Shown here: in pieces, positions 1 to 64,000 of the stretch
Layout: each line of letters starts with the position of its first letter
How positions within the stretch are numbered: the first letter of the stretch is position 1
Translations under genes and position numbers: made by a program
Source of the DNA: Melioribacteraceae bacterium
Lineage (GTDB): Bacteria; Bacteroidota; Ignavibacteria; Ignavibacteriales; Melioribacteraceae
Reading direction: 5' to 3'
Assembly: GCA_028282005.1 (NCBI GenBank)
Contig: JANQIV010000177.1
Location: 1-64,000 of the forward strand
Length of the DNA stretch: 64,000 nt
The notes under the pieces: model-generated
The model's database searches: none
Seen by the model: only the letters and a program-made list of their open reading frames with translations
Told to the model about the DNA's origin: nothing

Positions 1-1
1 T

Positions 2-1690
2 ATAAAATCTTATGGAGCATCTTCAGCGTTGCAGACTATTTCTGTAAACGGGCTTGGTGCGGAACACACTCTCATTTTAATGGACGGAGTGAGATTAAAC
101 TCGTTTCAAAATTCACATATCGATTTAACACTTATTCCTAAAGAGAATATTGAACGAATTGAAGTAATTAATAACGGTGTGAGTTCAATCTACGGTAGTG
201 ATGCACTGGGTGGTGTTGTAAATATAATTACCAAAAACAGAAAACTGCTTGATAAGAATTATGAAGTAGATGCGTCCTTTACAAGTGGTTCGTTTAATAC
301 TGAAAGGAAGCACATAGGTTTCTACGCACAGGCAAAGAATTTCAATTCGAAGATATATTACACGAGAGAAACATCGGACGGAGACTTTGAATATTATTTT
401 GAAAGAAATAATGAGAGAACAAAAAAGAAAAGACAGAATTCTGCTTACGAAATTTACGACGCTGGATTAAATACGCAATACATTTTTAATGAATCAAATT
501 TAATCAGGTTTATATCAAGTTACTCAGATCAAGATAAAGAAATTCCTGGGATTGCTACCGGCAGAACTCCGCCGCCGACAAAGCAGTTGGATAGAATCTG
601 GAATAATATTTTGATAGTTGAAAATAGGTTGTCGGAGAAAACAAATCTTCGCTCAAGTATTAATTATCAAAATAGTCATATGAAATATTCTGTCGAACCG
701 TTTATCGATAACTTCTTCAAGAACACTGTTTATTCGGCTTCATCCGAGTTGAAATTCAACGAAAAAGTATTTGGATTTACTGCCGGTTATAATTTCGCAC
801 ATGCTGTTATAGATGCTGACCAAGTCGAACCCGGCACAAAGAGAAACCAGCATGCGGTTTTCATCTCTTCATTTTACGACATAAACGAAAGCTTAAAAAT
901 ATTTCCGTCTGTTCGTTATGATTTTATTAGCGACGTTGAAGATGATGCTGTGACATATAAAGTAGGTTTTAATTTCCAACCTACAAAAGATTTTGATTTG
1001 AGAGTAAGAGGTAATGTTGGTAAGAACTTCAGGTCACCGTCGTTTAATGATCTTTATTGGAAAGCCGGTGGTAATAAAGATTTGAAACCTGAGAAGTCGG
1101 TTAACGCCGAAGCTGGGATACTTTATTCATTTTCATCCTTTATTAACGGACAGTTTGATTTAACGTTTACTTTTATTGAAGCCAAAGATAAAATTGTTTG
1201 GAGGCCCCAAGGTGGTATTATTTGGTCACCTATAAACGTTGCAGAATCAATTTCAAAAAATTATTCTGTGAAAATTTCTTTATCGAAAAAAATTAAAGAA
1301 GATGTTGCCCTAAATTTTAATACGGCATTTCAATTTACAAACTCTAAGAAAACAAGTCAGTCGTTTGAAGGTGATCCCACCAAAGACAAGTTTTTTCCGT
1401 TTTTACCAAAACAATCTGTAAATATAAATTTTGGTGTTAATTACAAAATCATTGAAGTAAACCTTTTCTACTCACACACTGGGCAAAGGTATTCTGACTT
1501 TGCAAACAAAGTAGACCTTTCGCCAATTAATACACTTGATGGAAATATTTCTTACTCGCTTAATCTTTTTGATGCAATTATCAAAACACGATTTGAGATA
1601 AACAATATTACAAATGCAGATTACCAAATTATAACCGGTTATCCGATGCCGCTTAGAAATTATCAATTTACAATATCGCTAACTTATTAA
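2..1690 (+). CDS. TonB-dependent receptor, BtuB-like (5' truncated by window edge)
   Basis: Outer-membrane receptor that would import a ligand such as cobalamin, using energy from TonB. The reading frame is open to the left edge, so the signal peptide, TonB box and start of the plug are missing; the first TTG at 29 is not a real start. The visible part begins inside the plug: ILMDGVRLN, then [20 protein letters not shown], the typical plug C-terminus. It continues as an alternating beta-barrel with the lipoprotein-receptor motif [12 protein letters not shown] and ends QFTISLTY with a terminal aromatic, as outer-membrane barrels do. Size and plug motifs resemble the BtuB/vitamin B12 subgroup. 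The gene is followed after 13 bases by a secreted beta-propeller, which supports a BtuB/BtuG-like unit. Substrate is inferred, not shown. Confidence 0.85.
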
Positions 1691-1703
1691 TCATGGAGAT
1701 AAA

Positions 1704-3005
1704 ATGAAAAAAATCCTTACTGTTCTATTCGTATTAATATTTACCATACAAATATCATCACAGCAATTGACTGATGTTTATGTTTTATCTGAAGGAGGCT
1801 TTAGCGCGGGGCCTGCAATGCTTTCACATTTGGATGTACAATCTTCAACATTTACCCAGGATATTTTTAACCTGGGTCTCGGTGTTTTCCCGGATGGGTT
1901 GGTTATTCATGAAGAGAACTTGTATCTAACAGAACAAGGTTCATTCGGTGGTGCTGGGAAAATTTACAAGCTTGAATTAGACGGAACTGTTATTTCATCT
2001 CAGGAAGTTGGAACTAACCCGTATTCGCTTGCAATTGCTAATGACAAAGTTTATGTAACAAATGGGCCTGCGAGCAATGTGTCTATTCTAAACTTGGCCG
2101 ATTTTAGTTTTGTTAAAGACGTTTCAGTAGGTGTTTACCCACAAGAGATTCTTGGTGTTGATAATAAAATCTTTGTTGCTAACAATAGTGCTTTCGGTGG
2201 TGACGAAGATTCAACAGTAACTGTAATTGATGCCGCAACAGATGAAGTAATAGAAACAATAAATGTTAAAAAAAATCCGTCATCATTAGCATTAACAAAT
2301 GACAATCATCTTTTAGTCGGTTGCCCCGGAGATGAAAGCGTAGGCGTTATTTATAAAGTTAATTTAACAACTTATGAAAAAGTTGATACATTTACTGTTC
2401 CGGGATTTGGTTTCGGCAAAGATCTTAGCATTGATAAAAATAGCAATAATGTTTATTTCAAAGGATCAACAAATGATATTATTGAATTGAATATGGCCAA
2501 CGACGAGGTAAAATCAGTAGTGAGTGATGCGGGAATTGCTCTAACTTACGGTTATGGTTTTGATTACTTAAATCAAAACCACTATATTTTGGATGCAAAA
2601 GATTTTGCTTCAAACGGTTCATTAACAGTTTACGCAAGTGACGGATCTTTACAAAATACATACGAAACAAGTTTTGCTCCGCGTAGAGTAGTTTTCAATT
2701 ATGGTTCAATTACCGATGTTGAAGATACAGATCTACTGCCTGCTGAATTTGCTTTACAACAAAATTATCCTAACCCGTTTAATCCTTCTACAAGTATCAG
2801 ATATCAGGTATCAACTACTGAGAATGTGCTTTTAAAAATTTACGATGCATTGGGAAGGGAAGTAACAACTTTAGTAAATGAATTACAGCCAGCAGGTGTT
2901 TATGAAGCTCGATTTGACGCATCAAATCTATCAAGTGGAATTTATTTTTACTCGTTAACTGCGGACGATTTTCACCAGATAAAGAAAATGATGTTAATTA
3001 AATAG
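1704..3005 (+). CDS. Secreted YncE-like beta-propeller protein with T9SS type-A sorting domain
   Basis: 433-residue exported protein. Residues 1-20 form a signal peptide (MKKILTVLFVLIFTIQISSQ). Residues about 25-340 are repeated propeller blades of the YncE/DUF5074 kind (NPYSLAIANDKVYVTN, YPQEILGVDNKIFVAN, NPSSLALTNDNHLLVG). From about residue 345 there is a T9SS type-A C-terminal domain: LPAEFALQQNYPNPFNPST, then LKIYDALGREV and SGIYFYSL, ending KKMMLIK. It is therefore probably cleaved and attached at the cell surface by type IX secretion. It starts 13 bases after the upstream TonB receptor with a GGAG ribosome site, so the two are co-transcribed. In Bacteroides the surface propeller BtuG captures cobalamin for BtuB; a similar role is inferred here. 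No lipobox is seen, unlike BtuG. Confidence 0.85.
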   Translation: MKKILTVLFVLIFTIQISSQQLTDVYVLSEGGFSAGPAMLSHLDVQSSTFTQDIFNLGLGVFPDGLVIHEENLYLTEQGSFGGAGKIYKLELDGTVISSQEVGTNPYSLAIANDKVYVTNGPASNVSILNLADFSFVKDVSVGVYPQEILGVDNKIFVANNSAFGGDEDSTVTVIDAATDEVIETINVKKNPSSLALTNDNHLLVGCPGDESVGVIYKVNLTTYEKVDTFTVPGFGFGKDLSIDKNSNNVYFKGSTNDIIELNMANDEVKSVVSDAGIALTYGYGFDYLNQNHYILDAKDFASNGSLTVYASDGSLQNTYETSFAPRRVVFNYGSITDVEDTDLLPAEFALQQNYPNPFNPSTSIRYQVSTTENVLLKIYDALGREVTTLVNELQPAGVYEARFDASNLSSGIYFYSLTADDFHQIKKMMLIK

Positions 3006-3042
3006 AAAGTTCATAAAGTTTAAAAGATATAATAATTATTAG

Positions 3043-3080
3043 CCCTCCAGAAAATTCTCTATCTCTGGAGGGTAGATTAT
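3043..3080 (+). terminator. Probable intrinsic terminator after the BtuB/propeller pair
   Basis: A perfect 9-bp stem, CCCTCCAGA at 3043-3051 and TCTGGAGGG at 3064-3072, encloses a 12-base loop and is followed by TAGATTATTTAT. The U-tract is weak, so this may be an attenuating hairpin ahead of the small CWC gene rather than a complete stop. Confidence 0.5.
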
Positions 3081-3091
3081 TTATCAAATCC

Positions 3092-3334
3092 ATGGATGAA
3101 AATATAAAACACGAAATTAAAAACTGCCCACGCTGTGGAATTGAATTTGAATGCAAACCAGGTAACATTACCCAGTGTCAATGCTTTACTGTTCAATTGA
3201 CACTTGACGAACAAGCATATATAAAAACACAATTCGAAGATTGCTTGTGTGTTGCCTGCCTGCAAGAATTAAAAAAACTCTACCGAGAAAAGGAGGTTTT
3301 GAATTACTATTCAAAATTAAAAACAGTTGAATAA
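3092..3334 (+). CDS. Small cysteine-rich CWC family protein
   Basis: 80-residue soluble protein. It has CPRCG at residues 12-16, FEC, a CQC near residue 30, an aromatic/hydrophobic TxQLTLDEQAYI stretch and a final CLCVACL. This order of paired cysteines matches the cysteine-rich CWC family (Pfam Cys_rich_CWC). The cysteines probably bind zinc, and the family's role is unknown. No clear Shine-Dalgarno is present before the ATG, and a hairpin separates it from the upstream propeller gene. It could be a distal member of the same transcription unit. Confidence 0.75.
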   Translation: MDENIKHEIKNCPRCGIEFECKPGNITQCQCFTVQLTLDEQAYIKTQFEDCLCVACLQELKKLYREKEVLNYYSKLKTVE

Positions 3335-3514
3335 AACTTTTATTTCCCTTCAATGTTTGCCAAGTTTTTACTCAGGTAAATAATAGCTTCTTTAGTACAA
3401 AATATTTTATCACATTTCACTTATGATATTCTTTGAAGCCTTCAAAATTTTCTTATTGTTCATAATATTATTAAATTTTGATCCACAATATTGACAGTAG
3501 TTTGAGGAGCCTAA

Positions 3515-4075
3515 ATGCACACCTTTACCGGGATGTTATTTACATTTCTATTTTCACAAAACAATAAAAACAATAGACCTCCTTTGCTAAAACTGCGCTG
3601 GCCTATTATTACCAAACATTTACTGCCCGGACGTGTAAGGTTTCAAATTCCACTTATTGTTGGTAAAGAAAAAGTTTTTGGAGAATTGGCTGCCCAGCTT
3701 AAAAAGATTGACGGAATTAAAAAAGTTGATTACAGCATTATAACCGGCTCATTATTAATTCATTTTGATGAAAATATTCTGCAGGCTGATTTCTTATTTA
3801 CGATTATTATTAGGCTTTTAGGTTTTGAAAAAGAGCTTGAAAGAATTCCGTCTCCAACTATAAGTAAAGAGATTGACCGGTTTGGCAAAGCTTTAGACCA
3901 CGCGGTATTTTCTCAAACAAAAGGCCTGTTGGATTTGAAAACTCTTGTCTCTGTTTCATTGGGCTTATTTGGTATTGCTAAATTAATCTCTAAACCCCTT
4001 ACAATGCCAGCCGCTGTGACTATGATTTGGTGGTCGTATAACTCTTTAATTCAGAATAATAAGAAAGGCTCGTAA
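3515..4075 (+). CDS. HMA-like (HMA_2) domain membrane protein, first gene of the P-ATPase operon
   Basis: 186-residue protein. Residues about 33-105 form a ferredoxin-like heavy-metal-associated fold of the degenerate type: HLLPGRVRFQIP, then DGIKKVDYSIITGSLLIHFDE, with no CxxC metal motif. The C-terminal third has two hydrophobic stretches (LVSVSLGLFGIAKLI and MPAAVTMIWWSYNSLI) that would anchor it in the inner membrane. The ATG follows a good GAGGAG site. Its stop lies 2 bases before the next HMA-like gene, so it is co-translated with that gene and the P-type ATPase. Likely an accessory or regulatory subunit of the exporter; the function is inferred from context. Confidence 0.7.
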   Translation: MHTFTGMLFTFLFSQNNKNNRPPLLKLRWPIITKHLLPGRVRFQIPLIVGKEKVFGELAAQLKKIDGIKKVDYSIITGSLLIHFDENILQADFLFTIIIRLLGFEKELERIPSPTISKEIDRFGKALDHAVFSQTKGLLDLKTLVSVSLGLFGIAKLISKPLTMPAAVTMIWWSYNSLIQNNKKGS

Positions 4076-4077
4076 AT

Positions 4078-4500
4078 TTGAATCTGAAGCAAAGCTGGTT
4101 AATTATACAAATGCGGCCTAGAGTAATTCATCGTTTACCCGGTAGAATTCGTGTACATATTCCGGCGCTCAAAAAGGTTGATGATCGTTTTCAGGAAATA
4201 GTATCAGTATTACTAAAAGGATTTACTTTGCCTGAACACTTTAATCAAGTTAAGATAACTTATGCCACTGGCAGTATCTTGGTTACTTATAAGCATGATA
4301 AAATATCTGAAAGACAGATAATGAATTGGGTCTTTGACGTGAAAAATATTGCCGAATCAATTTTAATGAAATTCATAGACACAGATAATGAAAAAATTAG
4401 TAACAAAAGCATTAAACTAATTAGCTACCTGGAAAAAGCATCTAGGGAAGGACAAATTATTGATAAGAAGTTCAGGATACCTGATGAGATTTGGAGTTAA
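4078..4500 (+). CDS. Second stand-alone HMA-like (HMA_2) domain protein
   Basis: 140-residue protein, essentially one HMA-like module: VIHRLPGRIRVHIPAL at residues about 15-30 and ITYATGSILVTYKHDKIS near residues 60-75. It carries the same Arg-rich L-P-G-R-I-R signature as its neighbours and no CxxC. The TTG start has an AAAGG site at usual distance; an alternative ATG at 4111 would shorten it by 11 residues and still leave the domain whole. No membrane span is evident. It overlaps the start of the P-type ATPase gene, which implies translational coupling and a stoichiometric partnership. Function not established. Confidence 0.65.
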   Translation: MNLKQSWLIIQMRPRVIHRLPGRIRVHIPALKKVDDRFQEIVSVLLKGFTLPEHFNQVKITYATGSILVTYKHDKISERQIMNWVFDVKNIAESILMKFIDTDNEKISNKSIKLISYLEKASREGQIIDKKFRIPDEIWS

Positions 4501-6691
4501 GAAACAACCTCTTCTCTCTTGTGTTGTAATTCATTCTTTACACGGAAGGGTACGCATTCATTGCCGGGCGTTAAAATATCTGTGTGAAGTAGTAGATGAG
4601 ATTGAAGATAGAATAAATAATTTAGCAGAAATTAAATCGACAAAGATTACGGTAATTACCGGGAATGTACTTATATATTTTGATGAAGATATTACCAGTA
4701 AAGAAAATATATTAGAAAACTGTGAATCAATCATTGGATCTTATTCAAGGATAGCGTATAAAAAAGAGAAGGAGCATCATCATAAGGCTACAGTAAACGA
4801 AAGGCGACTGCAGGAAGCACCAATACCGGAAATGACCAAAAGGGTGGTGGTAGCTACAATTACGTTGGGGCTAGCTCTACTAAGACGCGGAGTTGCAAAA
4901 CCGCCAGCCTCACTCTTTGGAAAAGTGTTTAATCTTCCATTTATAACAACTCTATCAATGGCCTGGCCAATATTCAAGAGTGGGTTGGGATCTATGCTCG
5001 AAGACTTAAGGCCTAACGCGGATACTCTTACCAGCACTGCGATTTTAGCAAGCCTCGCAACCGGCAGCAGCGGTTCTGCGCTCACGATAATATGGTTGTC
5101 GGACATTGCCGAGCTAATGACTGCCTATTCAATGAACCGTACGCGAAAAGCAATTAGCGATATGCTTTCCGTGGGCGAGGAATATGTATGGAGGCTGAAC
5201 GATGATGGAAGCGAAACAAAAGTACCCCTGGATCAACTTAAAGTAGGTGATAGTATAGTTACTCAAACCGGTGAAAAAATAAGTGTTGACGGAACTATTG
5301 TAAGCGGTGAAGCTACTGTAGACCAGTCTTCAATTACCGGTGAATTTATGCCTGTTAGTAAAGCCCGTAATGACAAAGCATATGCGGGTACAGTTGTTAA
5401 AGGGGGACGCCTTGTTATTAAAGCTGAAAAGGTAGGCGACCAAACTACAGTTGCGCGTATAATTCATATGGTAGAAGAAGCATCCCATAGAAAAGCAACT
5501 ATTCAGGCTTATGCTGATAAAATTTCAGCGCAATTTATACCAGTTAATTTTTTACTGGCTCTTGTGGTTTTACTTGTAACTAAAAGGCCTTCACGTGCAT
5601 TAAGTATGTTGATTATCGACTACTCTTGCGGTGTAAGACTTTCCACAGCTACGGCGTTAGCTTCATCAATTGGATTGGCTGCCAAGAACGGCATTCTAAT
5701 TAAAGGAAGCAATTTTATCGAGATGCTTGATACCGCTGATACGCTTATACTTGATAAAACAGGAACTTTGACAAGGGGAAAACCAAAGGTAGTTAGTGTT
5801 TATTCAAATGATAAAAGAATAAGCGAACGAAAGATTGTAGAACTAGCTGCAGCTGCGGAAGAAACGTCGAACCACCCTTTGGCCCTTGCGATTTTAGATA
5901 AAGTTAAAAGCCTTGGCTGGAAAATACCAAAGCATTCCGCTACACATGTTCATTTAGCTAAGGGAATTGAAACGAAAATAAACAAAGACAAAATTAGAGT
6001 CGGCAGCCGGCGTTTTCTTGAAGAAAATAAAATTGAAACTATACATTATAAAGAAGCTGTTTCAAAGATGGTAAGGCGGGGCGAAAACATAATTTACGTT
6101 GCTAAAAATGATAAACTTATCGGGGTGCTGGGCATTCAAGATGAGTTACGCGAAAATATGAAGAAGTCTTTAAACCGCTTGCGCTTCAACGGGATGGATG
6201 ACATTATTCTCTTAACCGGTGATGTTGAACAGCACGCTGAGATTGTTGCGGGAAGAATGGCAATGGATAGTTTTCATGCGGAGTTATTACCGGAAGACAA
6301 AGCCGAAGTTGTTTTACAATTGCAATCGAAAGGCGTACATGTAGTTATGGTTGGTGACGGAATAAACGATGCCCCTGCTTTAGCTTATGCTGATGTTGGC
6401 ATTGCAATGGGCGGAACGCGCACAGATATTGCAATGGAGGCATCGGATATAACAATAACCGGTGACGATCCTCTTATGATTCCGGCAATTATCCGGTTGG
6501 CGAAAAAGACAATGAGCACCGTTCGCCAAAACTTTGCTATCTCAATTGGTGTAAACACCGTTGGCTTGCTGCTTGGAGCCATGGGAGTTATACCCGCATT
6601 CTGGGGAGCCGTTTTACATAACTCTACAACTATTGCGGTTGTATTAAACTCTGCCCGGATTTTATTGCACGATATTGAACGGGGTAAATAA
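4484..6691 (+). CDS. P1B-type heavy-metal-translocating ATPase with S-C-G in place of the CPC motif
   Basis: 735-residue inner-membrane metal pump, probably an exporter. Residues 1-80 are a third HMA-like domain (VVIHSLHGRVRIHC) without CxxC. Membrane helices follow (about 120-215). The actuator loop has T285-G-E, and the phosphorylation site is D424-K-T-G-T-L-T. The P1B signature H464-P and the hinge G-D625-G-I-N-D629-A-P are present, then two final helices. The ion-binding helix reads DYSCGVRLSTATA, with S381-C382-G383 where copper or zinc/cadmium pumps carry CPC, so the substrate is neither canonical Cu nor Zn/Cd by motif. The ATG at 4484 has AGGA upstream; a TTG at 4460, also with AAGGA, would add 8 residues. 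Embedded in an operon of HMA-like proteins. Confidence 0.93.
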   Translation: MRFGVKKQPLLSCVVIHSLHGRVRIHCRALKYLCEVVDEIEDRINNLAEIKSTKITVITGNVLIYFDEDITSKENILENCESIIGSYSRIAYKKEKEHHHKATVNERRLQEAPIPEMTKRVVVATITLGLALLRRGVAKPPASLFGKVFNLPFITTLSMAWPIFKSGLGSMLEDLRPNADTLTSTAILASLATGSSGSALTIIWLSDIAELMTAYSMNRTRKAISDMLSVGEEYVWRLNDDGSETKVPLDQLKVGDSIVTQTGEKISVDGTIVSGEATVDQSSITGEFMPVSKARNDKAYAGTVVKGGRLVIKAEKVGDQTTVARIIHMVEEASHRKATIQAYADKISAQFIPVNFLLALVVLLVTKRPSRALSMLIIDYSCGVRLSTATALASSIGLAAKNGILIKGSNFIEMLDTADTLILDKTGTLTRGKPKVVSVYSNDKRISERKIVELAAAAEETSNHPLALAILDKVKSLGWKIPKHSATHVHLAKGIETKINKDKIRVGSRRFLEENKIETIHYKEAVSKMVRRGENIIYVAKNDKLIGVLGIQDELRENMKKSLNRLRFNGMDDIILLTGDVEQHAEIVAGRMAMDSFHAELLPEDKAEVVLQLQSKGVHVVMVGDGINDAPALAYADVGIAMGGTRTDIAMEASDITITGDDPLMIPAIIRLAKKTMSTVRQNFAISIGVNTVGLLLGAMGVIPAFWGAVLHNSTTIAVVLNSARILLHDIERGK

Positions 6692-7552
6692 ATGAGAGAC
6701 AACAAGCATATCATCATAAGAATTATTCACACTCTTAAAGGCAGAGTTAGGCTGCGCGTTAATATAAGTCCTAAATCCTCTGAGGAAATGATTGATACAG
6801 TGAAAAGTCATCCTGGTATTTATGAAATTAATTTTAACAAGCATACTAAATCTGTTTTAATAAAATTTGACCCTGCTGAGACCAGCCAGGAAGAACTCAT
6901 TATCCGTGTAGCGGTCTTTATTTCTCTGGAAAACGGATTGATACCGGCAAGGGTATATTCTGATATTAAAGATCTGGAAATGTCTGATTCAGCTTTTTTA
7001 TCAGGCTTCTTAATTTTTGTTTCTCTTTTTAGCCGGATAATACCGGGAGCAGCCGGTTTTAGAAATGCTCTTGATTGGATAGCAGGATTAGGGACTGCAT
7101 ATTCTATCATCGATCACGGATACGATGAGTATAAAGAGAGAGGAAATTTTGATCCCGAAGTTCTTTCTGTTATTTATCTGCTTACTTCGTTCTCCCAAGG
7201 AAAGTTTTTACCTTCAACCTTGTTTACATGGATTGCGTCATTCGGCCGTCATTTGGTTCGATATTCTTCTAAAAATGTTGAGATCAAACCAATACGGGTA
7301 AGTTCATCTTCAAAGGATAAACCTCAATACGAGGTAGTTGTTACTCCGATCAATCACTTGCCCGGTAAAAAGATGTTATTTAACTTTTTACCTAAATTAA
7401 TTATGAATGCAGCGCTTGTTAATCGGGGTAATATTGAAGGAACATTAATCGATGAAATAAGGAAAGTATCTTCAGACCACGGCGAAGTACTGGAAGGTTT
7501 TGGAAAATTTAATAATGGTATACCAATAAGATTACTTGATAATAAAAATTGA
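6692..7552 (+). CDS. HMA-like domain membrane protein, 3' partner of the P-type ATPase
   Basis: 286-residue protein whose ATG directly follows the ATPase stop codon. The N-terminus is a fourth HMA-like module (RIIHTLKGRVRLRVNIS, then FNKHTKSVLIKFDPAE). A hydrophobic middle follows: SAFLSGFLIFVSLFSRIIPGA, NALDWIAGLGTAYSII and VLSVIYLLTSFSQG. The last 90 residues are soluble (VVVTPINHLPGKKMLFNFLP) with no family I can name. It resembles the membrane-region organisation of the ATPase without its catalytic loops, so it may dimerise with or scaffold the pump. No metal-binding CxxC is present. Role inferred from strict co-transcription. Confidence 0.65.
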   Translation: MRDNKHIIIRIIHTLKGRVRLRVNISPKSSEEMIDTVKSHPGIYEINFNKHTKSVLIKFDPAETSQEELIIRVAVFISLENGLIPARVYSDIKDLEMSDSAFLSGFLIFVSLFSRIIPGAAGFRNALDWIAGLGTAYSIIDHGYDEYKERGNFDPEVLSVIYLLTSFSQGKFLPSTLFTWIASFGRHLVRYSSKNVEIKPIRVSSSSKDKPQYEVVVTPINHLPGKKMLFNFLPKLIMNAALVNRGNIEGTLIDEIRKVSSDHGEVLEGFGKFNNGIPIRLLDNKN

Positions 7553-7585
7553 TAAATAAAAAATATAAATAGGGGAAATTAAAAA

Positions 7586-7846
7586 ATGAATATCACTTCT
7601 CAACATGTTAGTGGTTTTGTTGTCGGCGTTGGAGCGGCTGCGGCAGCATATTATTTTTATAAAAAGAATCAGCCTGAGGTTGATGACTTTTTAAGAAGAC
7701 AAGGAATACAATTGCCTGAAACATCGGTTAAAGAATACAGCTCTATGACGCTTGAAGAAATGGTTGCTGAAAAGGAACATCTTGAAGATTTAATTGCTGA
7801 ACGTGAAATGGGTGAAAGCCAGGAAAGCAATAACGGTAATAAATAG
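7586..7846 (+). CDS. Small single-TM protein with charged tail, PacL-like partner candidate
   Basis: 86-residue protein. A glycine/alanine-rich N-terminal membrane segment (GFVVGVGAAAAAYYFY, residues about 10-25) is followed by KKNQPEVDDFLRRQG and an acidic amphipathic C-terminal helix (LEEMVAEKEHLEDLIAERE). A good AGGGGAAA site lies upstream, 33 bases after the HMA-like membrane gene. Small one-TM proteins with charged, metal-binding tails (PacL, DUF1490) organise the CtpC/CtpG/CtpV P-ATPases of mycobacteria into efflux platforms. The architecture and operon position here are similar, but sequence homology is not claimed. Confidence 0.6.
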   Translation: MNITSQHVSGFVVGVGAAAAAYYFYKKNQPEVDDFLRRQGIQLPETSVKEYSSMTLEEMVAEKEHLEDLIAEREMGESQESNNGNK

Positions 7847-7927
7847 TTTTGTTTGTTATTCCAACTCAAAAAGCTGTCGACGGCTATTTATTCTTTTCTA
7901 ATGTTATTAATTATTACTTTCAATTTG

Positions 7928-7953
7928 TAGGGACAATTCATGAATTGTCCCTA
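7928..7953. repeat. Perfect 26-bp palindrome between convergent genes
   Basis: TAGGGACAATTCA followed immediately by its exact reverse complement, lying between the end of the metal-efflux operon and the end of the copper receptor gene. It could fold as a hairpin in both transcripts and so act as a two-way terminator. Alternatively it is a dispersed REP-like or MITE-like element. No U-tract follows on the plus strand (AATCTTAAATAAATC). Confidence 0.6.
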
Positions 7954-7967
7954 ATCTTAAATAAATC

Positions 7968-9821
7968 TTAATTATATCTTACACTAAATCTGATCACTCG
8001 TCCCGGCTCAAAAACTCTTATGCCTGAGGCAAATGGATCTCTGCGATACGACAAATGCTGATAGTACAGTTCGTTTGTTACATTCTCAATTTCTAAAGCA
8101 AATCTCATATCGTTGTACAAATATGAAATTCCCAGATCTACTTTATTCCAGGCCGGTGTTGAAGTTTCATCAACATTTAAATCCACTCTTGTTTGTGCAT
8201 CAGAATAAGTGTGTTTTAGGAATCCGGTAAAGCCATTAAATTCAGGCGACTTTAAAGTAGTAGTAACTTGAAGCGGCGGTATTTCTGACAAAGGACTATC
8301 GTCGGTTGTGTTTTCGGCAAAAGTGTATGAAGCATTTACTTCAGTAAATTTATAACTACCGTTCAAATTGAATCCGAACATATTTGCATTAACATTTTTA
8401 TAAGTTAGGTAAGGCTTATTACCAACTGCAGCTCTCGAAAAATTCACATAATTCCAGACATTAGTTCCATAAACTTCCAATCGAATTTTATTGTAATTAA
8501 GTGATCCCCTCAAAGTAGCTCTGATTGGCTGATCCAAAGTAGGGTTGCCTGACCAATTTGGCTTTTGCATTGGTTTATTTACATTGATATAAAGAGCATC
8601 AATATCGGGTGCTTCCGAAGCTGCTTCGAGCATAACACCCGTTCCCCAGTTATTATTTAGTGCTTTTGTGTAACTTGCAGCAACTCCGAATGTCGGAAAT
8701 ATTCTATTCTTTTTTGCATCAGCGTATAAGTTTTTATGAAAATCAAGTCTGTTATCGTCATTTAAAAAGCTTCCAACTACTCCTACTTTTGATGAGACGT
8801 AAATACTTCCAAAGTCCCATTTTTTTTGAACTGCTGCGGAAAGTAGTTGCACATCTACAAAGCCTTCATTTGACATTGACATATTCGGCATTACCATTCT
8901 GTTATCCGCTTGCCAGTCTCTAAAGAAAAGTTCATAAAATTCACCAACCAAGCCGAGTGTAAGATTTTTTGTTCGCGCATTCATATTCATCATGCTGTTG
9001 CGGAATGAGTTATCCATGTTGTGGTCGGTGTAATTAAAATATAGTTTATTGTTACTGTAACTTAAATGCCCGCTGTAAATTCGTGTCGCTCTTTCGTCCA
9101 TTAGTAAGTACGGGAAAGAGATATCATCAGAATAAGTAAATGCGGCACCATACTTAAGTTTGCCCTGCTTGCCGTTAAATGATACTTCGCCAAGCGTGAA
9201 GTTTTTTATTTCTTTATAATTATAATTGTCTTTGAATGATCTCCCTTCTGCGTCGTCATAAGGTTTACCTGTAGCGTATCGCAAAGTAACTCTGTGATCG
9301 TATGCCTCGACTAATATAGCGCCGTCAAAGTATTGCGACGCATCGGCTGAGCCACTTAAGCCGGTTTTTACTTTTAAAGGTGAACCGATATCAGATCGGT
9401 TAAAAGCAACAACGCCGGCTAGCCCACTCTGGAGAGAACCTGATGTTTTCATTAAATCTACTCTGTCGAGCTCAATTGGATTTACTCTTGTTAGCGGAGA
9501 GTCCATTCTGTTTGGGCAAGCACTGTGATATCGTTCGCCATCGATTACAACATTTATATCACTTTTCTTAAATCCATCTGAATAGATATCCTGTGCAAAG
9601 AAAACACCCTTTCTAATAAGGGTGAAACCGTTTTTATTTAATACTGATGATAATCTATCTTTTTCAATTGGTAATGCTTCATCACCATGAATTGATCTGT
9701 TTGAAGTAATTTCAACCGGATTTAGCCAATAAACTCTAACACTGTCTTCATCTTGAGATTTAATTTCCGGGCACAGAAATAGTAGTACAAAAAGGAATAT
9801 TAGTCCCTTGAGATTTTTCAT
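7968..9821 (-). CDS. TonB-dependent copper receptor, OprC/NosA-like
   Basis: 617-residue outer-membrane receptor with a signal peptide (MKNLKGLIFLFVLLFLCPEIKSQ). The plug carries VVIDGERYHSACPNRMDSPL, giving a C102-x3-M106 motif. An extracellular barrel segment carries NYTDHNMDNS, giving H267-x-M269. These two pieces reproduce the CxxxM...HxM copper-binding site described for Pseudomonas OprC. Further Met-rich loops follow (NSMMNMNA, MVMPNMSMS). The plug end (SGLAGVVAF) and the barrel end (VIRFSVRYN) are normal. It lies 36 bases after a small Cys-rich envelope gene on the same strand. Role: high-affinity copper uptake across the outer membrane; substrate inferred from the motif. Confidence 0.9.
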   Translation of the reverse strand: MKNLKGLIFLFVLLFLCPEIKSQDEDSVRVYWLNPVEITSNRSIHGDEALPIEKDRLSSVLNKNGFTLIRKGVFFAQDIYSDGFKKSDINVVIDGERYHSACPNRMDSPLTRVNPIELDRVDLMKTSGSLQSGLAGVVAFNRSDIGSPLKVKTGLSGSADASQYFDGAILVEAYDHRVTLRYATGKPYDDAEGRSFKDNYNYKEIKNFTLGEVSFNGKQGKLKYGAAFTYSDDISFPYLLMDERATRIYSGHLSYSNNKLYFNYTDHNMDNSFRNSMMNMNARTKNLTLGLVGEFYELFFRDWQADNRMVMPNMSMSNEGFVDVQLLSAAVQKKWDFGSIYVSSKVGVVGSFLNDDNRLDFHKNLYADAKKNRIFPTFGVAASYTKALNNNWGTGVMLEAASEAPDIDALYINVNKPMQKPNWSGNPTLDQPIRATLRGSLNYNKIRLEVYGTNVWNYVNFSRAAVGNKPYLTYKNVNANMFGFNLNGSYKFTEVNASYTFAENTTDDSPLSEIPPLQVTTTLKSPEFNGFTGFLKHTYSDAQTRVDLNVDETSTPAWNKVDLGISYLYNDMRFALEIENVTNELYYQHLSYRRDPFASGIRVFEPGRVIRFSVRYN

Positions 9822-9857
9822 TTAGGTCTCCATTATTTGTTAATAAAATTCGGGTGA

Positions 9858-10241
9858 CTAAATGAAATTTTTGGGAGGTGGGGATTGAGGTTCAAAGAAG
9901 TTATTCAATACATTCAACTGAAAAGAGAAATAAGAGTATTTATTAAAGTCAATTTCAATCTCATCAGTTATATTATTTAATACATGAGGAAATTGTGTGT
10001 CTTTAATTACTGCCGATTTTTTCTTTTCCGGATTTTTCGTTTCTTCTTTTAATTGTTTAATTACTTCTTCACTTAGCTGACATTTACCCATACAAAGATT
10101 TTCAACTTCTAATCTTTGTTCACATTTTTCTTTCACAATAAAATCAAAATTAATATGGAAACTCAACAAAGGCAGAATGTCTTTCATTCCGATTAATGAG
10201 TAGTTGAAAATTAGAAAAAATATGAGGGTTTTTTTTAACAT
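9858..10241 (-). CDS. Small envelope protein with C-x(9)-CMGKC motif, upstream partner of the copper receptor
   Basis: 127-residue protein with an N-terminal hydrophobic segment (LKKTLIFFLIFNYSLIG), then KEKCEQRLEVENLCMGKCQLSEEV with three cysteines and a methionine in a compact cluster at residues about 39-55. The rest is low-complexity with a Pro-rich end (PQSPPPKNF). Similar short proteins with a CxGKCHL-like cluster occur beside TonB copper receptors in Bacteroidota, from general knowledge. The Cys/Met cluster would suit Cu(I) binding in the periplasm. First gene of a two-gene unit with the receptor. No named family recognised. Confidence 0.65.
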   Translation of the reverse strand: MLKKTLIFFLIFNYSLIGMKDILPLLSFHINFDFIVKEKCEQRLEVENLCMGKCQLSEEVIKQLKEETKNPEKKKSAVIKDTQFPHVLNNITDEIEIDFNKYSYFSFQLNVLNNFFEPQSPPPKNFI

Positions 10242-10363
10242 AATTTAATTACATAATATATCCGTTTAGGAAGAAAAAATAAAATGCTTTGATTATACCA
10301 AAACAAAAATATAAAACAGACGTCTGAATCTAATATTTACTTTTGATAATTCTTGGGGAAAAT

Positions 10364-11218
10364 ATGATAGAGATTAGGCAACTTACAAACGCATCAATTG
10401 AAGAAATCCATGAAGCATTTACAAATGCTTTTTCGGATTATGTTGAACCACTTAATTTATCTTTGGATCAACTTAAATACATGATGGAGAGAAGGGGATG
10501 TGATTTAAATTTATCGTTCGGTGCTTTTAGTGATGGTCATTTAGTGAGTTTTACTTTAAATGGAATTGGTGAATGGGACGGAATATTAACTGCATATGAT
10601 ACCGGAACAGGCACAGTAAAAGAATTCCGAAAACAAGGATTAGCCAAGAGAATCTTTGTTGAATCACTTCCTGTTTTAAAAGAACATAAAATAAAGCAAT
10701 ATTTGCTGGAAGTAATAAAATCAAACACAAGAGCTTTTGAACTCTACAAAAAAACCGGATTTCAAATAACCCGTGAGTTAGATTATTTTATTAATACAAA
10801 AGATGAAATTGATGATAAAGAATTAAATCATAATTATGAAATTAGAGAAATTGAAAAACCAAATTGGGGTATTTTTACTTCATTTTGGGATTTCGAACCC
10901 GCATGGCAAAACTCAATCGCTTCAATTGAAAGAAAGATAAGCTACTTCAATTTCATTGCAGCGTTTAAAAATGATAAAATTGTAGGTTACGGAATTATTG
11001 AAAAACACACTGGGGATATCCCTCAAATCGCAGTGGATAAAAATTACCGGAAAAAAGGCGTGGCAACTACATTAATGAAAACATTGTTGGAAAATTCAAA
11101 TAGTAAAAAAGTAAAATTCGTAAATAGTGAATCTGCTTATAAAGATTTTAGAAAATTTGCTGAAAAAATTAATATGCATTTAGGTGAAGGGCAATTTGAA
11201 ATGATTCTGAAATTTTAG
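10364..11218 (+). CDS. GNAT family N-acetyltransferase, tandem domains
   Basis: 284-residue cytoplasmic protein with two acetyl-CoA-binding GNAT folds. The first has GTVKEFRKQGLAKRIFVESLP (motif A, R/Q-x-x-G-x-A) and LLEVIKSNTRAFELYKKTGF. The second has DIPQIAVDKNYRKKGVATTLMKTLL and a shorter end. It transfers acetyl to an unknown amine substrate. The ATG is chosen because GGGGAAA lies just upstream; a TTG at 10343 would add 7 residues without a ribosome site. Single-gene unit, divergent from the copper pair. A 10-bp palindrome (CAGACGTCTG, 10317-10326) sits in the shared upstream region. Confidence 0.85.
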   Translation: MIEIRQLTNASIEEIHEAFTNAFSDYVEPLNLSLDQLKYMMERRGCDLNLSFGAFSDGHLVSFTLNGIGEWDGILTAYDTGTGTVKEFRKQGLAKRIFVESLPVLKEHKIKQYLLEVIKSNTRAFELYKKTGFQITRELDYFINTKDEIDDKELNHNYEIREIEKPNWGIFTSFWDFEPAWQNSIASIERKISYFNFIAAFKNDKIVGYGIIEKHTGDIPQIAVDKNYRKKGVATTLMKTLLENSNSKKVKFVNSESAYKDFRKFAEKINMHLGEGQFEMILKF

Positions 11219-11294
11219 CTGCATTTTAAGAGAATATTGTAATTTAGTATTATGAATTTCGCATATAATTAATTAGATCTAAAGGAAGAAACTT

Positions 11295-12254
11295 ATGTCA
11301 AGAATTTTAGTTATCTCATTATTCATTTATTTGGTATTTATCAATTTAATAAGTGCAGATGGAAATGAAAATTTAGCAAAAAATAAGCTGCTTCAAACCG
11401 ATATTGAAATATTAGTAGACTGGTTTACAGGAGAGTTTAACAATTTTGAACAACATGAAGAAGATATATACGCTAAAGAGAAAAAAGGAAAAGATATTAA
11501 GCCGCATATTCATATGCATTCTATTTTTGCGCCTATTGAATTTCCTAAACTTGGCAAATACGTTTTCCATGTACAGCAATCACAAGGAAATGATTTAAGA
11601 AAAGTTTTCCGTCAAAGATTGTATGTGTTCAATGAAAATGAAGAACAAAATATTATTGAATTACGAATTTACAAATACCCTAATGATAGTGAATTTTTTG
11701 ATGTACATAAGAAGCCGGAAAAGTTTAAGAAATTAAGAGTTGAGGAATTATTAGAAACTGGGTGCGTAGTTGAATGGGTAAGAGATGGTGATAAATTTAC
11801 TGCTTCTAATAGGGGCGGACAATGTGAAATATATTCCCATTACTTCAAAAAAGATATTATTGTTAAAGATAATATTACACTATTCAAGGATCGAATTTTG
11901 ATTTCAGATAGTATTTTCGATACAGAAGGTAAATTATTAATGGGTCGAGAAGATGGAGCTCCAGTAATTCTTAAGAGATGCAAGTTTTATAAAGGGTGGG
12001 CAGCAATAAAAAATGAAGATGCAGATTCGACTTCAAAGTCTAAATATATTGGCTACCGTGGGCTTGTTTTGCACAATCAAGGCCAGAGAACCAAACTTAT
12101 AAGTAAGGATGGAGTCGAAGCTGATTATGAAGTATCTCTTTCTCAATTAACTTATGCTGCCAGTAATACACATGTTCTAAAACTTGGAGTGCATAAAAAA
12201 GGAGAGAAAAGACTGTCTGCTACATTTGGGGCGAACCAGATGCATTTAGGTTAG
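11295..12254 (+). CDS. CpcT/CpeT family protein, exported, frameshifted near the 3' end
   Basis: Signal peptide (MSRILVISLFIYLVFINLISA) followed by a CpcT/CpeT-type fold: DIEILVDWFTGEFNNFEQ, FRQRLYVFNE, CVVEWVRDGDKFTAS, CEIYSHYFKKDIIV and LMGREDGAPVILKRC. In cyanobacteria this family attaches bilins to phycobiliproteins; homologues in non-phototrophs have unknown roles. The frame ends early after residue 311: reading one base back gives WGEPDAF...EDQRFSK and a stop at 12319, a natural continuation. A single T appears to be missing from ACATTTGGGG. A strong AAAGGAAG site precedes the ATG. The shortened product would lose the last strand region. Confidence 0.75.
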   Translation: MSRILVISLFIYLVFINLISADGNENLAKNKLLQTDIEILVDWFTGEFNNFEQHEEDIYAKEKKGKDIKPHIHMHSIFAPIEFPKLGKYVFHVQQSQGNDLRKVFRQRLYVFNENEEQNIIELRIYKYPNDSEFFDVHKKPEKFKKLRVEELLETGCVVEWVRDGDKFTASNRGGQCEIYSHYFKKDIIVKDNITLFKDRILISDSIFDTEGKLLMGREDGAPVILKRCKFYKGWAAIKNEDADSTSKSKYIGYRGLVLHNQGQRTKLISKDGVEADYEVSLSQLTYAASNTHVLKLGVHKKGEKRLSATFGANQMHLG

Positions 12255-12319
12255 GACTTAACATAAAATGGATTCAGACAGGATTTACATTGGTTGAAGA
12301 CCAACGTTTCTCAAAGTAA
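12227..12319 (+). other. Displaced 3' coding tail of the CpcT/CpeT gene
   Basis: 30 codons in a different frame from the main reading frame, beginning WGEPDAFRLG and ending VEDQRFSK before a TAA. The motif and hydrophobic pattern continue the CpcT/CpeT protein at the point where the annotated frame becomes nonsense (GANQMHLG). Restoring one T at 12225-12227 joins them into a protein of about 341 residues. Confidence 0.7.
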
Positions 12320-12648
12320 ATGGATAATACAATTTTGAAAAAAATGTACATAAGTGAAAGCCATAAGAAATGATTCTAAATTTATAGTTATAAACTAACT
12401 GATATTGTATATTGCTAAAACTATTCCTTGTTTAAGCAATCATTAAATTAATTTTTCTCTCGCTTTGGTATTGTATTTTAAATTATTTCATTATATTTTC
12501 ATTCCTAGTTAGTTGTTTAGTATTTTAAAATATTAGTTCTTAAAAATTTTACTTAATACTTATTGTTATAATTTACTTTTCTAAAAATTAACTATTCCTC
12601 TCACCTGTTCTATTATAAATATCTCTTTACTAAATAACTTTTGAGCAA
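12320..12648. other. AT-rich intergenic region without recognised genes
   Basis: About 330 bases of very AT-rich sequence between the CpcT/CpeT gene and the muramidase locus. No ORF with coding character, tRNA or clear terminator was seen; a weak 5-bp hairpin (TTGGT...ACCAA) lies just upstream inside the displaced tail. The promoter of the downstream four-gene locus should lie here. Confidence 0.4.
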
Positions 12649-12667
12649 ATGAAAAATTTTTATTTTT

Positions 12668-13513
12668 TTGATTTTAGTAGCGCTAATTTCTATTGCTGTC
12701 CTATTCTTTTTGTTTAACCCCCAATTATTAACTGATATTTGGTTATGGCTTGTTGGTTTAATCGGACCAATAGTAGCGTTAGTTAAAAAAGGTTTTGACT
12801 CAGTATCAGATTTATTTAAAAGTGCTAATAATGAAGAGAATAATTCAGAAAATGATTCAAAACCAAAAGTGCCGAAGAGTGATTCACAAAATGAATCAGC
12901 ACAATTAACAACTGAAATGGAAGAGAAAGAATCAAAGTACAAAATGAAAGTTGAAAACCTTGAAGTAGAGATTAAACAACTTCAGGCAAAGATTGATAAA
13001 GAAAACCAAGTTGATTCTTACGATGGTACAACCATAACAGTACTACGGTACTTTGATGATGACGAAACAACATTAGGTTTGCTTTTCTGGGAAGATGAAT
13101 TTTTTTGCTATACTTTGGAAGACACATTCCGGGAGGTTAAAATTCCAGGCAAAACCAGAATACCAAAAGGCACTTATGAACTAGAATTTTATAAACATCT
13201 AACGCCTTTAACTAAAAAATACAGAGGCAGATTTAGCTGGTTTAAATATCATATTCATATAAAAGACGTAAAAAACTTCACATACATTTACATTCACTGC
13301 GGTAATAACCATAAACATACCAAAGGGTGTTTGCTAATTGCTGATGGAATTTATTCGGTAAACAAATCCCACACTATAAGAGACTCTGAAAAAGCTTACA
13401 CAGTATTCTACTCAAAAATTGAAGAACTTCTAAATAGTAACAAAAAAGTCCGAATCAAAATTTTCGACGAAGATTGGTTAAATAAAAGTAATTTAAAAAA
13501 TAGGTTAACATAA
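12668..13513 (+). CDS. Membrane-anchored DUF5675 protein, start probably displaced by a T-run indel
   Basis: 281 residues as read. One or two N-terminal hydrophobic helices (ILVALISIAVLFFLF, LWLVGLIGPIVALV) are followed by a charged linker and a coiled coil (MEEKESKYKMKVENLEVEIKQ, about 90-115). The C-terminal DUF5675 domain starts near residue 118: TVLRYFDDDETTLGLLFW, FCYTLED, TRIPKGTYEL, YIHCGNNHKHTKGCLLI. DUF5675 is common beside phage lysis enzymes; its activity is not established. The only in-frame start is this TTG without a ribosome site. An ATG at 12649 (MKNFYF...) joins this frame if one T is removed from the 7-T run at 12663-12669. Two bases separate it from the muramidase gene. Confidence 0.75.
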   Translation: MILVALISIAVLFFLFNPQLLTDIWLWLVGLIGPIVALVKKGFDSVSDLFKSANNEENNSENDSKPKVPKSDSQNESAQLTTEMEEKESKYKMKVENLEVEIKQLQAKIDKENQVDSYDGTTITVLRYFDDDETTLGLLFWEDEFFCYTLEDTFREVKIPGKTRIPKGTYELEFYKHLTPLTKKYRGRFSWFKYHIHIKDVKNFTYIYIHCGNNHKHTKGCLLIADGIYSVNKSHTIRDSEKAYTVFYSKIEELLNSNKKVRIKIFDEDWLNKSNLKNRLT

Positions 13514-13515
13514 AA

Positions 13516-15228
13516 ATGAATAACTTAAAAAAATGGATCAAGTATTGGGCGATTGGAGTAATTGCTTTTGTGCTATTCACGGTTATTGGATATATAGTTA
13601 AATGGGAAGCACAAAATTATCTTACCCTCACTTATATAATAGTAGCGGCTTTTTCATTTTGGTTGATAAATTTCTGGTATCAAAAATTTGAAAAGGAAGG
13701 GAAAGCAGAAGAGACCAAAAGGAATCCATATAGAAAAATGTTTTTCTCAGCCGTAAACACATTGTCAATTCTATTTTTGGTTATTGGTGTTTTCGGTGCA
13801 TTTATGATCATTGCTGATAACGGAAATATTTACAACGCAATTGCTCTGATAATTGCCTTATTATGGTGTGGTATCTTCATTCGCTACTTTATTTGGGCAG
13901 TCTATTTTTATAACATCAATTACGGTTTAACAGACAAAGATTGGGAAAAGATTCTTGCAGCAAGAGATAAAAAAGCAAAAGGGCTGCACGTACCGGATTT
14001 GGCTTTAAATGCTCCAACGAGCAATCCATTTAAAGACCAAACCTTTGGTTTACCAAAAGGGACTGTAAGAGGTATGATTGCTTTTACTCTACTTTTTGCT
14101 GCAATTGCACTTACAGTTGTTAGTATGGGAATGGATACAAATATTGATGAAAGCTCATTTTTCTGGGATCACTTCGAATTTGTTAAGACAGCATTTCTAA
14201 TGATGATTGCATTTTATTTTGGTGATAGTTCATTAAAGTATTTATCTGAAAGATGGAATAAACCAGGTTCCAGAAGAAAAAAAGATCCTAAAATACCAGA
14301 TGTTGGAAGTGGGAACCAAAATGGTAATCCACCAAACGGAGGCAATGGAAACGGTGGTAGCTCGGACCAAACTCCAGCTGAAGCGGAAGAGAATGTGCCG
14401 CAAAACCAAGAGACACATAACCCCAAAGGAATATTAGGTGCTGTAAATTTAAGTGATTTGAAAAAAACTATTAGTGGAGTTTTCGAAACTACCGAAGACG
14501 AAGTCAATGAAAACTATGCCCATGTTAGAGATAAACAATTCAATAAATTTATTACAGACGAGTACTTTGAAATTGCACTAGAAAGAATAAAAACAGAGAC
14601 GGGATTTAATATTCAATTAGCAACGTTAAAAGCAATTACCGAAGTTGAATCTAACGGTACTGGTTTCCTAAATAGTGGCAAAGCGAAGATTCTTTTTGAG
14701 GGACATAAATTCTGGAAGTGGTTAGAGAAATTTAACTTAAATCCGGAAGATTTTGTAAAGGGTAATGAAGATATTATTTACAAGAAGTGGACTAAGGATT
14801 ACTATATTGGTAAGGAAGGTGAGTATTCAAGACTAAACCGTGCAATGGAAATACACAAGCAGGCAGCTATATATTCTGCATCTTGGGGTAAGTTCCAAGT
14901 GTTAGGTGAAAACTTGGAACACATAATCAAAGGACGTTTACAAAGTAATTCAAATGAAAAAGAAGAAGAAATAAAGGAAAAATATTATTACGAAGATTTT
15001 GAAGATTTTGCAGTGAAACAACATGAATCAGAATTTTATCATTTATTGGATTTCATAGAATTTATAAAAAACAAAAAAGCTCATGGCACAGTTTTAATTG
15101 AATACATTGACGGCAATAAACCAGAAAAATTTGATTGGGACAGCTTTGCCTATGGGTATAACGGCCCAAGATATAAAGAAAATAAATATGTTGAAAAACT
15201 AAAAAGTGCATACGAATATTATGTATAG
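13516..15228 (+). CDS. Polytopic membrane protein with C-terminal N-acetylmuramidase domain
   Basis: 570 residues. The N-terminal half has about six membrane segments (around residues 8-28, 38-56, 75-98, 100-125, 185-210, 222-240), including QTFGLPKGTVRGMIAFTLLFA. A Gly/Asn/Pro-rich linker (about 262-300) follows, then a muramidase domain (PF11860 type, as in phage endolysins) from about 345: LKAITEVESNGTGFL, ILFEGHKFW, YSASWGKFQVLG, FAYGYNGPRYKENKYVEKL. The catalytic glutamate is probably E376 or E378. Such domains cleave the MurNAc-GlcNAc bond of peptidoglycan. Fusion to a multi-span anchor is unlike phage endolysins. Co-transcribed with DUF5675 upstream and overlapping a DUF4230 lipoprotein downstream. 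Confidence 0.8.
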   Translation: MNNLKKWIKYWAIGVIAFVLFTVIGYIVKWEAQNYLTLTYIIVAAFSFWLINFWYQKFEKEGKAEETKRNPYRKMFFSAVNTLSILFLVIGVFGAFMIIADNGNIYNAIALIIALLWCGIFIRYFIWAVYFYNINYGLTDKDWEKILAARDKKAKGLHVPDLALNAPTSNPFKDQTFGLPKGTVRGMIAFTLLFAAIALTVVSMGMDTNIDESSFFWDHFEFVKTAFLMMIAFYFGDSSLKYLSERWNKPGSRRKKDPKIPDVGSGNQNGNPPNGGNGNGGSSDQTPAEAEENVPQNQETHNPKGILGAVNLSDLKKTISGVFETTEDEVNENYAHVRDKQFNKFITDEYFEIALERIKTETGFNIQLATLKAITEVESNGTGFLNSGKAKILFEGHKFWKWLEKFNLNPEDFVKGNEDIIYKKWTKDYYIGKEGEYSRLNRAMEIHKQAAIYSASWGKFQVLGENLEHIIKGRLQSNSNEKEEEIKEKYYYEDFEDFAVKQHESEFYHLLDFIEFIKNKKAHGTVLIEYIDGNKPEKFDWDSFAYGYNGPRYKENKYVEKLKSAYEYYV

Positions 15229-15829
15229 ATTATTAAGCATACTGTTTCTTTTATCCGTTTTTCTTTTTACTTCATGCGGTAACAGACGCGGATTGGTTGT
15301 GGGTAAAATTCAGAAAGCTTCAAAGTTGGCAACGACTGAATTTACTATTGATAAACTAGTTCACGGCACCAAAACTAAAAAAATATTTTGGTTCATAAAA
15401 CTAAATGAAGCAAGAATTATTGTTTATTCTCAAGCAATAATTAAAACCGGAATTGATTTAAAGAAACTGAAAAAAGATGATATCAAAATTGATGAAGATG
15501 AAAACTCAATTGAGATAACTCTGCCTCCAATAGAGGTAATAAATTTCTCATACCCACCTGACAAATTTAGAATCGACTCAGCACTATCAGATCCGGATAA
15601 ATTCTTAAATGAGATTAATTTGTATGATCAGGAAAAGTACTTTCGGGATGCTGAAATAGATATTAGAAATAACCTTGAATACATTGGCATTGTTGAAACA
15701 ACACAAGAGAAAACAAGAGCATTGCTTTATGGTTTGCTACTAAATCTTGGATTTGAAGAAATCCATATTGGTTTTAAGAACAATGAATTAATTGTTGATA
15801 AAATTACTATTGAAAAGGAAGACGGATGA
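15221..15829 (+). CDS. DUF4230 domain lipoprotein
   Basis: 202 residues. The ATG at 15221 gives a clear lipoprotein signal (MYRLLSILFLLSVFLFTSCG, lipobox T-S-C at residue 19), so it was preferred to a GTG 15 bases upstream. The mature part matches DUF4230: KIQKASKLATTEFTIDKLV, then IVYSQAIIKTGIDLKKL and the beta-rich ENSIEITLPPIEVINF. It is attached to a membrane by its lipid anchor. It overlaps the muramidase gene by 8 bases and the next DUF4230 gene by 4, so production is coupled. The function of DUF4230 is unknown. Confidence 0.8.
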   Translation: MYRLLSILFLLSVFLFTSCGNRRGLVVGKIQKASKLATTEFTIDKLVHGTKTKKIFWFIKLNEARIIVYSQAIIKTGIDLKKLKKDDIKIDEDENSIEITLPPIEVINFSYPPDKFRIDSALSDPDKFLNEINLYDQEKYFRDAEIDIRNNLEYIGIVETTQEKTRALLYGLLLNLGFEEIHIGFKNNELIVDKITIEKEDG

Positions 15830-17826
15830 TTTTTAGCTTATTAACAAAATATTGGCGCACAATATTTGACGCACTGGTTATCGTTGCCATTATCACATTG
15901 GTCTTTCTAATAAATCCCTTTGATATTTTTGGAAGCGGATTAAAACTAAATGATACTGCAAATATGGTTTCTAATGTCCGTTCAATTGGGCAACTTGTTA
16001 CTGCCGAATATTACGGAGAAGTAATTTCATCCCTCGATGAATCAAAATTATATATAATTGAAAAAGATAAGCTAAATAAAAAGGCCCAAGATTATTACCG
16101 CAAATTAAAAAAGGAAGTAAGTAATTTATATATTGAAAGTATTGTCTCTACTTATGGTGAGCAAGATTTTAGAAAACGAACTCGGTCAGTGCGAAACGAA
16201 TTGAATGATGCTAGAGAAGAATTTTCTCAAAAATATGAAAAAATAAAAAAGGGTAGTTTAGAAGATTATGTAATAATGTTTTGGGCAATAAAATTAAGGG
16301 ATGAAAGAATAGATTTTGAAGATTATAACGATGATAGGGATGATATTATTGAAGAGCAATTGGAAAATTTATTTGATTATGTGTTAACTAATTACAGGAT
16401 TTACGTCGCTAATCAGGAAGATTTTAATGAATTCTTAAACCAAGGATTTGAGAAAAATATAAGCTTCTCAAAATTTTACAATAATTTTAGCAAAAATATT
16501 AAAAATGAAAAAGATAAAGAATTAGCCTTAATTGGAAGAGGAAGTGTAAAAGCCGGATTCGATTTTGGAAAGTTAGACGAACGCAGATTTAATTACGATA
16601 GAGAAACGAAAACTGTCCATTTATTTGGAATCACGTCAAAAATTCTTGATGTCAACATTAATCCTTGGTTCATTCCCGAAAAGAGAATTCCCGGATTTGA
16701 TATTATTGTTGCAGAGGATGTCAACTTTGAAGATGCAAAAAGAGTAAAGAAACACTGTGTGTCGAAGCTCGAGACAAATGCAATAAATGCCGGAATAATT
16801 GATAGGGCAAGGGAATATGGTGAAGAAGCAATCAAAGAGTTTTTTTCTTTGTTAACCAATGATGAAATCAAAGCTGTCAAATTTCATGCAGATGAATTAA
16901 ATGTTGTTTATGAAAAGGTTGCTAAGGATAGCTTGATATCATTTGACGAAATAAATTTAATTGATTCCACATATAAAAATTATCTTCAGTCAATTAATAA
17001 GCTAAAAGGGAATACCGGATTAAAGAAACATAAAAACTTTTTACTTTCCCGCTTTATTCAAGATTTAAAAAAGTTTGATATAGAGGTTTATTCAAACAGT
17101 AAGAAAGATGCTTACAGAAAAACAGACTTCAATTTCTTTACAAAAGAACTACAGAACATTTTACAAGATACTGTAATAACCATAAAAGAGTTAAATGAAA
17201 TAACTCATTCTTTGCGTTGGGTAATTGAAAGCGACACGACTTTTATCCCGGAAAATTATAAAACTTTTTCTCACTGGTTCGATGACAGTTTATCATTTGT
17301 AAACGAGTTTAATTTATTTATAGAAAAATTGGATGAATTTAAGTATGATACTTTAGCATTCAATTTTATATCAGAATCTGATACAATCCAAAATAATACC
17401 CAAGCCTTTAAGAATAAAATTACCAGCCTTAATAGTGAAAAAGGAAAAGAAAAAGGAAAGGTTTACAATTACATTATTACTGGGGATATAGTTACAATAA
17501 ATAGAATCGATAGTACTAAAAATTTTGATTTGGATTCTCTAAAATATAATATTAATACTGATTCTTCATTCATTGCAGAAATTGTTAAGAAAGATTCACT
17601 TGATGTTAAAGAGATTAATCTTACAGCTATTGACAGTTTAGTAAATACCAATAGGCAAATAGATGAATTAAATTCATATTCTTATTATCTGGAAAAATTG
17701 AATGAAAAATATCATAGAGATTGGATTCTTAGGGCTAGTGAAAATGTTAAAAAGAATATTTTAAGTAAAGAGAATTTTAGCAATTTTAGAGATAATATTG
17801 CTAATCGTTTTAAAAATATTTTTTAG
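15826..17826 (+). CDS. Large membrane-anchored DUF4230-type protein
   Basis: 666 residues with one N-terminal membrane helix (IFDALVIVAIITLVFLI, about 13-29). The DUF4230-like core is split: MVSNVRSIGQLVTAEYYGEV at about 47-66 and, after a charged helical insertion, GRGSVKAGFDFGKLDERRFNYD near 240 and a C-terminal helix pair (NAGIIDRAREYGEEAIKEFF). The remaining 300 residues are Lys/Glu/Asp/Ser-rich and helical with no known domain. It ends the four-gene locus and starts within the stop of the DUF4230 lipoprotein gene. Two DUF4230 proteins together, one lipid-anchored and one TM-anchored, suggest an envelope-spanning pair. Confidence 0.7.
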   Translation: MIFSLLTKYWRTIFDALVIVAIITLVFLINPFDIFGSGLKLNDTANMVSNVRSIGQLVTAEYYGEVISSLDESKLYIIEKDKLNKKAQDYYRKLKKEVSNLYIESIVSTYGEQDFRKRTRSVRNELNDAREEFSQKYEKIKKGSLEDYVIMFWAIKLRDERIDFEDYNDDRDDIIEEQLENLFDYVLTNYRIYVANQEDFNEFLNQGFEKNISFSKFYNNFSKNIKNEKDKELALIGRGSVKAGFDFGKLDERRFNYDRETKTVHLFGITSKILDVNINPWFIPEKRIPGFDIIVAEDVNFEDAKRVKKHCVSKLETNAINAGIIDRAREYGEEAIKEFFSLLTNDEIKAVKFHADELNVVYEKVAKDSLISFDEINLIDSTYKNYLQSINKLKGNTGLKKHKNFLLSRFIQDLKKFDIEVYSNSKKDAYRKTDFNFFTKELQNILQDTVITIKELNEITHSLRWVIESDTTFIPENYKTFSHWFDDSLSFVNEFNLFIEKLDEFKYDTLAFNFISESDTIQNNTQAFKNKITSLNSEKGKEKGKVYNYIITGDIVTINRIDSTKNFDLDSLKYNINTDSSFIAEIVKKDSLDVKEINLTAIDSLVNTNRQIDELNSYSYYLEKLNEKYHRDWILRASENVKKNILSKENFSNFRDNIANRFKNIF

Positions 17827-17852
17827 AAGAAAAAAGGGAAACCAAATCTATT

Positions 17853-19985
17853 TCAGTTTTTAATCTTAGCGAATAAATTTCCGTTATTAAATTCTGCTTC
17901 TTTTATTAGCCATTCCTGTAAATTCATATTTTTCTGGTGAACAACCGGCCTGTTAAACACGTATTTTCCGGTCGGAAGAAGAATCCTGGATTTTTCGGTA
18001 TCTGCCAAAGATGTATCTAAAATATTTTTCTTTAAGAATTTTTTAAGTCTGAGATCTTCAATTGGAAAAGTTGTTTCAACTCTTCTATCTAAATTTCGCG
18101 GCATCAAATCGGCACTGCTTAAATAGAATTTCTCATCTCCATTATTATAGAAATAATAAATTCTGCTATGTTCCAAAAATCTGCCGACAATACTTTTTAC
18201 ACGGATATTTTCACTTAACCCCGGCACTTGCGGCACTAAGCAACAGATTCCGCGGATTATCAAATCAATTTGGATACCATAACTTGAAGCTTCGTATAGC
18301 GCAGCAATTGTATCCGGATCAACCAGAGAATTTAATTTGAAGATGATTCTTCCTTCGCCCCCAGCTTTTACATTTTCAATTTCATTTTGGATAAGTTTCA
18401 AGAAGTTTTCGCGTGTGTCAAGTGGCGATACAAATAATTTATCGTAATTCTTTTGCTCTGAATAACCAGTGAGCAAATTGAAAACTTCTGCTACATCCGA
18501 GCCAATTTTTTCATCCGTTGTAAAGAAACCGATATCTGTGTAAAGTTTTGCTGTTGACGCATTATAATTACCAGTGCTCATATGAACGTATCTTTTTACA
18601 CCCTCTGTTTCTTTGCGGACAACTAGTGTCATTTTAGCGTGTGTTTTAAGTCCGACCAAACCATAAACAACATGTACACCTGCTTTTTCAAGTTCTCTTG
18701 CCCAAAAAATATTGTTTTCTTCGTCAAAGCGTGCTTTTAATTCTACTAGTACAGCAACTTGTTTTTTTCTCTCCGCAGCTTCAATTAAATATTTAATAAT
18801 CGGTGAATTTGGTCCAACTCTGTATAATGTTTGTTTTATTGCAAGTACGTCAGGATCTTCAGAAGCTTCTTTAATGAAATTGATAACAGGATTAAATGAA
18901 TCAAACGGGTGATGAAGAATTATATCATTTTGCTTAATTACAGTAAATATGCTCTCTTCTTCATCAAATACAGTTGGCATCAATGCGTGAAAAGGCTTTT
19001 CTTTTAAGTGTGCTGCCGGAAGTTTATATAATTCCATAACATTACTTAAACCCAAATGGCCATCGGTAAAATGAATATCTTCTTTGCTAACTTCTAAGTT
19101 TTCAGTGAGAATATCTACCATGAAATCCGGCATATCCTTTTCCATCTCCAAGCGAACGACCGGGCCAAATTTCCGGCGTTTAATGTTTTCTTCGATCAAT
19201 TCAAGCAAATCATCTGCTTCATCTTCTTGAATTTCGATATCTGTGTTTCGTGTAATTCTAAACCTGTAAGCGTGTAAAATTTCAACACCCGGGAAAAGCT
19301 TTTCCATATTGAATTTGATTAAATCATCAAGCCAAACGTATTTAGCAATGAATTCAGTGCTCTTCTTCTTTTTAGGTTCAATTATATTTTCTATCCGGAT
19401 TAGCCTTGGTAAAATTCCCGGCATCTTAACTCTCGCGAAATGCTTTTCGCCGTTTTGCTTTTTTACTTGTAAAGCGAAGCTTATACTTAAGTTTGAGATG
19501 TAAGGGAAAGGTCTTCCGGGGTCAAAAGCAAGTGGAGTTAAAACCGGGTAAATCTCTTTATTGAAATATTCAGAGAGTGCTTTCTGTTCTCTTTTGGTTA
19601 ACTCATCAATTTTACAAATAAAAATATTATTTTTATTTAATGAAGGGACAATCGTTTTTCGCCAAAATTTAGTGATCTTTTTAAGCATCTTTTGTACTTC
19701 GCGTTCAATGTACTTAATCTGTTCAATTGGTGTATATCCGTCTATTGTCGGCTTAAAAATATTTGCACGGATCTGTTCTTTTAAACCGGCGACACGTATC
19801 ATGTAAAATTCATCCAGGTTCGAGAAAAATATTGAAATAAATTTAATTTTATCAAGAAGAGGAAGAGTCGGATTTAGAGCTTCTTCAAGAACTCTGCGGT
19901 TAAATTCAATCCAACTGGTTTCACGGTTAAAAAAATTATCAGGATCATGATATTTCTTCAAATAATCTTTAGTAATTTTGGACAT
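17853..19985 (-). CDS. ppk1: Polyphosphate kinase 1
   Basis: 710-residue enzyme that reversibly polymerises the ATP gamma-phosphate into polyphosphate, of usual family length. The N domain has FFNRETSWIEFNRRVLEEA and FFSNLDEFYMIRVAGL. The head domain has PALAFDPGRPFPYISNLSIS-like PVLTPLAFDPGRPFP. The two phospholipase-D-like catalytic domains carry KQTLYRVGPNSPI, ELKARFDEENNIFWA, GLKTHAKMTLVVR (phospho-histidine motif) and VHMSTGNYNASTAKLYTDIG. The C-terminus has SADLMPRNLDRRVE. Monocistronic; it converges with the muramidase locus, with only 26 bases and no clear terminator between. Confidence 0.98.
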   Translation of the reverse strand: MSKITKDYLKKYHDPDNFFNRETSWIEFNRRVLEEALNPTLPLLDKIKFISIFFSNLDEFYMIRVAGLKEQIRANIFKPTIDGYTPIEQIKYIEREVQKMLKKITKFWRKTIVPSLNKNNIFICKIDELTKREQKALSEYFNKEIYPVLTPLAFDPGRPFPYISNLSISFALQVKKQNGEKHFARVKMPGILPRLIRIENIIEPKKKKSTEFIAKYVWLDDLIKFNMEKLFPGVEILHAYRFRITRNTDIEIQEDEADDLLELIEENIKRRKFGPVVRLEMEKDMPDFMVDILTENLEVSKEDIHFTDGHLGLSNVMELYKLPAAHLKEKPFHALMPTVFDEEESIFTVIKQNDIILHHPFDSFNPVINFIKEASEDPDVLAIKQTLYRVGPNSPIIKYLIEAAERKKQVAVLVELKARFDEENNIFWARELEKAGVHVVYGLVGLKTHAKMTLVVRKETEGVKRYVHMSTGNYNASTAKLYTDIGFFTTDEKIGSDVAEVFNLLTGYSEQKNYDKLFVSPLDTRENFLKLIQNEIENVKAGGEGRIIFKLNSLVDPDTIAALYEASSYGIQIDLIIRGICCLVPQVPGLSENIRVKSIVGRFLEHSRIYYFYNNGDEKFYLSSADLMPRNLDRRVETTFPIEDLRLKKFLKKNILDTSLADTEKSRILLPTGKYVFNRPVVHQKNMNLQEWLIKEAEFNNGNLFAKIKN

Positions 19986-20081
19986 AATCTCTTCATTAGA
20001 TTTTTTGTAATCCCAAAGATAGTCAATTTTAAAATTGTAATCTTGAGATAAAATAAACTTTTAGTTAAACGACAGTTTTAC

Positions 20082-20570
20082 CTATTTAAACTTTTTTGCT
20101 GAAGTAAAACTATCCAGATCGTAATTAATTTCTGTTTTCGGCATCTCAAGTCTTCTAATTGGTACATTTGCAATGGCTAAAAACTCTTCAGCCTGAGTGT
20201 TGTGGTAATCAGAAAAAATGACAATTTCAGTAATTCCTGCAGCTACAAGAGATTTTGCACAGTTTGTACATGGCATATTTGTAACATAAGCTGTAGCACC
20301 TGAAGTACTTACACCATGAATTGAACATTGTAATAAGGCATTCATCTCAGCGTGAATTGTTCTGATACAATGGTTGTCAACAATATAACATCCGTCATCC
20401 TCACAGTGAACATCTCCGGGAATTGAACCGTTGTATCCGGTTGATAAAATTCTTTTATCTTTAACGAGCACACATCCGCAATGCATTCTCGGGCATGTTG
20501 CTCTTTCGGAGACAAGCATTGCAAGTTTCAAAAAATATTCATCCCAAGATGGTCGTTTAGCTGCAGACAT
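20082..20570 (-). CDS. Deoxycytidylate (dCMP) deaminase
   Basis: 162-residue zinc enzyme that deaminates dCMP to dUMP for thymidylate synthesis. The motifs are canonical: GCVLVKDKRILSTGYNGSIPG, the zinc/catalytic HAEMNALLQ, and PCTNCAKSLVAAGITEIV with the two zinc cysteines. The insertion HCEDDGCYIVDNHCIRTIHAE is typical of dCMP deaminases rather than riboflavin or tRNA deaminases. The ATG gives MSAAKRPSWDEYFLKLA, the usual start. It sits between ppk1 and an oxidoreductase on the same strand. Confidence 0.95.
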   Translation of the reverse strand: MSAAKRPSWDEYFLKLAMLVSERATCPRMHCGCVLVKDKRILSTGYNGSIPGDVHCEDDGCYIVDNHCIRTIHAEMNALLQCSIHGVSTSGATAYVTNMPCTNCAKSLVAAGITEIVIFSDYHNTQAEEFLAIANVPIRRLEMPKTEINYDLDSFTSAKKFK

Positions 20571-20633
20571 ATATATTCCGAATTTTATTTTTGAATATGA
20601 GTAATGATATTAGAGTAAAATTAAAAATGAATT

Positions 20634-21680
20634 TTACTCTTCGTAAAGAATAACTACATTATCACTTGCGGGGTAGCCAATGCAAGTGAGACAATAACCT
20701 TGTTTAATTTCATCTTCTGTCAATGCTGTTTGATCGACCAATTTTAATCTACCGGAAAGGAGCCGTGCTTTGCATGTCCCGCAATTACCGGATTGACATG
20801 AATTCGGAAGTTCGAGTCCGTTTGAAAGTGCAACTTCCAAGATGCTTTGTCCAGGTTCTGCTAACAATTTATGCTTTTCATCATTGAAGAAGATTGTTAC
20901 TTCCCTTTCTTTTTCTTCAATTTCTTCAGATTGGTCTACTATTTCAACATGATAGATTTCACGATGAATTTTTTTCCTTTTAATTCCTAGGTTTTTTAAT
21001 GCAGACATGTTATCTTTCATCATGCCATCCGGACCGCACATAAAAAACTCGGTATTTTCATCAAATCCATTAATGCAATTTTTTACAAAATAATCCGTTT
21101 TATCATAATTTATCCTCCCAACATCTCCTATCCATTTTTCTGAAGGTTGGCTTAAAATATGCGTAATACGAAAATTATTATTCTCATTATTTAGTTTATC
21201 GAATTCTTTTTTATAAATAATTGATTCTTCGTTTCTATTTCCGTAAAAAAGATAGACTTCACTTTCTTTTTCAACTTTTAATATTGATTTGATCATTGAA
21301 TGCAGAGGCGTAATTCCACTTCCGGCACCAAAAAAAACATATTTGTTTTTATTTGATTCTTTTGGATTTACTGTAAAAACCCCCAAAGGAGGTAATGATT
21401 TTATAGAAGTGCCTTCTAATAATGAATCAAACAAAAATTTAGAAGTGTAACCATCTGCTATTTTTTTTATAGTGATTTTTAAGCTTGGAAGTTCAAAAGG
21501 TGTAGAACTTATTGAATATCCTCTTTTTACTTCTTTGCCGTCAATATTAAATATCAAAGTGAGAAATTGACCCGGATCGAAATCGATTTTTTTGTTGTTT
21601 TTTTCTTTTAGTGTAACTGTGAGTGAATCAGCGGTTTCTTTTTGAATTTTGGTAATTTCAAGTTCAAGATAATTTTTCAT
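20634..21680 (-). CDS. FAD/2Fe-2S oxidoreductase of the PaaE/ferredoxin-NADP reductase type
   Basis: 348 residues. Residues 1-100 are an FNR FAD-binding barrel (KRGYSISSTP), 105-225 an NAD(P)-binding domain (FFGAGSGITPLHSMIK, FFMCGPDGMM), and 255-348 a plant-type 2Fe-2S ferredoxin with C-x4-C-x2-C-x29-C (SCQSGNCGTCKARL...CLTC). It passes electrons from NAD(P)H through FAD to the cluster and then to an unseen partner such as a desaturase or monooxygenase. The domain order equals PaaE and HmpX-type reductases without globin. No oxygenase lies nearby, so the partner is unknown. Confidence 0.92.
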   Translation of the reverse strand: MKNYLELEITKIQKETADSLTVTLKEKNNKKIDFDPGQFLTLIFNIDGKEVKRGYSISSTPFELPSLKITIKKIADGYTSKFLFDSLLEGTSIKSLPPLGVFTVNPKESNKNKYVFFGAGSGITPLHSMIKSILKVEKESEVYLFYGNRNEESIIYKKEFDKLNNENNNFRITHILSQPSEKWIGDVGRINYDKTDYFVKNCINGFDENTEFFMCGPDGMMKDNMSALKNLGIKRKKIHREIYHVEIVDQSEEIEEKEREVTIFFNDEKHKLLAEPGQSILEVALSNGLELPNSCQSGNCGTCKARLLSGRLKLVDQTALTEDEIKQGYCLTCIGYPASDNVVILYEE

Positions 21681-22045
21681 TCATAATCTTTCTTTTTTTT
21701 GCTACAAATCTTTGTAAAATGGGTAGTTCTAAAATAACTTAACTGGTTTAAAAAACAACTGCCGCGGATGAGGGCGGTCCACGGCAGAAGGATTGTTCAT
21801 CAAGGAGGGTATGTATGTGAAACTTATTTTAACTTAAGCAATTTATATACCATTAAAAAATTGTTAATTTCACGATTAAATGAGATTGTCAAATTCAAAT
21901 TTTTAATTTCCGAGAATCTCAAATTTCCGGCTTCCTAAATAAAAGAACTTTTCTACTTTTTGTTATTCTTATCTTCTTTGACGATAAAATTCAAAAATTA
22001 GTTCCCATTTTTTTATAAATATTAGGGGGAAATTTTAGGACTAAA
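21681..22045. other. Intergenic region holding a hairpin and an isolated strong Shine-Dalgarno
   Basis: A 365-base spacer. At 21759-21787 there is an imperfect 10-bp inverted repeat (CTGCCGCGGA and TCCACGGCAG, one mismatch). It is followed at 21802-21808 by AAGGAGG and, on the plus strand, a short ATG frame of 8 codons (21811-21837, MYVKLILT, then stop). The remainder is AT-rich without coding character. It may be a relic gene start, a leader peptide or a mobile small repeat. Confidence 0.4.
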
Positions 22046-23278
22046 TTACTTTGGTAAAGTTATGCGGAAAGTTGTACCAATATTGACTTCAGAGCTTTTA
22101 ACGAATATCTTTCCTTTATGGTATTCTTCAACAATTCTTTTGGATAAACTCAATCCCAATCCCCAGCCTCTTTTCTTAGTTGTAACTCCGGGTTTGAATA
22201 CATCTTTTTTCTTTTTGGGAACAATTCCTTTTCCATTATCTGTGACGTCAATATCAATATGTTTTTTTGATTCATGAATTTTGAACTCTACTCGTCCTCT
22301 TTTTAACTCAATTGCATCAAGGGAGTTTTTAATAAGGTTTTCAAGTACCCATTCAAAAAGCTCTGTGTTTAATTTTATACAAATATTTTCGTCAGATTCA
22401 AGCGTGATTTTCACATCTTTTTTGCCGGTTTGAGGTAATCTTCGCTGGAAGTACAAAATCACCCTATCTACTACTTCTTTAATATTATGTTGTTTTAATT
22501 CTGGCTGCGAGCCAATTTTAGAAAATCTTTGGGCTATTTTATTGAGTCTGTCCAAATCATTTTTCATTTCATCAGTAATATCTAAAACCTTTACAGAATC
22601 TTTGTGATTCATATTTAACAATTCATTCCAACCCATTAAACTTGAGATTGGCGTTCCAAGCTGATGAGCAGTCTCTTTTGACATACCCACCCAAATATTG
22701 CTTTGCTCCGTTTTCTTCAAATAATTGAATACTAAATAGGCTGTTAAAACAAAGATTAGAGCAATAACTATTTGCATATAAGGATAGTAACGGAGTTGTC
22801 TAACAATTTCAGAATCACCGTAATAGATTTTCCCGAGTATTAAAGAATCACTAAAGTTTACAATTATTGGTTCATGTTCACCGCCTAATTCTTCAACTTT
22901 TGCATTTAAGAATTCCAGCAAAGCTTCGTTGGTCATTGTTGAATCAAATTGAATATTTCTTATTCCTACATCTAATCCAGTTAGAGAAATGTTATCATTT
23001 GCATCTGTTAAAATTAACGGAAAGTCGATTCGCTTTATTACATTTTCGAGTATAAATGTATATTCACTTGTATTGGGATCAGATTGAATAATATATTGAA
23101 GACTTCGCGCATAAAGTTCAACTGATTCTCTTTCTCTGGCTTGAAGTTTTTGAACAAGAAATTGAGTGTAAATAAGAGTAGCTAGAGCGATAATTATTGC
23201 AACTGCTATTAAAGCGACTTTTATACGAAAAGAACCCGAAGCTGCGGGGATAACTGATTTTTCAATTCCAGTAATCAA
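22046..23278 (-). CDS. Membrane sensor histidine kinase
   Basis: 410 residues. Two membrane helices (about residues 22-40 and 168-186) flank a periplasmic sensor region of about 125 residues with no recognised domain. The H-box is GMSKETAHQLGTPISSLMGW, with the phospho-accepting histidine. The ATPase has an N-box (ENLIKNSLDAIE), G1 (DVTDNGKGIV), an F/G2 region (GWGLGLSLSKRIVEEY) and ends FRITLPK. No HAMP domain is evident. No response regulator is adjacent, so it is an orphan kinase. It follows purA by 50 bases on the same strand and is probably co-transcribed with it. Confidence 0.93.
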   Translation of the reverse strand: MITGIEKSVIPAASGSFRIKVALIAVAIIIALATLIYTQFLVQKLQARERESVELYARSLQYIIQSDPNTSEYTFILENVIKRIDFPLILTDANDNISLTGLDVGIRNIQFDSTMTNEALLEFLNAKVEELGGEHEPIIVNFSDSLILGKIYYGDSEIVRQLRYYPYMQIVIALIFVLTAYLVFNYLKKTEQSNIWVGMSKETAHQLGTPISSLMGWNELLNMNHKDSVKVLDITDEMKNDLDRLNKIAQRFSKIGSQPELKQHNIKEVVDRVILYFQRRLPQTGKKDVKITLESDENICIKLNTELFEWVLENLIKNSLDAIELKRGRVEFKIHESKKHIDIDVTDNGKGIVPKKKKDVFKPGVTTKKRGWGLGLSLSKRIVEEYHKGKIFVKSSEVNIGTTFRITLPK

Positions 23279-23328
23279 TGATGTTACTTTTTATTTTCAG
23301 ATTTATTCTAATCCCGTAAATACAATAA

Positions 23329-24656
<1,328 letters not shown>

Positions 24657-24689
24657 TAATCAAATTAAAAAACTTACTTCAGTAATGTA

Positions 24690-25040
24690 TTATTCTTCTT
24701 CTTTTTTGAAGCTTTCAACAGCTTCTTCAACAGAATCAAAATTTTCAAAAATTGTAATAAGTTTTGTAATTACAAGCAAGCTGTTAATTTTTTCAGTAGC
24801 GTTAGCTAATTTTAGCATTCCACCACCGTTTTTCATTGTTGTGAAACCACTAATTAGCATTCCCAAACCTGAACTATTCATAAACTTAACATTACCTAAA
24901 TCGATAACAACATTTTTTTTATCTTCTTCTAAAAGTCCATGAAGTAAGTCGCTGAAATCTTGAGCTTCCGGACCGCCCATAACATTGCCTCTGATTTCTA
25001 ATACTGCTGCACCGTATTTTTCATGTTGTTTAACTTTCAT
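24690..25040 (-). CDS. STAS-domain anti-sigma factor antagonist
   Basis: 116-residue SpoIIAA/RsbV-like protein. It binds and neutralises a serine-kinase anti-sigma factor when unphosphorylated. Motifs are AVLEIRGNVMGGPEAQDF, the phospho-site loop FMNSSGLGMLISGF with the target serine, and GGGMLKLANATEKINSLL. The AAGGAG site before the ATG is strong. It is transcribed divergently from the ECF sigma gene and lies a few kilobases from a second STAS protein, an RsbW-like kinase and three PP2C phosphatases, with which it probably forms one partner-switching network. Confidence 0.92.
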   Translation of the reverse strand: MKVKQHEKYGAAVLEIRGNVMGGPEAQDFSDLLHGLLEEDKKNVVIDLGNVKFMNSSGLGMLISGFTTMKNGGGMLKLANATEKINSLLVITKLITIFENFDSVEEAVESFKKEEE

Positions 25041-25259
25041 TGGAGCTCCTTAAAATTTATTTCTTTTGTTTTCGGTACTTTAAGATTTGTTTTTAATAAA
25101 ATATGAGACTTACTATAAATTATTGATTATAAATAATTATATTGCCAATCAAGTTATTGAATCTATTTAAAAAAAGAAAGTGTATTTTCGATATTTTCTT
25201 TTAATGAAAATTACAATAAACTAAATAACTGGAACATAATAAAACCCCTATCGTCTAAG

Positions 25260-25859
25260 ATGTCAAATAAAGAAGAAAAAAACGAAGAGAATCTTAATAT
25301 TACACCAGATGTGGAAGATGAGGATTTTGTTCTTATAAAAGAATTTATTGATGGAAATGAAGGTGCCTTTGAAAAGCTTATGGCGCTCCATAAAGACAAA
25401 GTGAGAAATCTGATTTATTTAACTTTGGGAGATGCAGAGTATGTTGACGATATATCTCAGGATGTCTTCATTAGCGTGTTTCACAAATTAAAAGATTTCA
25501 GATTTCAGTCTAAATTCACTACTTGGCTTTATCGCATTACTGTCAATAAATGCAGAGACTATTTACGCAAGAAAAGGGTTCGAAGTATTTTTGTCCCTAT
25601 CAAGGATTCGGAACATGAGCTCAGCGTAAGAACAAAAATGGAAAATATTGATATTCCACAATTGGTTAGAAAAGGAATTGAGAAACTCCCGGACAAATTG
25701 AAAGTCCCTCTTATTGCGAGGGATATAGATGGATTGAGTTATAAAGAAATTGCAGATAAACTAGGCTGCGAAGTAGGAACAGTAAAATCCAGAATATTTA
25801 GAGCGAGAGAGAGCCTAAAATTTATACTTGAGCCGTTTCAAAAAGAATTGAAATCTTGA
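25260..25859 (+). CDS. ECF-type RNA polymerase sigma-70 factor
   Basis: 199 residues. Region 2: FEKLMALHKDKVRNLIYLTL, DDISQDVFISVFHKL and FRFQSKFTTWLYRITVNKCRDYLR, the core-binding and -10 recognition helices. Region 4: LPDKLKVPLIARDIDGLSYKEIADKLGCEVGTVKSRIFRARESLK, the -35 recognition helix-turn-helix. The N-terminal 25 residues are acidic. The gene overlaps the next ATG by one base (TGATG), so the following membrane protein may control it like an anti-sigma factor. Confidence 0.95.
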   Translation: MSNKEEKNEENLNITPDVEDEDFVLIKEFIDGNEGAFEKLMALHKDKVRNLIYLTLGDAEYVDDISQDVFISVFHKLKDFRFQSKFTTWLYRITVNKCRDYLRKKRVRSIFVPIKDSEHELSVRTKMENIDIPQLVRKGIEKLPDKLKVPLIARDIDGLSYKEIADKLGCEVGTVKSRIFRARESLKFILEPFQKELKS

Positions 25860-27124
25860 TGATGGATAAAACAAAAGGAAATAATTTTTTAGAAATCTTA
25901 AAAAATTATGGACTTTATATTGCGATAACAATAATTACAATAGGTCTTCTAATATTCTTTAAGTATAATCAAAAGGATGTTGAAAATTTATTGAAGAATA
26001 GCAAAGATAATTTACTTGCCTTTTACACTCAAAATCTGAAACCTCTTGCTACTAGAACAAACTTGACCAACGAAGACGTTTTTAATTTTGCCTTACACAA
26101 TAATTTACCGCTTGATAAAAATGAACAAAAAGTTCTTCAGCTGGGAATGAATGAAGAATCCGGCAATAACACTTTTGAAATTAAGCCAGTAGCAATAAAC
26201 CCTGATACAAAAAATTATGAAAAGTTTATTCAGTATTTAAGATTGAACGGCCAGCAGATAAAAGAATTAGATTCTGTATTAAACAATTATAAGAAAGAAA
26301 TTTATACATCCGTTTTATTGAATGATCACAATACAGTTGCGGTTAATCCAAAAATCAGTATTGTTCGTGATGCAGTTGTTACAGACTTAATCGACTTTGC
26401 AAAAAAAATAAATTACACAAGGGTAAAAAAGGATATTCCTGAATACGTTAATTTAGAAGAGAAAAAAATAAAATCTTCAATCAAAAATGTTCTAAATGCA
26501 GAGATGAAAGATTTTATTGTATTTACTCCTGATACTGTTGTTCAATTGCCTTGTGTTGTTGATGATTTGCACTTAAGTGAAAGGTTAACTCATTTGGAAG
26601 ATATGGATGAGCGTGACTTGGCTTTTGAAGATATAAATTTTGAATTTAAGTTGACACATGAACCGTTAGATTATAATGAAAAAATTATTTTTGATATTAA
26701 CTCCAAACACTTAAAAGCTGCATTACCTAAGTCCATATACAACATTGAACAGCATCACAATGAGATTGATTTACTTGAAAGCCAGATAGCAGAAATAACA
26801 AACAAGTTAAATTCGCTTTCTTTTAGTTTATCGTCTGATGAAAGCCCAATAGTGAAAATGATGATAAATACTCTTGAAGACAGTGTTGATAGTTACACTT
26901 TCAAATTTGACATGAACATAAAGGCAATTGATTCAATGGTTGAAGAATCTATGATGATACACGAAGAAACATGGGAAGAATTCGGAATGAAAATGGATTC
27001 ACTTGCGATTGAACTTGAAAGTGAATGGAATGACTCTCTTTACTGGCATCAAAAAGAGAAAATAAAAAAGGAAGTTAAAAGGGCTAAAGAAGAGGCAAGA
27101 AAAGCTAAAAGAAGGTCAAACTAA
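25859..27124 (+). CDS. Membrane-anchored protein of unknown family coupled to the ECF sigma factor
   Basis: 421 residues. A short cytoplasmic N-terminus (about 17 residues) is followed by one membrane helix (YGLYIAITIITIGLLIFF), then a long extracytoplasmic or soluble part. The middle is mixed alpha/beta (FIVFTPDTVVQLPCVV). The last 130 residues are helical and acidic, ending in a Lys/Arg/Glu-rich tail (KKEVKRAKEEARKAKRR). There is no zinc-binding anti-sigma motif in the short N-terminus. Coupling through TGATG suggests a regulator of the sigma factor, yet the family is not recognised. A TTG 3 bases upstream is an unlikely start. Confidence 0.6.
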   Translation: MMDKTKGNNFLEILKNYGLYIAITIITIGLLIFFKYNQKDVENLLKNSKDNLLAFYTQNLKPLATRTNLTNEDVFNFALHNNLPLDKNEQKVLQLGMNEESGNNTFEIKPVAINPDTKNYEKFIQYLRLNGQQIKELDSVLNNYKKEIYTSVLLNDHNTVAVNPKISIVRDAVVTDLIDFAKKINYTRVKKDIPEYVNLEEKKIKSSIKNVLNAEMKDFIVFTPDTVVQLPCVVDDLHLSERLTHLEDMDERDLAFEDINFEFKLTHEPLDYNEKIIFDINSKHLKAALPKSIYNIEQHHNEIDLLESQIAEITNKLNSLSFSLSSDESPIVKMMINTLEDSVDSYTFKFDMNIKAIDSMVEESMMIHEETWEEFGMKMDSLAIELESEWNDSLYWHQKEKIKKEVKRAKEEARKAKRRSN

Positions 27125-27218
27125 ACCTGCCAATAATTTTTTGAATCTACAGCTATATGTTTACTATAAAATGATTTTGTCTTAAGTTAATAAGCTTAAT
27201 AAATAAAAAGAAATACAG

Positions 27219-29291
27219 ATGTCTTTACCTTTTGCAAATGTGAAAAGATCGCGAAAATTAGAAAATACAATTTTTGCGTCAATAATATTGTTTGCCTATC
27301 AAATGATATTTGTTGAAAGAGATTCTGTATTAATGATCCTTTTTAATGATGCCTTAGTTTTTGGTGCCGGTTACTTTTGGTATTTGTACTTAAGTGAATT
27401 CGTAAATAAAAAAATAAACTCTCCTTTAACGGTAATACTCAATGCCGGAATATTAAATGCCGTTTTATTCTTTTCAATTGCCATCAGTTCAACATTTGTT
27501 GAAGGAAGTCAATTCCAAGCATTGAAAGGAAATTTTATCTTTTTGATGTTTTCTATTTTTGTTCTATTTGTTTTTATATGTGTAATAGGTTACATCTTTT
27601 CTACTTTTAAAGGATTAACCTTTCTAAGGCAAAAAACTGAATCCAGTAAATATTTTAACACGCTTATTACTTTTTTAATTATCGCTTCCTTCACAAAAAC
27701 TATTGTATTATTAGACAGTGATTTAGAGTTTGTTCATAATACTTTTTTTGTGGTTACTATATTATTAATTGCAATCAATTCAATAAAAGTTTCTTGGATA
27801 GCATTTCTTGTAAAAAAGCAAAAAATCTATTTATTAATTATTGCCGTTGTGCTCTCCGTTTTGTTCGGACTTAATTATGCACTCTTTTTAGAAGAGTCAA
27901 TAATTGTAACGGCACTGAATCATTTCTCCCCAGCTTTTACAACTTTCATAAGCTTGATAATGATTTATGGTGCAATATATTTTGGAATAATTTTCTTCAC
28001 TGCTCTATTTCATTTGCCCACTGCTGAGGCATTTGATAGGAAAGCCGAAGAAGTTACCACATTGATGGATTTGACAAAGTTAATTACCAGAGTATTCGAC
28101 TTCAAAGAGCTTGCTGAAACAATAACTACGATAACGACAAAAATTTGTAACTCGGATAGTGCCTGGTTAGTCACAAAGAATGATGATAAATTTGAACTTA
28201 ACTCTGTTTTTAATATTGGTTACGTTGAAGCAGAGAAGATTACAAATTATGTTTTAACAAAATTCAATTATAAAATTGATGAAGTATTAACGCTAGATAA
28301 CAGTTCAATTAAAGTAGAAATAAAAAACGATATTCGAACGTTTAACTTTAGATCGCTGGGGGTAGCACCTTTGCGAGTACATAATAGAACCAACGGATTT
28401 CTTTTTGTAGCGAGAAAAAAAGAAATGGCTTTTGATGATGATGATAATAAAGCAATTGGAGCTTTTGGTGATTATGCAGCGGTAGCTTTAGAAAATGCTT
28501 TGTTAATTGAAGAAAATATTGAAAAAGAAAGACTCGAAAAAGAGCTTGATGTTGCGCGTGAAGTTCAGAAGAAAATTTTGCCAAATGTAACTCCCCAATT
28601 TGAAAATCTAAATGTTGAGTCTTTGTTCATTCCCGCGTTTGAAGTAGGTGGTGATTATTATGATTTTTTTGAATTACCAAAAGATAAATTAGGATTTGTT
28701 ATTGCAGATGTTTCAGGTAAGGGGATTCAAGCTGCATTTATAATGGCAGAAGTGAAAGGAATTTTTGAGTCACTCTCTAAACTTATTGAAAGCCCCAAAG
28801 AACTACTTATTAAAGCGAACGAAATATTAAAAGAGAGCCTTGAAAAGAAAAGTTTTGTTACAGCTGTTTATGGTGTTGTAAATCTAAATACCGGTGTTGT
28901 TAATTTTTCGAGAGTTGGTCATAATAGCGTTATGATCTGCAGAGATAGTGTTGTTGAACATTTTACTCCACCAGGCATAGGTTTAGGTTTAGATTATGGA
29001 GAGAAGTTTACAAACACAATAAAAGAATTGGAAATTAAGCTAAATTATAACGATATTTTCATTTTATATACTGACGGTATTCCCGAATCACAAAATGCCA
29101 ACCATGAAGAATTTGGATATAAAAGATTTGAGAAAGTCATTACAAGAAACTGTAATAAGGGATTAAGAGTGTTATCAAATGAAATTATAAAAGAGGTATC
29201 CACCTTCTCAAAAGACTGCTCGCAGCATGATGACATTACTCTTGTTCTGTTTAAATGGAAATTAAATAATAAAATATCTGGAGATAATTAA
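27219..29291 (+). CDS. Membrane PP2C/SpoIIE phosphatase with GAF-like sensor
   Basis: 690 residues. About seven or eight N-terminal membrane helices (residues about 17-270) are followed by a GAF-like domain (about 285-430) and a linker helix (ENIEKERLEKELDVAREVQKKILP). The PP2C/SpoIIE phosphatase domain holds metal-binding motifs FEVGGDYYDFF, IADVSGKGIQAAF, YTDGIPESQN and HDDITLVLF. It would dephosphorylate a STAS antagonist in response to a membrane signal. It overlaps the STAS gene downstream by one base, the strongest evidence of partnership. Equivalent in role to RsbU, RsbP or similar proteins. Confidence 0.92.
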   Translation: MSLPFANVKRSRKLENTIFASIILFAYQMIFVERDSVLMILFNDALVFGAGYFWYLYLSEFVNKKINSPLTVILNAGILNAVLFFSIAISSTFVEGSQFQALKGNFIFLMFSIFVLFVFICVIGYIFSTFKGLTFLRQKTESSKYFNTLITFLIIASFTKTIVLLDSDLEFVHNTFFVVTILLIAINSIKVSWIAFLVKKQKIYLLIIAVVLSVLFGLNYALFLEESIIVTALNHFSPAFTTFISLIMIYGAIYFGIIFFTALFHLPTAEAFDRKAEEVTTLMDLTKLITRVFDFKELAETITTITTKICNSDSAWLVTKNDDKFELNSVFNIGYVEAEKITNYVLTKFNYKIDEVLTLDNSSIKVEIKNDIRTFNFRSLGVAPLRVHNRTNGFLFVARKKEMAFDDDDNKAIGAFGDYAAVALENALLIEENIEKERLEKELDVAREVQKKILPNVTPQFENLNVESLFIPAFEVGGDYYDFFELPKDKLGFVIADVSGKGIQAAFIMAEVKGIFESLSKLIESPKELLIKANEILKESLEKKSFVTAVYGVVNLNTGVVNFSRVGHNSVMICRDSVVEHFTPPGIGLGLDYGEKFTNTIKELEIKLNYNDIFILYTDGIPESQNANHEEFGYKRFEKVITRNCNKGLRVLSNEIIKEVSTFSKDCSQHDDITLVLFKWKLNNKISGDN

Positions 29292-29653
29292 TGGCCGATT
29301 TCAACGTAAATGTACGGGAAGTTGGTGTAGTTAATATCATTGAACTAAAGGGCTATTTAGATGCCCATACTGCTCCGGAACTTGAAAGTGCTTTTAACAA
29401 GTTAATTGATGACAACAATTATAAAGTTGTCGTTAATTTTGATGAGTTAAACTATATCAGTAGTGCCGGTTTGGGAGTTTTTATGGCATATGTTGAAACG
29501 ATGCGTGAAAACAAGGGCGATATTAAATTCACCAACATGAAAGAAAATGTGTATAACATTTTTGATCTTTTAGGTTTCCCGATGTTATACGAATTTTTTA
29601 AAGATGAAAAAGAAGCTGTAGATAAGTTTGAAGATAAATCAAATGACCAGTAA
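29291..29653 (+). CDS. STAS-domain anti-sigma factor antagonist
   Basis: 120-residue SpoIIAA/RsbV-like protein: VVNIIELKGYLDAHTAPELE, the phospho-site loop NYISSAGLGVFMAYVE and KFTNMKENVYNIFDLLGF. The target serine is in the S-S-A-G-L sequence. It is encoded between its presumed phosphatase and kinase, overlapping both, which is the classic order for a partner-switching module. A second STAS protein is encoded 4 kb away on the other strand. Confidence 0.93.
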   Translation: MADFNVNVREVGVVNIIELKGYLDAHTAPELESAFNKLIDDNNYKVVVNFDELNYISSAGLGVFMAYVETMRENKGDIKFTNMKENVYNIFDLLGFPMLYEFFKDEKEAVDKFEDKSNDQ

Positions 29654-30077
29654 CAGCAAAAATTTTAAAAAAGAATTAGTAATAAAAAGTACTACGGAAA
29701 ATCTTTCGAAGGTAAGGGATTTTACGAAGTCATCTGCGGAAGCCATTGGGTTTTCTAAGGAAGCCATTGGAAAAATAATTCTAGCAGTTGATGAAGCATG
29801 CAGCAACGTTATTAAGCATGCTTATAAGTATTCCGAAGAAGGTGAGATTTCCGTATCTCTCAATTATAAAGATCCAAAGTTTGTAATTTCCATTACAGAC
29901 GAAGGAACACATTTTGACCCCGATTTAATTCCCGAGCCAGATATTAAAGAATATCATAAACAGAAAAAAGTTGGAGGTTTGGGAATGTTCTTAATGAAAA
30001 AATTAATGGATGAAGTGAAGTATAAAAATCTCTCCGACAACCGTAACCAGGTTATTTTAGTAAAGTATTTCCAATAA
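29643..30077 (+). CDS. RsbW-like serine-protein kinase / anti-sigma factor
   Basis: 144-residue GHKL ATPase of the HATPase_c_2 family. N-box: ILAVDEACSNVIKHAYKY. G1: ISITDEGTHFDPD. G2: GGLGMFLMKKLMDEVKY. It phosphorylates the STAS antagonist and, when free, would bind a sigma factor or another target. The ATG inside the end of the STAS gene is taken as start; a TTG 15 bases upstream is less likely. No sigma-B-like factor is encoded beside it, so its final target is open. Confidence 0.93.
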   Translation: MTSNSKNFKKELVIKSTTENLSKVRDFTKSSAEAIGFSKEAIGKIILAVDEACSNVIKHAYKYSEEGEISVSLNYKDPKFVISITDEGTHFDPDLIPEPDIKEYHKQKKVGGLGMFLMKKLMDEVKYKNLSDNRNQVILVKYFQ

Positions 30078-30081
30078 TTTT

Positions 30082-31761
30082 ATGCAAAGCAAAAAAAATA
30101 ATAATGCATTAAGAAACCTTTCTGCATTAGTGGATTTCAGCAGTCTCATAAACTCCTCACTTGAATTAAATTTCATATTAAACAACATATTGCTTACTTG
30201 TTTCGGGAAGTTTCACACTACAAAAGGTCTGATTGCATTAATGTGTGAAAAAGGGAAATTAGAAATCAAACTTCACAAAGGATTAAAGAAAGGAGAGCTA
30301 ACGGATTTTCCATTAATTGATCTTTATAATGAAGACCAAGAAGATATGTTGAAAGAATATTTGAGTAAGCACAAATATCCTTTGTGTCAAAAGATTTATT
30401 CTTCAAATAAAGTATTAGGAATAATTATTCTTGGTGAAAAATTAAATAAAGTTGAATACAATGATGATGATAAAAATTTCTTGAAGACTATTCAGAACAT
30501 TGGTGCTACTGCAATTGAAAATTCGCTAACCGTTGAAGAATTAAAATCAGTTAATAGAAACTTAGATTCTAAAGTTAATCAATTAAGTTCTCTATTTGAT
30601 TTGGGTAAAGAATTCAGTGGTGTTTTAGATATTGAAACGATTTCCAAATTACTTGTTTTTTCTATACTCGGACAACTTTTTGTTTCAAGATTTTCAGTCT
30701 TAATTCATGACGGAGAAAAGTTTAATATTCTTGAATCAAAAATAAAAAATGAAAAATACCTCGATTTTATAAATGAAAGTGATACTGAATTATTTAGAAA
30801 CGTAATTGAAGCAAATGAGATACAATCAAATTTTCCGCAGTTGTTTGAAATTGGAATTCGTTTGATCATTCCGATGCAAATTAAAAGTGAAACAAAAGGG
30901 ATTATTCTGCTTGGAAACAGAATGAATAATCTCAAATACACGAAATCAGATATTGAATACGCATCTTCACTTGGTAGCCTCGCAATTATATCGATTGAAA
31001 ACAGCCGCCTTTTTGATGAAGCCCTTGAAAAACAAAAAATGGAAAAGGATCTTGAGATAGCAAGAAAGATCCAAAGTAATTTACTGCCCGACACGGTCCC
31101 AGTACTTAAAAACTTTGAAATAGCAGCTTTTAATAAATCAGCTAAACAAGTTGGCGGAGATTATTACGATATAGTTAAACTTGAGGACGGTAGGGTTACA
31201 GTTGCAGTTGCTGATGTATCCGGTAAAGGTGTGCAAGCTGCTTTATTGATGGCTAATATGCAAGCTTTCCTTCAATCAATTTGTAAACAGAACATAGAAT
31301 TGGTTAAGGCGTCTAACTTAATCAATGATTTAGTTTCTGAAAATACTGTTGACGGTAGCTTTATTACTTTTTTCTGGGGTCAACTGGATGATGAGAACAA
31401 AGAATTTACTTATGTAAATGCCGGTCATAATCCGCCTTTGTTAATTCGCAACGGCGAGATTACGAAACTGAAAAAAGGTGGGATGATACTCGGGGTAATG
31501 GCAACAGTTATTCCGTATTTATCCGAAACTATTTCGCTTCAAAAGGATGATTTAATTGTTCTATTTACAGATGGCATAACGGAGGCTATGGATAACGATT
31601 TTAGTGAATACTCAGATGAAAGGTTTGAAGAGTTTGTGTCAAAAGTAAAATTGAATTCAGCAAATGAAATTCTAGATTCAATTACACATGATGTATTCGA
31701 TTTCACCAAAGGAGCCGACCAATCTGATGACATTACTTGCCTTGTTATCAAAGTAAATTAA
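30082..31761 (+). CDS. Soluble GAF-GAF-PP2C/SpoIIE phosphatase
   Basis: 559 residues without membrane helices. Two GAF-like sensory domains (about 10-155 and 170-315) are joined to a coiled linker (EKQKMEKDLEIARKIQSNLLP) and a PP2C/SpoIIE domain with QVGGDYYDIV, VADVSGKGVQAAL, FTDGITEAMD and SDDITCLVI, so all metal-binding aspartates are present. It could sense a cytoplasmic ligand or redox state and dephosphorylate STAS proteins. It lies 4 bases after the RsbW-like kinase gene in the same operon. Confidence 0.93.
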   Translation: MQSKKNNNALRNLSALVDFSSLINSSLELNFILNNILLTCFGKFHTTKGLIALMCEKGKLEIKLHKGLKKGELTDFPLIDLYNEDQEDMLKEYLSKHKYPLCQKIYSSNKVLGIIILGEKLNKVEYNDDDKNFLKTIQNIGATAIENSLTVEELKSVNRNLDSKVNQLSSLFDLGKEFSGVLDIETISKLLVFSILGQLFVSRFSVLIHDGEKFNILESKIKNEKYLDFINESDTELFRNVIEANEIQSNFPQLFEIGIRLIIPMQIKSETKGIILLGNRMNNLKYTKSDIEYASSLGSLAIISIENSRLFDEALEKQKMEKDLEIARKIQSNLLPDTVPVLKNFEIAAFNKSAKQVGGDYYDIVKLEDGRVTVAVADVSGKGVQAALLMANMQAFLQSICKQNIELVKASNLINDLVSENTVDGSFITFFWGQLDDENKEFTYVNAGHNPPLLIRNGEITKLKKGGMILGVMATVIPYLSETISLQKDDLIVLFTDGITEAMDNDFSEYSDERFEEFVSKVKLNSANEILDSITHDVFDFTKGADQSDDITCLVIKVN

Positions 31762-31764
31762 TTC

Positions 31765-34314
31765 ATGAAAAATATTTTTGATCAAATAGGAAAATACAGA
31801 AGAAGGCTGTTAACCCCTTTAACATTGGGTTTATTGTTACTTGGTTGTGCAAATTTATACTTTCAACTATATGTACCCCAGCAATCAAATGATGAATGTT
31901 TGTGGGTCACAAAAGAGGTTACTTCTGATTCAACAATAATAGTTTTTGATCAAGTCAAATTTGAAGGTGTAACTTATAATGCGGGAATTAGAGATGGTGA
32001 TCGGTTACTAGAAATAAATGGGAATTCTATTTACAATTTATTCCAAGCATCGATCATACTTAATAAAGTTGCTGAAGGTGATACTGCAGACTATAAAATA
32101 TCACGTGACGGACACATAATTGAAACAAAAGTAGAGATTAAAAAGCTTATCAACTTTCAAGGTGTAAGTATAATTATCTTTGCTATTTTTTGGGTAATCG
32201 TAGGTTATGTTGTTGTTCTTGCTAAACCGGAAGGTTTTACCCAAATGATGTTTTATAGAATTGGAGCTCTTTCTATTTTGGCAACCGGCAGCTTGTTTCT
32301 AATAGGTACGCCAGGCAGTAATCCGATATTTGATTATCCTGTCGCAACAATTATTGCAAATATTATAACTATGTTTGCTTTCTCGTATCTTCCTTTTATT
32401 TTGATTTATTTCTTTTGGATTTTCCCTAAGCCTAACAAATTGATTCAACAACAAATAGTTAAAAAAGTCCTTTTAAGATTTCCGGTGATTCTTTTTTCAT
32501 TGACGCTTATATATCATGTTGTTGTTAATCTTATCTTAAATTGGTTGCCATTCTATTATATAACAATAGTTTTTAATGTATTATTGACCTTTGCTCTTGT
32601 TACAGGTTTTATCTCACTCATCAAAAGCTATATTAATCTTAAAACAGAGCATGAAAGAAACTCAATATTTGTTATAGTCGTTGCTTATACCTTATTGATC
32701 GCATCATTGTTATATACGGTAACTATCGCAAATGTTTTTACCGGTGCAATTTTTAATAATCCGGAATTATTTATTCCTATTGTTGTTATAGCATTATTAC
32801 CCGTATCATTTGGATATTCGATATTCAGATATTCATTAATGGATGTTAGCGAAGTTTTCAAAAATGCTATTGTGTATGGAATCGCTACTGTATCATTAGC
32901 AGGAATTTATTTCCTATTAATTTATTTGCTTGGCCAACAAATTAGTTCTGCGATTGGTACTGATTACCAAGCAATAATTGCCGGGGCAATATTTATAATT
33001 TTTGCAATGGTGTTTCAATCTACAAAAGATAAATTTCAAGAACTGCTTACACAAAAATTTTATCCGGAACAGTTTGCATATCAAAAAGTGATCTTAAAAT
33101 TCAGCAATGAAATATCAAGTATTGTTGGGCTTAACAACATTTTAAAATCTGTTGAAGAAACATTTATCGAATCATTAAAATTAGAGAGATTTGGAATTTT
33201 TTTGATAGATGAAAATAGAGATAAGTTTGAATTAAAAATAGGGCAGAGACTGTTTTACGAAAAAATGTTTTTGTCTAATAAAAACAAGTTGATTCGCGGT
33301 TCAATTGAAGAGAAAATAAAATTAAAACAATTGCCTGTAATTGAAAGGGAAGAATTCGAAATTACATTCCCTGAAGATTATAAGATTTTGTACGAAGAAG
33401 AAATTTATACAGTAATTCCATTAAGAGTAAAATCAAACATAATTGGTTTACTTGTTTTTGGGTTAAAGCATTCCAAATCAAAATTTGCCGGGAAGGATTT
33501 GGAATTGCTTGTTGCTGCTTCTAATCAAATTGCTGTTTCAATTGAGAACGCACGTTTATATTTGGCTGAAGCAAAAAATATAGAATTTGAAAGTGAATTG
33601 AAAAATGCGAGAAAGATTCAAGAGAGCCTTTTACCGAGAAAGATACCGCATTTCAGAAATTTTGAAATTTTTGGCAAAATGATTCCTGCTATGCAAGTTG
33701 CCGGAGATTATTATGATATAATCAAAGTTTCTGAAAATAAATTTTTTATTGTAATTGGAGATGTATCAGGTAAAGGATTGTCTGCTTCATTTTACATGAC
33801 AAAACTACAAACCATGATTCGGCTTTATTGTAAAGAGAATATCTCTCCCAAAGAAGTAATGGTAAAAATCAATAAGGAAATTTTTAATGAAATAGAAAGA
33901 AATTCTTTCATCACTGTCGCTATCGCTTTATTCAATGTAGAAAAAGATTGTGTTGAATATTGCCGGGCAGGACACACCCCATTAATAAGATTTGATGGAA
34001 AATCAATAAGCAGTATTATTTCTAAAGGAATAGGAATAGGTCTGGAAAAAGGTGAAATATTTGAGTCATCAATCGAACAAGTTTGTTTACCTGTAAAAGA
34101 AAGTATTTTCATTTTTTATTCTGATGGTGTTGATGAAGCAATGAACAAGCAAGGTGAGTTTTTCGGACATGAAAGAATTTGTGAATCACTTATAAAAAAT
34201 AAAAACGAACCAGCAGAATCAATTGCAAATAATTTGATTAAATCTATTCACGAATTTAGAAAAATGAAAATCCCTCATGATGATATTTCACTCGTTGTAG
34301 TAAAATCAAAATAG
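31765..34314 (+). CDS. PDZ-membrane-GAF-PP2C phosphatase
   Basis: 849 residues. One helix at about 16-33, then a PDZ-like periplasmic domain (GVTYNAGIRDGDRLLEINGNSI, about 65-125), then about nine membrane helices (about 135-415). A GAF-like domain (about 440-595), a linker (FESELKNARKIQESLLP) and an SpoIIE/PP2C domain with AGDYYDII, IGDVSGKGLSASF, YSDGVDEAMN and HDDISLVVV complete it. A PDZ sensor on the outside coupled to a phosphatase inside suggests envelope-stress input to the partner switch. It follows the previous phosphatase by 3 bases. Confidence 0.9.
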   Translation: MKNIFDQIGKYRRRLLTPLTLGLLLLGCANLYFQLYVPQQSNDECLWVTKEVTSDSTIIVFDQVKFEGVTYNAGIRDGDRLLEINGNSIYNLFQASIILNKVAEGDTADYKISRDGHIIETKVEIKKLINFQGVSIIIFAIFWVIVGYVVVLAKPEGFTQMMFYRIGALSILATGSLFLIGTPGSNPIFDYPVATIIANIITMFAFSYLPFILIYFFWIFPKPNKLIQQQIVKKVLLRFPVILFSLTLIYHVVVNLILNWLPFYYITIVFNVLLTFALVTGFISLIKSYINLKTEHERNSIFVIVVAYTLLIASLLYTVTIANVFTGAIFNNPELFIPIVVIALLPVSFGYSIFRYSLMDVSEVFKNAIVYGIATVSLAGIYFLLIYLLGQQISSAIGTDYQAIIAGAIFIIFAMVFQSTKDKFQELLTQKFYPEQFAYQKVILKFSNEISSIVGLNNILKSVEETFIESLKLERFGIFLIDENRDKFELKIGQRLFYEKMFLSNKNKLIRGSIEEKIKLKQLPVIEREEFEITFPEDYKILYEEEIYTVIPLRVKSNIIGLLVFGLKHSKSKFAGKDLELLVAASNQIAVSIENARLYLAEAKNIEFESELKNARKIQESLLPRKIPHFRNFEIFGKMIPAMQVAGDYYDIIKVSENKFFIVIGDVSGKGLSASFYMTKLQTMIRLYCKENISPKEVMVKINKEIFNEIERNSFITVAIALFNVEKDCVEYCRAGHTPLIRFDGKSISSIISKGIGIGLEKGEIFESSIEQVCLPVKESIFIFYSDGVDEAMNKQGEFFGHERICESLIKNKNEPAESIANNLIKSIHEFRKMKIPHDDISLVVVKSK

Positions 34315-34401
34315 CAGCTTTTATTTTATTGTAATAATAATTTTATTAAATTACACACTCATTCAACACATTAAATCATTCCAAAAATTTAAGGTAACTT
34401 T

Positions 34402-35754
34402 ATGACTTCAGAATCAATTCTGTCTCTAATTTCTGAAATTAGCGGCATGGTTTGGGGTATACCAACAATTGTTTTATTGGTTGGTACAGGCCTGTGGCTT
34501 ACTATTAAACTGAATCTATTTCAATTCAGGAAACTTGGTTATTCTCTTTATTTAGCATTAGTTAAAAGGAAAGAACATTCAGATCAACCTGGTGATATTA
34601 CACACTTTCAAGCATTGATGACGGCTCTTTCTGCAACAGTTGGTACTGGTAATATTGCGGGAGTAGCAACCGCCATTGCCGTCGGCGGACCCGGAGCATT
34701 GTTCTGGATGTGGATTACAGGATTAGTTGGAATGATTACAAAATACAGTGAAGCGTTGCTCGCGGTGAAGTATAGAGAAAAAGATAAATTAGGCAATATG
34801 AGCGGCGGGCCAATGTATTATATTTCAAAAGGACTTGGTTGGAAATGGCTTGGCAGCTTGTTTGCAATTTTCGCAGCTATAGCTGCATTCGGTATTGGAA
34901 ATACTGTTCAATCAAATTCAGTGGCCCATGCCTTATCAACTACTTTCGGTATTGAAGAGTGGATTACTGCTGTAGTTCTTGTTATTGCAACCGGAGCTGT
35001 AATACTTGGCGGAATTAAATCAATCGGTAGTGTGACAGGCTTTTTAGTTCCAATTATGATTGTGTTTTATATTGGTGGTGCATTATTGATTTTGCTGATG
35101 AATATAAGTGCTATCCCCGAAGCATTTGCTGTAATCTTTAAACAAGCATTCACACCTACTGCAGGTACGGGCGGTTTTCTCGGAGCAACTGTAATGCTGA
35201 CGATTAGAATGGGAGTGGCGAGAGGTGTATTTTCAAACGAATCCGGATTGGGTAGCTCACCTATAGCAGCCGCTGCGGCACAAACAAAAGATCCTGTCAC
35301 ACAAGCAATGGTTTCAATGACACAGACTTTTATTGATACAATTATAGTTTGTACTTTAACAGGTTTGGTAATTGTTATTTCCGGAAATTGGACAAGCGAT
35401 ATTACCGGTGCTGAATTGACTTCTTCTGCATTCACTGAAGGAATGGGGAGTATTGCTGGGGAATACATTGTTTCGATAGGATTAACATTGTTTGCTTACT
35501 CTACTCTTCTTGGCTGGTCGTATTACGGTGAAAAATCAATTGAATATTTAGCAGGGGAGAAAGCAATAAAACCTTATAGACTAATTTTTGTTTTGTTTGT
35601 TGGGGTTGGAGCTGTGAGTCAATTGGATATAGTTTGGGGTATTGCTGATATTTTTAACGGTCTAATGGCGTTTCCTAACTTAATAGCACTACTTGCATTA
35701 ACACCGGTAATTGTAAATGAAACTAAGAAATATTTAGAGTCTGAGAACAAATAA
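34402..35754 (+). CDS. Alanine/glycine:sodium symporter (AGCS family)
   Basis: 450-residue inner-membrane transporter with about 10-11 helices. Family signatures are [45 protein letters not shown] and [19 protein letters not shown]. It imports alanine or glycine with sodium. An AAGGTAA site precedes the ATG. The gene has an 87-base spacer from the phosphatase operon and ends 3 bases before a strong terminator, so it may be its own unit. Use of sodium agrees with the possible ion-pumping pyrophosphatase encoded downstream. Confidence 0.95.
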
Positions 35755-35756
35755 AA

Positions 35757-35788
35757 AAAGCCCCCGATTAGCGGGGGCTTTCATTTTA
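35757..35788. terminator. Strong bidirectional intrinsic terminator
   Basis: A 10-bp perfect stem (AAAGCCCCCG, loop ATTAG, CGGGGGCTTT) lies between the convergent symporter and secF genes. U-tracts are present on both strands: TTTCATTTT on the plus strand and TTTTTTTAT on the minus strand. It ends both transcription units. Confidence 0.95.
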
Positions 35789-35809
35789 TAATAAATATAT
35801 TACAATCGA

Positions 35810-36949
35810 TTAAAACTCTATTTTCATTTTTCTTGATTTTGCATATTCGAGAACAAATGAGCTAGCAACGAAAATTGAAGAATAAGTACCAACCAAAATT
35901 CCTAAGAATAAAGTAAAAGCAAATCCTCTTAAAACTTCACCACCGGCAAACAATAGTACTGTTACAACAAATAATGTAGTAGCAGATGTAACAATAGTTC
36001 TTCTCATTGTTTTATTGATGGCTGTATTGATATTATCTTCTAACGGGGCTGTTTTATGAATTTTAACATTCTCTCTCACTCTATCAAACACAACCACTGT
36101 ATCGTTGATTGAGTAACCAACCAATGTTAAAAAGGCTGCAACTACACTCACAGAAATTTCTAGATTTAATCCTGGTATAACTCCATATAATAATGAAAAG
36201 ACACCAAGAGTGATCATTACATCATGGAACAAGGCCGCAACCGCACCAATAGCAAAAGCGAACTTAAATCTGAATCCCAGGTAAATCAAAATTACAATAA
36301 GTGCAAGTACAATAGCGATGATAGCATCTTGCTTTAATTCACCACCAATTTTTGGTCCGACGATTTCTTCTTTTAGTACATCAAATCTGTTATCAGGTAA
36401 TTTTTCTCTCAATGTTTCTTCAATCCAATCAGCAATACTTACACGGAAAACAACATCCAGGTTTTCAGTTGCTCTTGTTGCTAAACTTGTTTGAAATCCT
36501 TCTTCAAAAAGTTTAGTGTTTATATCTTTAGCAACTTCAGGTGTAGCAAATCTGATAGTAACAGAGTTAAGTGTAGAATCAACAATTGTAGTTTGAGTAT
36601 TTGGGAAGTTTTTCTCAATACTTCTTTCAATTGCACTTATAACTTTTGGAAAAATATCTGCAGGAATTTCTTGAAGTTCAGTACGGACAAGAATTCCGGT
36701 TTCTCCGCCAAAGGTTTTCACTTCTATATTTCCTAAGCCAATGTTATCTAGGTTTTCTCTTATATCAGAAATTTCAACCGGGTTTTCAAATTGCAATGCT
36801 ATTTGAGTACCGCCTTTAAAGTCGATTCCTAATTCAACTCCCCTAATAAGCAAACTGATAATTCCGAGCACTAAAATTACAGCAGAAATGACATACGCCT
36901 TTTTTCTTTTGCTCAAAAAATCAATATTAAGATTATCAACAAAACGCAT
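35810..36949 (-). CDS. secF: Protein translocase subunit SecF
   Basis: 379-residue inner-membrane protein that works with SecD, using the ion gradient to pull exported proteins from SecYEG. Six helices; motifs GIDFKGGTQIALQF near the N-terminus, GPKIGGELKQDAIIAIVLALIVILIY, FLTLVGYSINDTVVVFDRVREN and TSATTLFVVTVLLFAGG. A longer periplasmic P1 domain than in Escherichia coli, as is common in this phylum. It lies 19 bases after secD on the same strand. Confidence 0.97.
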   Translation of the reverse strand: MRFVDNLNIDFLSKRKKAYVISAVILVLGIISLLIRGVELGIDFKGGTQIALQFENPVEISDIRENLDNIGLGNIEVKTFGGETGILVRTELQEIPADIFPKVISAIERSIEKNFPNTQTTIVDSTLNSVTIRFATPEVAKDINTKLFEEGFQTSLATRATENLDVVFRVSIADWIEETLREKLPDNRFDVLKEEIVGPKIGGELKQDAIIAIVLALIVILIYLGFRFKFAFAIGAVAALFHDVMITLGVFSLLYGVIPGLNLEISVSVVAAFLTLVGYSINDTVVVFDRVRENVKIHKTAPLEDNINTAINKTMRRTIVTSATTLFVVTVLLFAGGEVLRGFAFTLFLGILVGTYSSIFVASSFVLEYAKSRKMKIEF

Positions 36950-36968
36950 TTATTATTATCTCCTAAAA

Positions 36969-38867
36969 TTATCCAACTTTAACTTTAGCACCTTTAGCTG
37001 CCATGATGTCAAATACAAGGCGCGTAATTACAAGTGCACTAAACAAACTTGATAGAATACCAATCATAAGTGTTAAAGCAAAACCTTGAATTGGACCGCT
37101 ACCGAATTGGTATAAAATAATTCCTGTAAAGAAAGTAGTAATGTTTGAATCGAAAATTGCTGAATAAGAATTCGCATAACCACTATCTATAGCTGCTCTA
37201 GCAGTTTTACCGGTTGAAAGCTCTTCTCTAATTCTTTCATAAATAAGTACGTTAGCATCAACTGCCATACCGATGGTTAAGATGATACCGGCAATACCTG
37301 GCAAAGTAAGTGTAGCTTTAAAAGCTGCCAAAATACCCATGATAAAAATAATTGTGAAGAACAATGCCAAATCAGCAATGGTACCGGATTTTTTATAATA
37401 TATAATCATAAATATTGCAACTAATAAAAATCCAATCATAGTTGAATTAAAACCTTGGTTAATAGAATCTTGTCCAAGTGATGGACCAACAGTTCTTTCT
37501 TCAATTACATCTACTGGAGCAGGTAAAGCGCCAGCTTTAAGTACGATCTCAAGTAATTTAGCTTCATTCAAATCTTCAGAACCGGAAATCCTTGAACTGC
37601 CTGAAGGAATTTTTTCGTTAATAACCGGAGCAGAATAAACAAAACCGTCAAGAATAATTGCACATCTTTTACCAACGTTTGAGCCGGTGATTCTTGCCCA
37701 TTCTCTTGCACCTTCAGAGTTCATTTGCATGTTAACAATTGGCTCTGTTGTTTGCGGATCAATGTTAGCTTGAGCATCGACAATAACACCGCCGGTTAAT
37801 TCTGAATTTTTATTAACTAGATAAAGCAGATAGTAGTCTTCTTGATCTTGAGTTGCGAATGGTTTAGCACCAAAAATAAATTCAACATCATTCGGAATTA
37901 TGTTTTGAATTTCTTGTCTTGAAAGATAGTTCATCAAACGTTGTCTGTCTGAATCCTTCACAACAGCATCAGCAGTTCTTCCTTGGTTATCCAATAACTG
38001 TGCGATTGAAAAGAAAGGATTTTGTTTAGCAAATTCTTCTGAGTCGGGATCCAAAACTTCATTTGAATCTACAACTTCAGCACTGTCTGCCGTATCTACA
38101 TTAAGGCTTTTTGCAAGGGTAGAATTAATGCTTGTCATTATTGGGAATGTAAAATCAGCGTCTCTTACTAATTTGAATTCCAACAAAGCACTACCTTGTA
38201 ACAATCTTTTTGCTTCTTCTTCTTTTGCTATACCAGGTAATTCAACAATAATTCTGCGCGAACCTTGCTTTTGAATACTTGGTTCAGAAACACCGTATTG
38301 GTCGACTCTGTTTCTTATAATTTCAATAGCTCTCGTTACAGCATCTTCTTCTTGTTCTTCAAGTCGGGAAATAATGTCGGCATCGTCTTCTCTGATTGAA
38401 CCAAAATATCTGCTTAATCTGATATTTCTTTCTTGAAATTTATTTGCCAAAGTTGAAACAAGGTTTTCACCCGTAACTTTGATTTCATTTTCAGCTTCTG
38501 TTAATATCTCAATAAATGTTGCATCATTCGGTTCTTTGCTTAGCTTCTCTAATAGTTTAGCAGTATTTACTTCCATAACAATGTACATACCACCTTGTAA
38601 ATCCAAACCAAGTTTTACTCTTTTTTCTCGAGTATCTCTGTACGATAGGTCTGAATTAAAAATACTATCTCTTTTGAATTCCAAAAAGCTTTCAATATCA
38701 GCATCAGACATGTCAGGATTATTGCTTAATGTTGTTTGCTTAATGGTTTCAATTTCAGTTTCAATTTTTTTATTGTTTTGATAATCTGCATATGTTGGAT
38801 AAAGCAGATACAAGCATAAGGCTATTGCGCCTAAAATCACAAAAATTCTAAATCTGAATTCTTTCAT
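36969..38867 (-). CDS. secD: Protein translocase subunit SecD
   Basis: 632-residue partner of SecF. An N-terminal helix, then VKLGLDLQGGMYIVMEV, a large periplasmic domain with RNRVDQYGVSEPSIQKQGSRRI-type sequence, ANIDPQTTEPIVNMQMNSEG, and the six-helix C-terminal part with GIAGIILTIGMAVDANVLIYERIREEL. Co-transcribed with secF. An insertion of about 70 residues near the middle (DSAEVVDSNEVLDPDSEEFAK) is longer than in enterobacteria. Confidence 0.97.
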   Translation of the reverse strand: MKEFRFRIFVILGAIALCLYLLYPTYADYQNNKKIETEIETIKQTTLSNNPDMSDADIESFLEFKRDSIFNSDLSYRDTREKRVKLGLDLQGGMYIVMEVNTAKLLEKLSKEPNDATFIEILTEAENEIKVTGENLVSTLANKFQERNIRLSRYFGSIREDDADIISRLEEQEEDAVTRAIEIIRNRVDQYGVSEPSIQKQGSRRIIVELPGIAKEEEAKRLLQGSALLEFKLVRDADFTFPIMTSINSTLAKSLNVDTADSAEVVDSNEVLDPDSEEFAKQNPFFSIAQLLDNQGRTADAVVKDSDRQRLMNYLSRQEIQNIIPNDVEFIFGAKPFATQDQEDYYLLYLVNKNSELTGGVIVDAQANIDPQTTEPIVNMQMNSEGAREWARITGSNVGKRCAIILDGFVYSAPVINEKIPSGSSRISGSEDLNEAKLLEIVLKAGALPAPVDVIEERTVGPSLGQDSINQGFNSTMIGFLLVAIFMIIYYKKSGTIADLALFFTIIFIMGILAAFKATLTLPGIAGIILTIGMAVDANVLIYERIREELSTGKTARAAIDSGYANSYSAIFDSNITTFFTGIILYQFGSGPIQGFALTLMIGILSSLFSALVITRLVFDIMAAKGAKVKVG

Positions 38868-38914
38868 CTTGTCTCTTAAATATTTTGTACTTGGTTAAAT
38901 TTTGAAAGAAATTA

Positions 38915-38945
38915 ACAAACAAAAAGCCGGTATTACCCGGCTCAA
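38915..38945 (-). terminator. Intrinsic terminator of the rpsF-ssb-rpsR-rplI operon
   Basis: On the minus strand AGCCGG, a 6-base loop and CCGGCT form a stem followed by TTTTTGTTTGTT. It lies 17 bases after the rplI stop and before secD, so it separates the ribosomal operon from secDF. Confidence 0.85.
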
Positions 38946-38961
38946 AATTAATTAAATTATC

Positions 38962-39405
38962 CTATTCGCGAACAACCCAGGTTTTAACCACGGCATTAAC
39001 ATCATTGTGCAGTTTAACATTGATGCTGTAAATGCCAAGAGTTTTAATAGCCTCGGGAATTTCAATTTTTCTTTTGTCTATTTCAAAACCTTTTTCGGTT
39101 AATGCGTCGGCAATCATTTGAGTTGTAACAGTTCCAAATAATTTGTCTTCTTCACCAACTGTAACAGGAATAGTAATAGATACTTTTTCAAGTTCAGTTG
39201 CTGCTAGTTGAGCTTCTTCAAGTTCTTTCTGCATTTTTAACTCAACCATTTTCTTTTCTTCCTCAAGAGCTCTAATGTTTCCTTGAGTTGCTGCATAAGC
39301 AATTTGTCTTGGCAAAAGAAAGTTACGTGCATATCCGTCTTTAACTTCTACTACGTCACCAATTTTACCAAGTTGATCGAAATTTTTTCTTAATATTACT
39401 TTCAT
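38962..39405 (-). CDS. rplI: Ribosomal protein L9
   Basis: 147 residues. MKVILRKNFDQLGKIGDVVEVKDGYARNFLLPRQIAY is the conserved N-terminal 23S-binding domain; a long connecting helix (about 41-75) and the C-domain (LFGTVTTQMIADAL, IDKRKIEIPEAIKTLGIYSI) follow. Normal length. Last gene of the rpsF operon. Confidence 0.98.
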   Translation of the reverse strand: MKVILRKNFDQLGKIGDVVEVKDGYARNFLLPRQIAYAATQGNIRALEEEKKMVELKMQKELEEAQLAATELEKVSITIPVTVGEEDKLFGTVTTQMIADALTEKGFEIDKRKIEIPEAIKTLGIYSINVKLHNDVNAVVKTWVVRE

Positions 39406-39417
39406 CTAGTCTTCTCC

Positions 39418-39627
39418 TTATTTAACCGCTTCAGAAATATAAGGCATCAACGCTATATGTCTTGCTCTTTTAATTGCTTGTACTAATTCTCTATGTTGTT
39501 TCGCACTAAGGCCAGTAATTCTTCTAGGAATAATTTTGCCTTGGTCTGTAACAAATTTATAAAGTTTCTTAGGTTGTTTGTAATCAATGAATTCTTCAAT
39601 TACTCTTTTAACTTTTTTGGTTTTCAT
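39418..39627 (-). CDS. rpsR: Ribosomal protein S18
   Basis: 69 residues: [50 protein letters not shown] is the full S18 core. It partners S6 on the small subunit; the two genes share this operon. The ATG follows the ssb stop codon directly. Confidence 0.98.
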
Positions 39628-40116
39628 CTATTCTCCGGCTTTTTTTTCTTTCATTAAGTCAGATTCTTCTTCAGTTAAAAATTTATCGAAAGAGTTGTCT
39701 TCGTAAGAATTATCTGAATCATAATCATCATCAGAGGCTGTATTGTAATCTTCATCACCTTCATTTTTCTTAAACTTATTCAAAAATTGAATTCTTTTAG
39801 CCTTAATCTCAACTATAGTTCTGTTTTTTCCATCATCAATTTTGAAAGTTCTGCTTTGTAGTTCGCCATCAATTAACACTGCACTGCCTTTATAAAGTCT
39901 ATCTTTGCAACTATCAGCAAGTTTGTTCCAAGCAACAACACCAACATAGCATACATCTTCTTGCCATTGACCACTGCTATCTTTATATCTTCTATTTGCA
40001 GCAATATGGAAATTTACTACGGGTGTATTATTTGATGTTTCTCTAAATACAGGGTCTTTAGTCAAATTACCCGCAACTATAACACTATTTAATTCAGGCA
40101 TTTTCAATTCAGCCAT
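39628..40116 (-). CDS. ssb: Single-stranded DNA-binding protein without the usual acidic PF tail
   Basis: 162 residues with an OB fold: LNSVIVAGNLTKDPVFRETSNNTPVVNFHIAANRRYKDSSGQWQ, YKGSAVLIDGELQSRTF, IVEIKAKRIQFLN. The C-terminal 45 residues are acidic (SDDDYDSDNSYEDNSFDKFLTEEE) as expected, yet the protein ends ESDLMKEKKAGE rather than the DDDIPF-like tip that recruits repair and replication proteins. Its position between rpsF and rpsR is the widespread one for ssb. A second SSB with a canonical tail may exist elsewhere in the genome. Confidence 0.95.
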   Translation of the reverse strand: MAELKMPELNSVIVAGNLTKDPVFRETSNNTPVVNFHIAANRRYKDSSGQWQEDVCYVGVVAWNKLADSCKDRLYKGSAVLIDGELQSRTFKIDDGKNRTIVEIKAKRIQFLNKFKKNEGDEDYNTASDDDYDSDNSYEDNSFDKFLTEEESDLMKEKKAGE

Positions 40117-40142
40117 TACTAACCTCCATCTTGGTCGATTTT

Positions 40143-40559
40143 TTAATCTTTACTTTCAGAATCTTTTTTTTCGGTTTCTGGTTTGCTTTCTTCACTAACT
40201 GGAGCTGCTTCTGCGGCTTTTTCTTCTTTAGCTTTATTTTTATTCTTCCAGAAATATTCTTCTGCTTCTTTATCCATAAATACAGTTAAATATCTAATAA
40301 CTGTTTCATCTAATCTAAATGCTCTTTCAATTTTTTTAATTGAATCGGAAGGAGCTTGGAAAGTATATACAGAATAGTACCCACTTTTAGATTTGTTGAT
40401 AGGGTATGCCAATCTCTTTCTACCCCAGTTATTAATATCCTTAATTTCACCGCCGTTTTCTTTGACTATTCTTTCAACGTTGGCTAGTGATTCTTCGATT
40501 TGATTGTCTTCGAGAGCTGCATTAATAATTACAACACTCTCGTAAAAGTTTATTCTCAT
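40143..40559 (-). CDS. rpsF: Ribosomal protein S6
   Basis: 138 residues: YESVVIINAALEDNQIEESLANVERIVKENGGEIKDINNWGRKRLAYPINKSKSGYYSVYTF, then RAFRLDETVIRYLTV. The C-terminal 40 residues are a Lys/Glu-rich extension, longer than usual. A GGGAGG site precedes the ATG. First gene of the operon with ssb, rpsR and rplI; a leader hairpin lies just upstream. Confidence 0.98.
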   Translation of the reverse strand: MRINFYESVVIINAALEDNQIEESLANVERIVKENGGEIKDINNWGRKRLAYPINKSKSGYYSVYTFQAPSDSIKKIERAFRLDETVIRYLTVFMDKEAEEYFWKNKNKAKEEKAAEAAPVSEESKPETEKKDSESKD

Positions 40560-40581
40560 TGAACCTCCCTTTGGACAATGG

Positions 40582-40602
40582 CCCCCAAATCTTTATTGGG
40601 AG
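40582..40602 (-). promoter_or_regulatory. Leader hairpin before rpsF, candidate S6:S18 autoregulatory site
   Basis: Minus-strand CTCCCAA, a 7-base loop and TTGGGGG (one G-U pair) form a hairpin about 20-40 bases before the rpsF start. S6:S18 complexes repress their own operon through leader RNA in many bacteria. The characteristic CCG bulge was not confirmed, so this is only a candidate. Confidence 0.35.
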
Positions 40603-40634
40603 CAGGGTTAATAAAATAATCTAATAATATAATA

Positions 40635-42701
40635 TTATTTAATCAATGGCGCAATAACTAATGAAACCACCGACATTAATTTAATTAAGATGTTCAGAGC
40701 AGGACCCGAGGTATCCTTAAATGGATCACCAACAGTATCACCTACTACAGCAGCTTTGTGAGCATCTGAACCCTTAGTGTATTTAAAGCCATCTATTTCT
40801 ATTCCACCTTCAATTAATTTTTTTGCGTTATCCCAAGCACCACCGGCATTGGATTGAAAAATTGCCATTAAAACCCCGCTTGCAGTTACACCGGCAAGTG
40901 TACCGGCAAGCATTTCTTTACTGAAAAATCCGATTACTACTGGGGTAGCTATTGCCAATAAACCTGGTACAACCATTTCTCTGATGGCAGCCTTTGTAGA
41001 AATTTGAACACACTTTGAATATTCAGCTTTTGCAGTACCTTCTCTCAACCCGGCAATTTCTCTAAACTGACGGCCAACTTCGATGATCATTTCTTTTGCA
41101 GCTCTACCAACCGCATTCATTGCAAGAGCTGAGAAAAGGAACGGAAGCATAGCGCCTATAAACAAACCGCCGATTATAATTGGTTTTGATAAATCAATAC
41201 TGTCTATTTCTGCTTGAAGCATATAAGCGGTAAACAACGCTAGTGCAGTTAAAGCTGCTGAACCAATTGCAAAACCTTTACCAATTGCCGCAGTAGTGTT
41301 ACCGACAGCGTCAAGCTTATCAGTTCTTTCACGAACTTCACCAGGCAGTTCAGCCATTTCTGCAATACCGCCTGCGTTATCAGAAATCGGGCCGTAAGCA
41401 TCAACTGCTAACTGAATTCCGGTTGTTGAAAGCATACCCAATGCAGCTATAGCTATTCCATATAAACTAGCTAATTCGTATGAGCTAATTAAAGCAATAG
41501 TAATTATAATTATTGGTAACGCTGTTGATTGCATTCCAACACCTAAACCAGAAATAATATTTGTTGCAGAACCCGTTATCGATTGATTAACAATATTGAA
41601 TACAGGTTTTTTATCTGTGCCGGTGTAATATTCTGTAATAATTCCTATCAGTACACCTGATACTAAACCAATAATTGTTGCGAAGAAAACTCCATTGCTA
41701 GTATATTCAAATCCATCGTGTATCCATGTATCAGGTAATACATATTTGATCAAAAAGTATGAAAATACTGTCATCATTCCTGCAGCACCAAACTCACCGG
41801 TATTTAGGGCTTTTTGAGGATTACCTTTATCGCCAACTTTTACAAAGAATGTTCCGATGATAGAAAAAACAATTCCTGCACCACCAATGAATAATGGAAG
41901 TAATACTGCAGCTAGTTGATTTCCTTCAGGGAATACTGATGTGAAAACTGCACCTAAAACCATTGAGCCAATAATTGCTCCAATGTATGATTCAAAAAGG
42001 TCGGCGCCCATACCCGCAACGTCGCCAACATTGTCCCCAACGTTATCAGCAATTGTAGCAGGGTTACGCGGATCGTCTTCCGGAATACCTTCGTAAACTT
42101 TTCCGGCTAAGTCAGCACCAACGTCTGCAGCTTTTGTATAAATACCACCACCAACTCTTGCAAAAAGTGCGATGGAAGAAGCACCTAATGAAAAGCCGGA
42201 TAAAACATTAATTACTTTTACAATATTCCAATCCATATTGGAGTATGAAATGAACAAAACACTTAGTCCGAAAATAGCTAAACCAACAACATTCATTCCC
42301 ATGATAGATCCGCCGGAGAAAGCAATTTGTAAAGCCGGGCCTAATCCTTTTTTAGCTGCTTCCGCTGTTCTAACATTTGCTTTTGTAGCTGCAATCATTC
42401 CGAGATAACCCGCTAAAGCTGAAGAAACAGCACCAACAATAAAAGAGACAGAAATTAACCAAGAGGAGTTTTCTTTCCCTGAGTTTGAAAATCCTAACAT
42501 TACAGCAACAACTAAAACAAAAAAGAATAAAACTTTGTACTCGGTCTTTAAAAATGCAATTGCACCATCTTTGATGTTGTTAGAAATTTCGACCATCTTT
42601 GAGTCGCCTGCACTTTGCTTACTTATCCATGATTGTTTAAAGTAAGAAAAAGCCAGTGCCAATAAACCTAATGCCGGAACTAAATAAATTATGTATTCCA
42701 T
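40635..42701 (-). CDS. hppA: Membrane-bound ion-pumping pyrophosphatase, K+-dependent subclass
   Basis: 688-residue, 16-helix enzyme that couples pyrophosphate hydrolysis to H+ or Na+ export. Substrate-binding motifs are complete: [52 protein letters not shown] and [33 protein letters not shown] has alanine at the position where K+-independent enzymes have lysine, so potassium dependence is expected. Whether it pumps H+, Na+ or both cannot be decided by eye. It starts directly at the end of pth in the prs-rplY-pth unit. Confidence 0.96.
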
Positions 42702-43337
42702 CTATTTTATATTTTCTCCTAAAGTGTTTGTGTCTTTGTTTTCAGAAATAGTACTTCCTTTTTTGCTGAAGAGGTTTAAAACGGATTGGATGTTACCTTG
42801 GATAAAATTTTCCGCAAGTTCTATGCAGAAATCAATTTGAGGATTTAACTCTTCAAGAGTTTGTTCAGAAAATTTGCTTAAGACATAGTCTGCCATTTCA
42901 CCATCTTCAAAATCATTACCAATGCCAAATCTGATTCTTGGAAACTGGTCGGATTGCAAATGGTAAATAAGTGATTTCAAACCATTATGCCCGCCGTCGC
43001 TTCCGAATTTTCTAATTCTAATTTTTCCTAACTCTAAATTTATATCGTCAACAATTACCAAAAAATCACTAATGTCAATCGAGTATTTTTCAAAAATGTC
43101 TAAAGCTGCAATGCCGGATAGATTAACATAAGTAACAGGTTTTACTAAAAAAAAAGGGAAAGCACTATCCATGCTTTCCGCAATTTCGTATTCGCCTTTT
43201 GAGGCTCGGAATTCTATTTTATTTTTTTCGGCAATTCTGTCTAAAATTGAAAATCCAATATTGTGTTTTGTATTTTCATATTTTCTACCAGGATTACCAA
43301 TTCCAAAAACTACTTTAATGCCAGCTTTCTCTTCCAA
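42702..43337 (-). CDS. pth: Peptidyl-tRNA hydrolase
   Basis: 211 residues. It releases tRNA from stalled peptidyl-tRNA. Motifs: VVFGIGNPGRKYENTKHNIGFSILD with the catalytic histidine, FLVKPVTYVNLSG, LVIVDDINLELGKIRIRKFGSDGGHNGLKSL and FPRIRFGIG. The C-terminal tail after VLNLFSKKG is an extension of about 17 residues. It starts 2 bases after rplY. Confidence 0.97.
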   Translation of the reverse strand: MEEKAGIKVVFGIGNPGRKYENTKHNIGFSILDRIAEKNKIEFRASKGEYEIAESMDSAFPFFLVKPVTYVNLSGIAALDIFEKYSIDISDFLVIVDDINLELGKIRIRKFGSDGGHNGLKSLIYHLQSDQFPRIRFGIGNDFEDGEMADYVLSKFSEQTLEELNPQIDFCIELAENFIQGNIQSVLNLFSKKGSTISENKDTNTLGENIK

Positions 43338-43339
43338 GC

Positions 43340-43984
43340 TTATTCTTCAGCTTTACCTTTTGAAATTACTTCAGGTTCTTTTGGTTCATCGCCAGCCAAT
43401 AAGTCAGCATCACCACTTGCTTCATCAGCAGTTTCAGTATGAAGTTTTGAAACAGAAACCACAATTGCATCAGTAGGATTTAAAAGCTTAACATTTTCGT
43501 AATTCAGTTCTTTAACGTGAACTGCATCTCCCGGATGTAAATTTGAAATATCAACATCAAGTTGCTCAGGCATGTGGCGAGGTAAAACTTCGATATCAAG
43601 TTTATGTAAATGAACTTGCAATTTACCGCCTTCTTTAACTCCCGGCGCAGTACCAATGATATTTACCGGAGCTTCGAATTTAATTGCGTGACCAACTTTT
43701 ACACCTTCTAAATCAAAGTGGATAACTTTGTCAGTTACCGGATCCCATTGCAAATCTTTAATGAAACATCTAACTTGTTGTTCACCGTCGATGTCTAAGT
43801 TTATCAATTGTTTTTCAGAAGTAAACACTAATGGGTTTAATTCAGTTTCATGAACATAAATTGGTACAGGCTCGTGATCTGTTGAGTAAAATATTCCCGG
43901 AATATTTTTGTTACGTCTTAATTCGTTGACAGCACCTTTCGTTGACAATTCGCGTTTTTTTACATTTAAGCTTTTCTCAGCCAT
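43340..43984 (-). CDS. rplY: Ribosomal protein L25/Ctc (long form)
   Basis: 214 residues: the N-terminal 5S-rRNA-binding domain (RRNKNIPGIFYSTDHEPVPIYVHETELNPLV, KDLQWDPVTDKVIHFDLEGV) and a TL5/CTC beta domain (VNIIGTAPGVKEGGKLQVHLHKLDIEVLPRHMPEQLDVDIS, AVHVKELNYENVKLLNPTD). An acidic tail (ASGDADLLAGDEPKEPE) ends it. Between prs and pth, a widely conserved order. Confidence 0.97.
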   Translation of the reverse strand: MAEKSLNVKKRELSTKGAVNELRRNKNIPGIFYSTDHEPVPIYVHETELNPLVFTSEKQLINLDIDGEQQVRCFIKDLQWDPVTDKVIHFDLEGVKVGHAIKFEAPVNIIGTAPGVKEGGKLQVHLHKLDIEVLPRHMPEQLDVDISNLHPGDAVHVKELNYENVKLLNPTDAIVVSVSKLHTETADEASGDADLLAGDEPKEPEVISKGKAEE

Positions 43985-44010
43985 AATTTATCTCTCCTGT
44001 TTATTTCTTT

Positions 44011-44961
44011 CTAATCTTTATTAATATCAAATAATGAACTTATTGATTCATTATTGTAACTTCTCAAAATTGCTTCTCCAAATAACTCGGATGCTGTTTG
44101 AACAGATATTTTTGTGTAATGCTCCAAATTATTTAATGGGATAGAATCAGTAACGTAAAGAGTATCTATTGGTGAACTTTCTATTCTTTCAATTGCAGTA
44201 CTTGAAAAAAGCGGGTGAGTTGCTACACCGTAAACTTTTCTGGCACCGTGTTCTTTTAATGCTTTTATTGCTGAAACAAATGTTCCGCCGGTGTCTATTA
44301 AGTCATCAACTAACAAAACATCTTTATTATTTACGTCTCCGATTATATTCATAATTTCAGCAACATTGGCTTCAGGCCTGTTTTTATCTAAAATTGCTAA
44401 CCCCGCATTTAATCTTTTTGCATAAGATCTCGCAAGCTTTATTCCACCCACATCTGGTGAAACAACAACCAAAGATTGTGAGTCAACGTGTTCAAACAAT
44501 TTAGTGAATATTCGTGATGCATAAAGGTGATCAAATGGGATATCAAAAAAGCCTTGAATTTGAGCCGCGTGCAAGTCCATTGTAATTACTCTGTCTGCTC
44601 CGGCTTTTGTGATAAGATTAGCAACAAGTTTAGCGGTAATTGCAACTCTTGGTTGATCTTTTCTATCCTGCCTAGCATAACCAAAATAGGGCATAACAAC
44701 TGTAACACGCTTAGCTGAAGACCTTCTAGCGGCGTCAATCATTATCAACATTTCCATTAAGTTATCCGCAGGAGGCATAGTTGACTGAATTATATAAACA
44801 TCTCTTCCGCGAACGTTCTCTCTGTACTTAACCCAAATCTCGCCATCACTAAATCTTTTTAACCCAACTTTACCTAAATCAATGTTTAGATATTTAGAAA
44901 TCTTCTCGGCAAATTTTGAATTTGAGCTTCCTGCAAATATTAATGGTTGTTTGTTATCCAT
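44011..44961 (-). CDS. prs: Ribose-phosphate pyrophosphokinase
   Basis: 316 residues, normal length. It makes PRPP from ribose 5-phosphate and ATP. Motifs: FSDGEIWVKYRENVRGRDVYIIQS, MPYFGYARQDRKDQPR (ATP loop), ITMDLHAAQIQGFFDIPFDHLYA, VSPDVGG and the PRPP loop VLLVDDLIDTGGTF. First gene of the unit with rplY, pth and hppA. Confidence 0.98.
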   Translation of the reverse strand: MDNKQPLIFAGSSNSKFAEKISKYLNIDLGKVGLKRFSDGEIWVKYRENVRGRDVYIIQSTMPPADNLMEMLIMIDAARRSSAKRVTVVMPYFGYARQDRKDQPRVAITAKLVANLITKAGADRVITMDLHAAQIQGFFDIPFDHLYASRIFTKLFEHVDSQSLVVVSPDVGGIKLARSYAKRLNAGLAILDKNRPEANVAEIMNIIGDVNNKDVLLVDDLIDTGGTFVSAIKALKEHGARKVYGVATHPLFSSTAIERIESSPIDTLYVTDSIPLNNLEHYTKISVQTASELFGEAILRSYNNESISSLFDINKD

Positions 44962-45063
44962 CTCTGTAGTTTTGTTTTTCCAAATAGTTTAAAACAAAAG
45001 AAAAGTACAAATATATCTAAATGAAGATAGAGAGTCAAATATCAAAGGAGGGTGAAAATTGAA

Positions 45064-45717
45064 TTATTTTTTCTTTATAAATAGAAATAAAAATAGAATA
45101 ATAATTATTGAAAGTGCAAGATAATAAATCCAAACTGGGGTTTCTTTTAATTTAAAAGGTTCAATTCTAGCCATTATCTCAATATTATTTTGTAAATCCT
45201 TTTCAGTGAAATACCAAGTTAATTCATTAATTGAGATTCTATCAGCATTGTGCTCGAGAATATTTCCCGGAAGATAGTATGTGTATGAAATATTCATTTT
45301 TGCAGAAGCATTGTCAGAAAAGTAATATGGGAAATTAATTTTATGAGTGAATATTTTTTCTTTTTCGGATATAGTTTTATACTCAAAAATATTTCCTTCC
45401 AATCCTTTTATATTGCCTAGTTTTTCAGCATCGTCAAACTTGAACCAAATTTTTGCGTGAACAGTACTGTCCCTAAAATCATTGTAAATTTCTGAATCCG
45501 TAACTTCACAAAACGGAGAAGTGAATTTGGCAACTAGAGAGTCTTCGGAGAAAATATTTTCTAAAGCTGAATTAGTTGAATCATTTATGACGTTTGACCA
45601 CAAATGAATAAAAGATTCGCCGGAACCGTCTTTATAAAGTTTTGTTGTTTGTTCAAAACTGATGCAACTTTGCAGAAAAATAAAACTTAAGACAAGTGAA
45701 ATTAATCTTTTTTTCAT
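45064..45717 (-). CDS. Lipoprotein of unknown function with C-terminal membrane helix
   Basis: 217 residues. Signal with a lipobox (LSFIFLQSC, cysteine at residue 18). The mature part starts FEQTTKLYKDGSGESFIHLWSNV, a pattern seen in uncharacterised lipoproteins with a Lys-Asp-Gly-Ser-Gly strand. A second membrane segment near the C-terminus (WIYYLALSIIIILFLFLFI) and a KKK end give two anchors, an unusual arrangement. Single gene, divergent from the zinc-ribbon gene. No function assigned. Confidence 0.65.
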   Translation of the reverse strand: MKKRLISLVLSFIFLQSCISFEQTTKLYKDGSGESFIHLWSNVINDSTNSALENIFSEDSLVAKFTSPFCEVTDSEIYNDFRDSTVHAKIWFKFDDAEKLGNIKGLEGNIFEYKTISEKEKIFTHKINFPYYFSDNASAKMNISYTYYLPGNILEHNADRISINELTWYFTEKDLQNNIEIMARIEPFKLKETPVWIYYLALSIIIILFLFLFIKKK

Positions 45718-45822
45718 TTAGCACTTTTGATCATTTACTGGAAGTCAAAAAATATTTGTTTGATTTCATAAAAGAAAGTAAATATTTTTGTGCTCTTTAT
45801 ATTAAATGACATAGGATTTTTT

Positions 45823-46098
45823 ATGCCTACTTATGATTACGTTTGTACAGATTGCGGTTATAGATTTGAGGAATTTCAAAAAATGTCTGATGATCCATTG
45901 ACAGATTGTCCTGTTTGTAAAGGTAAGGTAAAAAGATTAATCGGAACAGGATTAAGTCCGATATTTAAAGGATCGGGTTTCTACGAAACTGATTATAAAG
46001 ACTCTAAAAAGAGTTCTGCCTCGAGCAAACAAGAAACAACTACTCCGAAAAAAACTGAAAGTAAAAAAGATAATTCAAAAGAAAAGCCGGCTGCATAA
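45823..46098 (+). CDS. FmdB-type zinc-ribbon regulatory protein
   Basis: 91 residues. MPTYDYVCTDCGYRFEEFQKM, then DCPVCKGKVKRLIG: two CxxC knuckles of an FmdB zinc ribbon, followed by ...PIFKGSGFYETDY, the usual family continuation. The C-terminal 35 residues are a low-complexity Ser/Lys tail. The ATG at 45823 is chosen because the family begins MPxYxYxC; an upstream in-frame TTG would add 11 unrelated residues. Target unknown. Confidence 0.92.
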   Translation: MPTYDYVCTDCGYRFEEFQKMSDDPLTDCPVCKGKVKRLIGTGLSPIFKGSGFYETDYKDSKKSSASSKQETTTPKKTESKKDNSKEKPAA

Positions 46099-46110
46099 AC
46101 CGGCTTTCTT
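46085..46110. terminator. Terminator overlapping the end of the zinc-ribbon gene
   Basis: AGCCGG at 46085-46090 and CCGGCT at 46100-46105 form a stem with a 9-base loop that contains the TAA stop; TTCTTATT follows. On the minus strand the mirror form faces the converging metallopeptidase gene. The last codons of the gene are part of the hairpin. Confidence 0.7.
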
Positions 46111-46111
46111 A

Positions 46112-49100
46112 TTAAAAATCTGTTCCGATAGAAATATAGTACCGCGGTTGCGAGAAACCATCAAAGTTGTATTTCCAAGCAACATCAAACCTTACTAGTG
46201 CGAATAAGAAAAATGTCCTCGCACCAAAACCAGTACCGATCAGCAAATCATCTGTTACTGTATTGCCCTGAGCATCTTTCTTAAAAAATGATAATTCTTT
46301 ATTATCATTCCACGCAGCACCAGCATCAATAAAAGCTGTTCCAATAATATTAGAAAATAAAAGTGGAAGTGGGCCAGTAAGCAAATACCTAATGAACGGC
46401 ATACGCAATTCAAGATTTAGTAATGAATACTTTGTCCCGATTCTTTCAGCATAGTCATAGCCTCTAAGTGGTAAAGCCGGAGTTAAAAATGCGAAGTCGG
46501 ATGCATTTTCAAGTGGAATATTACCTGTCGCGAAAGTTCTGTTTATCCAGTTGTCTGTACCACCAACAAAGAATCTTTGAGGATTACCACCGGCAGAGAA
46601 ACCTCCGGATAATCTGAATACGAATGAATTATCAAACCAGAATCTGTAATATTTTCTATAATCCCAAACAAATGAGTAGAAACTTCTGCCAGGATCGCCA
46701 ATACCAGGGTCACCAAAAACTCTTAACCTGTATCTTTCACCTTCGATTGGTGAATAGTATCCCCACATCGTGTTATCTTTTACAAAGCTCAACGATGGGA
46801 TAACATATGTAATTCTGTCAAGAGGTTCGTTAACATTATCTAAGTTTTCGGATGAAACATTTATTGCGCTTACACTACCTTCAATTCTATGAAAAGTATT
46901 GATGGGTAGACTAGCTGAAAAAACACCACCATAGTTTCTGAATCTAAATAAATTGTCTCTACCATTTCTATTTAAAAATACGAACCGGGCAGTGTGCAGT
47001 GCTTCAATACCAATGTCGATTTTTTTAGGAAGATAATAATATGCTAATCCGTAGTCACTATTTTTCAAATCAACTTGCAGGCTTGTTGTCCCTATTAGTC
47101 TATGGTTACCAAGGACATCTGAAAAGGACAATACTGTAGTACCTAATACTCCATAGACGGTACTGTAACCGGCATTTGCATAAACTAAATCCGGAGTGAA
47201 ATTGATTTTATATTTATTCACAAGATAATTACCATCTTCATCAAGTTTTTGTGCAAATAATTTTTCGCGGGCTAAAACTTGTTTTGTTGAATCTTCTTTT
47301 ATTTCATCTTCATCAATTCCAAATACAAAGTTACTGTAATCTTCCTGTGTAGAAACTGTATCTGAAGAACTGTCTCTAAAAGAACCGGAGAATATTACCA
47401 CATTGTCATCACCTTCATCTTTTTTGGATTCAAAATCAACTACTTCATATTCTTCATCTTCTTTTTCAATTTTTTTGGCATCTTTTGTTAAATCACTTAT
47501 TGCTTTAGCTTCCAATTCATCAAGATTTTCTTTATCAATTTCTAATTCAGCTACAACAGGATTATTTACCTCTTCAATTAAACTTGCCATATATTGTGTA
47601 GGTTCAAGATCGTCAAGTTCAATATCCATTTCAAAAGGGTTATCGATTTGGAAAATGTTGTAACCCAATTTATAAAGAGAAGTAAATACGAGCTTTTTAC
47701 CATCAGCAGATGTTGAAATCTGGCTTACTTCATTTAACGAATTTGTAATCGGCACAGCGTTCATTTCTAAAATTGATTTACCAATGTTTTCACTATCTAA
47801 TTCAAGAGATTTTCTATAAATATTGCTAATGCCATTATAATCAGATGTGAAGAGAATTGCTTTACCATCCGGGGATACAACAGTTGATCGTTCACTGCTC
47901 AATACCCAGTCAGTAATTCTAGTAACTTCTTTTGAATCAGTATTAACCTTATAAATATCTAACTGTGAATAATTATGATCAAAAATGTTGAAGTTTTCAG
48001 GCAAATCTCTTTTATTTACAATATCACCTCTATCCGAAGAGAAAAATAAAGTTTTATTATCAGGCCCCCAGCTCGGATCAACATCTGTAAATAAATCGTC
48101 AGTGACGTTTATTAATTCTTCAGTTTCAAAATTGTAAGTGTAAATATCTCCTTGTACTGAATTATGTGCAGTAAATGCAATTTTAGTTCCGTCTGATGAC
48201 CATGAAACTGATTCAATACCATCAAACTTAAACGGTAATGATTCTGTTTCGTCTTCCTCAGTATCAACAATATAAATTACGTCAAAGCCGTTTTGCTTTC
48301 CGGAAAGAGCCAGTCTTTTATTATCCGGTGCCCAAGTTAGGGAAGGGAATAAAACATTTAATTCTTCAAAGTCATTTGTTCTTCCGCTTTCAACAACTCT
48401 TTTAATTTCTTCGTTGTCATAAATATCCATTACATAAACATCCATGAAAATATTGCGGTCGGAAATAAATGCCAATTTATCACCTTGAGGAGATATTGCC
48501 GGGCTAGTGTTGTAAAAGCCACCTACTTTTTTATTGTTTGTTAACCTCTTTGCATAATCGTCCGGTTCTTCTCTTGTCGCAATTTCGGGCCAGTATTTTT
48601 TCTTTAAATCTTTTTTGAATCTTTCATTTAATTCTTCAATTGATAATCCGATTGTTGCTTTAAGGCCGCCTTCAACTCCGCCAACTCCTTGAACTTTTGC
48701 TAATAATTCTCCTATTTTCTGTTCGCCATAAGTATCAGCAATATATTTGAATAATGCCTGACCACCACGATATGCAAAATAACCACCTAACTGATTGATA
48801 TCTGGCATAAACTCATTTATAATGGCATTTCTAACAAATTGGTCAGAGTTTGTTTCCCAGCCGGATGACAAATATTCAGCCATTCCCTCATGATACCATA
48901 GGGGAAGCTGGATAGTAATTCCTTTAGTCAAAATGTTTTGAATAGTTCCGCCATAGAGCATATCTCTCATAACAGCATGAACAAGTTCGTGATGAATTAC
49001 GTGGCGGTATTTTTGCCAGTTGCCTTCAAAAGGAAAGACAACTCTGTTTTTAAAAGGTTCTGTAAATCCCCCCACACCTTGGCTTAAATAACTGTCTGTG

Positions 49101-49390
49101 GTATTAGTTTCCTGGAAATCATTATGAGAATTGTAAACAACAATTGCTATCCGGTTGTTGATTCTATAATCAAGTTTTTCCTGAATATCCAGTAATGCTT
49201 CTTCACAGGCTATGGCAGCAAATTCGGTTATTTCTTTGGCATCATCGGAAAAGTAAATATCAAAATGCCTAGTTTGAATAAAGTACCAATCATATTCTTT
49301 GAATTGCACTTTATTTTTACCAAACCCTTGTGCATATATATTTGAAACAAAAATGCAAAGTAGCGCGATTATAAAAAAATTCGATTTCAT
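46112..49390 (-). CDS. Metallopeptidase-like / TolB propeller / outer-membrane barrel fusion
   Basis: 1092 residues with a signal peptide (MKSNFFIIALLCIFVSNIYA). Residues 25-270 resemble peptidase MA-type gluzincins: H134-E-L-V-H138 and a downstream LPLWYHE168GMAEY, giving a full zinc site. Residues about 285-600 are PD40/TolB-like blades (SPAISPQGDKLAFISDRN, PSLTWAPDNKRLALSG, VSWSSDGTKIAFTAHN, PSWGPDNKTLFFSSDRGD, VSPDGKAILFTSDYNG). A Glu/Asp-rich linker (about 620-690) leads to a barrel ending YYISIGTDF, with RLRVFGDPG and FFVGGTDNWINR motifs of the surface-antigen/Omp85 class. Probably an outer-membrane protein with a periplasmic protease module. Substrate unknown. Confidence 0.85.
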   Translation of the reverse strand: MKSNFFIIALLCIFVSNIYAQGFGKNKVQFKEYDWYFIQTRHFDIYFSDDAKEITEFAAIACEEALLDIQEKLDYRINNRIAIVVYNSHNDFQETNTTDSYLSQGVGGFTEPFKNRVVFPFEGNWQKYRHVIHHELVHAVMRDMLYGGTIQNILTKGITIQLPLWYHEGMAEYLSSGWETNSDQFVRNAIINEFMPDINQLGGYFAYRGGQALFKYIADTYGEQKIGELLAKVQGVGGVEGGLKATIGLSIEELNERFKKDLKKKYWPEIATREEPDDYAKRLTNNKKVGGFYNTSPAISPQGDKLAFISDRNIFMDVYVMDIYDNEEIKRVVESGRTNDFEELNVLFPSLTWAPDNKRLALSGKQNGFDVIYIVDTEEDETESLPFKFDGIESVSWSSDGTKIAFTAHNSVQGDIYTYNFETEELINVTDDLFTDVDPSWGPDNKTLFFSSDRGDIVNKRDLPENFNIFDHNYSQLDIYKVNTDSKEVTRITDWVLSSERSTVVSPDGKAILFTSDYNGISNIYRKSLELDSENIGKSILEMNAVPITNSLNEVSQISTSADGKKLVFTSLYKLGYNIFQIDNPFEMDIELDDLEPTQYMASLIEEVNNPVVAELEIDKENLDELEAKAISDLTKDAKKIEKEDEEYEVVDFESKKDEGDDNVVIFSGSFRDSSSDTVSTQEDYSNFVFGIDEDEIKEDSTKQVLAREKLFAQKLDEDGNYLVNKYKINFTPDLVYANAGYSTVYGVLGTTVLSFSDVLGNHRLIGTTSLQVDLKNSDYGLAYYYLPKKIDIGIEALHTARFVFLNRNGRDNLFRFRNYGGVFSASLPINTFHRIEGSVSAINVSSENLDNVNEPLDRITYVIPSLSFVKDNTMWGYYSPIEGERYRLRVFGDPGIGDPGRSFYSFVWDYRKYYRFWFDNSFVFRLSGGFSAGGNPQRFFVGGTDNWINRTFATGNIPLENASDFAFLTPALPLRGYDYAERIGTKYSLLNLELRMPFIRYLLTGPLPLLFSNIIGTAFIDAGAAWNDNKELSFFKKDAQGNTVTDDLLIGTGFGARTFFLFALVRFDVAWKYNFDGFSQPRYYISIGTDF

Positions 49391-49424
49391 AGCGTCTTCC
49401 TATTCAATCTATTTATAAATTTAT

Positions 49425-51512
49425 TTAGATAATTTTTAAGTCAATTTCTCTTCGTTCTTCATTTATGCCGATTATCTTAACATTGACTTTGTCGCCAAGT
49501 CTGTATCTTCTTTTGCTAGATTTACCTATAATCGAATAGTTTTTTTCATCAAGCAAATAATAATCGTCATCCATGTCTTTTAGCCTAACTAAACCTTCAG
49601 CTAAGTTCTCACATATTTCGACAAATATTCCGAAATTTGCAATACCAGAAATTATCCCATAGTACTCAAAACCAATTTTGTTTTTCAAAAATTCAATTTG
49701 TTTTAGCTTTACTGAAAGCCTTTCTGCGTTAATCGCATTGCGTTCTCTATTTGATGCATGGTCACAAATATCCGCTAATTCATTGGCTTTGAGCAGACTT
49801 TCTTTCTTTTCTACATAATTGAAAATCAACTTATGTACTATCAGGTCAGGAAACCGTCGGATAGGTGACGTAAAATGAGTGTAAAAATTAAACCCCAAAC
49901 CATAATGTCCGATATTATTGGTTGAATAAATAGCTTTAGCCATTGATCTGATTGCGATCTCGTTTACGAGTGCTTCTTCCTCGGTACCTTGAACCTCTTC
50001 CAATAATTTTTGAAGAACTTTTGGGTTTGTAAAATCAGCTGTTGACTGGTAACCCAATGTTTTTACGAAACCGGAAAATTCATCTATTTTATCTTTGTCT
50101 GGAGTATCGTGTATTCTAAAAAGAAAAGGATTATCCGCTTCGTCTTTATTTTTGTTAATATGAGCAGCAACAATTTGGTTTGCTAAAAGCATTAACTCTT
50201 CAATCAAATTATTGCTTTCTTTAATTTTTTTGATATTAACGCCAACGGGAATCCCGTTTTCATCAAGTTCAAATTTTACTTCCGATGTTATGAAATTTAT
50301 GCTTCCTTTTCTTAATCGTTTTTTCTTAAAAGTTTTTGCTATCGCATTCAGTTTCAAAATCTCGTTACTGTAATCGCCTTTGCCTGTTTCGATTATTTCC
50401 TGTGCTTCATCGTACGTAAAGCGCCGTTTGCTGTTAATAATAGTTTTAACAATGGAGTAGTCCACAAGTTTCCCACGGGGGGTAATTTCTACCATAACTG
50501 AATATGTGAGTCTGTCTTTATTGGGCACTAATGAACAGATGTTATTTGATAATCGTTCCGGAAGCATCGGGATTACTTTCCCAACAAAGTAAACACTGGT
50601 TGCTCTATTCAAAGCTTCTGCATAAAGAGCTGAGTTTAAGTCGACATAGTGACTAACATCCGCAATATGAATTCCAAGCTTATAATTCCCATTATTCAAG
50701 AAGTCTATTGATACCGCGTCATCAAAATCTTTAGCATCTTCAGGATCAATTGTGAAGACAACTTTTTTTCGTAAATCTAATCTTTTTCTGATTTCTGAGG
50801 GGGAGATTACATCAGATATTTCTTCTGTTTCTTTAATTATATTTTTAGGGAATGCGTATGGCAAATTAAATTCACGGGCTAGTGCAGAAATTTCTGCATC
50901 ATAGCTCCCGGCTTTTCCGAGTATCTCTTTTATTTTTCCCTCGGGATTTAATAAGTTGTTTGTCCACTCAACTTCTGAGACAACAACTTTATCACCGTTC
51001 ACAGCTCCATTTAGATTATCAGCTGCAATGTAAAAGTCCCTGTGAATTTTATTATCATCGGGTTGAACAAAATAAAATGATTTTGATTTGCTAAGCACAC
51101 CAACATATTCTTTGCGAGCTCTGTTAACTACATTTACTATTTGTCCCTCTAAATTTTTGCCTCTTTTGCTGGCAAGAATTATTACTTCAACTGTATCATT
51201 ATTGAAAGCAGTGGATAAATATTTTTCGGGAATAAATATATCTTTTCCTTTTTTATCTTCTAGAGTAACGAATCCGAAGTTTCCGTTTTCAACAATTGAC
51301 AATTTGCCAACAAGTTCAGAAGCTTTTTTAGTTATAAGTTTAAATCTTTTTCCAGTCTTCTCTAAATACCCTTCTTCAGAAAGTGTGTGTAGTACTTCTT
51401 TTAACTTTGCGTATTCGTGAGGTTCAGTAAAGTTTAATTTTTTTGAAAGCTCTTTAGCTTTAATCCTTAGGGAAGGACGTTTTTTAAAATATGCTTTGAT
51501 TTCTTTTTTCAT
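49425..51512 (-). CDS. rnr: Ribonuclease R (RNB family exoribonuclease)
   Basis: 695 residues. A helix-turn-helix start, cold-shock domains (GNFGFVTLEDKKGKDIFIP), then the RNB catalytic domain with RKKVVFTIDPEDAKDFDDAVSID (metal-binding aspartates), LGIHIADVSHYV and FTSPIRRFPDLIVHKLI, and a C-terminal S1 domain (GIISGIANFGIFVEICENLAEGLVRL). It degrades structured RNA 3' to 5'. Its ATG shares a base with the tamB stop, so the two are translationally coupled. Confidence 0.96.
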   Translation of the reverse strand: MKKEIKAYFKKRPSLRIKAKELSKKLNFTEPHEYAKLKEVLHTLSEEGYLEKTGKRFKLITKKASELVGKLSIVENGNFGFVTLEDKKGKDIFIPEKYLSTAFNNDTVEVIILASKRGKNLEGQIVNVVNRARKEYVGVLSKSKSFYFVQPDDNKIHRDFYIAADNLNGAVNGDKVVVSEVEWTNNLLNPEGKIKEILGKAGSYDAEISALAREFNLPYAFPKNIIKETEEISDVISPSEIRKRLDLRKKVVFTIDPEDAKDFDDAVSIDFLNNGNYKLGIHIADVSHYVDLNSALYAEALNRATSVYFVGKVIPMLPERLSNNICSLVPNKDRLTYSVMVEITPRGKLVDYSIVKTIINSKRRFTYDEAQEIIETGKGDYSNEILKLNAIAKTFKKKRLRKGSINFITSEVKFELDENGIPVGVNIKKIKESNNLIEELMLLANQIVAAHINKNKDEADNPFLFRIHDTPDKDKIDEFSGFVKTLGYQSTADFTNPKVLQKLLEEVQGTEEEALVNEIAIRSMAKAIYSTNNIGHYGLGFNFYTHFTSPIRRFPDLIVHKLIFNYVEKKESLLKANELADICDHASNRERNAINAERLSVKLKQIEFLKNKIGFEYYGIISGIANFGIFVEICENLAEGLVRLKDMDDDYYLLDEKNYSIIGKSSKRRYRLGDKVNVKIIGINEERREIDLKII

Positions 51513-54500
51513 TAAAACTCTATTTTGTATTTAATGCCGAACTCTTGAATTTTATTTTCAGTACTGGTAGTTGATTGTACAACCGGATCTTTATTTTCGA
51601 ATTTCAAAATGAGATTCGGGTTTACGGAATATTCAAATCTAAACCCAGCTTGGTTAATACTGTCGAATACTTCTTGTGCTCCTTCAATTATATATCTCAC
51701 ATTTGCAATTCTACCTGCTACTCTGAAGTTGTATTGACCACTTTTTGTTTGGCTTAATCTTACATCGTTTATAAAATCTCCAATTACATTTTTAGCAAAA
51801 TCAGAAATCACCGGACTTAAAATAGAATAGGCAGTATTTCCTGCGAATTCGCCAGCAACATTTTGTCTATCTTCGTTTGTTAGATTTGCATCATCTCTAA
51901 ATTTATTCATAAGTATAAATGTGAAAGCATCAGCAGCATCATATTTAGTACTGGCAACATTATTATCAATATTCTGACTACCCACATAAATTGTGAATAT
52001 ATCCTCATCAGAAGATAAATTTGCCCCGAGATTATCCAATAAACTACTGATATTCATTTTTACGGCAACATCATCATTAATAGGTTCATCGTAATAGCTA
52101 GTGTAAGTTCCAATTACATCTATGTAAGGATTAATTAGATCAGATTCAAATCTTAATGAACCGCTTGCTTCAAAAGATTTAAAGAATTCCAGTCGAGATC
52201 CATCAAGTAAATCAAACTGGCCTTGGGCTCTTGTTACTCCATCAAGCTTTTCATATTTAATGCTGCCCTCAGCATCTACAAATAGTTTTTGATTAAATGC
52301 CTGTGATAGTATGAAAATAATTTGAGCTCTTTCTTCTATTTCAATATCTAAATCATAATTAATTAATGAAGTTGCCCGGACTTGCTCTTCATTGTCCTCT
52401 TGTACATTTCTGAGATTCTCCAGAACAAGCCTCTTAAATTTTTCACTCTCTTTATCAATTTTTGTAGAATCAATTAAATAGACATATACAAAATCCTGGT
52501 CGTATTGTATTGCTGCTTCCTGACCCGTAACATATGTTAAGTTAGTTTGTTTTAGCAGTACTTTCCCGGATAATTCAGATTCATTATTTGCATATCTGAA
52601 TTTTAGATTTCCGTCAGATCCAATTAGCAAATCACCATAAAATTTAGGGCTCACCGCTTGTGATCTTTTTCCTAAAACAGCTAAATCTCCGTTGATATCA
52701 ATATCAATTTCCTTTAATTCTAATCCTTGGAAGTTGATTATCCCGCTACCATTTAGTGTGCCATTGTAATTTGTACCACCGGAATTAGTTAGCATTAGAG
52801 AATCCACGAAAATATTATTATCCTCAAAAAGAATTTTTGCACTGGCAGAATAATCAAGATTATTGTCGTCAAATCTAAAATTGGAATTGTCAAGACGCAG
52901 AATACCGTTAACATTTATATCTTCAACATCACCGCCAATTTTAAAGTTTGACGATAAAATTCCTCGTTGGTTTGTAACGTATGGAATCGTATTACCAAGT
53001 GTGGAAACATCAAAATTATCTGAATTAACTTGAATATCTATTTCTTTATTTTTTACAATTCTAGTGTCTTGGGTAACATAACTCAAATTATAAGGCACAA
53101 TCCCGTTGATGGTTAGTTGTGGTGAAGTTGTTTCATCATTTGTATTCAACAATTTTATGTCAGTGTTGATGGTTTTATCAGCATAGTTAAAGTATGCTTC
53201 AAGATAACCGAACTCAGAATTTGCCAGTTTAATTTCATTTACATCGACAACTAAGTTTATTTGTGGGGAGGATAAATTACCAAAGCTATTCAATGTCATA
53301 TTAAGATTTGCATCAAATAATTCATCATCAAAGTCCAGTAAATATTCCCCGATAATTTTGCTTGAAATATTTTGAACAACTAATTCATAATTATGTGTAT
53401 TATCGTTATAAACGGAACCGGTAAAATTAAGAGTTGAATTTCCACTAGTAAGCAAAAAGTTATCTACAGTAAATTGATTTTTTGAAACTAGAAGTTTCCA
53501 CTTTTCATCATTTTCCCATGTTATATGTTCATATTCCAGAGTTACTCTATCAACAATTATTTCTCTAAACCGCTCTTTAATTTCGATATTGCCTTCAAAT
53601 TCAGCAAATACCTCATCTTCAATATCAGCAGATACATTGTAAATCAATTTGTTTTGATTAAATGTAAAGTCGGCAAGTATATTGTCGATATCCACACCAG
53701 AATAAAAACGTTTACCGGTTATTGATAAAAGTCCGAATAAATTATCGAAAGAAAGGGAATGGTTGTCCCGGTTAAAATTAAAATCTGCTTCAAGATCAGA
53801 AATATAAAAAATGTTAAGTGAATCTATATAAATAAAGTAATCTATAAATGTATTTAAGAATATTGAAAAATCGTTTGAATTATTTTTTACAATTCCTTCA
53901 CCGCTCCCTTCAATGTCTAGTTTCTCTGCACCGGTAATTATTGAAATCAATTCAAAATCTTTGAATTCGTAGTCAAAGGTAAACTCAAGATTGCTATTAA
54001 TTATATCGGGCAAAACCGGATCAGAAAAATCAACAGTGGTTGTATCTGTTAACAGGAATAACGGATTTAAGTCTTGTGCTTTATCAATAAAAACATTTGA
54101 AATAGTTTTAGCTTCGTAACTGAGTAGATCAATCGCGGTTTCTAATGAGAATTCTCCTTCAATGTTAAAGTCGAGGAAATCAGAAATAAGATTAAAACTT
54201 CTCAATTTGTCATCTAGAGATAGTTTTAATTCTAACGAAGTTTCATCAATAAACTCGCTGTTGTATTCTGAAGAATCTAATTCAACAACAAAATTACTTG
54301 TCATTGAATCTATTTCAAGGTTTTCTCCAGAAATATCGAACACAAAATTCAGACTAGAATTGTAAGTAGAATCAAAAAGAAATGTTTCGAGATTTAAGTT
54401 TACAACATCACCAAACAATTTATATTGCGGATTTTTTTCATTAGTAAAATCAAGGTTTGCAGAAATACTCGATGAGGCTCCATTAACAAGTCCAGCTAAG

Positions 54501-56020
54501 TCCAGATTGATATCTCTTGCATTACCGGATGCTTTCACATCAATTGAATCGATAGAATAATTATTGAATATAGAATTGTAAACTTCAACCTCAAGATCTG
54601 CCTGAAGAGTTGTGGGTTCAACTCCTTTTCCTTTAATAAATCCATGCGAATTTATTCTTGAATCAATACCTATTATTTCGTTGACATTTGCATTTTCAGT
54701 CGTGAATTCCAAATCATATTCCATCGGTTCAACATCTACATTCATAAAACCTGAGCATGTAATTTTGCCAAGCGGTAAAGTAGCGGATAATTCTGTATTA
54801 AATTTTGTTGGTTCACCCCAATAATGAATATTCACATCTGAGATAAATAAATCCTCATAGTTTGGGATGTTTAGTGCAGGCATTAATTCAGTTACTGTTT
54901 TATAATCTGCAATTGATTCTTTAATAAAAACATCTAGGTAAAGAAAATTCGGAGTATGCAGCTTTTGTAACTTTCCGTATGCATTAATATTTGTTTGATT
55001 ATAGTTAACAATTAATTCATTAATATTGATGTCGCCAAATGTTCCATCGGCAGATAAATAAATTGAAGGAACACCTTTCAAAAAATCAATTTCGGTAATA
55101 AAAGCGCTGAGATCATCAAAAAATATTGCGTTTGATTCGAGTTCAAGCTGCAGAGGATAATCTTTGAAATTTTCTAATTTGATATCGCCAAATAAATTCA
55201 ACTCGTCGAGTCTTGCTGATAGATTTATATCAGTATTATTTGTAAGTAACACTAAGTTTTTTACTTCTGAAAAATTTGGGTTGATAAAAAACTCACCCTT
55301 CAATTCATTCAAAGCAAAGTTTTCAACATTTGGTGAAAAGCTGAGTTTTTCAATATCAATATGAAAATCATTACTTGCTAAGTCTGCTGTTAAATTGCAT
55401 GATAAGTAAAGGCTGTCAACAACAAGATTGCCAAAGTCAATTTGATTTGAGATAGAATTATTATTAAGGTTGGCAAAAGTCTTTCGCACAAACCTAATGT
55501 TTTTAAGATCAAGATCGTTTACATCTATTACATAAGGAAATGGCTCACTGCTTGCCTGCGTGCTGACAGAATCATCAACTTGAATTTCACTTGGCTGCGA
55601 AGTTGTATCTGTTTTCATAAAGTTGGAATAATTCCACGACAAATCTTCGTTTTGGATCAATTCAATTGCTACGTCTTGCAGCTCAATTTTTCTAAAATAG
55701 ATTTTGCCGAGCAGCAATTGTAAAGGACTGGTTTTTATAACAATTTTTTTTGCATAAAAAGGAATGTAGTTTTGGGTAAATGAAACTCCTCTTAGAAATA
55801 GGGAAGTGAAGATAGTGCCATTGATATTATCAACGTAAAATTTCCCATTTAAATTTGAGTTTGCCTGTTCAACTATTTTATCTTTCAGATATTCTCTAAA
55901 AGTAGATGTCTGTGAAAAACCAAAAAGAACAACAAACAAAAGGACGAACGCCATCACTAAATATCCAAGAAAGTTGAATACTCTATGGAGCAATCCTATT
56001 TTGTTTTTTTTTTCTTTCAA
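51512..56020 (-). CDS. tamB: TamB/DUF490 family translocation and assembly protein
   Basis: 1502 residues. One N-terminal anchor helix (FLGYLVMAFVLLFVVLFGF), followed by FYVDNINGTIFTSLFLRGVSF and over 1200 residues of repetitive beta-strand AsmA/TamB structure, a lipid-conducting groove spanning the periplasm. The C-terminal DUF490 domain is seen in YDLDIEIEERAQIIFILSQAFNQKLFVDAEGSI and the barrel-like end NLILKFENKDP...FGIKYKIEF. The start is TTG, overlapping the rfaE2 stop (TTGA); no ATG is available nearby. It sits in an envelope operon, in line with a role in outer-membrane lipid or protein assembly. Confidence 0.92.
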   Translation of the reverse strand: MKEKKNKIGLLHRVFNFLGYLVMAFVLLFVVLFGFSQTSTFREYLKDKIVEQANSNLNGKFYVDNINGTIFTSLFLRGVSFTQNYIPFYAKKIVIKTSPLQLLLGKIYFRKIELQDVAIELIQNEDLSWNYSNFMKTDTTSQPSEIQVDDSVSTQASSEPFPYVIDVNDLDLKNIRFVRKTFANLNNNSISNQIDFGNLVVDSLYLSCNLTADLASNDFHIDIEKLSFSPNVENFALNELKGEFFINPNFSEVKNLVLLTNNTDINLSARLDELNLFGDIKLENFKDYPLQLELESNAIFFDDLSAFITEIDFLKGVPSIYLSADGTFGDININELIVNYNQTNINAYGKLQKLHTPNFLYLDVFIKESIADYKTVTELMPALNIPNYEDLFISDVNIHYWGEPTKFNTELSATLPLGKITCSGFMNVDVEPMEYDLEFTTENANVNEIIGIDSRINSHGFIKGKGVEPTTLQADLEVEVYNSIFNNYSIDSIDVKASGNARDINLDLAGLVNGASSSISANLDFTNEKNPQYKLFGDVVNLNLETFLFDSTYNSSLNFVFDISGENLEIDSMTSNFVVELDSSEYNSEFIDETSLELKLSLDDKLRSFNLISDFLDFNIEGEFSLETAIDLLSYEAKTISNVFIDKAQDLNPLFLLTDTTTVDFSDPVLPDIINSNLEFTFDYEFKDFELISIITGAEKLDIEGSGEGIVKNNSNDFSIFLNTFIDYFIYIDSLNIFYISDLEADFNFNRDNHSLSFDNLFGLLSITGKRFYSGVDIDNILADFTFNQNKLIYNVSADIEDEVFAEFEGNIEIKERFREIIVDRVTLEYEHITWENDEKWKLLVSKNQFTVDNFLLTSGNSTLNFTGSVYNDNTHNYELVVQNISSKIIGEYLLDFDDELFDANLNMTLNSFGNLSSPQINLVVDVNEIKLANSEFGYLEAYFNYADKTINTDIKLLNTNDETTSPQLTINGIVPYNLSYVTQDTRIVKNKEIDIQVNSDNFDVSTLGNTIPYVTNQRGILSSNFKIGGDVEDINVNGILRLDNSNFRFDDNNLDYSASAKILFEDNNIFVDSLMLTNSGGTNYNGTLNGSGIINFQGLELKEIDIDINGDLAVLGKRSQAVSPKFYGDLLIGSDGNLKFRYANNESELSGKVLLKQTNLTYVTGQEAAIQYDQDFVYVYLIDSTKIDKESEKFKRLVLENLRNVQEDNEEQVRATSLINYDLDIEIEERAQIIFILSQAFNQKLFVDAEGSIKYEKLDGVTRAQGQFDLLDGSRLEFFKSFEASGSLRFESDLINPYIDVIGTYTSYYDEPINDDVAVKMNISSLLDNLGANLSSDEDIFTIYVGSQNIDNNVASTKYDAADAFTFILMNKFRDDANLTNEDRQNVAGEFAGNTAYSILSPVISDFAKNVIGDFINDVRLSQTKSGQYNFRVAGRIANVRYIIEGAQEVFDSINQAGFRFEYSVNPNLILKFENKDPVVQSTTSTENKIQEFGIKYKIEF

Positions 56021-56496
56021 TTTTTATATCTATCTAGAATAGTATCTATTATTTTACTTGTTGATAATTGTGAAACAAATTCAATACGCTCAACTTTCCC
56101 GCCAGCTTCTTCAACTTCTTTACGCCCAACTATCTTGTCAAGTTCCCAATCAGCGCCTTTAACCAGCACGTCAGGTAAAAGAGCTTTAATCAAATTATCA
56201 GGAGTATCATCGTCAAAAAGTACAACGTAATCTACAGCCTTTAAATTAGACATTAAAAAAGCACGGTCTATTTCATTAATGATCGGTCTTTTTTCACCTT
56301 TAATGCTTTGTACTGATTTATCGGAGTTCAGACCAATGATTAAAATATCACCAAAAGACTTTGCTTTGTTCAAATAATCTACATGGCCTGAATGAAGAAT
56401 GTCAAAACAACCGTTTGTAAAAACCACGGTTTTATTTTCTTCTTTTAAATTTTTTCTTATGGATAATATTTCTTCTAAAGAGTTTGGTTTTATCAT
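56017..56496 (-). CDS. rfaE2: D-glycero-beta-D-manno-heptose 1-phosphate adenylyltransferase
   Basis: 159-residue nucleotidyltransferase: VFTNGCFDILHSGHVDYLNKAKSFGDILIIGLNSDKSVQSIKGEKRPI, with the HxGH ATP-binding motif, and VLVKGADWELDKIVGRKEVEEAGGKV. It makes ADP-heptose for the LPS inner core. It is separate from the kinase gene, unlike the fused HldE of Escherichia coli. It overlaps tamB by 4 bases. Confidence 0.96.
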   Translation of the reverse strand: MIKPNSLEEILSIRKNLKEENKTVVFTNGCFDILHSGHVDYLNKAKSFGDILIIGLNSDKSVQSIKGEKRPIINEIDRAFLMSNLKAVDYVVLFDDDTPDNLIKALLPDVLVKGADWELDKIVGRKEVEEAGGKVERIEFVSQLSTSKIIDTILDRYKN

Positions 56497-57491
56497 TATT
56501 GTAATTCTTTCTTTACTGTATCAAAAAGTTTATCTGAAAAAATTGGTACGATCCCTACTTCTTCACAAACAAGTCCGCCAGAATAGTTAGCGAGATACGA
56601 AGCTTCATAAATGTCGGCTCCTGCAGCGAGTGCTATTGTTAAAGTAGAAATCACTGTGTCACCTGCTCCGGAAACATCACGGACTTTTCTTGCTTTAGTA
56701 GGAATTCGTTTTTCATCATTCTCCGATGCAAATATGGCAATACCTTCCTCACCTAATGTTAATAAGGCATATTTAGGATTTAGCTTTTCAAGCAAAAGTT
56801 TACCTGCATTAGTTACCGAATCGTTATCAAATATTCTAACTCCGAAAGCATCTTCTGTTTCTTTCCTATTTGGTTTGAAAACAGTAACATTTTTGTATTC
56901 AAAAAAGTTGTCAAATTTTGGATCGACCGTAATTATAATATTGTTCTCGTTAGCAATTTTTATGATTCTGTTTATTAACTTTTGTGTCAAGACTCCCTTG
57001 TTGTAATCCTGAAGAACAATTCCATCTAATGAGTTTTTATTGTTTTTAACAAAATCTAAAATTTTATCTTCAACTGAATTTTGAATTGCATTTTTATTTT
57101 CTTGATCAACTCTTACAACATGTTGATTATTTGCTATAACTCTAGTTTTAGTTGTTGTTGGCCTATTGTTATCAATAATAATTCCTGAATTATCAATTTT
57201 TGATTCAGACATTAATTCTTTGAAGATAATTCCATTATTGTCATTACCAATAACCCCAACTGGAATAGGGTAACCGCCAAGTGTTGATATATTAAGCGCT
57301 ACATTAGCAGCTCCGCCAAATCTTGAAAACTCATTGTCTACTTCAACCACAGGTACTGGGGCTTCAGGTGAGATGCGTTTTACATTACCCCAAAAATAGC
57401 TGTCAAGCATCATGTCACCAATAATAGCAATCCTTTTTCCTTTTATTTCATTTTGAATTTCATCTAATCTTTCTTTACTGATTGTAATCAC
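56496..57491 (-). CDS. rfaE1: D-glycero-beta-D-manno-heptose 7-phosphate kinase
   Basis: 331-residue PfkB-family sugar kinase: IAIIGDMMLDSYFWGNVKRISPEAPVPVVEVD, RFGGAANVALNISTLGG and the catalytic DVSGAGDTVISTLTIALAAGA. It phosphorylates heptose 7-phosphate at C1 before RfaE2 acts. Its end abuts rfaE2 and its start overlaps the propeller gene, so all are in one unit. Confidence 0.96.
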   Translation of the reverse strand: MITISKERLDEIQNEIKGKRIAIIGDMMLDSYFWGNVKRISPEAPVPVVEVDNEFSRFGGAANVALNISTLGGYPIPVGVIGNDNNGIIFKELMSESKIDNSGIIIDNNRPTTTKTRVIANNQHVVRVDQENKNAIQNSVEDKILDFVKNNKNSLDGIVLQDYNKGVLTQKLINRIIKIANENNIIITVDPKFDNFFEYKNVTVFKPNRKETEDAFGVRIFDNDSVTNAGKLLLEKLNPKYALLTLGEEGIAIFASENDEKRIPTKARKVRDVSGAGDTVISTLTIALAAGADIYEASYLANYSGGLVCEEVGIVPIFSDKLFDTVKKELQ

Positions 57492-58582
57492 TTTTTTACC
57501 TCTGCAAATATTCCGAATTGATTTGTTAAATTTATTCTAAACACACCTCTTGATGTTGCAAGCCAGATATGTGTTCCGTCAAAGTAAATGTCAAAAATTG
57601 ATTCCGGCAGTCTTTGATCTCTTATTAATTGAACCTCTCCGGTTAATGTATTTATTAAAGCTAAGCCTCTGCCGTATTGTTCCTTAGATGTTTTGCCGAA
57701 TTGATAAAGCCCGGCCCATAAAAACTTACCGGTTCTTTCAAGGCAGAAAACCCCATTACCGGAAAGGCCTGTATCCATCTCATATTTTTTCCATTCATTT
57801 TTTCTATTGTATTTATAAAGGCCGCCAATGTTGTAATCTGGGTTGTCCTCAGTTACAAATTCGTCAAGGCCTATCCAAATATTATTCTGTTCAACTTCTA
57901 ATGAAGCAACAGAAACAGTTTCTCCCTGTCCTCTGAAGTAATTGAATTTGTTGTCGTAAAAATGCAATCCCTGATAGAGATTTCTGGATTTTGATTTATT
58001 ATATTTATGTAAACCAGCTTCTGTTCCGAACCAGACTAAACTGTCGCCATCAACAGAAATTGATTTTATAATGTTGCTTTTTAGGTTACCGTCAACTGTC
58101 AAATCAAAATCAGTAAACCGTCTTTGCTTGATGTCAAATTTTGTTAAGTATTTGAATCTACCAATCCAAACTACTTTTTCGAAATCGTCATATTCAATTG
58201 CGCGAATCCAATTGCCAAGTTGACCGCCTTTCCCGAATTTTCTTTTCGACCATTTTTTTCTTTTTTTATCAAGAATTAAAAGTCCATCGGCAGAACCTGC
58301 AAATACGAACTTATCGTTTACATCGATACAATAGAAAAAATCTAATTGAATGTTGCTGGTTTTAGTGGAGTATTCGGTTTGTTTTCCGGTTCTGATATTG
58401 TGTTTAACGACGCCTTTGCCTTGAGTAGCAAACCATAAATTCTTGCCGTCGCTAGCAATTTCTGTTACAGCTACATCTTTGAAAACATTTTCAACTAGAA
58501 TGTCCGATTGAGTAAAAATGGTATTGCTCAATAATAAAAATGTTGCAATAATTAAAAATTTTTCAATATTATTTTTTGCCAT
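57488..58582 (-). CDS. Exported beta-propeller protein (two-component-regulator propeller type)
   Basis: 364 residues: signal sequence (KFLIIATFLLLSNTIFTQ) and repeated blades VTEIASDGKNLWFATQGKGVVKHN, FVFAGSADGLLIL, AIEYDDFEKVVWIGRFKYLTKFD, ISVDGDSLVWFGTEAGLHKYN, FDGTHIWLATSRGVFRIN, the Reg_prop pattern W-x-G/A-T. No kinase or output domain follows, so it is a stand-alone periplasmic propeller. The ATG at 58582 was chosen over a TTG 12 bases upstream. Coupled to rfaE1; a possible LPS or outer-membrane link is inferred from position only. Confidence 0.8.
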   Translation of the reverse strand: MAKNNIEKFLIIATFLLLSNTIFTQSDILVENVFKDVAVTEIASDGKNLWFATQGKGVVKHNIRTGKQTEYSTKTSNIQLDFFYCIDVNDKFVFAGSADGLLILDKKRKKWSKRKFGKGGQLGNWIRAIEYDDFEKVVWIGRFKYLTKFDIKQRRFTDFDLTVDGNLKSNIIKSISVDGDSLVWFGTEAGLHKYNKSKSRNLYQGLHFYDNKFNYFRGQGETVSVASLEVEQNNIWIGLDEFVTEDNPDYNIGGLYKYNRKNEWKKYEMDTGLSGNGVFCLERTGKFLWAGLYQFGKTSKEQYGRGLALINTLTGEVQLIRDQRLPESIFDIYFDGTHIWLATSRGVFRINLTNQFGIFAEVKK

Positions 58583-58695
58583 AATTTCTATCAATGTGTT
58601 TTTATTAAACTAAGTAAGATAAAAATTTATTAATCGATAAACATTATAATTGCTTTATTGTTTCGGATTTTGAATCGGATGTGATATAAAGAATA

Positions 58696-59427
58696 CTAAG
58701 AAACGAATTCTATCTTGAATTCGTTCTGAAATCCTTCAATTAATGATTTTGATAATTTAGAGTAGTCTGTTTTTTCATTTGTGATTGTTTCAATCTCAAT
58801 TGTTTTGTTATTTAATTCATCTGCAAGTGAGTTTAATGCATTCCCATCGCAGTTTGCAAGATAGTTTGTAAGCCTTTTATGATAATTTCCGCAAAGTATT
58901 GAACCATGCTGAAGTATAACTCCGCCAACTTTGCGTTGAGCACTGCCGATAAGTTTTTTTCCCTCGAATTTTACTTCGCTTTTAGCTGTTGAAGCAAAAC
59001 ACATTACTCCTGACGGTTGGTTTAACAATTGTGGAAAATTTGGTTGAATGTTTTCAAGTTCAACTTCACTTAGCATTTCGCTGTAATTTTTTAATCCGCT
59101 AACCAATGCCAAAGAGATTTTAGTATAAATTTCTCGAGCTGAAAAAATTTCGTTAACAGGCATTGCGACAGAGTAGGTTATTTCTTCAGCGTGAAGTATT
59201 GCCCTTCCGCCGGTTGGTCTTTTTACTACATCAATGTTATCAGCTTCAGTTTTCTCTAAATTTATGTCTTCAAATTTTTGGTTTGCACCTAGAGAAATAG
59301 CAAAAGGACTCCACTGATAAAGCCTGAAAAAACAATCACCACTTTTACTTTTATCAATTAAGGAGAAATCGAAATCCATGTTAAAGCGGCCGGTATTGCC
59401 GCCGCTTTCAATTAAATGCCATTTCAT
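58696..59427 (-). CDS. Lipoyl/octanoyl transferase, LipM-like
   Basis: 243 residues of the BPL/LplA/LipB fold: FFRLYQWSPFAISLGANQK, VVKRPTGGRAILHAEEITYSV, then C143 in GVMCFASTAKSEV, EGKKLIGSAQRKVGGVILQHGSILC. The cysteine within the CFA sequence followed by G-K-K-L-x-G-S-A-Q and V-I-L-Q-H-G-S-I matches the octanoyltransferase LipM of Bacillus rather than LplA, and there is no C-terminal LplA domain. It would transfer octanoyl from acyl carrier protein to a lipoyl-domain lysine. Its ATG overlaps the lpxA stop by 4 bases, an unusual place for lipoate synthesis. Confidence 0.85.
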   Translation of the reverse strand: MKWHLIESGGNTGRFNMDFDFSLIDKSKSGDCFFRLYQWSPFAISLGANQKFEDINLEKTEADNIDVVKRPTGGRAILHAEEITYSVAMPVNEIFSAREIYTKISLALVSGLKNYSEMLSEVELENIQPNFPQLLNQPSGVMCFASTAKSEVKFEGKKLIGSAQRKVGGVILQHGSILCGNYHKRLTNYLANCDGNALNSLADELNNKTIEIETITNEKTDYSKLSKSLIEGFQNEFKIEFVS

Positions 59428-60200
59428 TTTCTGAGGACTGTTCTCTTACTTTTATTCAAAAATTCGAGAATCAATTTTACGTGCGGATCTGATCCCAATT
59501 CTTCATCGAGCTTCTTTTTTGAGTCTGAAAAATTTAAAGCGGGATCGTAATAAATTTCGTAGGCTTTTTTCAAAATGTTAATATCTTCAGTTGAAAAACC
59601 TCTTCTTTTAAGCCCTATTGAATTTAATCCCGCAAATCTCATTGGTTCATTTGCCGCAAGTACAAATGGGGGGATATCAACTACAACTCTGTAACCACCG
59701 CCAACCATTGCATGTGAGCCAATAATACTGAATTGGTGTACGGGAGTCATTCCCCCGATAATTACGTGGTCGCCGATTTCAACATGACCGCCAATTTGAA
59801 CGCCATTCGAGAAAATACAATTGTCCCCAATTACGCAATCATGAGCTATATGAGCATAATCCATCACGAGACAATTTTTACCGATTTTTGAGTAACCTAA
59901 TTCACTTGTTCCTTTGTGAAGAGTAGTGAATTCTCTGATTTTACAGTCATCTCCAATATAAAAATATGTTTCTTCGCCTTTGTATTTTAAATCTTGATTA
60001 GCGTTTGAAACAGAGGCCGCTTGAAAAATCTCAACTCTTTTCCCAATTCTTGCGCCATCATAAACACAAACATGTGGTCCGATTCTAGTATCGTTATCAA
60101 TTTCAACATCATCATAAATTACTGAAAAAGGCCCAACTTCAATATTGTCACCCAATCTTGCTTTTTTACTAACAACAGCGGTTTCGTGAATTTTATTCAT
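59424..60200 (-). CDS. lpxA: UDP-N-acetylglucosamine acyltransferase
   Basis: 258 residues of left-handed beta-helix hexapeptide repeats followed by a helical C-terminus. IHETAVVSKKARLGDNIEVGPFSVI, YAHIAHDCVIGDNCIFSNGVQIGGHVEIGDHVIIGG with the catalytic histidine region, VHQFSIIGSHAMVGG and NSIGLKRRGFS. First committed acylation in lipid A synthesis. Five bases after lpxC-fabZ. Confidence 0.97.
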   Translation of the reverse strand: MNKIHETAVVSKKARLGDNIEVGPFSVIYDDVEIDNDTRIGPHVCVYDGARIGKRVEIFQAASVSNANQDLKYKGEETYFYIGDDCKIREFTTLHKGTSELGYSKIGKNCLVMDYAHIAHDCVIGDNCIFSNGVQIGGHVEIGDHVIIGGMTPVHQFSIIGSHAMVGGGYRVVVDIPPFVLAANEPMRFAGLNSIGLKRRGFSTEDINILKKAYEIYYDPALNFSDSKKKLDEELGSDPHVKLILEFLNKSKRTVLRK

Positions 60201-60205
60201 AATTA

Positions 60206-61615
60206 TTACTCTTCATCTTTTGGTCTGTCAACAACGGCAGCAGTAAACTCTGCTTCAGAAACTAAATTTTGATCCACAAAGGCTTTCCCTTTCATAACAA
60301 CGTATCTACTTTTTTGCTGAACCATTTCAATTTCAAATACTAGCTGATCACCAGGTACAACTGGTTTTCTGAATTTCACATTATTTATAGCCATAAAATA
60401 AACTAGTTTTTCCTGCGGATTTGGAATAGCATTTAGCAATAAAATCCCTCCGGTTTGCGCCATTGCTTCAACTTGTAAAACACCGGGCATAATTGGTTGA
60501 CCAGGGAAATGTCCTTGGAAAAATTGTTCGTTAAAAGTTACCGATTTAACACCGACTACTTTTTTGCCAATTTCAATGTGTGTTATTTTATCAACAAGTA
60601 ATAAGGGATAACGATGTGGAAGTATTTTGTGAATAGCATTAATGTCGAATACAACACCTTCAGTTTTTAGATGCTGGTATTTTTTTACTAATTTCTTTTG
60701 CTGATATAATTTTCTAATTTTTTTCGCAAATTCAACGTTTGCTTTGTGTCCCGGACGAGCAGCTAAAATTTGAGCTTTTAACGGAACACCGATTAAAGCT
60801 AAATCACCGATCATATCTAATAGTTTGTGGCGGACAGGTTCGTTCCTAAATCTAAGTGACTTATCATTTAAGAAGCCTGATTTACCAACTGTAATTTTAT
60901 CTTCAACACCGATTTTGATTCTTAAATCATCGAGCTGTTTTTCAGTAATTTCATGGTCAACAATTACAACTGCATTTTCTAAGTTGCCACCTTTAATTAA
61001 ACCAAGATCAGCCAATGCTTCAACTTCACTTAAAAAGCAAAATGTTCTTGCCGGAGCAAATTCTGAAACAAATTCTTTTTCAAGGTCGAATAATCCAGAA
61101 TGCTGACTACCTAATGCAGGATTTTGATAATCAACCATTACTGTAAGTCTGTAACTATCAAGAGGAAGAGCAACGATATCGATTTGCGCTTCTTCGTCAT
61201 GGTACATTACAGTATCATCTATTATCAAATAATCTTTTGGAGACTGTTGTTGTATAAATCCGGCTTCCAATAAAATTTCGACATAAGGCATTGAACTACC
61301 GTCGCCAACAGGAGGTTCGATACCGTTCATTTCAATAATTATGTTATCTATTTGTAAACCATAAGTTGCAGCTAAAACGTGTTCAACAGTATGTACCTTT
61401 GCATCACCAATTGCTAAGGTTGTTCCTCTTGAAATATCTACTACATGGTCAACAATTGCAGGTATTTCCGGATTTCCACCTAAGTCGGTTCTTACAAATT
61501 TTACTCCATAATTTTCAGGAGCTGGTTTAAAGGTCATTGTACATTCATGGCCGGTGTGCAGGCCTGTTCCAGACATGGAAACTTCTTTGGCGATGGTTCT
61601 TTGAAGTTCGAGCAT
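60206..61615 (-). CDS. lpxC-fabZ: Bifunctional UDP-3-O-acyl-GlcNAc deacetylase / hydroxyacyl-ACP dehydratase
   Basis: 469 residues. LpxC (about 1-300): QRTIAKEVSMSGTGLHTGHECTMTFKPAPENYGVKFVRTDL, HTVEHVLAATYGL with a zinc histidine, and VRHKLLDMIGDLALIG. FabZ (about 315-469): FDINAIHKILPHRYPLLLVDKI, the active-site HFPGQPIMPGVLQVEAMAQTGGILLL. The LpxC-FabZ fusion is a known Bacteroidota/Chlorobi trait and links lipid A and fatty-acid synthesis in one protein. The LpxD gene ends at its start codon. Confidence 0.97.
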   Translation of the reverse strand: MLELQRTIAKEVSMSGTGLHTGHECTMTFKPAPENYGVKFVRTDLGGNPEIPAIVDHVVDISRGTTLAIGDAKVHTVEHVLAATYGLQIDNIIIEMNGIEPPVGDGSSMPYVEILLEAGFIQQQSPKDYLIIDDTVMYHDEEAQIDIVALPLDSYRLTVMVDYQNPALGSQHSGLFDLEKEFVSEFAPARTFCFLSEVEALADLGLIKGGNLENAVVIVDHEITEKQLDDLRIKIGVEDKITVGKSGFLNDKSLRFRNEPVRHKLLDMIGDLALIGVPLKAQILAARPGHKANVEFAKKIRKLYQQKKLVKKYQHLKTEGVVFDINAIHKILPHRYPLLLVDKITHIEIGKKVVGVKSVTFNEQFFQGHFPGQPIMPGVLQVEAMAQTGGILLLNAIPNPQEKLVYFMAINNVKFRKPVVPGDQLVFEIEMVQQKSRYVVMKGKAFVDQNLVSEAEFTAAVVDRPKDEE

Positions 61616-62673
61616 TAAGAATTATTCTCCGTCTTTTTTTCTAACAGGTTTTCCAGTTCGCTTATTTTCTTTTCCAAATTTGCTATTTTTTCAGAATATT
61701 TGGGTAGATTTCTAATATGCGATTCAAGCCGTAAACTTGTGCCCAATTCTTTTGCCGGGTAACCGAAATACGTACCGGGTTTTTTCAAGGATTTTGAAAC
61801 CCCAGACTGCGCTCCGATAATAACTTTGTCAGCAATTTCAATGTGCCCAACTGTTCCAACTTGACCGGCTAATATACAACTTTTTCCTATTTTAGTGCTA
61901 CCTGAAACTCCTGTTTGTGCAGAAATAACTGTATTTTCTCCAACTTCAACATTATGCGCTATTTGAACTAAATTATCAATTTTTGCACCTTTTCTAATAA
62001 TTGTTGAATCCAATGCTGCTCTGTCTATTGAAACATTAGACCCGAGCTCAACATCATCTTCAATTACAACATTCCCAATTTGAGGTACTTTTTTGTAAAC
62101 ACCATTTTTATCTGGAACATATCCAAATCCATCTGAACCTATAACAGTGTTCGAATGGATGATTACATTATTTCCAATTAGACTGTTTTCCCGAATTGTA
62201 ATATTCGAATAAATTAAACAGTTTGATCCAATAATTGTATTATCAAGAATAACGGTATTGTGCAATATTTTAGTGTTATCCCCAATTGTACAGTTGTTGC
62301 CAACTACAACATTTTTTCCCAAAACAACATTTTCACCGATTTTGCAATGTTCACCCATAGAAGCTGTTTCATCAATTCCGGATGTAGAAATCTCATAATT
62401 GAAATATTGCATTAATATTTGTTGAAAAGCTGCTTTTGGATCTTCAACCTCAATAAAAGTAAGGTCGTCTCTGTTTTTTTCTGTTTCGGGTTTAACTAAG
62501 ACTGCTGTAGCGTTTGTTGTTTGAAGGTATTTTTCGTAAGAAGAAAGATAGAGAAAAGTTAAATCACCTTTGCTGGCGTTTTCAATTTTTGCAACGCCGG
62601 TTAAAATTATGTCTGAATTACCTAAAATTTTGCCGCCAACAAGATTGGCGGCATCTAATATATTTATTTCCAT
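61615..62673 (-). CDS. lpxD: UDP-3-O-acylglucosamine N-acyltransferase
   Basis: 352 residues. The N-terminal uridine-binding domain (KGDLTFLYLSSYEKYLQTT) is followed by hexapeptide repeats (MGEHCKIGENVVLGKNVVVGNNC, RENSLIGNNVIIHSNTVIGSDGFGY, VSIDRAALDSTIIRKGAKIDNLVQIAHNVEVGENT) containing the catalytic histidine in IAHNV, and a C-terminal coiled coil (EKIANLEKKISELENLLEKK). Third enzyme of lipid A synthesis. Confidence 0.97.
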   Translation of the reverse strand: MEINILDAANLVGGKILGNSDIILTGVAKIENASKGDLTFLYLSSYEKYLQTTNATAVLVKPETEKNRDDLTFIEVEDPKAAFQQILMQYFNYEISTSGIDETASMGEHCKIGENVVLGKNVVVGNNCTIGDNTKILHNTVILDNTIIGSNCLIYSNITIRENSLIGNNVIIHSNTVIGSDGFGYVPDKNGVYKKVPQIGNVVIEDDVELGSNVSIDRAALDSTIIRKGAKIDNLVQIAHNVEVGENTVISAQTGVSGSTKIGKSCILAGQVGTVGHIEIADKVIIGAQSGVSKSLKKPGTYFGYPAKELGTSLRLESHIRNLPKYSEKIANLEKKISELENLLEKKTENNS

Positions 62674-62679
62674 TAAGTG

Positions 62680-63195
62680 TCATTTTAATTTTAGTTTATC
62701 AAGAACTTCATTTGTTACATCGTATTCGTCCTTGGCATAAAGGAAGAGGATATCTCCACTTCTATCAAAAACAAAATCTAATCCTTTTTCTTCGGCAACT
62801 TCTCTTATGGCAAGGAATATTTTGTTCTGAACGGGTCTCATTACTTCATCTTGTTTTCTGAATAATTCTCCGTTAACACCGAATTTTTGTTGCCTGTATT
62901 TATCAACTTCCTGTTCAAGAGCGATTAATTCTTTTTCTATCTCTGCCCGTTTTTGATCACTCATTATTAACTTTCGTTCTTCATAAGCATCGTATTCTTT
63001 TTGCCATTCTCTTTCAAGTTTAGAAAGTTCATCCTGCCATTCTTGAATAAGAGCATCAAGACTAGCTTGTGCATCTTGCGCATCGGGTAGTTCTTTCATA
63101 ATTGTATCAGAATCAACATACCCAATTTGAGGTTGGGAGTAAATACCTGTAGTGAGTGAAAATAGGAAACAAAGAATTGAGATTGTTTTTTTCAT
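62680..63195 (-). CDS. OmpH/Skp family periplasmic chaperone (second copy)
   Basis: 171 residues with a signal peptide (TISILCFLFSLTTGIYSQ). QIGYVDSDTIMKELPDAQDAQASLDALIQEWQDELSKLEREWQKEYDAY is the OmpH start, then a long coiled coil of the tentacle arms and a C-terminal strand (GLDFVFDRSGDILFLYAKDEYDVT). It would hold unfolded outer-membrane proteins for BamA. It lies between lpxD and a paralogue. Confidence 0.93.
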   Translation of the reverse strand: MKKTISILCFLFSLTTGIYSQPQIGYVDSDTIMKELPDAQDAQASLDALIQEWQDELSKLEREWQKEYDAYEERKLIMSDQKRAEIEKELIALEQEVDKYRQQKFGVNGELFRKQDEVMRPVQNKIFLAIREVAEEKGLDFVFDRSGDILFLYAKDEYDVTNEVLDKLKLK

Positions 63196-63206
63196 AATTC
63201 TACTTT

Positions 63207-63734
63207 TTATTTATCTTTTTTTAATCTGTCTAATACTTTGAAAGTCATATCAAAATCTGAATCGCCATAAAGCATAATTGAAGCAGTTTCAGTTTTGTCG
63301 AATACAAAAGTATAACCTTCTTCTGATGCAACGGTTTCAATTATTTTTAATACTCTTTCGCGTATAGGTTTGTAGAGTTCAGCTTGCTTTACAAACAATT
63401 CTCCGCCCTGGCCAAATTTTGTTTGATCAAATTGTTGAATTGCTTGTTCTTCTCGTGCTAATTCTTGCTGAGCTTTTTGAAGATCAGCTTCAGGCATTGT
63501 TTCGGCTTTTTGCTGATAATCTTGAAATTTCTTTTGAAACGCTGTTACCATACTATCCCTGGATGCTCTCCATTTACTTGCTATTGCTTCAAGATCGCTT
63601 TGAGCCTTAATAGCAGGAGCATATTGTTCATAAATTACTTCAGAATCAACGTAACCAGTTTTTTGTGTTATCATCTGAGCAAATAAATTTGCAGAAATAG
63701 TAAAGAACAATAGTATAAAGAATAGATTTTTCAC
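63207..63734 (-). CDS. OmpH/Skp family periplasmic chaperone (first copy)
   Basis: 175 residues with a signal peptide (FFILLFFTISANLFAQ). QKTGYVDSEVIYEQYAPAIKAQSDLEAIASKWRASRDSM is followed by a coiled coil rich in Gln/Glu/Ala and GYTFVFDKTETASIMLYGDSDFDMT. It is clearly a tandem duplicate of the next gene with the same layout. Directly downstream of bamA, the classic bamA-skp order. Confidence 0.94.
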   Translation of the reverse strand: MKNLFFILLFFTISANLFAQMITQKTGYVDSEVIYEQYAPAIKAQSDLEAIASKWRASRDSMVTAFQKKFQDYQQKAETMPEADLQKAQQELAREEQAIQQFDQTKFGQGGELFVKQAELYKPIRERVLKIIETVASEEGYTFVFDKTETASIMLYGDSDFDMTFKVLDRLKKDK

Positions 63735-63758
63735 TTTTACCTCATTATTATGTTAATG

Positions 63759-64000
63759 TTATAATCCTCTTCCAAATTGGAAATGGAATTCCCACTTTGG
63801 ATCTAAACCGTCTACAGATTTTCTGTCAAATCCGTAGCCGTAATCAAAACCTAATAAACCAACAGGCTGAACAAGTAATCTTGCTCCGAACCCAACTGAT
63901 CTTTTTAAATCAAAAAAGTCTGCTTCCTTTATAGATAAGAATGTATTACCGGCTTCAGCAAAAGCTAAAACGTAAATCGGAATTGGTTCGAGAGCTAATG
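63759..64000 (-). CDS. bamA: BamA outer-membrane assembly factor, C-terminal end only
   Basis: The frame is open to the right edge on the minus strand and encodes the last 80 residues of a BamA/Omp85 barrel: AEAGNTFLSIKEADFFDLKRSVGFGAR, QPVGLLGFDYGYGFD, then WEFHFQFGRGL and stop. The final strand with terminal hydrophobic residues and the G-x-G-x-R, PVGLLGFDYGYG motifs are typical of BamA in this superphylum. The start, POTRA domains and most of the barrel lie beyond the window. Upstream gene of the skp and lipid A genes. Confidence 0.88.
   Translation of the reverse strand, partial: LALEPIPIYVLAFAEAGNTFLSIKEADFFDLKRSVGFGARLLVQPVGLLGFDYGYGFDRKSVDGLDPKWEFHFQFGRGL

Follow-up and report, generated by a model that had tools for sequence, protein, structure and literature searches.

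Ferrosomes are known from few organisms. In ferrosome (fez) operons, FezB is a P1B-6 ATPase, and Shewanella putrefaciens has a six-gene fez operon. Desulfovibrio magneticus fezABC is also named among the closest known systems. Published descriptions list six fez genes in Rhodopseudomonas palustris (RPA2333-2338; PMC12016538), give fezXAB as the only ferrosome genes described for C. difficile (PMC11533511), and identify FezC as a DUF4405-related heme cytochrome (PMC11334425). A different small-protein partner is the one-helix protein PacL1, which clusters the P1B6-like pump encoded in its operon (PMC9374683, PMC13043812); the conserved Gly pair of its helix is required for pump clustering (PMC13043812).

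Five plus-strand genes, here called A, B, pump, D and S, were found packed nearly without gaps at 3515-7846 of the 64,000-nucleotide stretch of DNA that was analysed (the window). The pump ORF overlaps gene B, and D starts 1 base past the pump stop codon. Based on sequence comparisons, this set is regarded, with moderate confidence, as a ferrosome-type iron-loading complex with a third gene architecture, in which a P1B-6-type pump stands among copies of its front end that have become separate proteins. The features of the locus are as follows.

3515..4075, plus strand: gene A (186 aa), HMA_2 module and C-terminal membrane helices
3629..3640, plus strand: GRxR motif of gene A, with Arg40 in 98% and Arg42 in 100% of 52 A proteins
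4078..4500, plus strand: gene B (140 aa), HMA_2 module with a short tail; listed with a TTG start, although translation may begin later
4484..6691, plus strand: pump gene (735 aa), HMA_2 module and P1B ATPase; ATG at 4484, frame open from TTG at 4460
5621..5632, plus strand: pump TM4 motif YSCG, replacing CPCA
6614..6625, plus strand: pump TM6 motif LHNS (HN)
6692..7552, plus strand: gene D (286 aa), HMA fold, pump-like N-terminal helices and C-terminal extension
7115..7117, plus strand: His142 of D, invariant in 42/42 D proteins with 225 aa or more
7247..7252, plus strand: Arg186-His187 of D, invariant in 42/42 long D proteins
7586..7846, plus strand: gene S (86 aa), Gly-rich helix at the N terminus, acidic motif KExxEDLIAE
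7872..7885, plus strand: terminator-like stem with T-rich tail 3' of S, a possible operon end from a consensus scan only

A search of the window against Rfam gave no match. The original prediction had described a metal-efflux operon with four HMA-like motifs, and all four motifs were present in ORFs of four successive genes, at the positions predicted. Gene S (7586-7846), on which that prediction did not remark, is a fifth gene that falls within 3515-7846 and belongs to the set.

The pump and its HMA_2 modules

The pump matched the P1B ATPase model TIGR01525 with 568.5 bits and also exceeded the cut-off of the Cd subfamily (TIGR01512, 407.8 bits). The P1B-6 signature in TM4 lacks CPC. YSCG occupied this site in 47 of 53 relatives, the remainder having xCG or SCA, whereas CPCA was present in 21/21 control pumps. 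An HN pair in TM6, which is described as a P1B-6 hallmark (Boudehen et al., 2022; PMC9374683), occurred in 53/53 relatives versus 0/21 full-length control pumps. With HN in TM6 and a TM4 without CPC, the window pump is P1B-6-like by sequence. Its encoding with small membrane proteins is a trait of ferrosome operons.

When compared with the Pfam profile HMA_2 (PF19991; gathering cut-off 30 bits), all four proteins scored above the cut-off: A with 153.2 bits (E 6.6e-45; match spanning 10-153 of 154), B with 38.2 (1.8e-9), the pump with 39.8 (5.7e-10) and D with 32.4 (1.1e-7). These four places were the only HMA_2 matches in the genome (4.09 Mb, listed as 98.9% complete). The classical HMA profile (PF00403) yielded only a 13.1-bit match, in D, against a cut-off of 24.8. 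Absence of CxxC from all four modules, as originally predicted, was confirmed. It extended to the relatives (0/52 A, 0/48 B, 0/51 D and 0/53 pumps, window included), and a Cys pair was found in none of these 204 scanned modules. Absence of CxxC is normal for this family and so not an oddity of this genome. Efflux with thiol chaperones was ruled out, since CxxC occurs nowhere in the modules.

The GRxR edge motif was kept throughout the modules, with Arg23 and Arg25 of B in 91 and 95% of 48 proteins and Arg18 and Arg20 of D in 98 and 100% of 51. HMA parts of the proteins matched one another at 99.3-99.7% in HHalign. Structures were predicted with AF2 as single chains, which for A gave a pLDDT of 86.3 and a pTM of 0.57. 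A, B and D share the N-terminal HMA-like fold of the pump, as seen in structure models and HHalign, and the small proteins are not of unrelated folds. The membrane part of A was rejected as a copy of that of the pump (HHalign probability 0.1%).

Two roles had been suggested for the modules. A structural or oligomerising role is still the best reading, at the level of a suggestion from these comparisons. A non-thiol ligand set did not hold up, none having been found within the HMA modules; conserved candidate ligands sit outside them, in a His pair in the membrane part of D and in the acidic motif of S.

Gene D and the one-helix protein S

Gene D encodes the N-terminal third of the pump as a separate copy, comprising the HMA fold and the first membrane helices. 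Its predicted structure (AF2 pLDDT 87.7, pTM 0.80) aligned over residues 95-190 with residues 41-137 of 7qbz, a Cd P-ATPase (VIA-align Z 9.0, rmsd 3.8, 94 aligned), and with ATP7B (Z 7.0); residues 16-89 aligned with CopZ-like chains (Z about 6). A Foldseek search by itself yielded no match for D at E<=0.001. In HHalign, the membrane part of D was homologous to that of the pump (89.5%, P 2e-6, 91 columns), versus at most 0.8% in three column-shuffled controls.

His142, Trp180, Arg186 and His187 were invariant in all 42 D proteins that are 225 aa or longer. At the aligned positions, none of 53 pumps has a His; most have Ser or Asn at the His142 site, and pump Glu210 (52/53) occupies the position of D Arg186. 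Compared with the pump, D has lost a conserved Glu and gained two invariant His residues at the membrane. Short D proteins of the Priestia type keep His142 and lack Arg-His. Identification of D as a DUF4405 cytochrome was rejected: DUF4405 gave no match in D at E<=1 (Pfam) and the helices instead resemble those of P-ATPases, although the His pair leaves a heme role possible. In P1B pumps, metal enters at a platform formed by the region aligned with the His sites of D (MB kink and M2), so that D could be a mimic of the entry site that would bind iron or heme.

Gene S encodes a one-helix membrane protein that accompanies these pumps. An alignment of 55 S proteins showed G10xxxG14 in the single N-terminal helix and a conserved motif around E57-L59-K63-E64-E67-D68-I70-A71-E72. 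No Pfam or NCBIfam family scored above cut-off with S. Homology of S to PacL (DUF1490, PF07371) was undetectable by profile search, which gave no match, or by HHalign (P 0.23). DUF6110 (PF19605) gave no match with the window S and was absent among the 25 families listed for 46 S members. Comparison of S with DUF6110 gave P 0.0074, the EDxxAE motifs of the two being aligned in register, and comparison of DUF6110 with DUF1490 gave P 0.009. These sequence similarities are suggestive, not proof, of a kinship of S with DUF6110- and PacL-type proteins.

Occurrence, relatives and neighbours of the operon

Searching plasmids with the pump retrieved Priestia megaterium (NZ_CP140271, NC_004604), where proteins are annotated as 'HMA2 domain-containing protein'. 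These plasmids share the five-gene layout (two HMA2 genes, the pump, a third HMA2 gene and a small protein); in contrast to the window, their pump is 39-41% identical, the upstream modules are reversed in order by length, and D is short, without Arg-His. The layout was also found, unannotated, in a Fusobacterium vincentii record. A first scan of genomes with protein A alone gave 166 pattern matches, none of which was confirmed as a relative. Scanning genome contigs with a TM4 alignment gave 80 loci, of which 56 had a pump of this kind (L040-L095) and 24 were off-target P1B-1 controls (L096-L119). In the 47 loci with an upstream flank, HMA_2 genes upstream of the pump numbered two in 42 and one in 5; downstream, they numbered one in 41, two in 2 and none in 8 of 51 loci. 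An S homologue was present in all 51 loci with a downstream flank, and the full A-B-pump-D-S set in 29 of 41 loci having both flanks. Parts A, B, D or S were found in 0/24 control loci. These counts come from loci chosen by pump TM4 patterns, which biases the survey, and include near-copies (L055 and L078 are identical and several Lentisphaeria nearly so). Locus L039 was excluded from the protein sets, and of the 51 'D' proteins, one is a fragment (L050) and two come from extra C-terminal genes (L058, L077).

Carriers were titled Bacillota, Fusobacteriota, Bacteroidota, Spirochaetota, Planctomycetota, Lentisphaerota, Thermodesulfobacteriota, Myxococcota, Chloroflexota and KSB1, many of them metagenome bins. 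The gene set is thus conserved across phyla. Since the small proteins also share the pump fold, neither of the findings named beforehand as speaking against the original prediction, unrelated folds and non-conserved neighbourhoods, was obtained.

Two kinds of look-alike operon were identified. In loci L142-L144, from the phylum group of an Alphaproteobacteria-labelled bin, six-gene sets contain one pump and two HMA_2 genes, and in genomes of the Peptostreptococcaceae group a DUF6110 gene adjoins a P1B6 pump headed by a CxxC-less HMA_2 module. Judged by published descriptions, the former resemble the six fez genes of R. palustris and the latter fezXAB of C. difficile. In a quick tree of 32 pumps, with long branches for L180 and L038, the 19 pumps of five-gene sets formed one clade (support 99) that was not nested among the fez-like pumps. 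Pumps from the six-gene and DUF6110-linked operons formed its sister clade (support 99). The DUF1490-linked pump and the P1B-1 controls fell outside both, the separation from the DUF1490-linked pump having a support of 89; because L038 falls among the controls, the control outgroup is not one side of any branch. This sister position indicated that the window operon is a close cousin of fez-resembling operons with its own gene set. A DUF4405 domain, as in FezC, adjoined the operon in 1/50 genomes, below cut-off, and a DUF4405-like gene was recognised by homology in three Desulfobacterales loci. Across the 50 genomes, linkage of DUF4405 to the operon was essentially absent.

The dominant recurring neighbour was a DtxR-family gene, which adjoined the operon on the same strand, before or after it, in 12/52 loci (counted after removal of seven near-duplicates). 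Five of the 12 were checked with Pfam; all have an iron-dependent repressor dimerisation domain, and FeoA domains exceeded the cut-off in two. FeoB, FecCD, Nramp and ABC-3 families occurred as single neighbours in a Pfam scan that covered 68/85 upstream and 72/84 downstream listed proteins. No regulator adjoins the window operon, and the two DtxR-type genes of the genome are on another contig. Ferritins are already present in this genome. Fur-like boxes (p<=0.05) were found in 5/53 upstream regions versus 1/53 control regions, with shuffles that preserved base composition only, and none was found in the window; as regulatory evidence they are weak and do not stand out. DtxR-family repressors sense manganese too. 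Iron is favoured as the metal, and manganese is possible.

In a search of 58 genomes from the family and order, a number that includes the own genome, the own genome alone scored above cut-off, as did 2/395 in a draw from the phylum. The GC content of the operon is 38.2% versus 33.0% elsewhere in the window, from which its tetranucleotide profile is deviant as well. In addition, the window pump groups with those of sediment Planctomycetota, Desulfobacterota and Myxococcota, not with the Bacteroidales clade. The operon was likely gained horizontally.

Proposed function and comparison with known systems

'Metal efflux', as originally assumed, fits least well with a P1B-6-like pump, neighbouring iron-dependent repressors and sister pumps in fez-like operons. 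Most likely, to judge from the genes, the role of the set is to load a membrane compartment with iron and not simply to expel metal. Two elements may act jointly to gather many pumps into a patch or vesicle membrane: contacts between HMA modules via the invariant GRxR edge, and the Gly-rich helix of S. The pump would then transfer ferrous iron from the cytosol to the lumen for storage, and the operon would represent a third architecture among ferrosome-type (fez-like) operons. By analogy with the FezC cytochrome, D might bind iron or heme at its membrane His pair and thereby feed or redox-control the pump. A broader proposal can be made only tentatively: that a widespread class of iron-storage organelles uses freed N-terminal pump modules ('headless pumps') as shell or scaffold, with D as a His-pair iron or heme subunit, and that S, FezA/DUF6110 and PacL form one organiser family common to ferrosomes and effluxosomes.

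A possible, if rather doubtful, alternative is an efflux platform in the plasma membrane resembling PacL-CtpC, in which the pump is clustered and stabilised by S, has the HMA_2 proteins as additional subunits and expels Zn, Mn, Cd or Fe with no organelle involved. PacL1, which clusters the P1B6-like pump of its own operon (PMC9374683, PMC13043812), provides a precedent. The layout of S equals that of PacL1, its acidic motif is weakly similar through DUF6110, and the pump passes the TIGR01512 cut-off. However, the direct comparison of S with DUF1490 was not significant, S has no His-rich metal-binding tail of the PacL1 type, the pump lacks CPC and groups with fez-like pumps rather than with the DUF1490-linked one, and the neighbouring genes indicate iron. 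That the HMA_2 modules are true metal-binding chaperones, passing metal to the pump with non-Cys ligands, appears improbable. Their fold equals that of HMA chaperones, as reflected in the alignment with CopZ-like chains, and they are linked to the pump in the operon; against this, the 204 modules contain no Cys pair, conservation concerns GRxR and structural Gly, Pro and hydrophobic residues with no repeated His/Asp/Glu set at the metal loop, and Arg is an improbable metal ligand. It is very improbable that the modules were repeated through gene duplication as a mere side effect, without joint function: one upstream module is absent in 5/47 loci and D in 8/51, so that single parts are dispensable, but gene order and set are preserved across phyla, A, B and D each retain their own lengths, tails and invariant residues, and S was never absent in testable loci.

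If the five-gene set makes ferrosomes, as the iron-loading reading implies, iron organelles are expected in Fusobacterium, Leptotrichia, Peptostreptococcus, Christensenella and Desulfosporosinus, in carriers of Priestia plasmids and in numerous lineages from sediment and rumen. A large family of proteins annotated as HMA2 would lose its automatic label 'heavy metal efflux', and duplicated pump front ends acting as scaffold would offer a testable idea of how a pump becomes a compartment. Among the papers listed in literature searches, none described the five-gene set or the pump origin of D in its title or the opening of its abstract; the two main fez papers may show such clusters.

The PacL1-CtpC effluxosome is similar to the window operon in that a one-helix small protein is encoded alongside an HN-motif pump. 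However, CtpC-type pumps have CPC in TM4 and PacL has a His-rich metal-binding tail, which S lacks. The DUF1490-linked pump (L037) also has HN and a CxxC-less HMA_2-like head (GRIR), but its locus has no HMA_2 partner genes. PacL-like proteins of the DUF6110 family share with S a Gly-rich N-terminal helix, the EDxxAE helix motif, equal spacing and a position adjoining P1B6 pumps, although the overall similarity is only weak (P 0.0074). Membership of the fez group is a proposal drawn from operon descriptions and look-alike operons. The window operon shares with fez operons a P1B-6-type pump, small membrane partners, a distribution among anaerobes and iron-type regulators nearby, and with the look-alike operons a pump with a CxxC-less HMA_2-like head. 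It differs from fez operons in that most loci of its type have no adjacent DUF4405/FezC gene and that its set, A-B-pump-D-S without a DUF6110 gene, includes a pump of the sister clade and, as D, a pump-derived His-pair protein.

Genes flanking the operon in the window

The CWC protein encoded directly 5' of the five-gene operon (A-B-pump-D-S) at 3092-3334 is Cys-rich and 80 aa long (PF14375, 47.8 bits) and, by its appearance, is a candidate metal-binding protein. Further upstream, at 29-3005, lie a gene for a TonB-dependent receptor and, after it, one for a DUF5074/beta-propeller protein that ends in a type IX secretion tail; these two genes look like an outer-membrane uptake pair. Downstream, a second TonB-dependent receptor is encoded on the minus strand (7968-9821), convergent with the operon. 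Its likeness to the copper receptor TIGR01778 was weak (81.7 bits, below the cut-off of 472).

Other pump systems

In two six-gene look-alike pump operons (L142 and L144), one gene product is long, rich in His, Pro, Gln and Met, and contains a Gly-Ala helix. A Pfam search with the L142 protein gave no matches above cut-off. HMA_2 modules were also found at the start of open frames as long as about 1000-1080 aa, with small HMA_2 proteins encoded close by, for example in genomes G1013, G1147, and G1209; these apparently represent another HMA_2 pump system, in Desulfobacterota.

Gene content of related loci

Gene D, the detached copy of the pump's N-terminal third, was missing from all eight Lentisphaeria-type loci (L086-L093), each of which retained A, B, the pump, and S. 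These loci thus constitute a natural test of the purpose of D. Pump sequences of L055 and L078 were identical, while their bins were labelled Anaerolineae and Alphaproteobacteria, indicating a foreign contig in at least one of the two bins.

Close to three Desulfobacterales operons, small proteins with weak DUF4405 matches were encoded:

L044, 2137-2397, minus strand, small protein with weak DUF4405 match (E 3e-4)
L045, 2780-3040, minus strand, small protein with weak DUF4405 match (E 0.04)
L047, 2806-3012, minus strand, small protein with weak DUF4405 match (E 0.07)

An additional HMA_2 gene was located immediately 3' of S in L058 (5087-5563) and L077 (8310-8684). The L058 product carries C-terminal hydrophobic helices with His residues, a layout like that of FezC, the ferrosome heme cytochrome.

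Follow-up and report, generated by a model that had tools for sequence, protein, structure and literature searches.

In phage lysis and in the type 10 secretion system (T10SS), activation of a holin gives a cytoplasmic endolysin access to the cell wall, after which the outer membrane is dealt with by spanins. Some phage lysins, SAR endolysins among them, are tethered and stay at the inner membrane until they are released. The T10SS of Serratia marcescens and of Yersinia entomophaga is encoded in a compact chromosomal operon outside any phage, which in the latter organism consists of HolA, PepB, Rz and Rz1 and causes lytic release (PMC10847048). The four-gene cassette described here has this genomic setting in common with the T10SS, as well as a wall hydrolase that lacks a signal peptide, small transmembrane (TM) protein(s), and envelope components comprising an inner-membrane-anchored protein and a lipoprotein. 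The latter two are DUF4230 proteins. This domain occurs also in Gram-positive bacteria, e.g. in S. mutans SMU_1803c, for which no hydrolase partner was reported (PMC13041782), and its presence in bacteria without an outer membrane means that it is more than a domain for spanins. No family and no open-access paper describing the four-gene set was found.

The cassette (g1 to g4, all on the forward strand) lies in a window of 64,000 nucleotides from a Melioribacteraceae bacterium, with a CpeT-family gene on one side and a convergent polyphosphate kinase gene on the other. Four tightly packed reading frames with the named domains are present where a preliminary description of the sequence had placed them, as judged by domain E-values and spacing: g1 and g2 are separated by 2 bp, g2 and g3 overlap by 8 bp (with the ATG at 15221) and g3 and g4 by 4 bp. 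The first gene, g1 (12649..13513), encodes an N-terminal TM hairpin (12668..12802) of two helices with a short K/R-poor turn and a K/R-rich stretch after helix 2, followed by a charged coiled-coil linker and a DUF5675 domain (13040..13426; residues 125-253, Pfam E=1.7e-26) with an invariant IHxGN...TxGC motif, which is predicted to be cytoplasmic. A six-TM module (13543..14235), a proline/glycine linker and a C-terminal N-acetylmuramidase domain of the PF11860 family (14617..15222; residues 368-569, Pfam E=1.9e-48) make up the product of g2 (13516..15228). The TM module is the conserved core of this protein and contains the motifs NPxxxQTFGLPxGTVRGMIAFTLL and FEFxxTAFLMMIAFYFG. The remaining two genes carry the Pfam matches to DUF4230 (E=8.1e-29 and 3e-9) and are the only DUF4230 genes found in this genome. 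Of these, g3 (15221..15829) encodes a lipoprotein whose lipobox cysteine (residue 19, codon 15275-15277) is invariant in 14 relatives, and g4 (15826..17826) a protein with a single N-terminal TM helix, a periplasmic DUF4230 domain (matched part 16480..16869) with a helical insertion after the first strand, and a long, poorly predicted helical region at the C-terminus. The AF2 model of g4 is weak (pLDDT 63) and gave no PDB match. Two helix-loop-helix motifs of the pattern Dxx[ILF]xxxE, at about residues 365-380 and 445-460 of the window's g4, resemble partial EF-hands, so that metal or calcium sensing is a possible function of this region.

Whereas the reading frames themselves were placed correctly, two starts had to be revised. 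Translation of g3 starts at the ATG at 15221. The open frame of g1 begins with a TTG at 12668, but its true start is probably the ATG at 12649. A single base in a T7 tract (12663-12669) breaks the frame that begins at this ATG, and deletion of one T yields MKNFYFLILVALISIAVLFFLFNPQLL, equal in length to MNRYLVLFFLVILIVLAVVFFTEPQLL of the relatives. The extra base could have arisen in the assembly, be a genuine frameshift or belong to a switch of variable length.

The four genes form one conserved unit. Their order g1-g2-g3-g4 was seen in the gene maps of 19 loci, nearly all of them from Cytophagales (the window, L006, L007, L029-L040 and L102-L105), and the recurrence of order and spacing at 18 loci besides the window is beyond chance. 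The occurrence of DUF5675, Muramidase and DUF4230 together, for which the preliminary description had proposed a survey of genomes, is thereby strongly borne out. At a further locus (L069) the genes follow as hydrolase-g1-g2-g3 and the contig end cuts g4, and L041 is rearranged, with g3-g4 preceding a hydrolase, a TM hairpin and the TM module. A genome scan with g2 returned only two other loci, both from Cyclobacteriaceae (one MAG and Pleomorphovibrio marinus) and both with the four genes in identical order. P. marinus belongs to the Cytophagales, and of 390 genomes from this order 16 matched the g4 model and 17 the model of the g2 TM module; further carriers were found among relatives. In the phylum samples, the TM module is present in 3/395 genomes for the phylum of P. 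marinus, including P. marinus itself and one lone 141-residue protein, and the sample of the window's phylum holds a single clear carrier in 395, which is the window's own genome, and in a second genome only a 17.7-bit fragment with an internal stop. From the make-up and the disjoint membership of the two samples we infer that the window's lineage and P. marinus belong to different phyla. With this distribution, the copy in the window is probably either a transfer from Bacteroidota or shared with them. At 0.308, the GC content of the operon differs little from the slightly higher values of the flanks (0.325 and 0.329), and composition therefore gives no date for a transfer. The lone protein of 141 residues (L047:8012-8437, minus strand) has two TM helices with a GLPKGSVRSMLAL...GFYFGS motif, and is encoded 2.7 kb from a gene for a 258-residue HNH-like protein, which itself follows an AAA-type ATPase gene; to judge from this protein, the TM module may be distributed more widely than the cassette.

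Across the relatives, the hairpin of g1, the TM module of g2, g3 and g4 do not change, and it is the wall-hydrolase domain that is swapped on these membrane and envelope parts. PF11860 is fused to the TM module (the window, L006, L007, L029, L031-L034, L037, L102 and L103, the last two assigned from protein length and TM-module match only). A fusion with both PF11860 and Amidase_3 is found at L030 and L036 (Pfam) and L035 (sequence motifs), and Amidase_3 is fused without PF11860 at L040. Free hydrolases consist of Amidase_2 and SH3 at L039 and L041 (Pfam) and at L104 (the same gene by sequence), of PG_binding_1 with a sub-threshold CHAP match at L038, and of GH25 and SH3 at L069. DUF5675 is optional as well: it is missing from g1 of L038, L041 and L069, and at L105 it is the sole candidate for a wall enzyme. 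In the g3 tree, well-supported branches force the label "fused PF11860" to change at least twice. Nothing else speaks as strongly as this exchange on a constant core for the view that the core serves to handle a wall hydrolase, whichever one it may be. Replacement of one hydrolase family by another on a single core distinguishes the cassette from the T10SS, as does the anchoring of the lysin in most members, where it is fused with the six-TM protein or a TM hairpin; phage endolysins, by contrast, are free.

A sister type without DUF4230 (L066 and L068; L067 is incomplete) comprises a hairpin protein, a protein with signal peptide and coiled coil, and a fusion of TM module, PF11860 and DUF5675 in one polypeptide, i.e. 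a Rosetta-stone fusion present in L066-L068. The copy at L067 (8354-9814, minus strand) is the second TM-PF11860-DUF5675 protein in the genome of L066, and in it the conserved DUF5675 cysteine is replaced by serine. L046 resembles the sister type and carries a free PG_binding_1-PF11860 protein. Upstream of this sister-type cassette (TM module and PG_binding/muramidase) are a ThsB_TIR-like gene and a gene for a small polytopic membrane protein (L046:873-1912).

The relatives of the PF11860 domain in PDB and phage records are phage endolysins. Glu376 and Glu378 of g2 had been put forward as residues to mutate; Glu378 (codon 14647-14649) is conserved and aligns with the VE of the solved endolysins 7q4s, 7rum and 5nm7, whereas Glu376 lacks conservation among the relatives. 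In DUF5675 a histidine and a cysteine are invariant across 14 g1 proteins. One phage DUF5675 protein is annotated as a peptidoglycan hydrolase and encoded two genes away from an Rz-like spanin, and a Foldseek search against viral models found DUF5675 relatives, one of them named L,D-carboxypeptidase/transpeptidase. The fusion to PF11860, the invariant His and Cys and the phage relatives, which are encoded near lysis genes or carry annotations as wall peptidases, together suggest that DUF5675 is probably a wall enzyme too. Its motifs TRIPxGxY, IHxG, TxGC and PVxI occur in the same order as in the YkuD L,D-transpeptidase. A YkuD-like fold, which this order suggests, is not supported statistically, with an HHalign probability of 0.5% and no PDB match by Foldseek at E<=0.001.

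Membrane topology was assigned from hydropathy and charge only. Those parts of the g2 module that are predicted to lie inside (the N-terminus, loops 2-3 and 4-5 and the segment after helix 6) have 22.7, 19.7, 12.4 and 33.0 K/R per 100 residues, respectively, compared to 11.1, 7.7 and 4.0 in the predicted outside loops 1-2, 3-4 and 5-6; the contrast is weak for loops 4-5 and 1-2 and clear for the remaining segments. By the positive-inside rule both termini of the module are thus inside, and the fused hydrolase is predicted on the cytoplasmic face of the inner membrane. The charged side of the g1 hairpin points in the same sense. The peptidoglycan hydrolases of the operon, PF11860 behind six TM helices and the free versions in relatives, have no signal peptide: an N-terminal hydrophobic stretch is absent from the free enzymes, with a 12-residue maximum of at most 1.6 versus 2.4-3.5 in signal and TM controls, and present in g3, g4 and the coiled-coil proteins. 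Two independent lines, this one and the charge pattern of g2, thus predict that the membrane at first separates the enzyme from its substrate. SAR lysins differ in this respect: a single N-terminal helix holds them on the periplasmic side, whereas the cassette has a six-TM or hairpin anchor and an enzyme predicted to be cytoplasmic. Cytoplasmic hydrolases beside a polytopic membrane protein would also be expected if g2 imported wall fragments and enzymes in the manner of AmpD or LdcA recycled them. The Amidase_2 family includes AmpD, and the annotation of DUF5675 phage relatives as L,D-carboxypeptidase/transpeptidase points the same way. However, PF11860, GH25, PG_binding_1 and SH3 belong to enzymes that act on the polymeric wall, the lipoprotein and g4 are left without explanation and no recycling genes are linked, which makes this a very improbable role.

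Although the hydrolase domains PF11860, Amidase_2, Amidase_3, GH25 and CHAP are those of endolysins in phage holin-endolysin-spanin cassettes, and DUF5675 is near an Rz-like spanin in one phage, the genes described here have no phage context and their enzymes are tethered. The cassette is chromosomal and outside any prophage. Recognisable phage structural genes are absent from the neighbourhood of the loci examined, the flanks being housekeeping genes, and no viral relatives were found for the TM module in IMG/VR contigs, for g4 in the viral contigs searched, or for g2. The genes have also stayed intact over a large divergence, save for the T7 question in g1. The degenerate prophage in relatives that would have spoken against the preliminary description was thus not seen, and descent from a prophage lysis module, suggested by the phage-like hydrolase domains, is rejected as extremely improbable. 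The two-helix hairpin of g1 notwithstanding, Pfam and PHROGs gave no significant holin match for this protein, homology to known holins was likewise not found for the TM part of g2, and the DUF4230 proteins g3 and g4 matched no spanin family there; in comparison with the T10SS, DUF4230 proteins replace Rz and Rz1. A lipoprotein together with an inner-membrane anchor may nevertheless be called a spanin-like layout by analogy.

In several Cyclobacteriaceae the cassette has a stable chromosomal position with housekeeping flanks. The same divergent pair of oxidoreductase genes, for proteins of about 153 and 720 residues and of the molybdopterin type by eye, adjoins the cassette at ten loci (L029, L031-L034, L037, L006, L007, L102 and L103), of which L029, L031-L034 and L037 also have a downstream cluster in common; the site beside this pair is a fixed chromosomal site. 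Such stability could equally well go along with routine wall turnover, where the DUF4230 proteins would guide a local hydrolase for growth, gliding or the insertion of large envelope machines and no lysis would occur. The large periplasmic part of g4 and the lipoprotein g3 could position an enzyme, and some of the hydrolases have PG-binding and SH3 domains. However, the predicted cytoplasmic enzyme and the free hydrolases without signal peptides do not fit a role in remodelling, and frequent swapping of phage-type enzymes is atypical for housekeeping hydrolases. We regard such a role as unlikely.

A role in abortive infection is slightly less likely still. Here a lysin tethered inside would do no harm until a phage breaks through the membrane or sets off the platform, and the cell would then lyse early. 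The location of the lysin on the inert side of the membrane agrees with it, as does the patchy spread (17/390 Cytophagales, 3/395 in that phylum and only one clear carrier in the sample from the phylum of the window), and a sister-type cassette is about 2.3 kb from the neighbour of a ThsB_TIR gene. On the other hand, PADLOC has no family for the four proteins, the neighbours are not enriched in defence families, the position in several Cyclobacteriaceae is fixed between housekeeping genes and the cassette as a whole is absent from plasmids. For the first three of these reasons the clustering in defence islands that had been considered for the set is not supported, and a known defence system is rejected as far as known families are concerned. 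Linked cargo or trigger genes were likewise not seen at the cassette loci.

The explanation that we favour, at about an even chance, is a host-encoded device for lysis or wall opening, similar in its working to the T10SS and to the lysis cassettes of phages; the terms "undescribed system" and "cell-wall opening machine" of the preliminary description both fit it. The g1 hairpin and the six-TM module of g2 are predicted to form a platform, gate and tether in the inner membrane, which would keep phage-type wall-cutting domains at the cytoplasmic face and apart from their substrate. PF11860 and probably DUF5675 would serve as the lysins, and g4, with its inner-membrane anchor and large periplasmic part, would together with the lipoprotein g3 be the envelope-side half, which would sense and/or make the link to the outer membrane. 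The platform would give the lysin access to the wall on a trigger, which may be a collapse of the membrane potential, stress on the envelope or a signal borne by DUF4230. The wall would then be cut locally or throughout, and g3 and g4 would finish the passage through the envelope, so that cell content is released or the cell removed. Possible, and clearly less probable than this device, is an entirely new kind of envelope machine, of bacterial and not phage origin and without relation to holins and spanins, in which a DUF4230 complex and a six-TM gate retain interchangeable lysins in the cytoplasm and deliver them across the membrane on a signal.

Compared to the preliminary description, the exchangeable hydrolase, its predicted cytoplasmic side and the layout of a lysis cassette are new. 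DUF4230 and DUF5675, both families of unknown function, gain a testable role and partners in a system owned by the host, whose core stays the same as its phage-type lysins are swapped. If lysis or wall opening on command holds true, it would add a route to the release of large cargo, the removal of infected cells or the remodelling of the envelope, and this route would exist in Bacteroidota and a second phylum without known holins and spanins.
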